Position numbers and translations under genes: made by a program. Shown piece by piece: positions 1-27,876 of a DNA stretch of 27,876 bases. Where the stretch lies: the IMG/VR virus record IMGVR_UViG_3300010300_000082, positions 1 to 27,876 of that record; one strand, 5' to 3'. Under the pieces are notes generated by a model. The model was not told the DNA's origin and ran no database searches. It was given only the letters and a program-made list of their open reading frames with translations. Within the stretch, counting starts at the first letter, position 1, and each line of letters opens with the position of its first letter. The stretch is from a virus.

Positions 1-2116
1 CAGTAAATTTATGTAAGTTTTTAAACTCCATATCATCACCAGCAACACCATCTCTTAATTGATCCATAACTCGAGCAATAACTGGAGCTGCATTTGCAAA
101 GTTATTTAAAACTGTTTCATCAATAGGTTGAAATTGCTGTAAAGCTTTTCCTAATTCTTGTAGACCTATAGCTTCTTGTTGTGTTTTATTATAACCAAAA
201 AGACCAGCAAGTTTTAGTAGACCTTCGTCATAAGCAACCAGCCATGATTCCCACCAATTAAGATCATCACCACCTAATACATCTACTAAGTTTTGACCTT
301 TAGCTGCTGTTACTAAGGTATATAAAGCTTGACCCATCTTTAAGAAGTTGTCAGTTTTAATTTCTGGGATATTATTAAGAGCTTCCATACCTTTAGCAAT
401 TTCCATTAGCACATTAGTATTATCAGTAAAAATACCACCATTTCCTAAAGCTAATTGTTTAAGATTAAATGTACCCATAAAGGTAACACTATCATTAATA
501 CTACTCATACCTTTGCCGATTTGCTCAAAATCATCAGCAATTCTATCTGCGTTTCTAACTATTTCAGTAGTGCCGTCTGGACGTAATACTTCTTTTGTTT
601 CATTAGCAAACGTCATTAAAGCATCTATACCAACAGCTAGATCCTTAAATGAATCTGAAGTAATCCATTTTAATGCTGCAACATTTGCTACGTTTATTTC
701 TTGTAATAAATTTCTTAATCCTACTCCTAAGTAAGTAAGAGAAAGAGAAGCGTCTTGAGGGTTTGGAACTTCCGATAAAGTTATAATACCATCTGCTACA
801 TTTCCAAGCGCATCATCATAACCTAATCTTTGAATTATTTTTGATCCTGCAGCAAAATCATTTCTCATGAATCGAGGATCATTTAGTGTTAGTAGGAATG
901 AACCAAGAGCATCACCTGCTGTAACTAAACTATCTTTTAAATTTTGTTGATTATCTATATTAGCTAAAGCACTAAGCCCATTAGCTATTCCAGTAAGATT
1001 TGCATTACCTAATAACTGGAAAGTTCTAGCTGCTGTTCTATCATCAACATTTTCAACCATGTATGATAAACCATCAGTAGCATCTCTTAGTATTTGTTTG
1101 TCAAATTCAGTATTACCTAATGCTTCAATACCAGATGCTAAGTCTTCAAATTGTGTACCATCTAATATTCTTAAGGCTACAGGTCCTAGAAAATCAATAT
1201 CATTCGATAGCTCTCTTATAGCATCACCAACAGCTGTTATATTAGATGTATTTACTTCAGTAGCACTTAATATTTTTAATCCATCTGATAAATTTTTAAA
1301 TGCTATTTCAGAGAAAATTTTAACTCCTCTTGCTTCAGCAATATTTACATCATCAGTTAAATTGTTAATTGCTTTGTTTAGAACTTTAAAATTTTCTGTT
1401 GTTATTTGTAATTTGTCAAGCTGATCTAAACCTAATGCAATATTTTGTAAACCCTTTCCAAACTTATCTACAGCTGCCGCTCCTAGATAAAGTGCGCCTG
1501 TAATAGCTGCAAGTCCTAAACCTACTAAAGCTAAGGTACCGCCTACAGCACCACCAACAGCGCCACCTACAGCTCCACCTGCTCTTCCTCCTAAAGCAGC
1601 ACCAGTTAATGTACCACCTAAGAAAGCTGAACCTCTACCTCCGCCTCCTTTGCCACCTAATCTTGCTAGGGAAGCTTCAAGTTGAGCGATTTTAGCATTA
1701 AGCATTTCAACATCTTTACCTGATGCTGGGTCTACAACTACTCCTAAACCTACTGAAGCTTTACCATCTTTACCACCTTTTCTACCAACACCATCCTCAT
1801 TAAGTTCTGTAGTTAGCGCTTTAAAAGGTAATAAACTTTCATTTATAGAAAGAAGTGTCTTTTTAACATCTTCAAATGTACTAAGTTGCTTTTCGCCTAT
1901 TGCGTTGCTTGCATCAAATTCTGTTCTTAAAGCATCAATTAATGCAAAATTACTGTTCTCGATTGAGCCAGTGAGTTTATTGATACGCATAACTTGTTGA
2001 CCAATAAGGCCAAACACTTGTGCGTTTGTTTTTGAATCGCCAGAACCTTTAGGCAAAGGTTTTTTACCAATTTTAGGTTGGTCAAAAGTACCTCCGCCTT
2101 TATTGTCCTCAGCCAT
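1..2116 (-). CDS. Tape-measure-like tail/baseplate-hub protein, C-terminus beyond the window
   Basis: An open frame runs from an ATG at 2116-2114 (first residues MAEDNKGGG) for 705 codons to the left edge without a stop, so the C-terminus is missing. Residues 1-30 are polar, 136-153 look like a short helix, and 168-215 form a Gly/Ala-rich hydrophobic stretch (GGAVGGAVGGAVGGTLALVG and following) that could be a membrane-active segment. From residue 225 on the protein is predicted helical and repeats a core of the type [NDE]-[LIV]-[AS]-x-G-[ILM]-x-x-L, with its Gly at 229, 279, 329, 380, 443, 496, 536 and 576. Length, hydrophobic segment, helical repeats and position just after gp26/gp51 fit a tape measure, the role T4 gp29 plays within the hub. 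I see no clear residue match to gp29. The start follows the TAG of the preceding gene by 3 nt, with a weak GGAAAA upstream. Confidence 0.7.
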   Translation of the reverse strand, partial: MAEDNKGGGTFDQPKIGKKPLPKGSGDSKTNAQVFGLIGQQVMRINKLTGSIENSNFALIDALRTEFDASNAIGEKQLSTFEDVKKTLLSINESLLPFKALTTELNEDGVGRKGGKDGKASVGLGVVVDPASGKDVEMLNAKIAQLEASLARLGGKGGGGRGSAFLGGTLTGAALGGRAGGAVGGAVGGAVGGTLALVGLGLAAITGALYLGAAAVDKFGKGLQNIALGLDQLDKLQITTENFKVLNKAINNLTDDVNIAEARGVKIFSEIAFKNLSDGLKILSATEVNTSNITAVGDAIRELSNDIDFLGPVALRILDGTQFEDLASGIEALGNTEFDKQILRDATDGLSYMVENVDDRTAARTFQLLGNANLTGIANGLSALANIDNQQNLKDSLVTAGDALGSFLLTLNDPRFMRNDFAAGSKIIQRLGYDDALGNVADGIITLSEVPNPQDASLSLTYLGVGLRNLLQEINVANVAALKWITSDSFKDLAVGIDALMTFANETKEVLRPDGTTEIVRNADRIADDFEQIGKGMSSINDSVTFMGTFNLKQLALGNGGIFTDNTNVLMEIAKGMEALNNIPEIKTDNFLKMGQALYTLVTAAKGQNLVDVLGGDDLNWWESWLVAYDEGLLKLAGLFGYNKTQQEAIGLQELGKALQQFQPIDETVLNNFANAAPVIARVMDQLRDGVAGDDMEFKNLHKFT

Positions 2117-2119
2117 TTA

Positions 2120-2488
2120 CTATTTTCCGAATGCTTTTCCAGCTTCACTAATACCAAAAGCACCAAGTGTTACTACAACAAATGATGTGTAAATAGTATC
2201 AGATATAACTAGATCTTGACCCATGAAAGCTGTAATTAAATCACAGATTCCGAATATGGTCATTAAACTAAATGAAATAAAACCTATTATTGCTTTCTCA
2301 TTTACGTCATTATCATCTAAAAATAGATCCATAAATTTTCTTTTAGGTGGAGCTAACTGTTTACGAGCTTGTTCAGCTTCATCCTTTAATTCTTTAATAG
2401 TGTCTTCTTGAGCATCAATCTTTTCGATCAAAGCCATATACTTATCAAGATCTATTTCGACTTCATTTCTGTCATTATCTTTTGCCAT
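2120..2488 (-). CDS. Small coiled-coil protein with two membrane helices, function unknown
   Basis: A 122-residue protein. Residues about 10-47 are strongly charged and heptad-like (DTIKELKDEAEQARKQL), consistent with a coiled coil. A basic/Pro linker (PPKRKF) follows, then two hydrophobic segments at about 67-91 and 98-115 separated by a short acidic turn. The two-helix hairpin resembles small holins, but the long N-terminal coiled coil and the position between the tail-assembly chaperone genes and the tape-measure-like gene fit an ejection or tail-assembly role equally well. Its ATG shares one base with the stop of the gp51-like frame (TAATG), and AGAGG lies 8 nt upstream of the ATG, so translation is probably coupled to reading of the gp51 frame. 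I do not recognise the family. Confidence 0.75.
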   Translation of the reverse strand: MAKDNDRNEVEIDLDKYMALIEKIDAQEDTIKELKDEAEQARKQLAPPKRKFMDLFLDDNDVNEKAIIGFISFSLMTIFGICDLITAFMGQDLVISDTIYTSFVVVTLGAFGISEAGKAFGK

Positions 2489-2670
2489 TATTTGTTCCTC
2501 TTATTTGCTTCCTCTTGAGCTTTCAAATAATCCATTAACATTTCTGTATATAACTCTCGCTCAAACGGATACATATTTTCAATCTCCGTTAAAGAGTATT
2601 TATGATGCTGCATAAGGTTAAACTGCAATTGATAATGAGAACCTAAGTCATTGTGACTTAGGCAAACATA
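2488..2670 (-). CDS. gp51-like frame, probably made as a -1 frameshift extension of gp26
   Basis: In the -1 frame relative to gp26, an open stretch of 60 codons runs from 2670 to the TAA at 2490-2488. It reads YVCLSHNDLGSHYQLQFNLM, then a segment including SLTEIENMYPFEREL, ending in a charged helix (KAQEEANKRNK). The position directly after gene 26 is that of T4 gene 51, the baseplate hub assembly factor, and I judge the sequence style compatible with the small gp51 proteins of marine T4-like phages. The coding-like part starts before any in-frame ATG: the first is at 2613-2611 without a Shine-Dalgarno, and the second at 2574-2572 has GGAG 9 nt upstream but would give only 28 residues. The simplest reading is a -1 frameshift on the T7 run at 2676-2670, giving a 303-residue gp26-gp51 fusion. 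Internal initiation at 2574 remains an alternative. Confidence 0.65.
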   Translation of the reverse strand, partial: YVCLSHNDLGSHYQLQFNLMQHHKYSLTEIENMYPFERELYTEMLMDYLKAQEEANKRNK

Positions 2671-2676
2671 AAAAAA
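2642..2676 (-). promoter_or_regulatory. Putative -1 programmed ribosomal frameshift signal
   Basis: Read on the minus strand, seven T at 2676-2670 fall in the gp26 frame as T-TTT-TTT, which matches the X-XXY-YYZ slippery pattern. After a 7-nt spacer (2669-2663) comes a perfect hairpin: CCTAAGTCA (2662-2654), loop CAA, TGACTTAGG (2650-2642). A further G-U pair (2663 with 2641) could extend it. The gp26 stop TAA (2660-2658) lies in the 5' arm. Slippage by -1 continues as TAT-GTT-TGC-CTA into the gp51-like frame. Spacer length and geometry fit known bacterial and viral -1 sites. RNA polymerase slippage on the T run is an alternative cause of the same fusion. Confidence 0.75.
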
Positions 2677-3398
2677 TCACTTAACCCTTTCAGCTCCTTT
2701 TCTTGCACATCACCATTGCTATCTTCATATGAAAATTTTCCATATAAGTAAGGTGCTGAGCCCATAAATCGTTGTACTTTTGAAAAATTAGCTGTTGATA
2801 AACTACCGTAGAATTCTTCTCTTTCTTCTTCGCTATAGTCATCAAGTAAAAAGACTTCTTCTCCATCTTTAGAATAAACTGATTCAATAACACTACCTAC
2901 AAGTTCTACTGCTAACGAACTAGCAGGTCTATCTTTGATGGTTTTAGCATCAAATTTAGAAATAGTTTTATAAGTTGGATATCTTAGTTTAATCATATAC
3001 TCATCATTCAATTCAATTTTATCTTCAACTTGTTCAGAAGCAAATTTTATCTCAATTGTATCTAAATCAAACTCAGCTTTATTCCATACTGGCTCTTCTT
3101 CTGTTGAAGCTACTTCATCTCTTACATTTAATGTAATAATTTGGTTTACTGATATAGCTCTTATTTTTACAAAAAGATATTCTAATTCAAATGTACTTAA
3201 TTCTGTAATATCTGTTTTATCTAATACGCAATTAGTAACAACTTGCATAATAGCATCTATTACACTTTTATCTTGATCTTCTTGCTGTGCAAAAAGTAAG
3301 ATCTTTTCTTCTTTTACTGTAAAAGGTCTAACCTTTACAGATTTTTTACTCACCGGTAACTCAATATTAAATTGAGGTGAATCAATTTTAGGTAACAT
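2658..3398 (-). CDS. 26: gp26-type baseplate hub / tail assembly protein
   Basis: A 246-residue protein that I recognise as the T4 gp26 family (PF12322, T4 baseplate protein). The N-terminus has the family's Pro-rich entry and the motif VRPFTVKEEKILLFAQQE (residues about 23-40), followed by a helical region and an acidic segment (STEEEP). T4 gp26 is about 208 residues, so this is slightly longer. It is not thought to be part of the finished virion in large amounts and acts in hub assembly around the tape measure. Start: ATG at 3398 with GGAG 7 nt upstream. The last codons are GAT-TTT-TTT-ATG-TTT-GCC-TAA; the T run followed by a hairpin suggests that some ribosomes shift by -1 and add the 60-residue gp51-like tail. 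It follows the gp54-like gene with a 14-nt gap. Confidence 0.85.
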   Translation of the reverse strand: MLPKIDSPQFNIELPVSKKSVKVRPFTVKEEKILLFAQQEDQDKSVIDAIMQVVTNCVLDKTDITELSTFELEYLFVKIRAISVNQIITLNVRDEVASTEEEPVWNKAEFDLDTIEIKFASEQVEDKIELNDEYMIKLRYPTYKTISKFDAKTIKDRPASSLAVELVGSVIESVYSKDGEEVFLLDDYSEEEREEFYGSLSTANFSKVQRFMGSAPYLYGKFSYEDSNGDVQEKELKGLSDFFMFA

Positions 3399-3412
3399 AA
3401 TATTTCTCCATA

Positions 3413-4201
3413 TTAAAATCCGTCAGCTTCTGAACCACCTGTAAATCCAGAGCCTAGTGTTTTTGCATTATTAAGAAGGTTTAATGCATCTTGAACGTTA
3501 GAAGGTTTTTCAAAACTCTTTACTACTTCTACAGCTCCTTTCATTTTTGAAATGAATTGGAATAAATTCATACCTCTATCACCGTCTTCTCCAGTTGGTG
3601 ATTTACTTGTAGTAGGAATAATACCTCTATAACTTAACTGAACTGAAATTGTTGTAAGTTCATTATTTTGTTGCCAACCTAGTTCTACAGTACCAAGGTT
3701 ACTGATTATAGCATCAATTACTTTGTATGTTGTAATAACATTTTTTTGAGGATCAAAAATTTCAATATCTAAATTCATAGCATAGTCATCAAAATATCCA
3801 ACTTGCCCGAATTTCATATCTACACCTTCTTCCATCTTTACTGTATCAGTACCTTGAGGCTTATAATTAACATGTGCTCCTGCCCAGTTATTTAAAAAAT
3901 CTAAAACTAAATTTTGATTATCTAAAAAAAACTCAACAGCAAGAGTACTAGGAACATAATTATTTGCTCTTCTTTCTATAGGACCAAATCCTTGTCTTTT
4001 TATTTCTGTAGTAGCTATGGTTAAATTTGGTACTTGAAATTTATATCCTAGTAATGAAAGAGCTTCAGTATGTTCAGCTTTAGCCCATGTCTTTGTTTGT
4101 TGGGTACCTTGCGGGTTAAATTTTATTCTACATAAATTAGGGACTTGAAGTCCTTTATAACCATGTACTTTTGCTTTTATATCATTTATATTGAAAGACA
4201 T
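3413..4201 (-). CDS. 54: gp54-like baseplate tail-tube initiator
   Basis: A 262-residue protein with the look of the T4 tail-tube family. A conserved N-terminal strand (LCRIKFNPQG) is followed by a segment typical of tube proteins in which a strand (LAVEFFLDNQ) precedes a helix and aromatic turn (LDFLNNWAGAHVNY). A later strand reads ISVQLSYRGI, and the tail is helical with Gly/Ser (LLNNAKTLGSGF). Those C-terminal features resemble T4 gp54 (320 residues), which sits on gp48 and starts polymerisation of the gp19 tube. gp19 itself is near 163 residues, so the extra length favours gp54. It starts by TAATG overlap with the gp2-like gene and precedes gene 26. The main alternative is another member of the same tube fold, such as a divergent tube protein. 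Confidence 0.65.
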   Translation of the reverse strand: MSFNINDIKAKVHGYKGLQVPNLCRIKFNPQGTQQTKTWAKAEHTEALSLLGYKFQVPNLTIATTEIKRQGFGPIERRANNYVPSTLAVEFFLDNQNLVLDFLNNWAGAHVNYKPQGTDTVKMEEGVDMKFGQVGYFDDYAMNLDIEIFDPQKNVITTYKVIDAIISNLGTVELGWQQNNELTTISVQLSYRGIIPTTSKSPTGEDGDRGMNLFQFISKMKGAVEVVKSFEKPSNVQDALNLLNNAKTLGSGFTGGSEADGF

Positions 4202-4851
4202 TACTTATTCCATTTAGCTGTCGATTCGGTCCAAACTGTTTGTCTATTAGCTCTTACAAATCTTTCTAAAGGTAATTGCAATAAAATATCCCATTCTTGT
4301 GGATGTATTTTAAGCATTTTACCCCTTATATTATTATTTAGGTACTTTTTAAAACATGGCTTCCAATATTTCTTAGGTATACTAAGGTTTTGCACTTTAG
4401 TGTAATCTATATCTACAAACGCTTTTTCACCTAATACTGACGGTATGCCATCAACAGTTATCTGATCTTCATTTAAATATCTATATAATTGTGATAATAA
4501 TATTGCTCTTTCTAAGTATGGTAAGTAATGAAAGTTTAGACCTAATATAAACTCAGGCTGTATATCTAATAGTAGTATTAACGGGTATCTATCGTAGTAA
4601 GGAAGCTTTTTTTCATTTTCTGCGTTCTTAGGGTAGTAATTAAATAAAAATATATCACCAGGCTTAAATGGTAGTTCTGATTGAAGATTATCCTTTATAT
4701 CTTTTCTATCTAATATTCTATTAGGTCTCTGATTATCTAATTCTTTAGCTCTACTAATAAAATATTCTCTAGAACGTTTATTAACGCTTGCAGCTATATT
4801 AAGTAAAGCAGCGTCTTTTAGTACTCTTTGAAATAAAAATTTTAATGCCAT
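4201..4851 (-). CDS. Probable gp2-like DNA end protector
   Basis: A 216-residue basic protein. The N-terminus is helical and positively charged (about residues 1-60), followed by a conserved-looking core with GDIFLFNYYPKN, LPYYDRYPLILLLD and LGLNFHYLPYLERAILLSQL (about residues 67-125). The C-terminus has IHPQEWDILLQLPLERF. This pattern matches what I remember of proteins called DNA end protector gp2 in marine T4-like phages. In T4, gene 2 lies next to gene 4, as here, and gp2 binds the ends of packaged DNA and guards them from host RecBCD after injection. The gene is joined at both ends by TAATG overlaps to gp4 and gp54. T4 gp2 is longer (about 274 residues). The assignment rests on remembered similarity and synteny rather than a catalytic motif. 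Confidence 0.55.
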   Translation of the reverse strand: MALKFLFQRVLKDAALLNIAASVNKRSREYFISRAKELDNQRPNRILDRKDIKDNLQSELPFKPGDIFLFNYYPKNAENEKKLPYYDRYPLILLLDIQPEFILGLNFHYLPYLERAILLSQLYRYLNEDQITVDGIPSVLGEKAFVDIDYTKVQNLSIPKKYWKPCFKKYLNNNIRGKMLKIHPQEWDILLQLPLERFVRANRQTVWTESTAKWNK

Positions 4852-5285
4852 TACTTAATACCTAATTCTTTTTCAGTCATTATTTTAAAATCCCAGCCTC
4901 TATCTTTACAATAGTTTTGAGCTGCAATCCATTTTGCTTCATTTATACCATAAGCTTTAACTTCAGTTAAATACTTTTTATTGGGTTTAGCTGACATCTT
5001 TGGCGGTATAGTTTGCTTGTAAGGTTTAACTTCAATTAATGACTCTTTTATTCTTCCGTTTATTTTTCGTTTAACATAAAAATCTGGATAATATCTATGT
5101 CTTCTATTATCGATAGGGCTTTTATAAGGTATGGCTATCTCTTCACTAGCCCATCCAATAACATCTGGATGGCTATCTAAATACGACATAAGCTTACATT
5201 CCCACAAACTTCTATAAATAATGTTTGTAGGGTTACCTAAATACTTGTAATAATTTTTAGGTTTAAATTTACCTTTATAAGCCAT
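4851..5285 (-). CDS. 4: gp4 head completion protein, TnsA/PD-(D/E)XK nuclease fold
   Basis: A 144-residue protein close in length to T4 gp4 (also called gp50/65, about 150 residues), which finishes the filled head before the tail joins. The N-terminus reads KGKFKPKNYYKYLGNPTNII, followed by YRSLWECKL and WASEEIAIPY. The putative nuclease core is visible as Glu29, Asp68 in HRYYPDFYV, and Glu85-x-Lys87 in LIEVKPY, the usual PD-(D/E)XK arrangement. It is the first gene of the leftward operon and overlaps the gp2-like gene by one base. The start has no Shine-Dalgarno. An exact T4 late-promoter octamer ends 5 nt before the ATG, so the message may be leaderless. The N-terminal match to T4 gp4 supports this start. 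Confidence 0.9.
   Translation of the reverse strand: MAYKGKFKPKNYYKYLGNPTNIIYRSLWECKLMSYLDSHPDVIGWASEEIAIPYKSPIDNRRHRYYPDFYVKRKINGRIKESLIEVKPYKQTIPPKMSAKPNKKYLTEVKAYGINEAKWIAAQNYCKDRGWDFKIMTEKELGIK
5213..5220 (+). promoter_or_regulatory. Putative T4-type late promoter for the rightward operon
   Basis: An exact TATAAATA, the T4 late consensus recognised by the gp55 sigma factor, sits on the plus strand inside gp4 (antisense to it). Taking the octamer as -13 to -6, transcription would start near 5226 and give an 84-nt leader before gp48. I found only one other exact copy of the octamer on either strand of the window, and it is the promoter facing this one. A coincidence from the codons for Ile-Ile-Tyr-Arg in gp4 is possible. 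Confidence 0.5.
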
Positions 5286-5290
5286 AAGTA

Positions 5291-5298
5291 TATTTATA
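5291..5298 (-). promoter_or_regulatory. Putative T4-type late promoter for the leftward operon
   Basis: The minus strand reads TATAAATA from 5298 to 5291, then TACTT and the gp4 ATG at 5285. With the usual T4 late spacing the first transcribed base would be the A of that ATG. The 24-nt divergent spacer also holds AGGAAAG, the Shine-Dalgarno of gp48 on the other strand. The location, at the head of the leftward operon and in the correct orientation, supports a real promoter. Confidence 0.55.
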
Positions 5299-5309
5299 GG
5301 AAAGAAATA

Positions 5310-6281
5310 ATGTCAACACGTAGATCCGCAAGAGCTAATTTTGTTAAATCTCCAGAAGAAAAAATATCTGAAATGAGAGAGAAAGGTATTGATCAATTAC
5401 AATTCCCTTCTGATCTAGGTTCATATGGATTTATAATGAATTTTCAAGAATTTGATTTTAATGCAGGGCAAGTTGGTACTTCAGACGGCCCTAATGGAAC
5501 CGCATTAGCAAATCCTGTTACTATTTCAACTAAGGAATCAATTATTTTACCTATACCAAGTCCTTTACAGCAAGCTTATGGTGTAGCTGTCGAAGACGTA
5601 AAATCAGGTCCATTTATGCAAACTATAGCAAGAGCGGTTGCAGCTGGAACAGATACTGCAATAATTGATGGGGAAGAAGTAAGTGTTCTTGATGAGATAC
5701 GATCTACTTTTGGAAATGACGTTGATGCTGATAGCGATGCCTTTGGTGCTCTAAGAGGAGTTACTGGTTTAAGAAATTTCCTTTCCAAACAAGCAGGAAG
5801 AGGGCTTGCAGCTAAAATTTTACCTGATAGTGCATTTACTGTTCTTGAGCAAGCAGTTGGATCTATATATAACCCTTCAAATATTGCTGCATTTAAAGGT
5901 ACACCATTACGTAAGCATACTTTAAATTGGAAATTAAGTCCAAGAAATGCTGCTGAAACTATTACTTTAAATAAAATTGTTTCAAAAATAAGAAAAAAGA
6001 TGCATGCTTCGTTAGAAGGTACTAATGAAGAAGGTTTATTCTTACAAACTTATCCAGATATTTTACAATGTGCGTTAATTACCCCTGATGAAAATCAAAA
6101 TATTTTTTATAAGCCCGGATTAATACAAAACTTTATAGTTGATCACTCTGGTAATGAACAAACAAATTTCTTCGCTGAAACAGGATCACCCGTTCAATAC
6201 GATATTAAATTAGAGTTTATGGAATTAGATTATGTTACTCGAGAAGATTTTGGATCTGATGAAGATGGAGGAGTAGATTAA
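5310..6281 (+). CDS. 48: gp48 baseplate tail-tube cap
   Basis: A 323-residue protein; T4 gp48 has 364. I recognise the family by FPSDLGSYGFIMNFQEFDF near residue 32, the ILPIPSPLQQAYGV motif near 80, the Ala/Gly-rich helix in the middle, and HTLNWKLSPRNAAETITLNK near 207, which resembles the conserved core shared by gp48, gp54 and tube proteins. gp48 binds the top of the hub and, with gp54, provides the platform on which the tail tube grows. It is the first gene of the rightward operon. Its start is supported by AGGAAAG 5 nt upstream, and it ends in a TAATG overlap with gp53. An acidic tail (SDEDGGVD) closes the protein. Confidence 0.8.
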   Translation: MSTRRSARANFVKSPEEKISEMREKGIDQLQFPSDLGSYGFIMNFQEFDFNAGQVGTSDGPNGTALANPVTISTKESIILPIPSPLQQAYGVAVEDVKSGPFMQTIARAVAAGTDTAIIDGEEVSVLDEIRSTFGNDVDADSDAFGALRGVTGLRNFLSKQAGRGLAAKILPDSAFTVLEQAVGSIYNPSNIAAFKGTPLRKHTLNWKLSPRNAAETITLNKIVSKIRKKMHASLEGTNEEGLFLQTYPDILQCALITPDENQNIFYKPGLIQNFIVDHSGNEQTNFFAETGSPVQYDIKLEFMELDYVTREDFGSDEDGGVD

Positions 6282-6790
6282 TGAAATATTTTGATCAATT
6301 TCCTATCATACAATATAATCAATTTGATACTCGTAATATTATTGCAAAAGTAAAATTAAGTGATGTGTTGAGTGAAGAATATTTTTCTTATGCAAATTAT
6401 ACGCTTAAAACTTATGATAGCCCTTGGACTATAGCTCATGACTATTACGGTAGTGTTGATAGAACATGGCTTGTTTATTTAAGCAATAATATTATAGATC
6501 CTTATTATGAATGGTATATGGATCAAGAAAACTTTGATAATTATATTAATAAAAAATACGGATCTTATGAAACTGCTATTTCAAATATAAGCCACTATAA
6601 GGATACAAATGGTGATATCTATACTAAAGATACTTATACGTATGGTTCAACAGATTTAAAAAACTCTCTAACAGCAGTAAGTGACTATACAAAAGAATTA
6701 GAAGAAAATGAAAGTAGGCGAAATATTAGATTACTTAGATATGATCTCGCTGCAGCAGCTGAAACTAACCTTAAAGGTTTATTAGAATAA
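6281..6790 (+). CDS. 53: gp53 baseplate wedge protein
   Basis: A 169-residue protein matching T4 gp53 (196 residues; baseplate wedge protein 53 family). Diagnostic features are YFSYANYTLKTYDSPWTIAH, then WLVYLSNNIIDPYYEWYM, where T4 has the similar run of a Tyr/Trp-rich strand ending in DPYYGW, and a C-terminal helix with LEENESRRNIRLLR. In T4, gp53 is a late wedge component that links neighbouring wedges and contacts the hub. The gene overlaps gp48 and the gp27-like gene by single bases (TAATG at both ends), so the three are probably translationally coupled. T4 also keeps gene 53 next to gene 5. Confidence 0.85.
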   Translation: MKYFDQFPIIQYNQFDTRNIIAKVKLSDVLSEEYFSYANYTLKTYDSPWTIAHDYYGSVDRTWLVYLSNNIIDPYYEWYMDQENFDNYINKKYGSYETAISNISHYKDTNGDIYTKDTYTYGSTDLKNSLTAVSDYTKELEENESRRNIRLLRYDLAAAAETNLKGLLE

Positions 6791-8106
6791 TGGCAATGAA
6801 TACTACGCCAGGTAATCACGGGCCGTCCGCTATCTACCTGGGAAAAAATGATAATGGTACTTTAACTTATGTTGCTTTAGATGAAAATTTTCAATCTATT
6901 CACATGTATACTTCTTTGCATTCTCAAGCAATAAAGTGCCAATTAAGAGTTAATGATCCTGTTGATTTATTAGGTCAATTAGAGCCTACTGGAGAAGAGC
7001 TAATAATTGTTGCTTGGTCAACTCCTAATTTTCATTCTGACAGGCCTGAACATAAAGAAAGATTAATTTGTTTTAGAGTAACTAAAATAGAAGATGTTAC
7101 AGTAGATAAAAATAATTTAAAAAGACAATCATATACAATTCACGGACTTCATGAATTAGCTTATCTTCAATCCTTTGGATCTATCGATAATCATTTTTCT
7201 GGGACTATTCATGATGCAGCTAAAAAGTTTTTTGAAAAAGGTAAAGACAGGGCTTCTGAAATTGATAGTCAAATTTTATATCCTAAAAAATGTAATTTAA
7301 CTGTTGATGAAGTAGATGGAGTTGTTGACTTTATTATACCAAGTGAAACACCATTTGATGCAATGACATATCTTCAAGGATGGGCATCAGACAAATCCAA
7401 AAATCAAACAAATATTTTTCTTTTCTATCAAGATTTAGAAGGATATAATTTTAGAAATTTAGATAGTTTAATAATGGATAATTATCCACCAGACTTTAAT
7501 CATAATAGATACAGATATGATCCTATAATTAATAGACAGGCTTTAGCTAATCCGTTAAAATCAGACGAAATACTACAAATTCAGCAAGTAAGTAGATTTA
7601 ATGCTTATAAGCATGCAAGTAATGGAAACTTACATACATCAGTAGCTAAAGTAGATTATTTAACTAAAACTGTTGAAAGAGAATCAATGAAGTTTGATCA
7701 AAATGATGGTACTGAAAGAATGCAAACTTTATACCCTGTAGATATAGAGTATTTAAATAAATTTGCCAAAGATTCTAATTCAACTGATTGGATATATGTT
7801 AACTCTGGATTACCTAATTATATTGATAATTCACATTCGCATTTATCTAAAAAAGTATATGGTACGGTATTTTTTAATAATATAGTACAAATTTTAATAC
7901 CAGGAAACAGTTCTTTAGATATAGGACAAACTCTACGTATAAGAATTTCAAGACCAAGTTTGCCTTCTAATACAGGGGAAGAATCAACTTTAGATGCTGA
8001 AATAGATGGAAATTATTTAATAAAAGATATAGTCCATACACTTACTCCTCAGAGTTATTATCAGTTAATTACATTATGTAGAACAGGGAAAGAAAAATAT
8101 GCCTAA
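6790..8106 (+). CDS. 27: gp27-like baseplate central hub protein
   Basis: A 438-residue protein with beta-rich composition. Residues about 45-110 hold strand pairs typical of the hub fold (QAIKCQLRVNDPVDLLGQLE, RLICFRVTKIEDV), followed by HGLHELAYLQSFGSI and FIIPSETPFDAMTYLQGWAS, then FLFYQDLEGYNFRNLDSLI near 210, a sequence style I associate with gp27-like hubs (T4 gp27 has 391 residues). gp27 forms the trimeric ring at the baseplate centre that carries gp5. Here it lies directly before gp5 with an 8-nt overlap, whereas T4 keeps gene 27 in a separate hub operon; hub ring and spike are therefore co-transcribed. The identification rests on position and fold-style features, not on catalytic residues. 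Confidence 0.7.
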   Translation: MAMNTTPGNHGPSAIYLGKNDNGTLTYVALDENFQSIHMYTSLHSQAIKCQLRVNDPVDLLGQLEPTGEELIIVAWSTPNFHSDRPEHKERLICFRVTKIEDVTVDKNNLKRQSYTIHGLHELAYLQSFGSIDNHFSGTIHDAAKKFFEKGKDRASEIDSQILYPKKCNLTVDEVDGVVDFIIPSETPFDAMTYLQGWASDKSKNQTNIFLFYQDLEGYNFRNLDSLIMDNYPPDFNHNRYRYDPIINRQALANPLKSDEILQIQQVSRFNAYKHASNGNLHTSVAKVDYLTKTVERESMKFDQNDGTERMQTLYPVDIEYLNKFAKDSNSTDWIYVNSGLPNYIDNSHSHLSKKVYGTVFFNNIVQILIPGNSSLDIGQTLRIRISRPSLPSNTGEESTLDAEIDGNYLIKDIVHTLTPQSYYQLITLCRTGKEKYA

Positions 8107-9583
8107 ACAAGATATAAATTATACTAATTTTCAATGGCATTTTGGTGTTGTAGAAGATAGAAAAGACCCTTTAGAGATTGGAAGAGTAAAGGTTAGATTT
8201 TATGGTGTGCATTCAGAAGAACTTTCTGAAATAACTACTGAACAGCTACCATGGGCTACTGTTATTCTACCACCTATGTCACCTGGAACATCAGGCGTAG
8301 GTGGACCAGTTACAGGCTTAGTTGAAGGTACTTGGGTAATAGGATTTTTTATTGATGAAGGGCATTATCAGAAACCTATGGTACTAGGAGCTATACCTGG
8401 AATACCTACTGAACTAGCTGAAGAAGGAAAAGGGTTTAATGATCCTAATCAGATTTATCCTAGAAATTCAGTAGGACTGCATGAAATAGGAGAGCCTGAC
8501 ACAAGTTATCTTGCTAGAGGTAAAAAAGCTGAGAGTCATACAACTCTTAAAAAGAAAAGAGCAACAAGAGTAGAAAATGTCCATATCGCTAGACCTTTTC
8601 AGACTGTATTTGATGTAGCTGATGATGGTACTCCTGGTGTTGATTACGGATTAAAAACTTGGAATGAACCACATCCAAGAGGAACAAAAAGTGATGCAGA
8701 TCCATATCCATCTAAGTATCCATTTAATCACGTATTTGAATCAGAGATGGGCTCTGTTCTTGAACTAGATGATACTCCAGGTGGAGAAAGAATACACAAA
8801 TATCATAATTCTGGAACATTTGAAGAAATTCAACCAGATGGAACTAGAGTTCAAAAGATAATCGGTGAAGATTATGAAATAAGTACTAAAGGTAAGAATG
8901 TATTAATATCAGGAGGTAATTTAAATATTACTGTTGATGGTGATGTTAATTTAAATGTTACAGGAAACAAAATAGAAAGAATAGAAGGACATTATTATAC
9001 TTATGTTAAGAAGAATAGAGTAGAGTATATAAAAGGAAATCATACTACTCAGGTAAGCTCAGATAAAGGTTTATTTGTTGAAGGTAATAATTCAATATTT
9101 ATTGATAATCATAATACTGATACTACTAAATTATCCTCTACAATAACTAGAGGTGATACTAAAGTAACTGTAACAGGAACTGAAGAAAGAGATGTATTGG
9201 GTAAAGCAGATCATTTTTATGCTAAAACTTATGATTTGACCGTAAGAGATGTCCTTACTCAATTTACAAGTAAGACATTTAATCTTAATGCAAATGAAAA
9301 ATTAAATATTATCTCAACTGGTGATCAGAAATTTAAAACCAGTGCTAATCAGGTAATTGAAGTTACTCAAAATCAAAGTATGAGTATTTCTAATACTCAA
9401 ACAATGAATATAACAAGCTCACAAAATATTACTGCTTCACAAACTAATGTAAATAATGATATGAATATAACTGGTACATCTACAGCTACAGTTGATCATG
9501 TATCAGCTGGTAAGTCAGGAGCTACCCATACTCATACTGATACTACAGGCCTTGGAGCTGGAACAACAACGGGACCTAACTAA
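8099..9583 (+). CDS. 5: gp5-like baseplate hub and membrane-puncturing spike, no lysozyme domain
   Basis: A 494-residue VgrG/gp5-type spike. Residues about 11-112 are the OB-fold domain (WHFGVVEDRKDPLEIGRVKV, LPWATVILPPMSPG, GTWVIGFFIDEGHYQKPMVL). Residues about 215-255 are the family's entry to the spike (YPFNHVFESEMGSVLELDD, then ERIHKYHNSGTFEEIQPDGT). From about 270 on there are short alternating strands (NLNITVDGDVNLNVTGN) that suit a trimeric beta-helix. The roughly 100 residues between OB fold and spike hold no T4-lysozyme-like domain, and the protein is shorter than T4 gp5 (575 residues). The extreme C-terminus has His477-Thr-His479 followed by a Gly/Thr/Pro end, resembling the metal-binding tip of P2 gpV-type spikes. 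It overlaps gp27 by 8 nt and the next gene by TAATG. Confidence 0.85.
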   Translation: MPKQDINYTNFQWHFGVVEDRKDPLEIGRVKVRFYGVHSEELSEITTEQLPWATVILPPMSPGTSGVGGPVTGLVEGTWVIGFFIDEGHYQKPMVLGAIPGIPTELAEEGKGFNDPNQIYPRNSVGLHEIGEPDTSYLARGKKAESHTTLKKKRATRVENVHIARPFQTVFDVADDGTPGVDYGLKTWNEPHPRGTKSDADPYPSKYPFNHVFESEMGSVLELDDTPGGERIHKYHNSGTFEEIQPDGTRVQKIIGEDYEISTKGKNVLISGGNLNITVDGDVNLNVTGNKIERIEGHYYTYVKKNRVEYIKGNHTTQVSSDKGLFVEGNNSIFIDNHNTDTTKLSSTITRGDTKVTVTGTEERDVLGKADHFYAKTYDLTVRDVLTQFTSKTFNLNANEKLNIISTGDQKFKTSANQVIEVTQNQSMSISNTQTMNITSSQNITASQTNVNNDMNITGTSTATVDHVSAGKSGATHTHTDTTGLGAGTTTGPN

Positions 9584-10575
9584 TGGCATTTGAACATTTA
9601 TACGAAGGAAATACATTCTCATTACAAGTTGGTGGTTTATCTGTATCTAATTCAGATGCAAATTCTGTCCCCTCTAATAATTCTTTAGTAGTAGGTAACT
9701 CATCAGTTAATACTGAAATAACTGCTACTTCTATAACTACAGATGGAACTTTAACTGTAGCGGGCAATACTCTTATATCAGGTAACCTAACAGTTCAAGG
9801 AACTACTACAACAGTTAATTCAGCAACTTTAGATGTTACTGATAAAAATATAACAGTAGCTAAAGATGCGGCTGATAGTGCTGCAGCTGATGGGGCTGGG
9901 CTTACCGTAGATGGAGCTTCTGCAACTTTTAATTATTCTCATAGTGGTACTAAATGGACTATGAATAAGCCTTTAGATATTACAGGCTCATTAACAGTAA
10001 GCGGGAACTCTACTCTATCAGGTAATGTTACAGCATCAGATGATCTCGCTGTTTCTGGAGATACTACTATAACTGGTAATGTAACATCCGCTGCTATTAT
10101 TAAACAGGGCGGTTCATCTTCTGAGTTTCTAAAAGCAGATGGGAGTGTTGATACATCGACATATTTAACAGCTGCAACTGGAAATCAATTTGGTGGTGTT
10201 ATGACTATAGTAACTGCATCGAATACTAACTTAGGTGATAATACAACTGATGACCATTTAATTTTAGAATTTGCACATGCTACTTATTCTGGTGGTGAAG
10301 TAATGGTATCAATTAATAGTTCAAATGTAGCATCTACTCCACATAAGAATGATTCGCATATTGAAACAATGGTAATCGTTGGTGGTTATGAATCAGATAG
10401 CGGCGCCTCTGATGCAAATGCAAATAGTAAAATTTTAGAAGTTAAGTCTATAAAATCACATGCTGATTTAGGAACATTTTCTACTAATTCAGATAGTGGT
10501 AATATAAGACTTTATATTAATCAAACAAGAGCTAATTCAGCTGTTAAAGTTGTAGCTCAATTATTAGGAAGATAA
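9583..10575 (+). CDS. Small tail-fibre-like structural protein
   Basis: A 330-residue protein. Residues about 45-165 consist of short beta repeats of the kind (S/G)-x-L-T-V-x-G-N/S (LTVAGNTLISGNLTVQGTTT, LTVSGNSTLSGNVTASDDLA), widespread in fibres of marine T4-like phages. The segment LDVTDKNITVAKDAADSAAA is a familiar fibre motif. SEFLKADGSVDTSTYLT (about 180-196) leads into a C-terminal globular domain of about 125 residues that ends VKVVAQLLGR. That domain may be the binding or trimer-closing head. It shares repeat style with the long fibre at the right edge. The location between the spike gene and gp25 is unusual for a long-fibre gene, so it may be a short baseplate-bound fibre. It begins at a TAATG overlap with gp5. 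Confidence 0.7.
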   Translation: MAFEHLYEGNTFSLQVGGLSVSNSDANSVPSNNSLVVGNSSVNTEITATSITTDGTLTVAGNTLISGNLTVQGTTTTVNSATLDVTDKNITVAKDAADSAAADGAGLTVDGASATFNYSHSGTKWTMNKPLDITGSLTVSGNSTLSGNVTASDDLAVSGDTTITGNVTSAAIIKQGGSSSEFLKADGSVDTSTYLTAATGNQFGGVMTIVTASNTNLGDNTTDDHLILEFAHATYSGGEVMVSINSSNVASTPHKNDSHIETMVIVGGYESDSGASDANANSKILEVKSIKSHADLGTFSTNSDSGNIRLYINQTRANSAVKVVAQLLGR

Positions 10576-10576
10576 A

Positions 10577-11290
10577 ATGGCTTGCGGTCCGGGTAAAGGC
10601 TTATTACAATTACAAAAACTTGCAGCTCAAGCACAAGAGGGTGTAGATAATGTAAAAGATGCTGTTGAAGGTTTTGCAGATGACTTAAACGGAGCAGCTG
10701 CAGCTATGGATGAGAAGCTTTCAAAATTAATTGAAGGTGCTAAAGGTATGCTTCCAGAAATTGAATTACCTGACTTTGGTGACTTTACCTTACCTGATTT
10801 AAAATTACCTGAATTAAATTTACCTGAAATAAGTCTTCAATTAGAAGTAACTACTATTTTAAGTAAGTTAACTAGTAGTAATCCGGATATAAAAGCACAA
10901 GCTTTAAAAAGTTTAGAAACTTTAGGAGATAAATTTCCAGATTTACCTACTGCTGAATTAGAACAACTTAAAGCTGATTTACTATCTGGTAAAATAACTC
11001 CAGATAATCTATGTAAGAAGGTAAAAGATTTAGTTAAAAAAGATGGTAAGTTTGAAGAAAAAGGTGTTCCTATAACTGCTCCAGAAGAAGCATCAAAAGA
11101 TGAAACAGAAGATATAGAAATACCTAAAATTGAAGAAAAAACTAAAGAAGCAGAAGAACTGCCAGAATCAAAGGAACAAAATAAAGTAAGAACTGTGCTT
11201 GGCGATTTAAGTAAATTATTTGATCAAGTTGATAAAGATGAAAGTATAAGTAAATTAAAGTCATTAGTTCCAAAAATAAAGGTGGATTAG
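10577..11290 (+). CDS. Leu-Pro-repeat protein of unknown function
   Basis: A 237-residue protein I do not recognise. Residues 8-58 are helical and Ala-rich (LLQLQKLAAQAQEGVDNVKD). Residues 59-87 repeat a short Leu-Pro-acid unit (LPEIELPDFGDFTLPDLKLP, then ELNLPEISLQ), which could form an extended or polyproline-like arm. A helical domain follows (about 88-155), then a highly charged Glu/Lys segment (about 165-205), and a final short helix. There is no signal peptide or clear membrane segment; Cys3 is within MACGPGKG. It sits between the fibre-like gene and gp25 in the baseplate operon, with GGAAG upstream of the ATG, so a virion or assembly role is likely. Its in-frame coding over the full length and tight packing with its neighbours make it a real gene. 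Confidence 0.75.
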   Translation: MACGPGKGLLQLQKLAAQAQEGVDNVKDAVEGFADDLNGAAAAMDEKLSKLIEGAKGMLPEIELPDFGDFTLPDLKLPELNLPEISLQLEVTTILSKLTSSNPDIKAQALKSLETLGDKFPDLPTAELEQLKADLLSGKITPDNLCKKVKDLVKKDGKFEEKGVPITAPEEASKDETEDIEIPKIEEKTKEAEELPESKEQNKVRTVLGDLSKLFDQVDKDESISKLKSLVPKIKVD

Positions 11291-11293
11291 TAA

Positions 11294-11301
11294 GATAAAT
11301 A
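11294..11301 (+). promoter_or_regulatory. Possible near-consensus T4-type late promoter before gp25
   Basis: GATAAATA matches the late octamer TATAAATA in seven of eight bases. It lies in the 16-nt gap before gp25, with AAAAT between it and the ATG. The spacing is the same as for the promoter before gp4, placing the predicted first base on the A of the start codon. The gp25 ATG has no Shine-Dalgarno. Seven-of-eight matches occur elsewhere in this AT-rich DNA, so the case rests on location. Confidence 0.3.
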
Positions 11302-11306
11302 AAAAT

Positions 11307-11711
11307 ATGGCTATAAGTACTAAAACAACACAAACTTTTTTTAGTGATCTAAAATCAGACATGGGTGTTAACCCAGCTACTGATGATGTAATGCTTGTAA
11401 AAAATGAAGATGCAATTGAGCAGTCAATAAAAAATTTATTACAAACAAATTTTTATGAAAGATTATTTCAGCCGACTATAGGTAGCAATATTAAAAGTTT
11501 ATTGTTTGAACTAGCAACACCTCAAACTTCGTATAATATTAAAGAGGCTGTTTTTGAAACTATAGAAAATCATGAACCACGTTGTCAGTTAATAGACGTT
11601 ATAGTAGAAAATGATATAGATAGACATAGTATTAACGTCTATATCGAATATAAAGCAATAAACGTTGAAGGTACAAGAGCGTTTACAACAGTATTAAGTA
11701 GGGTAAGGTAA
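11307..11711 (+). CDS. 25: gp25 baseplate wedge protein
   Basis: A 134-residue protein, nearly the length of T4 gp25 (132), of the gp25/GpW-lysozyme-like family also found in contractile injection systems (TssE). The hallmark Glu-Pro-Arg is at residues 90-92 in ENHEPRCQLIDV. NLLQTNFYERLFQP (about 43-56) is the typical preceding helix, and ELATPQTSYNIKEAV (about 68-82) is also characteristic. gp25 joins the wedge to the hub and sheath and is essential for assembly. The gene starts 16 nt after the preceding stop with no Shine-Dalgarno and ends in a TAATG overlap with gp6, its structural partner. T4 keeps gene 25 in another operon. Confidence 0.92.
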   Translation: MAISTKTTQTFFSDLKSDMGVNPATDDVMLVKNEDAIEQSIKNLLQTNFYERLFQPTIGSNIKSLLFELATPQTSYNIKEAVFETIENHEPRCQLIDVIVENDIDRHSINVYIEYKAINVEGTRAFTTVLSRVR

Positions 11712-13522
11712 TGGCAAATACAGCAACATCAGTAGTTGATTTAGATTTTCAAACTATTAAAAGTAATTTAAGTAACTTTCTATCATCGCAAAATAATATA
11801 AAAGATTATGATTTTGCTGGATCGAATTTAAATGTTTTATTGGATGTTCTTGCTTACAATACCTATTTAAATAATTTCTATACTAATATGATTGCTAATG
11901 AGATGTTCCTAGATACAGCTCAAATTAAAGATAGTATTATATCACATGCAAAGGAATTAAACTATTTACCAAGATCAGCTTCAAGTTCAAAAGCAATAAT
12001 TAACGTAAAAGTTAACCCTACTGACGATCCTGGTTCTGTTACTATTCCTAAGTGGCATAAATTTAGCACAACGATTGCTGGAGCTACTAAAACGTTTTCA
12101 ACTCAGAGTGAACATATAATTACTAAATCAGAAGATGCAAATGGTAATCCAACATGGATAGGTAACAATATAGAAATATATGAAGGTAGAATTATTGAAG
12201 AATATTTTACAGTAGATACAGCTAATAATTTTGTAGCTGAACTTTCTAATGCTGATATAGATATAGATCATCTTGAAGTAAATATTAAAGTATCTAATAC
12301 AAGTTCAATCAATTCCGTTTGGTCTAAGGCAGATACTTTATTTGGATTAAGTGCATCATCTAATAGTTACTTTATTGAACCAGCTAAAAGTAATTTGTAT
12401 AGAATTACTTTCGGTGATGGTATTTTTGGTAAAAAACCTTCAGTAGGTAATATTATTAAAGCAAAATATAGAGTATCTAGTAAAAAAGAAGGTGATAATG
12501 GTAAAATATTTAGTTCAGTTACATCTATAGATGGATATGGTAATAGTATAGTTACAACCGTAACTAACTCAACAGGCGGTGCAGAAGCTGAAGATATTGA
12601 AAGCATTAGAATTAATGCTCCTAAATCATTTCAAGTTCAAGAAAGAGCAGTAACATCTAATGATTATGAAATACTAGCTAAAAGAGAATTCCCTAATATT
12701 CAAAATGTATTAGCCTTTGGAGGTGAAGAATTAGCTACTCCAAGATATGGTAAAGTTATTTTAGCTGTTGATATGAAAGATGCTGATGGTGTACCTGCTT
12801 CAGCTAAAAAATCTATTTCAGACTTTTTTAGTAAAAGAACACCTTTAGGTATAGATGTCGAAGTAGTTCAACCTGAATTTACTTTTATTGAAGTAGTAGG
12901 AGATGTAGCTTATAATATATCTGTTACAACTCAAACAGCAGCATCTATTAAATCAAAAGCACAAGCAGCTTTATTAACTTATGCTAATAATAACATTAAT
13001 AGTTTTGAATCAACTTATAGACATTCAAAAGCTTTAGCAAGTATAGATGACTCTGATACAAGTATTATATCTTCACAGCTTAGAAATAGAATATTTAAGA
13101 AACTTACTCCAAGCTCGACTGTAGCAGCATCATATGAATTATTATTTGATAATGAATTAGAAGCAGACGATTTATTTAATACAAATTCAGAAAGAAGATT
13201 ATATCTCCCTGCTGTAGAATCATCTTTATTTACTTACGGAACTGATAGTAATGCTTTTATTATTGATAATGGTAGCGGTGTTTTAAAAGTAGTTAAACTA
13301 GATGCAGCAAATAAATTTGTTGAGTTGTTATCTGATGCTGGAGCAGTAAATTATACTACCGGTAAAGTTGAAATAAATTCTATTTTAATTCCAGCATTTA
13401 GTGGTGGAGTTCTTAAAATCTTTGCAAGAGTAAAAAACAGAGATATATCATCTAAACAGGCATCAATTTTACAGCTTAATTCAGAAGATATTATATTAAA
13501 CGTTAATCAAGAGAGATTATAA
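11711..13522 (+). CDS. 6: gp6 baseplate wedge protein (baseplate J-like)
   Basis: A 603-residue protein (T4 gp6 has 660). The N-terminus has LNVLLDVLAYNTYLNNFYTN and FLDTAQIKDSIISHAKELNY, the conserved opening helices of gp6. The baseplate-J-like core starts near residue 235 with FGDGIFGKKPSVG. It continues with the GGAEAEDIESIR motif (from 289) and SFQVQERAVTSNDYEILAKR, which is diagnostic for the J family. A segment of regular strands and a C-terminal domain follow. gp6 dimerises to make the continuous ring of the baseplate and holds gp25 and gp53. It is bracketed by TAATG overlaps with gp25 and the gp7-like gene, keeping the wedge proteins in one translational unit. Confidence 0.9.
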   Translation: MANTATSVVDLDFQTIKSNLSNFLSSQNNIKDYDFAGSNLNVLLDVLAYNTYLNNFYTNMIANEMFLDTAQIKDSIISHAKELNYLPRSASSSKAIINVKVNPTDDPGSVTIPKWHKFSTTIAGATKTFSTQSEHIITKSEDANGNPTWIGNNIEIYEGRIIEEYFTVDTANNFVAELSNADIDIDHLEVNIKVSNTSSINSVWSKADTLFGLSASSNSYFIEPAKSNLYRITFGDGIFGKKPSVGNIIKAKYRVSSKKEGDNGKIFSSVTSIDGYGNSIVTTVTNSTGGAEAEDIESIRINAPKSFQVQERAVTSNDYEILAKREFPNIQNVLAFGGEELATPRYGKVILAVDMKDADGVPASAKKSISDFFSKRTPLGIDVEVVQPEFTFIEVVGDVAYNISVTTQTAASIKSKAQAALLTYANNNINSFESTYRHSKALASIDDSDTSIISSQLRNRIFKKLTPSSTVAASYELLFDNELEADDLFNTNSERRLYLPAVESSLFTYGTDSNAFIIDNGSGVLKVVKLDAANKFVELLSDAGAVNYTTGKVEINSILIPAFSGGVLKIFARVKNRDISSKQASILQLNSEDIILNVNQERL

Positions 13523-16500
13523 TGCCCAGCAAGCCTGAGTATATTTCAAATTTTATTGAAAATCAATTCCCTGATATCTTCAGGGAGTCAAATAGTGAAA
13601 TAGTTCAATTTATTTTGGCGTATTATGAATGGCTTGAATCAAATAATCAAACAAATAAAGTTTTAAGAGAGCTAAAAGACAATAGAGATATTGATAGCTC
13701 AATTGAAGATTTTGTTATTCATTTTAAAAACACTTTTTTACAAGGTACACAGCTAGATTCAGAATCTGATGAAAGGTTCATGATCAAGCATATTAGTGAC
13801 TTATATCAATCTAAAGGTAGTATTCGTTCAATAGAATTATTAATTAGAATGCTATTTGGTCAAGAAATAGAAGTATTTCTACCTAGTTCAAGAGTATTAA
13901 TTCCTTCTCAAAGTTCATTTAATAAACCGAGTTACCTTGAATTATCTCCATCAGATAGAACTGCCTCATTTATTGGAAAAGAAGTAATAGGTTCAAGTTC
14001 AGGAGCTACTGCGTTTGTTGAATCAGTAATTACTAAAGTAATAAACGGTAAAAGAATAACACTTGCTTTTTTATCTAACGTTGTAGGTAATTTTCAGACA
14101 GGTGAATTTATTAGTGATGATGGGTTAATTGAGAATGCTCCTAAAATGGTAGGCTCATTAACTAATATTACTATTACTAATGGGGGAAGGTTATTCAGCG
14201 TTGGTGATACGTTTAATGTTATATCATCAACTGGTAAAGACGGAAGAGCAAGAATAACTTCAGTAGTAGATGCTACAGGTAAAGTTGATTATGAATTAGC
14301 TAATGGAGGATATGGTTATACTATATCAAATAATTTTACTAGATCCTTATCTTCAAATGCAACTTTAATAGTAGAAAATACAACTAACTCTAATACAGAT
14401 ATTGAGGACTTCTTCTTATTTGAAACAGTACAGCAGCCTCTAGCAAATGTAACATGGAATGCTGGTATGACTGCAAGCGACTTTTTAACAGCTGCTAATA
14501 GTGGAAGTTTATTAATTGGTATTAATATTGCTTCTAATACAGCTGTTGCAAATGGGTATTGGGTTGCAGGCGGTGCAGGTAATACTGTAACCATTCAAGT
14601 AGCGAATGGTGATTTTACTGGAGCTGATTTTATAAGAGTAGGTGCCAAAAGTAATCTTGCAAGTAATGTAGCTGTTTCTGCTGTAGTAAATGCAACTGCA
14701 ACTGGTGAATTTATAGGAAGAGAAGTTAGAGATACAGCTAACGTAATTGGTTTAAATGCTAATAATAAGCCATTCTTTAAAGGTAATCATACTTTTGTTG
14801 TTGGTACAACAAGTAATACATATGCAAACGTAGCCAATACAGGTTCAGGAACTGGTGGTGATTTTGAAGTAGGTTCTTTAGGTACTCAAGAAACATTATC
14901 TTTATTTACAGATATTATCGGAGCTAATAATACAGCTCAAAATCCTGTACCAACTTCTAATGTGCATGTTAACGGTTCAAACTCAGGAATTGGTTTTGTA
15001 GATTCTGTTACTATTGATACAAGTATAGGTATTAATAATATTGCTAATTCTGGTATGCCTTTTGCAGCAAACGGAACATTTTCTGCTGGTGATTATATAT
15101 TTGAAGCCAATTTAGTTGTTAATAGTATTGCAGTAACTACAGTAGGATCAGGGTATAGTAATTCAGATACCGTTGTGTTTACTGGAGGTAGTCCATCAAC
15201 AACTGCAGTTGCTAATGTAGTAACAGATAGTAATGGAACTGTTCAAGGTATAGAAATATCAAATAATGGTATTCAATATGAAAGCGTACCTGCTGTTACC
15301 ATTACATCATCAGGATCAGGAGCTGTCTTAAAAGCAAGAATGAAAGCTTCTGGTAATTCAATTGGAGCTGTTGGCACTATTAAATCAATAAATGCCACTC
15401 ATATTGTAGCTAGAAATTTATCTAATGGAGCATTTACTAATAGTAGAACAATTACTAATGAAGGTGTAAATGCTTTTGCTAATGTAGCTAATTCAACTTT
15501 ACTAGCAGGTTCAGGTTATGCACCTTCTGATACAGTAACATTTAGTGGTGGTTCACCAAACGTAACAGCAACAGGTGTATTCTCTGCTAATGCATCTAAC
15601 TCAGGCTCAGTACATAGTGTATTATTAAATGAGCCTGGTACAGAGTATGATTCAAATGCTTCGATAGTTATTAATACATCAACTGGAACTGGTGCTTCAG
15701 TATCAGTTAATATGGATTTCGGTTATGGATTACCTAAATCAGGTCAAGCTGATCTAACAACTATATTATATAATGCTTTAACATTTAGTACATTTACAAT
15801 TGGTACTATTGAATCACTTAACTTTATTAACCCAGGAAGTGGCTATAATTTAGATCCTGTGCCTTTAGTTCATAACCCTTATGTTGCTGGTTTTAACAGA
15901 AGAGATTTAGTATGTGTTATAGGAAATAGAAACGGTTTATTTATTCCAGGTGAAAATTTATCACAGACTTTATCATTAGCTGGTTTCTTAGTTTCACATA
16001 GTGGTAATGTAACATTAGATGGTGGTGCACCTATAACAATAGGTGAAGGTGTATCTCAAGCAGCAACAGGAGCAACTGGTGTTATAGAATCATCTAATGC
16101 TACACATATTAAAATATCAAATCCAATTGGCACCTTTAATGACGCAACTGACATAGTTACATTATCATCTAATGCTGCTATTAATCCAGATTCATCAGGA
16201 GTTGCTGCTACAACAATAAGTGCTATAGCGTCTGGAAGATATAAATCTACATCAACTGTTAATAATGTTGAACAAATAAAAATTAGAAGATTAAAATTCG
16301 GTCAAGCTTTTGTAGCTGGAGCTACTTTAACAGGGGCTACATCTGGTGCAACAGCAAACGTATTATTCGCTTATCAAGATGATACAACTCTTCCAATAGG
16401 ATTAAACGCTGTTGTTAATGCTACTGTTATTACAGCAAACGGAGTAGCATCAGGAGTAGAAATTATCGATTCAGGATATGGTTATGAAGCTAATTCAGTT

Positions 16501-16812
16501 GTTCAGTTACAAAATGATGACACACCATTCATTGTAACAGGCTCAGCTTTAACAGGTAAACAAGGTGTTGGTGCAGGCCAATGGAGAGATAGACAGAGCT
16601 TTATTAGTGACGTTTCAAAAATTCAAGATAGTAATTATTACCAAGAATACTCTTATGTAGTTAGAACTGGTATAGCGTTAGCTAAATATGAAGAACAACT
16701 AAAAGAAATATTACATGTATCAGGTACTAAGTTATTTGGTGAAGTAGTTAAAGTAAGGGAATCAGAAACGCTAGCATTAACAGCAGCGAATGCAACAATA
16801 ACAACGAGTTAA
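13522..16812 (+). CDS. 7: gp7-like baseplate wedge protein with inserted beta repeats
   Basis: A 1096-residue protein (T4 gp7 has 1032). Residues 1-135 are an alpha-helical domain (FILAYYEWLESNNQTNKVLR, FMIKHISDLYQSKGSIRSIE, LLIRMLFGQEIEVFLPSSR). A similar domain at this position occurs in gp7-type proteins of marine T4-like phages. Residues about 150-1010 are beta-rich, Gly/Asn/Ser/Thr-rich and repetitive: GSGY-type loops at 542, 663, 772 and 984 and NGGYGY at 261, and NATH loops at 624 and 859. The C-terminus is again a compact helical domain (QWRDRQSFISDVSKIQDSNY, LAKYEEQLKEILHVSGTKLF). The gp7 assignment rests on its place between gp6 and gp8 and its size; the T4 protein is very different in sequence. 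It starts at a TAATG overlap with gp6. Confidence 0.65.
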   Translation: MPSKPEYISNFIENQFPDIFRESNSEIVQFILAYYEWLESNNQTNKVLRELKDNRDIDSSIEDFVIHFKNTFLQGTQLDSESDERFMIKHISDLYQSKGSIRSIELLIRMLFGQEIEVFLPSSRVLIPSQSSFNKPSYLELSPSDRTASFIGKEVIGSSSGATAFVESVITKVINGKRITLAFLSNVVGNFQTGEFISDDGLIENAPKMVGSLTNITITNGGRLFSVGDTFNVISSTGKDGRARITSVVDATGKVDYELANGGYGYTISNNFTRSLSSNATLIVENTTNSNTDIEDFFLFETVQQPLANVTWNAGMTASDFLTAANSGSLLIGINIASNTAVANGYWVAGGAGNTVTIQVANGDFTGADFIRVGAKSNLASNVAVSAVVNATATGEFIGREVRDTANVIGLNANNKPFFKGNHTFVVGTTSNTYANVANTGSGTGGDFEVGSLGTQETLSLFTDIIGANNTAQNPVPTSNVHVNGSNSGIGFVDSVTIDTSIGINNIANSGMPFAANGTFSAGDYIFEANLVVNSIAVTTVGSGYSNSDTVVFTGGSPSTTAVANVVTDSNGTVQGIEISNNGIQYESVPAVTITSSGSGAVLKARMKASGNSIGAVGTIKSINATHIVARNLSNGAFTNSRTITNEGVNAFANVANSTLLAGSGYAPSDTVTFSGGSPNVTATGVFSANASNSGSVHSVLLNEPGTEYDSNASIVINTSTGTGASVSVNMDFGYGLPKSGQADLTTILYNALTFSTFTIGTIESLNFINPGSGYNLDPVPLVHNPYVAGFNRRDLVCVIGNRNGLFIPGENLSQTLSLAGFLVSHSGNVTLDGGAPITIGEGVSQAATGATGVIESSNATHIKISNPIGTFNDATDIVTLSSNAAINPDSSGVAATTISAIASGRYKSTSTVNNVEQIKIRRLKFGQAFVAGATLTGATSGATANVLFAYQDDTTLPIGLNAVVNATVITANGVASGVEIIDSGYGYEANSVVQLQNDDTPFIVTGSALTGKQGVGAGQWRDRQSFISDVSKIQDSNYYQEYSYVVRTGIALAKYEEQLKEILHVSGTKLFGEVVKVRESETLALTAANATITTS

Positions 16813-16813
16813 T

Positions 16814-19060
16814 ATGGCACACAGTTTTATTACAAATAATTTTAAAGTTTCTAGCGCAGAGCAGTTTAAAGAATCATTAACTGAGCCTGCTAATACTATT
16901 CTATATCTATATTATGGTAAACATACTCCTTTCCCTGACGGAGATACTACTCCCGCATTTGAAGAATCAATTAATAAAGTGCATTATGAATCATACAGAA
17001 GTATGATTGGCGGTAAAAAAGTAAATGATGCAGATGTAATTCATATGGTTAATCATAACCAATGGTCTAATAATACATTGTATGAAATGTATGATGATAC
17101 AAAAGCTCATTTAGATGAAACTAATTTTTTTGTTGTTGTACAAGAAACTTCAAACTATAATGTATTTAAATGCTTAGATAATAACTATGGAGCTAATTCA
17201 GTACAAGCTCCTTCACTGACTGAAACTAATGCGAATGACTCTATTTACATTACAGCGTCAGATGGTTATCAATGGAAGTATATGTATACTATTCCAGAAG
17301 CAACATACGATAAATTTACTACTAATGAATATATTCCAATTGTTTCTAATACAGATGTTACATCAAGCGCAATAGATGGATCAATTCAAGTAATTAAAAT
17401 TACTGACGGTGGTAATAATTATTCAAGTTATGCAAATGGCTTTGTTACCCAATATGGTGTAGCAGGTGATAATAAATTAATAGCTTTATCAGGGACAACT
17501 AGTTCTGTTTTAAACGTAGGAAATACCTCAGGGTTTGTAAAAGAGGAAGTAACAACATCCTTCGTTAATGGTTTAAGAATATTAGATGGCGGGGCTGGTT
17601 ATACTACTTCTGATACTATTACTATAACAGGAACTGCTACAGCTGTAGCAACTGCTAATATTACATCTGTTGACGCAAATGGGGCTATTACTGGTGTAAA
17701 CTTAATTACTAAGGGTAAGTCACATTCTGGTACTCCTACTGTGACAATATCAGGTGGTACTTCTACAGCTAACATATTAGCTAGCTTAGGAACAGCTAAT
17801 GGTGTTATTATTGATTCAAATGCCACTCACTTAACGGTTTCATCTATTAGCGGCACTTTAGATGCAACAGATGAAATTACAGGTACAACATCTTCAACAG
17901 TTTCAAATGTAATATCAGTAACTCAAATAGGGGATGAATTATCCTCTAATACAGATTTTTACAAAGGCTCAGCTTTCTATATTGAATCAGGGACCGGTGC
18001 AGGTCAGATTGGTATAATTGATGAGTATATTGTTACAGCTAATGAAAAAAGAGTGTTACTAGCTTCAGAGTTTAGTACGGCATTAGCTTCTGATAGTAAA
18101 TTTACTATTAGCCCTCAAGTAATAATTACTGGAGACGGAACAGGAGCAGTTGCAAGAGCAAGAGTAAACAGTTTATTAAATGCTAACGTTGTTGCTAATG
18201 TTGAAGTTATTAATGTAGGAAGCGGTTATACATATGCAAATGTAAGTATTCAAGGTAATACAGGATTTGTTACTAATGCAGTTTCAAACAGTTATTTGAC
18301 CACAACAGCTGCCGCACGAGCAGTAATATCACCACCTAATGGGCACGGATCAAATAATCTTTCTGAACTATTTGGTAATAAAATTGGTATTAGTGTATCT
18401 TTAGCTAATACTGAATCAGGTACGTTGATCGCTAATAATGACTTTAGAGAAATAGGTTTAATAAAAGATCCATTATTTGCTAATGGTACATTAACGTTTT
18501 CAGCCAATACAGCTGCTATAAGTTCAGGCTTAACAGTAACAGGAAGCACAAGTAACGCAACAGCTACAGTTGTTTCAGTTGCTTCATCTGATATATCTGT
18601 AAAAGATATTAGAGGATTTTTTAGCTCAAGTGAAACAATTACATTTACAGGCGGTAATGCTACACTTAGTGCTGTATCACAACCTACATCAACGTTTAGA
18701 CAGACACACAAATATACAGCAAACGTTTCTTATACAGGTACGCAAGGAAACGGACTAATAGAAGATGAAAAAGTTAATCAAGGAGAATCTTTAGCTTCAG
18801 GATTTGTTTTATCTCATCCAGGTACTTCTAATGGTAATATTGAATTAACTGATGTTAGAAATACATTCTTACTGTCTGATGTATCCGGGGGTGATAAATA
18901 TTTATCAGGAGCTAATAGTGCTGCAGAGTTTAAAATAACTGGAGTCTCATTACCAGAATTAAAGAGCGGTTCAGGTGATATAATTTACAAAGAGAATATC
19001 TCAGCTGTTGAAAGAGATAATAACCAGACAGAAACATTTAAATTAATATTAAAATTTTAG
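16814..19060 (+). CDS. 8: gp8-like baseplate wedge protein, enlarged by a beta-repeat insertion
   Basis: A 748-residue protein, more than twice T4 gp8 (334). The N-terminus is gp8-like: FITNNFKVSSAEQFKESL, ILYLYYGKHTPFPDGDTTP, and the conserved DGYQWKYMYTIPEATYDKF near residue 152. The C-terminal about 60 residues, ending in KENISAVERDNNQTETFKLI and LKF, also fit the end of gp8. Between them lies an insertion of several hundred residues with the same modules as the gp7-like protein (GAGY near 261, GSGY near 469, NATH at 336). gp8 is a wedge component on the outer face of the baseplate that contacts gp7 and gp10. The start follows the gp7 stop after 1 nt, with only a weak GAG upstream. Confidence 0.8.
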   Translation: MAHSFITNNFKVSSAEQFKESLTEPANTILYLYYGKHTPFPDGDTTPAFEESINKVHYESYRSMIGGKKVNDADVIHMVNHNQWSNNTLYEMYDDTKAHLDETNFFVVVQETSNYNVFKCLDNNYGANSVQAPSLTETNANDSIYITASDGYQWKYMYTIPEATYDKFTTNEYIPIVSNTDVTSSAIDGSIQVIKITDGGNNYSSYANGFVTQYGVAGDNKLIALSGTTSSVLNVGNTSGFVKEEVTTSFVNGLRILDGGAGYTTSDTITITGTATAVATANITSVDANGAITGVNLITKGKSHSGTPTVTISGGTSTANILASLGTANGVIIDSNATHLTVSSISGTLDATDEITGTTSSTVSNVISVTQIGDELSSNTDFYKGSAFYIESGTGAGQIGIIDEYIVTANEKRVLLASEFSTALASDSKFTISPQVIITGDGTGAVARARVNSLLNANVVANVEVINVGSGYTYANVSIQGNTGFVTNAVSNSYLTTTAAARAVISPPNGHGSNNLSELFGNKIGISVSLANTESGTLIANNDFREIGLIKDPLFANGTLTFSANTAAISSGLTVTGSTSNATATVVSVASSDISVKDIRGFFSSSETITFTGGNATLSAVSQPTSTFRQTHKYTANVSYTGTQGNGLIEDEKVNQGESLASGFVLSHPGTSNGNIELTDVRNTFLLSDVSGGDKYLSGANSAAEFKITGVSLPELKSGSGDIIYKENISAVERDNNQTETFKLILKF

Positions 19061-19068
19061 GGTAGTAG

Positions 19069-22000
19069 ATGAGTTTAGATACAAATTTCAACGTAAGTCC
19101 ATATTACGATGATTACGATGAAGATAAAAAGTTCCAGCGTGTTCTTTTTAAACCAGCCGTAGCATTACAAGCAAGAGAACTTACTCAGCTTCAAACAATA
19201 TTACAAAACCAAGTAGAAAGATTTGGTAATAATATTTATAAAGAAGGAACAATTATTGAAGGTTGTTCTATTACTCTTGATCCAGCCTTTGATTATATTA
19301 AAGTAGCAGACTTACAAGTAAATGGTCAACCCGTAGCTCCTTCCACTTATCTTACATTATTTGCTAAAGGTACAGTTTCTAACGTCACAGCTCAAATTGT
19401 TGCTTATGCTGATGGTTTGGTATCTCAAGATCCAAATTTAACTACTTTATATGTTGACTATCTTACAACTGGCTTAAGTAATGCTAAGACGTTTACAACT
19501 ACTGAAACTATTGAAGTACACAGTAATACTTCTTTTAATGCTAACTCATTATATAATAATACTACATTAACTATTGCAGGTTCTGAAGTAACAGATGCAA
19601 ATACAGCTGTTGGCCAAGGTTACGCTGTAAAAGTATCTGAAGGTATAGTTTATTCAAAAGGACATTTCTTAAAAGTAGCTTCTAATACTGTTATTGCTTC
19701 TAAATATTCAAACAAGCCTGATAATGTATCTATTGGTTTTGATGTAGAAGAAACAATTGTTACTTCTGATTCTGATACAACATTACTTGATAATGCATCA
19801 GGTTATAATAATGAAAATGCACCAGGTGCAGATAGATTAAAACTCAATCCATTCTTAACAGCTATACCTACTCAAGATGCTAGATCTAATTCTAATTTCT
19901 TAGCTGTAATGGATTTCCAAAACGGTTTACCTATTTCTAAAAAGTTAACAACACAATACAATGTTATTAACGATGAAATGGCAAATAGAACATTTGAAGA
20001 GTCAGGTAACTATACAGTTAGAGTTAATGAAATGCAGACTGAAGCTGCTAATTCAACTCATTTTAATTTATTAATTGGTCCTGGATTACATTATGTAAAT
20101 GGTAAAAGATTAGAACAATTTAATACAACTAGAATTGCTGTTCAAAAAGCTACAGCTTCAGCTAATACCTCAGGAGAAAATATTACCTTTAATATGGGTA
20201 ACTATTTAATCTTAGATGAAGTAGTAGGTTCATTTGCAGCTAATACGGTAGCAACAATTTCATTAAGAGATACTGCAGGTACATCAGTAACTGATGGAGA
20301 CAACTTAAGTGTAGCTCCTGGTACTGAAATAGGTACTGCAAGCGCAAGAGCTTTTGAATACAACGACGGTGTTCAAGGAACTGCAGCTGCCCAATATAGA
20401 TTATATCTCTTTAATATACAAATGAGTGCTGGTAAAGCATTTAGAAACGTAAAGGCTGTACATTTAAACGGTAAAGGAACAGGTGATGTTGTTTTAGAAA
20501 ACTCTAAAGCAGTCCTAAAAGAAAAGAATTTATTACCAGGTGTATTTGCTCTACCAAGCCCTTCAGTAAAGTCTACTTCTGGTGCTAACTTTATATTTAG
20601 AACTCAACAACAAACAACAGCAACATCTAATACATTTACTCTAAGTGCTGTAACAGGTGTCTTTCCTTATTCAGGAACTCTATCAAACAGTCAAAAGAAA
20701 GATTGGGTAATATATCCTCTTACAGGTGGTGGATCTCATGGTGGTCTAGCTAATAATGTGCCTATTAACTTAGATGATGTTGCAATTACAGTCTCAGGCG
20801 GTTCTGCTACTATTAACTTAACAGGTGCAGTACAGAGTGCTATTACAAGTACAGCGTTTGTAGTTGTTCATAACGAAAAGAAAACTAATGTATCACCTAT
20901 TAAGAAAACTAAAAAAGAAGTTTTCGTAAAAATAAATTGTAGTAATAATAGTGCTACAACTAATGGTCCATTTAGTTTAGGATTACCAGATGTTGTATCA
21001 ATTGACAACGTTTATGTTGGAACTAACTATTCTACAAGTAATCCAGACAATAAATCAAGCTATGAATTAGAAAAGAATGTATTTGAAACTCATTACGGTA
21101 TTTCAAAACTAAGTGTAAAATCTGGAACTACACTTACTTCATCTTCTAGACTTTTAGTTAAAGCAACTGTTATGCAAGCTGACGATCCAGCTGATGGTAA
21201 AGGCTTTTATACAATTTCAAGTTTTAAAGATACTAATGGAACTGATGATCTTCCAATTACAGAAGTACCAGTTTATGAAAGTCCTACAGGTTTAAAAGGT
21301 GATCTTAGGAATTTAATTGATGTACGTCCTCAAGTCGGTAATACAGCAGCGTTTGCAACAGCAGCAGGATCAGCAACAGTTAACCCATCTGATACAGAAT
21401 CATTTGGAAGTATAGAGCATTTTACAGCAGCTCCTAACCAATTATTTGAAACAGATTTTGCCTACTACTTAGGTAGAATAGATAAAATTGCTTTAAATGA
21501 GCAAGGCTATCTAACAACAAAAAGAGGTACACCTTCTTCAAGACCAGTTCCGCCTCAAGATATGCCTGGTGCTTTAAATCTTGGTACTCTAGTAGTTCCT
21601 CCATTCCCGTCTTTAACTTCTAAAGAAGCAAGAGGTACGGCTAGACGTAACGAATCAATTAGTATAACACCAGAAAATATTAGACGTTATACTATGAAAG
21701 AAATTGGCAAGTTTGAAAAACGTCTTAAAAATTTAGAATATTATACAACATTATCAATGCTTGAGCAAAAGACTCAAAACATGGCTATTACAGATGATAA
21801 TGGAAATGATAGATTTAAAAATGGTATATTAGTAGATCCAGCAACTGATTTTAATACAGCAGATGTAGATAATAGAGAATTTAGTATAGGTATTGATCCT
21901 ACAGCTACAGAATTTATTCCTAGATTTAGGCAAGAAGGGATTGATTTAGTTGTTGCTAATACTAATAATGTTATTGAATTAGACGGTGCTTATGTAATGA

Positions 22001-23271
22001 ATGCTACTGAATCCATTATTATGGAACAAAGAGTAGCAACAAATCATAGGCCATGTACTGAAAGTTTCTTTAAGTTTAAGGGTAAAATTAATATGAACCC
22101 TACTTATGATTCTGGGTATGATGAAACAGTAGTAGGTACTAAAGATATATTCGTAGACAGTTCAGCTGGTATGAATGATCTATTAGATAACTTAAATGAA
22201 TTTTATCCTTTAACTAGAACTAATATTGAAATGATAGGTAGTTCTACTGATGTACAGTCTGAAACAGATATAACAAGAGATACAAAATATAAACATTATG
22301 GTTATTGGGGCTATCCAGGGTATAATGCCTGGAACGGCTACTATGGTAACTATGGCGGTTATTATGGTGGTTATTATGGTGATTGGTGGTCAGGATATTA
22401 TTACAATCCATATAGTATAACCACAGAGACAGCTGTTACTACTACAACAACTACAACAACAGATACTTATTTAAAAACAACACAGCAATTGGCAATGGGG
22501 TATGAAAACTCAACTTCACCAGTAGGTGATTTTGTAACTGATGTTTCATTCTCACCATTTATGAGACCGAAAAGAATAAGAATGATCGTTACAGGATTAA
22601 GACCTGATACACGTCATTATTTCTATTTTGATAATACTGACGTAAATGCTAATGTTGCTCCAGGAAGTGTTGCAGCTATTTCTTTACCTCCTTATACGTT
22701 ATTAGATAAACCTAAATATGTATACAGATTTGGTGAGTATGGTGATGCTGTAAACTCTGATGAGTTTGGTGTAATAGAAGCTATATTTGATTTACCTAAA
22801 GAAACATTCTTAGTAGGTGATAGACAGTTAGTTGTAGCTGATGTTAGCTCAATATCTAATTTAGATACAGCTACTTCAAGTGCATCTGAGACTTATAGCG
22901 CTTATAATTATAGTGTAGAAAAAGAAAGTATTACAGTAACTACAAGACAACCAACATTCGATATTTCTTCTTCAGAAGAAACATATACAGAACAAACAAT
23001 CGATGTTGATACAGATATTACAATTACAAATAGTTATGCTTATAACTGGTGGTGGGATGAATACTATCACTTAGATGTTAAACTACCAGACGTAGGCGGC
23101 CAGGACTCAAGTAATACAGCTTACTATCCATATACAAATAATGATATTATTATTTTAACAGATGGTGGAGATACAACTACAGGTACAGGTTCAAAAGCAG
23201 CTGATGCTATAACCGGTGGCGGTGGTGGTAAATCTAGAATTACTGAAGATAACAGAGAGCATAAGAGATAG
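19069..23271 (+). CDS. Large DUF4815-like tail/baseplate structural protein
   Basis: A 1400-residue protein. Its opening (NVSPYYDDYDEDKKFQRVLF, then KPAVALQARELTQLQTILQN and QVERFGNNIYKEGTIIEG) matches what I remember of the DUF4815 family (PF16075) in marine T4-like phages. The central part is beta-rich. At residues about 870-915 a helix (RRYTMKEIGKFEKRLKNLEY) may be a trimer coil. Residues 1077-1115 form a Gly/Tyr/Trp-rich stretch followed by eight consecutive Thr at 1124-1131; a second aromatic patch with Trp1327-1329 lies near the end. The C-terminus is Gly-rich and charged. The position after gp8 corresponds to T4 genes 9-10 (fibre connector and wedge-to-fibre proteins), so an outer-baseplate or fibre-attachment role is likely but not shown. 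AGGGTAG precedes the ATG. Confidence 0.75.
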   Translation: MSLDTNFNVSPYYDDYDEDKKFQRVLFKPAVALQARELTQLQTILQNQVERFGNNIYKEGTIIEGCSITLDPAFDYIKVADLQVNGQPVAPSTYLTLFAKGTVSNVTAQIVAYADGLVSQDPNLTTLYVDYLTTGLSNAKTFTTTETIEVHSNTSFNANSLYNNTTLTIAGSEVTDANTAVGQGYAVKVSEGIVYSKGHFLKVASNTVIASKYSNKPDNVSIGFDVEETIVTSDSDTTLLDNASGYNNENAPGADRLKLNPFLTAIPTQDARSNSNFLAVMDFQNGLPISKKLTTQYNVINDEMANRTFEESGNYTVRVNEMQTEAANSTHFNLLIGPGLHYVNGKRLEQFNTTRIAVQKATASANTSGENITFNMGNYLILDEVVGSFAANTVATISLRDTAGTSVTDGDNLSVAPGTEIGTASARAFEYNDGVQGTAAAQYRLYLFNIQMSAGKAFRNVKAVHLNGKGTGDVVLENSKAVLKEKNLLPGVFALPSPSVKSTSGANFIFRTQQQTTATSNTFTLSAVTGVFPYSGTLSNSQKKDWVIYPLTGGGSHGGLANNVPINLDDVAITVSGGSATINLTGAVQSAITSTAFVVVHNEKKTNVSPIKKTKKEVFVKINCSNNSATTNGPFSLGLPDVVSIDNVYVGTNYSTSNPDNKSSYELEKNVFETHYGISKLSVKSGTTLTSSSRLLVKATVMQADDPADGKGFYTISSFKDTNGTDDLPITEVPVYESPTGLKGDLRNLIDVRPQVGNTAAFATAAGSATVNPSDTESFGSIEHFTAAPNQLFETDFAYYLGRIDKIALNEQGYLTTKRGTPSSRPVPPQDMPGALNLGTLVVPPFPSLTSKEARGTARRNESISITPENIRRYTMKEIGKFEKRLKNLEYYTTLSMLEQKTQNMAITDDNGNDRFKNGILVDPATDFNTADVDNREFSIGIDPTATEFIPRFRQEGIDLVVANTNNVIELDGAYVMNATESIIMEQRVATNHRPCTESFFKFKGKINMNPTYDSGYDETVVGTKDIFVDSSAGMNDLLDNLNEFYPLTRTNIEMIGSSTDVQSETDITRDTKYKHYGYWGYPGYNAWNGYYGNYGGYYGGYYGDWWSGYYYNPYSITTETAVTTTTTTTTDTYLKTTQQLAMGYENSTSPVGDFVTDVSFSPFMRPKRIRMIVTGLRPDTRHYFYFDNTDVNANVAPGSVAAISLPPYTLLDKPKYVYRFGEYGDAVNSDEFGVIEAIFDLPKETFLVGDRQLVVADVSSISNLDTATSSASETYSAYNYSVEKESITVTTRQPTFDISSSEETYTEQTIDVDTDITITNSYAYNWWWDEYYHLDVKLPDVGGQDSSNTAYYPYTNNDIIILTDGGDTTTGTGSKAADAITGGGGGKSRITEDNREHKR
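22297..22413 (+). repeat. Gly/Tyr/Trp-rich low-complexity segment in the DUF4815-like protein
   Basis: Codons for residues 1077-1115 give 15 Tyr, 11 Gly and 4 Trp in 39 residues, with the recurring unit YYGG (NYGGYYGGYYGDWWSG). It is followed after a short gap by eight consecutive Thr codons (1124-1131). The frame is intact through both stretches. Confidence 0.9.
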
Positions 23272-23279
23272 GAGAATAA

Positions 23280-25328
23280 ATGGGCGCAACTAATAAATGG
23301 TATAATAAGAGTAGTCTAAACGACGATCCTATTGCGCAAACTTTTAGGATTTTACCTGAACATTGTGCAGATTCTGATGGCTTATATTTATCATCAATTG
23401 ATTTATTTTTTCAGAAAAAAGATTCTAAATATGGATTAAATGTTGATATTAGAGAAGTTAAAAACGGTTACCCAACTAAAAAAGTTTTACAGTTTAGTAA
23501 AAAACATTTATTATCTAAAGAGGTAGCAGTTTCAGCAACCGGAGCTACTCCTACAAGAGTTATTTTTCCAGGACCAGTATTTTTAAAAACTGGTTTGCAG
23601 TATGCTATTTGTATTAGACCTGATGCTGGTTCACCAGATTATAGAATATGGTTTTCACAAAAAGGAGAAAATGATGTAGTATCAGGTTCACCAATTAACT
23701 CAACTTGGGGTGACGGAGTCTTATTTGTATCTGCTTCTGATACATGGGAGCCTAGATTAGACGCTGATCTTAAATTTAGAATATATAAGAGTGTATTTAA
23801 TGCAAAGAAAACTGGTACTGTAACTTTAACTAACAGAGATTTAGAATTCTTTACTATTAATAACTTATCAGGTACATTTAGAAATGATGAAGAAGTATAT
23901 AAAGTGCCTTCTTCTTTTGCAACTGGTAACGTTGCTATTGTAAAAGGAAATACTACAGTAACTGGAACAAGTACAACATTCACATCAGATTATGCTGCAG
24001 GTGATTCTATTGTAGTAAGACAAACTTCAGATACAGATATAGCAGACGTATTAACAGTTAAATCAGTAGAAAGCGATACATCATTAACTATTTTAGGAGC
24101 TCCAAGAGTAGGCATTACTATTGGTAGAGCTGCTAAAGTTCCTACAGGAAGAGTTCAAAGAGTATTTGCTAATGCAACAGTTACTCAAGTAACATTAAAA
24201 GATTCAACTGCAGTAACTGGTTCTTACTTTGCTAATAATGATACAATTAAAGGTACTATTTCAGCAGCTAATGCAGCAATTACTTCAGTAGATAATAGAG
24301 TAGTAAATAATTTCCAACCATTTGTTTATAAAACTGAGCCGACTGGTTCAACTATTACAGCTGATTTTAAAATATCAGAATCAGCTAACTTAGATAATCA
24401 ATCTACAAGTCAGCTTATAAGTGGTGTATCAAATAAAGTTTTTGATTATGAAGGTGCTGTATTTAGTAAATCAAATGAAATAGTAGGTGGTGGTAAAAAG
24501 TCGCTTGTTATTACTCAGACTCTTAAAACAACTAATGAAAATGTTTCACCTATTTCAGACCCTGAAGTTAGTTTAGTACAAACATATCAAAATTTAATTA
24601 ATAACGATTATACTAATGAAAAATTATTTGGCTTAGGTGCTTCACAATCAAGATACTTATCTAAAACAGTTCAGCTTGCTTCAGGTTTAGACGCTGATGA
24701 CCTAGCAGTTTATGTAACAGGTTATAGACCTGCTAATACAGATATTAAAGCATATTGTATGGTTACAGCTTTAGATGATTCAGATAAACTAATTGATAAG
24801 CAATGGACTGAAATGGCTATTTCACCAGAGCAAGTTAACTTATTTAGTTCTAATGAATCAGCAAACGACTTTAGAGAATTTAAATTTACTATTCCATCTA
24901 TCCCAACAATTGATGGTAATAATAAACAAGCAGGCACAGCTAATACTACTAGCGGAAGTACAACGGTAGCAATAGCCTCAGCAAGTACATATTATTCAGC
25001 TGGTGATTTAATTATTGTTACTGATGGTATTAAAAATAACTATGTACTAGGAAGAGTAGCATCTGCTAATGCTACAGCAGTTGTTCTTAACACAGCAGCT
25101 GATAAAACGTTCTCTTCAGGGTTACATTATAAAGTAAATACAGATGAGAAGCAATCAGCAGTAGCATATCCACAAGGTGATGGTACAGTAAAATTACGAT
25201 ACTTTGATAGTACTGGAGCTGAACACGAAACATTTGCATTCTTCCAGGTAAAATTAGTTCTACTTGCTGATGCAACTAACAAGGTACCAAGAATAGCTGA
25301 TATGAGAGCTATTGCATTAAGCTTATAA
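23280..25328 (+). CDS. Tail structural protein partnered with the DUF4815-like protein
   Basis: A 682-residue protein. The N-terminal about 175 residues start with DDPIAQTFRILPEH and continue with LYLSSIDLFFQKKDSKYGLN, VFLKTGLQYAICIRPDAG and FSQKGENDVVSG, a beta-sandwich-like block that I associate with the C-terminal part of DUF4815-containing proteins in other marine T4-like phages. The rest is beta-rich with Thr/Ser/Ala repeats (about 185-400), then a domain with GLDADDLAVYVTGYRPANTD near 466, and a final conserved-looking domain (VKLRYFDSTGAEHETFAFFQ, then VPRIADMRAIALSL). It starts 8 nt after the preceding stop with AGGAG upstream and probably assembles with that protein. No enzyme motif was seen. 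Confidence 0.7.
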   Translation: MGATNKWYNKSSLNDDPIAQTFRILPEHCADSDGLYLSSIDLFFQKKDSKYGLNVDIREVKNGYPTKKVLQFSKKHLLSKEVAVSATGATPTRVIFPGPVFLKTGLQYAICIRPDAGSPDYRIWFSQKGENDVVSGSPINSTWGDGVLFVSASDTWEPRLDADLKFRIYKSVFNAKKTGTVTLTNRDLEFFTINNLSGTFRNDEEVYKVPSSFATGNVAIVKGNTTVTGTSTTFTSDYAAGDSIVVRQTSDTDIADVLTVKSVESDTSLTILGAPRVGITIGRAAKVPTGRVQRVFANATVTQVTLKDSTAVTGSYFANNDTIKGTISAANAAITSVDNRVVNNFQPFVYKTEPTGSTITADFKISESANLDNQSTSQLISGVSNKVFDYEGAVFSKSNEIVGGGKKSLVITQTLKTTNENVSPISDPEVSLVQTYQNLINNDYTNEKLFGLGASQSRYLSKTVQLASGLDADDLAVYVTGYRPANTDIKAYCMVTALDDSDKLIDKQWTEMAISPEQVNLFSSNESANDFREFKFTIPSIPTIDGNNKQAGTANTTSGSTTVAIASASTYYSAGDLIIVTDGIKNNYVLGRVASANATAVVLNTAADKTFSSGLHYKVNTDEKQSAVAYPQGDGTVKLRYFDSTGAEHETFAFFQVKLVLLADATNKVPRIADMRAIALSL

Positions 25329-25579
25329 TGGATAGGATAACAAAAACAAAAGTTCCTTTCTTAGTTAAGGATAATTATAGCGGAGCAGTGCTAAATACTA
25401 ATGTAGAGGCTTTGCAAGCTTATAAAGCTAAAAAGAAAAAATTAAATGAAAAGCTTTCTAGAATTGATAAATTAGAAATAGAAGTCTTACAAATGAAAAC
25501 TGAAATAAAATCACAAAGTCAAGACTGTCAAGAAATTAAATCAATGCTAGTACAGTTATTAGGAAAAATAGATGGCTGA
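25328..25579 (+). CDS. Small coiled-coil protein, function unknown
   Basis: An 83-residue protein. Residues 1-30 are an extended segment (VPFLVKDNYSGAVLNTNVEA), and residues 30-80 are a continuous charged helix with heptad spacing (KLSRIDKLEIEVLQMKTEIK, then IKSMLVQLLGKI), very likely a coiled coil. It starts by a TAATG overlap with the upstream structural protein and overlaps the long fibre gene by 8 nt. The tight embedding in the operon argues for a real gene whose product may act as a fibre assembly factor or a short connector. I do not recognise a named family. Confidence 0.75.
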   Translation: MDRITKTKVPFLVKDNYSGAVLNTNVEALQAYKAKKKKLNEKLSRIDKLEIEVLQMKTEIKSQSQDCQEIKSMLVQLLGKIDG

Positions 25580-27876
25580 ACGTAAATATAAATCCGCTAA
25601 CGTAGCAACTCAGACAGATACTTTTGGAGCATGGGTAGATAGAACCAACCAAATAGTATTTGATATGTCAGAGATAGTTGTTACTGCTCAGCAAAATACA
25701 GTAGGAGGAGCAACTTCTGGTAACGTTGTTATTACTTCTAATGTATATAATCAAGATACTGCAGCATGGGTTAATTCAACCGGCGGTATCATTCAAGCTA
25801 ATACAGTAGCTGCTTTAGACGGTCTTAGAGGTGGTAATGTTCAAGCATCTAATACTTTATTAATAGTATCTAATACTAATATTCAAAACAATTTAATTAA
25901 TGCTGCTTCTAACTCAACTGTAAATTCAATTATTACTACAGGTACATATGTTGATGTACGTTCAGCAAGTATGTATGTTAATAATACATTATTGCAAGTA
26001 AAATCAAACGTTCATATTAATAGTACATCTTCTAATACTTCTATTAATTCAACAGTAACTCACGTTACTGGAACAACCTTTGATATTAATTCAGCAACTG
26101 TTGATATGGACGGTACTGCTTTAACAGCAGATTATAATGATATAACATTAACTGCTAACGATATTACAGTTAAAGCAGATGGATCAACAACAGTATTAGA
26201 TTTAAACGGTGACGGCACAGAAGCTAATTTAACCGTTTCAGGAAATTTACTAACAGTTAATTCTGATGAATCAATTTTTAATGCTAATGTAGTATTAGGT
26301 TCAGCTAACGACGATACTATTTCTTTTAATTCAGAGGCTGACACTAGTCTAAACCCTGTGTCTAACGCATTGTCCCTTGGTCTAAACGACGCTAGATGGA
26401 ACCTTAATAGTAATACAGTAAATGTATCAAATACACTTTCTGTCACTGGTAATGCATCGTTTGCATCGGATGTAGATTTAGGAAATGCTGATTCAGATAC
26501 CATATCAATAAACGGTAAAGTAGATACTAATATTATTCCAACTGCTAATGCTAAAGTACTTGGTGCTGCAGCTGCAAGATGGGATTTAAATGCAGAAGAT
26601 ATTAATGCAAGTAACACATTATTAGTTACTGGAACAGGTGATTTCAGTAATACTCTTGATGTAGTAGGTGCAGGTACTTTTTCTAATACAGTCAACGTTG
26701 CAGGTGACACAACTTTAAGTAGTAACTTATCCGTAGCCGAACATGCTGTTGTAACTAAAACAGTTGCTGCAGGTAATACTACAGTTACAGGATTTATAAA
26801 CGTATCAACTACTTCCCAATTAGACGGAGTTGTAACTGCTGGTTCAGATGTTGATATTACTGGAGAAGCTAATTCAGCAACTTTAAGATCTAGAGGTATT
26901 GCTAACGTTGATGGTTTATTCAGAGCTAAAGCAGGAGCTATTGTTACAGGTACTGCTAATGCATCAGTAGCAATTCACGTTGGGTCTGCTAATACTAAAG
27001 TAAGATTAGCTAATAATAGTATTGCAGTAGGAAATGCAGCTGCAAATTCAAAATTAACATCAACAGCAATGTCAACAGGTGGTACTTTAACTGTTGGTGG
27101 AGTTGCAACTTTAAGCGGTTCTAATACTGATATAGCAGGTCATACAGTTGTTTCATCTAATGTAGTAGTTGGTAATGTAGAAATTAATGCAGGACAAATT
27201 ACAGTTGGTGATAGTTCAGCTAATGTTGTTTTAGACGATAGTGGTAATATAAATGCAGATGGAAATATTACAGCAGCAGGCGGAACACTTTCAGGTCAAT
27301 TAGGAGTAACAGGCGCTGTATCAGGTTCTAATACTGCTACATTTACAGGCGCTTTAGCAACAAGTAATACATTTACTGCTAATGGATTATCAAGACTTAA
27401 GAAAGGTTTAGTAGTAACTGGTGTAGCTAACGTATCAAGCACTTTAAATGTAAGTGGTAGCGCTAATGTTACTGGTGCTTTAGATGTAAATAGCACTGGT
27501 GACTTTGCAGGTAATGTTAACTTCCAAGATTCAATTACAGTTACAGATAACTCATCATTTTCTTCTACTTTAGCTGCTGGAAATACAACAGTAACAGGTT
27601 TTGTAAATGCTACAACTACAATGCAATCAGGTGGTAAAATTACCGTAGGTGGTAATGCTGATATTACTGGTTCAATGACTTTTGGTACTTTAAAGTCAGC
27701 AATAGTTCATACAGGTGCAACAGCTAATTTAGTATCAGGTGAATTATATATTACTGACGGTGGTATTACTGCCACACCTAATACAACATTCCAAGATGAT
27801 GTAACAGTAGCAGGAGATTTTACTGTTCAAGGTACAACCTCATTAGCAAGTAATCAAGCATTATCTCTTAACGTAG
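25572..27876 (+). CDS. Long tail fibre, N-terminal part (C-terminus beyond the window)
   Basis: An open frame runs from ATG at 25572 (MAERKYKSANVATQTDTFGA) through 768 codons to the right edge with no stop. Residues 1-45 form a likely attachment segment (WVDRTNQIVFDMSEIVVT). The remainder is a long series of short beta repeats rich in Asn, Thr, Ser, Val and Gly, of the type NTLxVTGxxxFSN. Two neighbouring copies of a 61-residue unit occupy 26295-26660, and an AAGNTTVTGF(I/V)N motif recurs at residues 399 and 668. The last visible segment includes DFTVQGTTSLASNQALSLNV, the same motif as in the smaller fibre-like protein at 9583. This is the usual shaft of a trimeric receptor-binding fibre; the receptor-binding tip lies outside the window. 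The frame starts 8 nt before the preceding stop. Confidence 0.8.
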   Translation, partial: MAERKYKSANVATQTDTFGAWVDRTNQIVFDMSEIVVTAQQNTVGGATSGNVVITSNVYNQDTAAWVNSTGGIIQANTVAALDGLRGGNVQASNTLLIVSNTNIQNNLINAASNSTVNSIITTGTYVDVRSASMYVNNTLLQVKSNVHINSTSSNTSINSTVTHVTGTTFDINSATVDMDGTALTADYNDITLTANDITVKADGSTTVLDLNGDGTEANLTVSGNLLTVNSDESIFNANVVLGSANDDTISFNSEADTSLNPVSNALSLGLNDARWNLNSNTVNVSNTLSVTGNASFASDVDLGNADSDTISINGKVDTNIIPTANAKVLGAAAARWDLNAEDINASNTLLVTGTGDFSNTLDVVGAGTFSNTVNVAGDTTLSSNLSVAEHAVVTKTVAAGNTTVTGFINVSTTSQLDGVVTAGSDVDITGEANSATLRSRGIANVDGLFRAKAGAIVTGTANASVAIHVGSANTKVRLANNSIAVGNAAANSKLTSTAMSTGGTLTVGGVATLSGSNTDIAGHTVVSSNVVVGNVEINAGQITVGDSSANVVLDDSGNINADGNITAAGGTLSGQLGVTGAVSGSNTATFTGALATSNTFTANGLSRLKKGLVVTGVANVSSTLNVSGSANVTGALDVNSTGDFAGNVNFQDSITVTDNSSFSSTLAAGNTTVTGFVNATTTMQSGGKITVGGNADITGSMTFGTLKSAIVHTGATANLVSGELYITDGGITATPNTTFQDDVTVAGDFTVQGTTSLASNQALSLNV
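26295..26660 (+). repeat. Two tandem 61-residue (183-nt) repeats in the long fibre
   Basis: Units at 26295-26477 and 26478-26660 align without gaps. Both open with LG(S/N)AxxDTIS, carry ARW(N/D)LN near unit position 33 and SNTL(S/L)VTG near 45, and close with F(A/S) plus three residues and D. DNA identity is lower than protein-level agreement, so this is an old duplication maintained as a structural unit. Confidence 0.8.

Follow-up and report, generated by a model that had tools for sequence, protein, structure and literature searches.

A predicted −1 frameshift that would yield the short (gp26) and long (gp26-gp51) products of a probable tail assembly chaperone gene in a marine T4-like phage and its relatives

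Are gp26 and gp51 of a marine T4-like virus two separate proteins, or does a −1 programmed frameshift join them in a single chain? The question is raised by the first 27,876 nucleotides of IMG/VR record IMGVR_UViG_3300010300_000082 (positions 1 to 27,876, the whole stretch of DNA that was analysed and is called here the window), in which the gp26 frame ends on the minus strand with AGT GAT TTT TTT ATG TTT GCC TAA. The features of this region are the following:

3413..4201, minus strand: upstream neighbour, tail tube protein (phrog_45, E 6.2e-23)
2658..3398, minus strand: gp26 open reading frame, putative short chaperone form (TAC-N), 246 aa (PF12322, phrog_150, AlphaFold2 model)
2685..2690, minus strand: AAAGGG, resembling a Shine-Dalgarno and a possible stimulator, 8 nt 5′ of the slippery run (window sequence and cluster-wide duplex energy)
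2670..2676, minus strand: slippery heptamer T TTT TTT in the gp26 register (window sequence, coordinates re-derived)
2641..2663, minus strand: hairpin GCCTAAGTCA-CAA-TGACTTAGGT, nine Watson-Crick pairs plus a G-U, 6-7 nt 3′ of the heptamer
2658..2660, minus strand: gp26 stop TAA, within the 5′ arm of the hairpin (window sequence)
2488..2670, minus strand: −1 frame extension, putative TAC-C ('gp51'), 60 codons plus stop (phrog_634, E 9.9e-22)
2488..3398, minus strand: predicted frameshift product gp26-gp51, putative long chaperone form (TAC-NC), 303 aa (window sequence; T4 gp51 domain order)
2120..2488, minus strand: downstream neighbour, 122-aa open reading frame without significant family in profile searches
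2..2116, minus strand: downstream long open reading frame, cut by the window end, a candidate tape measure protein by position and without family match itself

The preliminary description of this junction, namely an in-register T-TTT-TTT run, a 7-nt spacer and a 9-bp hairpin that holds the gp26 stop and has a 3-nt loop, was confirmed base for base. The perfect stem, CCTAAGTCA/TGACTTAGG, occupies positions 2662-2654 and 2650-2642 around the loop CAA, and a tenth pair is G-U. The re-derived coordinates also agree with a −1 frame that stays open for 60 codons from 2670 to its stop at 2490-2488, that looks coding before any ATG and that would give a fusion of 303 residues. The gp26 frame itself matches PF12322 (E 1.8e-45) and phrog_150 (E 2.5e-51).

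Judged within the window alone, such a coincidence is only moderately rare: when gene end and register are ignored, at least one heptamer followed at 4-10 nt by a perfect 9-bp stem occurs in 17 of 200 shuffles of the window, and the weight is therefore borne by the comparison with relatives. The T run was also considered as a rarity in itself and rejected as such, the window holding seven T7 runs against 27.6 expected, that is, fewer.

The window together with 80 loci from a scan of IMG/VR made up a first set of 81 loci, and in every one of them a homologue of gp51 occupies the −1 frame relative to gp26. Once 15 annotated phages were included, 78 distinct junctions were obtained, which form 36 clusters at 60% identity. 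A heptamer of the form U UUU UUN, in register and 2-5 codons ahead of the gp26 stop, is found in 76 of these junctions and in 34 of the clusters, as TTTTTTT in 62 of the 76, TTTTTTC in 11, TTTTTTG in two and TTTTTTA in one. The length of the T run varies from 6 to 8 with a fixed register, only six T being present at 14 of the 76 sites and eight at four. In every heptamer-bearing junction the codon preceding the two slip codons ends in T, whereas in the rest of gp26 the share for codons of the same amino acid is 27-72% (determined for S, D, T, N, R and G). The first slip codon is TTT without exception, as against 67% of Phe codons. When each 60%-identity cluster is represented by a single sequence, these synonymous choices have a joint probability of about 10^-16, a rough figure that takes the clusters as independent and uses an assumed value for one Ala codon. 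The extensions align from their first residues, with a pattern like LSHNxLxxYYxxxFxLxxHHKYSxxEIExxxPFERDxY, and the homology of the downstream part begins at the slip site, usually ahead of any ATG. By the heptamer counts and this joint probability, conservation among relatives raises the junction far above chance.

The heptamer is absent in two Ackermannviridae-type relatives, the Vibrio phages VP-1 (Ackermannviridae) and the similar D495, which have kept the −1 tail. Their gp26 genes end in CTTTTC AAG TAATGG (D495, locus L093) and GTTTTT CGC TAATG (VP-1, locus L094), sequences suggesting either another slip motif or stop-start re-initiation.

Regarding stimulatory elements, an 81-nt segment of the window folds with −24.5 kcal/mol (z = −4.4), and none of 200 shuffles was equally stable. 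Across the 34 heptamer-bearing clusters, the 45 nt downstream show a mean z of −1.54 versus −0.18 in control stretches of the same genes (p = 2e-6), with values below −2 in 44% of the clusters (15 of 34, the other 19 lying above) versus 5% of controls. The stems differ from clade to clade, and that of the window persists chiefly among its closest relatives: near-perfect in L002-L005, with one bulge, and in L054, with changed outer pairs, and weak in L006 and L007. A universal hairpin was considered and rejected, only those 15 clusters having a z below −2. By these folding scores, the excess of downstream structure is family-wide, though not present in every cluster, and the perfect hairpin of the window is limited to its clade. 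Upstream, the mean duplex energy with the anti-Shine-Dalgarno in the same 34 clusters is −5.5 kcal/mol, versus −1.2 in control positions (p = 9e-15). This element is also stronger than a synonymous-codon null (−5.5 versus −4.7, sd 0.23; 0 of 200). A large part of the signal is explained by conserved Glu-Gly residues, and the excess beyond them is smaller but consistent. Both the structure and the Shine-Dalgarno-like stretch, scored on their presence, are possible stimulators.

Most of what characterizes a programmed frameshift can be recognized here: an in-frame heptamer before the 0-frame stop, an overlapping −1 frame conserved at the protein level, a structure 5-9 nt downstream (in the window, z −4.4 with a spacer of 6-7 nt), whose stimulation is a prediction, and, by presence, an upstream Shine-Dalgarno-like stretch of the bacterial type, which is optional. 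That gp26 and gp51 are connected by a −1 programmed frameshift, as the preliminary description proposed, is very probable and strongly supported by the comparison of relatives, through the heptamers, the constant −1 relation and an extension conserved ahead of any ATG. Most ribosomes would end at the gp26 stop, producing the short form TAC-N of 246 aa, whereas some, aided by the upstream Shine-Dalgarno-like stretch and the downstream hairpin, would move back by one base on U UUU UUU and read 60 more codons to produce TAC-NC, of 303 aa. The slipping, its rate and the action of the products as chaperones are what we infer from this arrangement.

Three other explanations have to be weighed. That gp51 is a separate small protein, translated from an internal start in the −1 frame or through termination-reinitiation at the gp26 stop without any fusion, seems very unlikely. 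An ATG does follow the slip site within five codons in 13 of the 34 clusters, often as TAATG or TGATG over the stop, which makes re-initiation conceivable in those clusters, and databases annotate gp51 as a gene of its own (for example, with 30 aa in P-HM2 and Vibrio D479), but a Shine-Dalgarno-like match accompanies such an ATG in only one of the 13, and in 21 of the 34 clusters the extension lacks an ATG over its first 10 codons, one cluster being without any in the stretch examined. The window has its first ATG at codon 20 (position 2613), again with no Shine-Dalgarno-like match, and a start there would lose conserved residues. Moreover, a separate gp51 leaves unexplained the conservation of the heptamer at synonymous sites, and in T4 the tail of gp51 is fused to a gp26-like domain. 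The pattern that would favour independent translation over frameshifting, a conserved gp51 ATG with a Shine-Dalgarno and no slippery run, was looked for in the relatives, and the outcome does not refute frameshifting, the run being present in 76 of the 78 junctions. As for the features that the preliminary description expected in related phages, the slippery run recurs in those junctions and the lack of an early ATG in the 21 clusters mentioned, whereas only the clade of the window has the perfect hairpin.

Still less credible is a long form arising by transcriptional slippage on the T run. A T7 run is indeed present in the window, but what is conserved is the U UUU UUN codon register and not the length of the run, as the sites with six and with eight T illustrate, and the downstream folding and upstream Shine-Dalgarno-like element indicate ribosomes rather than the polymerase. 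Homopolymers are prone to sequencing error, which gives some ground to regard the split as a sequencing or assembly error, or as a decayed gene. However, this reading has practically no probability left, because the −1 arrangement recurs in 81 records and in isolated phage genomes, and also at sites where the motif is the non-homopolymeric TTTTTTC, G or A. A −1 ribosomal frameshift is consequently the preferred reading of the junction.

The stop-start overlaps merit a separate mention. Loci L011, L016, L019, L032 and similar ones carry TAATG or TGATG in the −1 frame directly after the slip site, and in several clades such overlaps at the gp26 stop come without a Shine-Dalgarno-like match. A free extension peptide is conceivable as a third product at these loci.

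What would a short and a long gp26 product do? AlphaFold2 was used to model two gp26 proteins that share about 34% identity, that of the window (mean pLDDT 89) and a second one (91.5), and the models were compared with solved structures. Residues 1-84 of the window protein align with the HK97 tail assembly chaperone 2ob9 with Z 7.3 (rmsd 3.1, 82 aligned residues, 7% identity) and the second model does so with Z 7.2, values near 7 and below 8 that are moderate, within the range for models without a true relative, and that came only from re-aligning Foldseek candidates. For both models 2ob9 is the best or second-best match, and the other structures compared score at most 3.0, except for the uncharacterised 3fgx (Z 8.5 for one model). 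Foldseek against the PDB gave no match below E 0.001, and a gp26 profile against the sequences of solved structures gave chance-level matches only. The resemblance of the predicted N-terminal domain to the HK97 chaperone is suggestive, and for the remaining 150 or so residues of gp26 there is no clear match.

This moderate fold match agrees with the gene order of the window, in which the gp26/gp51 gene lies between that for the tail tube and a long open reading frame. In Melnitz-1 and Vibrio D479, the long open reading frame in the equivalent position shows a weak tape-measure family match (2e-8 and 2e-10, respectively). Elsewhere in the window, positions 5310-27876 of the plus strand hold a divergent T4-type baseplate cluster, with a tube cap, wedge proteins, a hub-lysozyme (8099-9583) and gp25-like (11307-11711) and gp6-like (11711-13522) proteins, and positions 4851-5285 of the minus strand encode a gp4-like head closure protein with an N-terminal match to a TnsA-like endonuclease domain (PF08722, E 3.2e-23).

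In T4 itself, gp26 (208 aa) and gp51 (249 aa) are encoded on opposite strands. Both match PF12322 (8.8e-64 and 3.9e-52, respectively) and each other directly (2e-6), and only gp51 carries the extension, with PF12322 over residues 1-201 and phrog_634 over 147-246. By these matches the T4 proteins are paralogues, gp51 being a gp26-like domain followed by a C-terminal tail as in the frameshift extension, so that T4 has its short and long forms as two genes. They are homologous to the two forms described here and differ from them as separate, opposite-strand genes without the heptamer. Seven two-gene phages were sampled (T4, 44RR, KM3, Ac42, AS-gz, VR25 and Aragogtheria; KM3, whose record gives no family, was assigned to the two-gene Straboviridae by gene content), and none has the heptamer at the gp26 end or a recognisable −1 frame extension after gp26. 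In contrast, the one-gene phages AsFcp_4, AS-szw and VH7D (Straboviridae) and Vibrio D479 have both. A search of T4 for a vestige of this site found none, the sequence there being GAG TTC TTT GAG. In Klebsiella phage KM3 (L099:3501-4795), the long gp51 gene and the short gp26 gene adjoin each other on one strand, overlapping by 4 nt, and do not lie on opposite strands as in T4.

The tail frameshift has been described as conserved in long-tailed phages 'except T4' (PMC5009743). The distribution of heptamer and −1 tail between one-gene and two-gene phages fits a duplication that replaced recoding, and it seems likely that frameshifting is ancestral in T4-type phages and that the T4 branch duplicated the gene into a short copy (26) and an in-frame fusion (51), with loss of the slippery site. 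The exception of T4 to the lambda rule would then be a derived state.

None of the sampled annotated phage records joins the two frames. The records of S-CAM1, S-MbCM6 and ACG-2014d lack gp51, while those of P-HM2 (30 aa), Vibrio D479 (30 aa) and Melnitz-1 (47 aa) start it at a late ATG. Since the extension was found in 492 phage records, many annotations of the gp26/gp51 long form probably need correction. Cyanophage gp51, compared with other gp51 proteins, was reported at about 20% of their length and without the first ~200 residues (Sullivan et al. 2010, PMC3037559), and it would look short because, under a frameshift, the missing ~200 residues come from gp26. T4 gp51, needed for assembly and absent from the particle, was described in 2010 as essential, with its function unknown (PMC3004832), and the chaperone reading offers a function for it.

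A last question is how this system relates to those already known. Vladimirov, Gautam and Davidson (2022, Virology 566:9-15) identified tail assembly chaperone genes in T4-like phages, under a title that emphasises a mechanism other than frameshifting. The PRFect paper (PMC10885494) takes from that work that some T4-like phages have separate short and fused long genes, and the paper on phage Adele (PMC12846349) refers to it for frameshift signals of poly-T type in the short-form genes of T4-like phages. As far as these citing papers convey it, the system of Vladimirov et al. comprises short and long genes and poly-T signals, as here. A direct description of gp26-gp51 frameshifting was not found in the open literature, taken apart from Vladimirov et al. 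2022. The initial impression that such signals had not been described for T4-type phages does not hold, given the credit in PMC12846349, and the kind of mechanism is known already, as probably is the family-level claim. The present analysis adds this member, the extent of the system, the Shine-Dalgarno-like element and the reason why cyanophage 'gp51' looks truncated.

In the chaperone frameshift of other phage families, Vandenendeviridae and Andersonviridae (phage Adele, PMC12846349), the motif is GTTTTT, as compared with T TTT TTN here. A parallel in organisation is the tape measure chaperone pair gpG/gpGT of lambda, a short protein and its rare −1 frameshift extension, in which G attaches to the tape measure and the T part to the tail tube subunit, with a ratio of G to GT near 30:1 (PMC5009743). 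The slip motif of the T4-like gp26 genes, U UUU UUN, is unlike that of lambda. Short and long forms with a common N-terminal part belong to both systems, here as read from the sequence. The preliminary description is supported in joining gp26 and gp51 by a frameshift, whereas the treatment of the two as separate hub-assembly proteins, which it mentions for T4-type phages, gives way to what the sequences make the best reading, gp26 as the short and gp26-51 as the long form of one tail assembly chaperone of the lambda G/GT type. By analogy with lambda, coating of the tape measure protein would fall to the short form, and recruitment of tail-tube subunits to the added tail.
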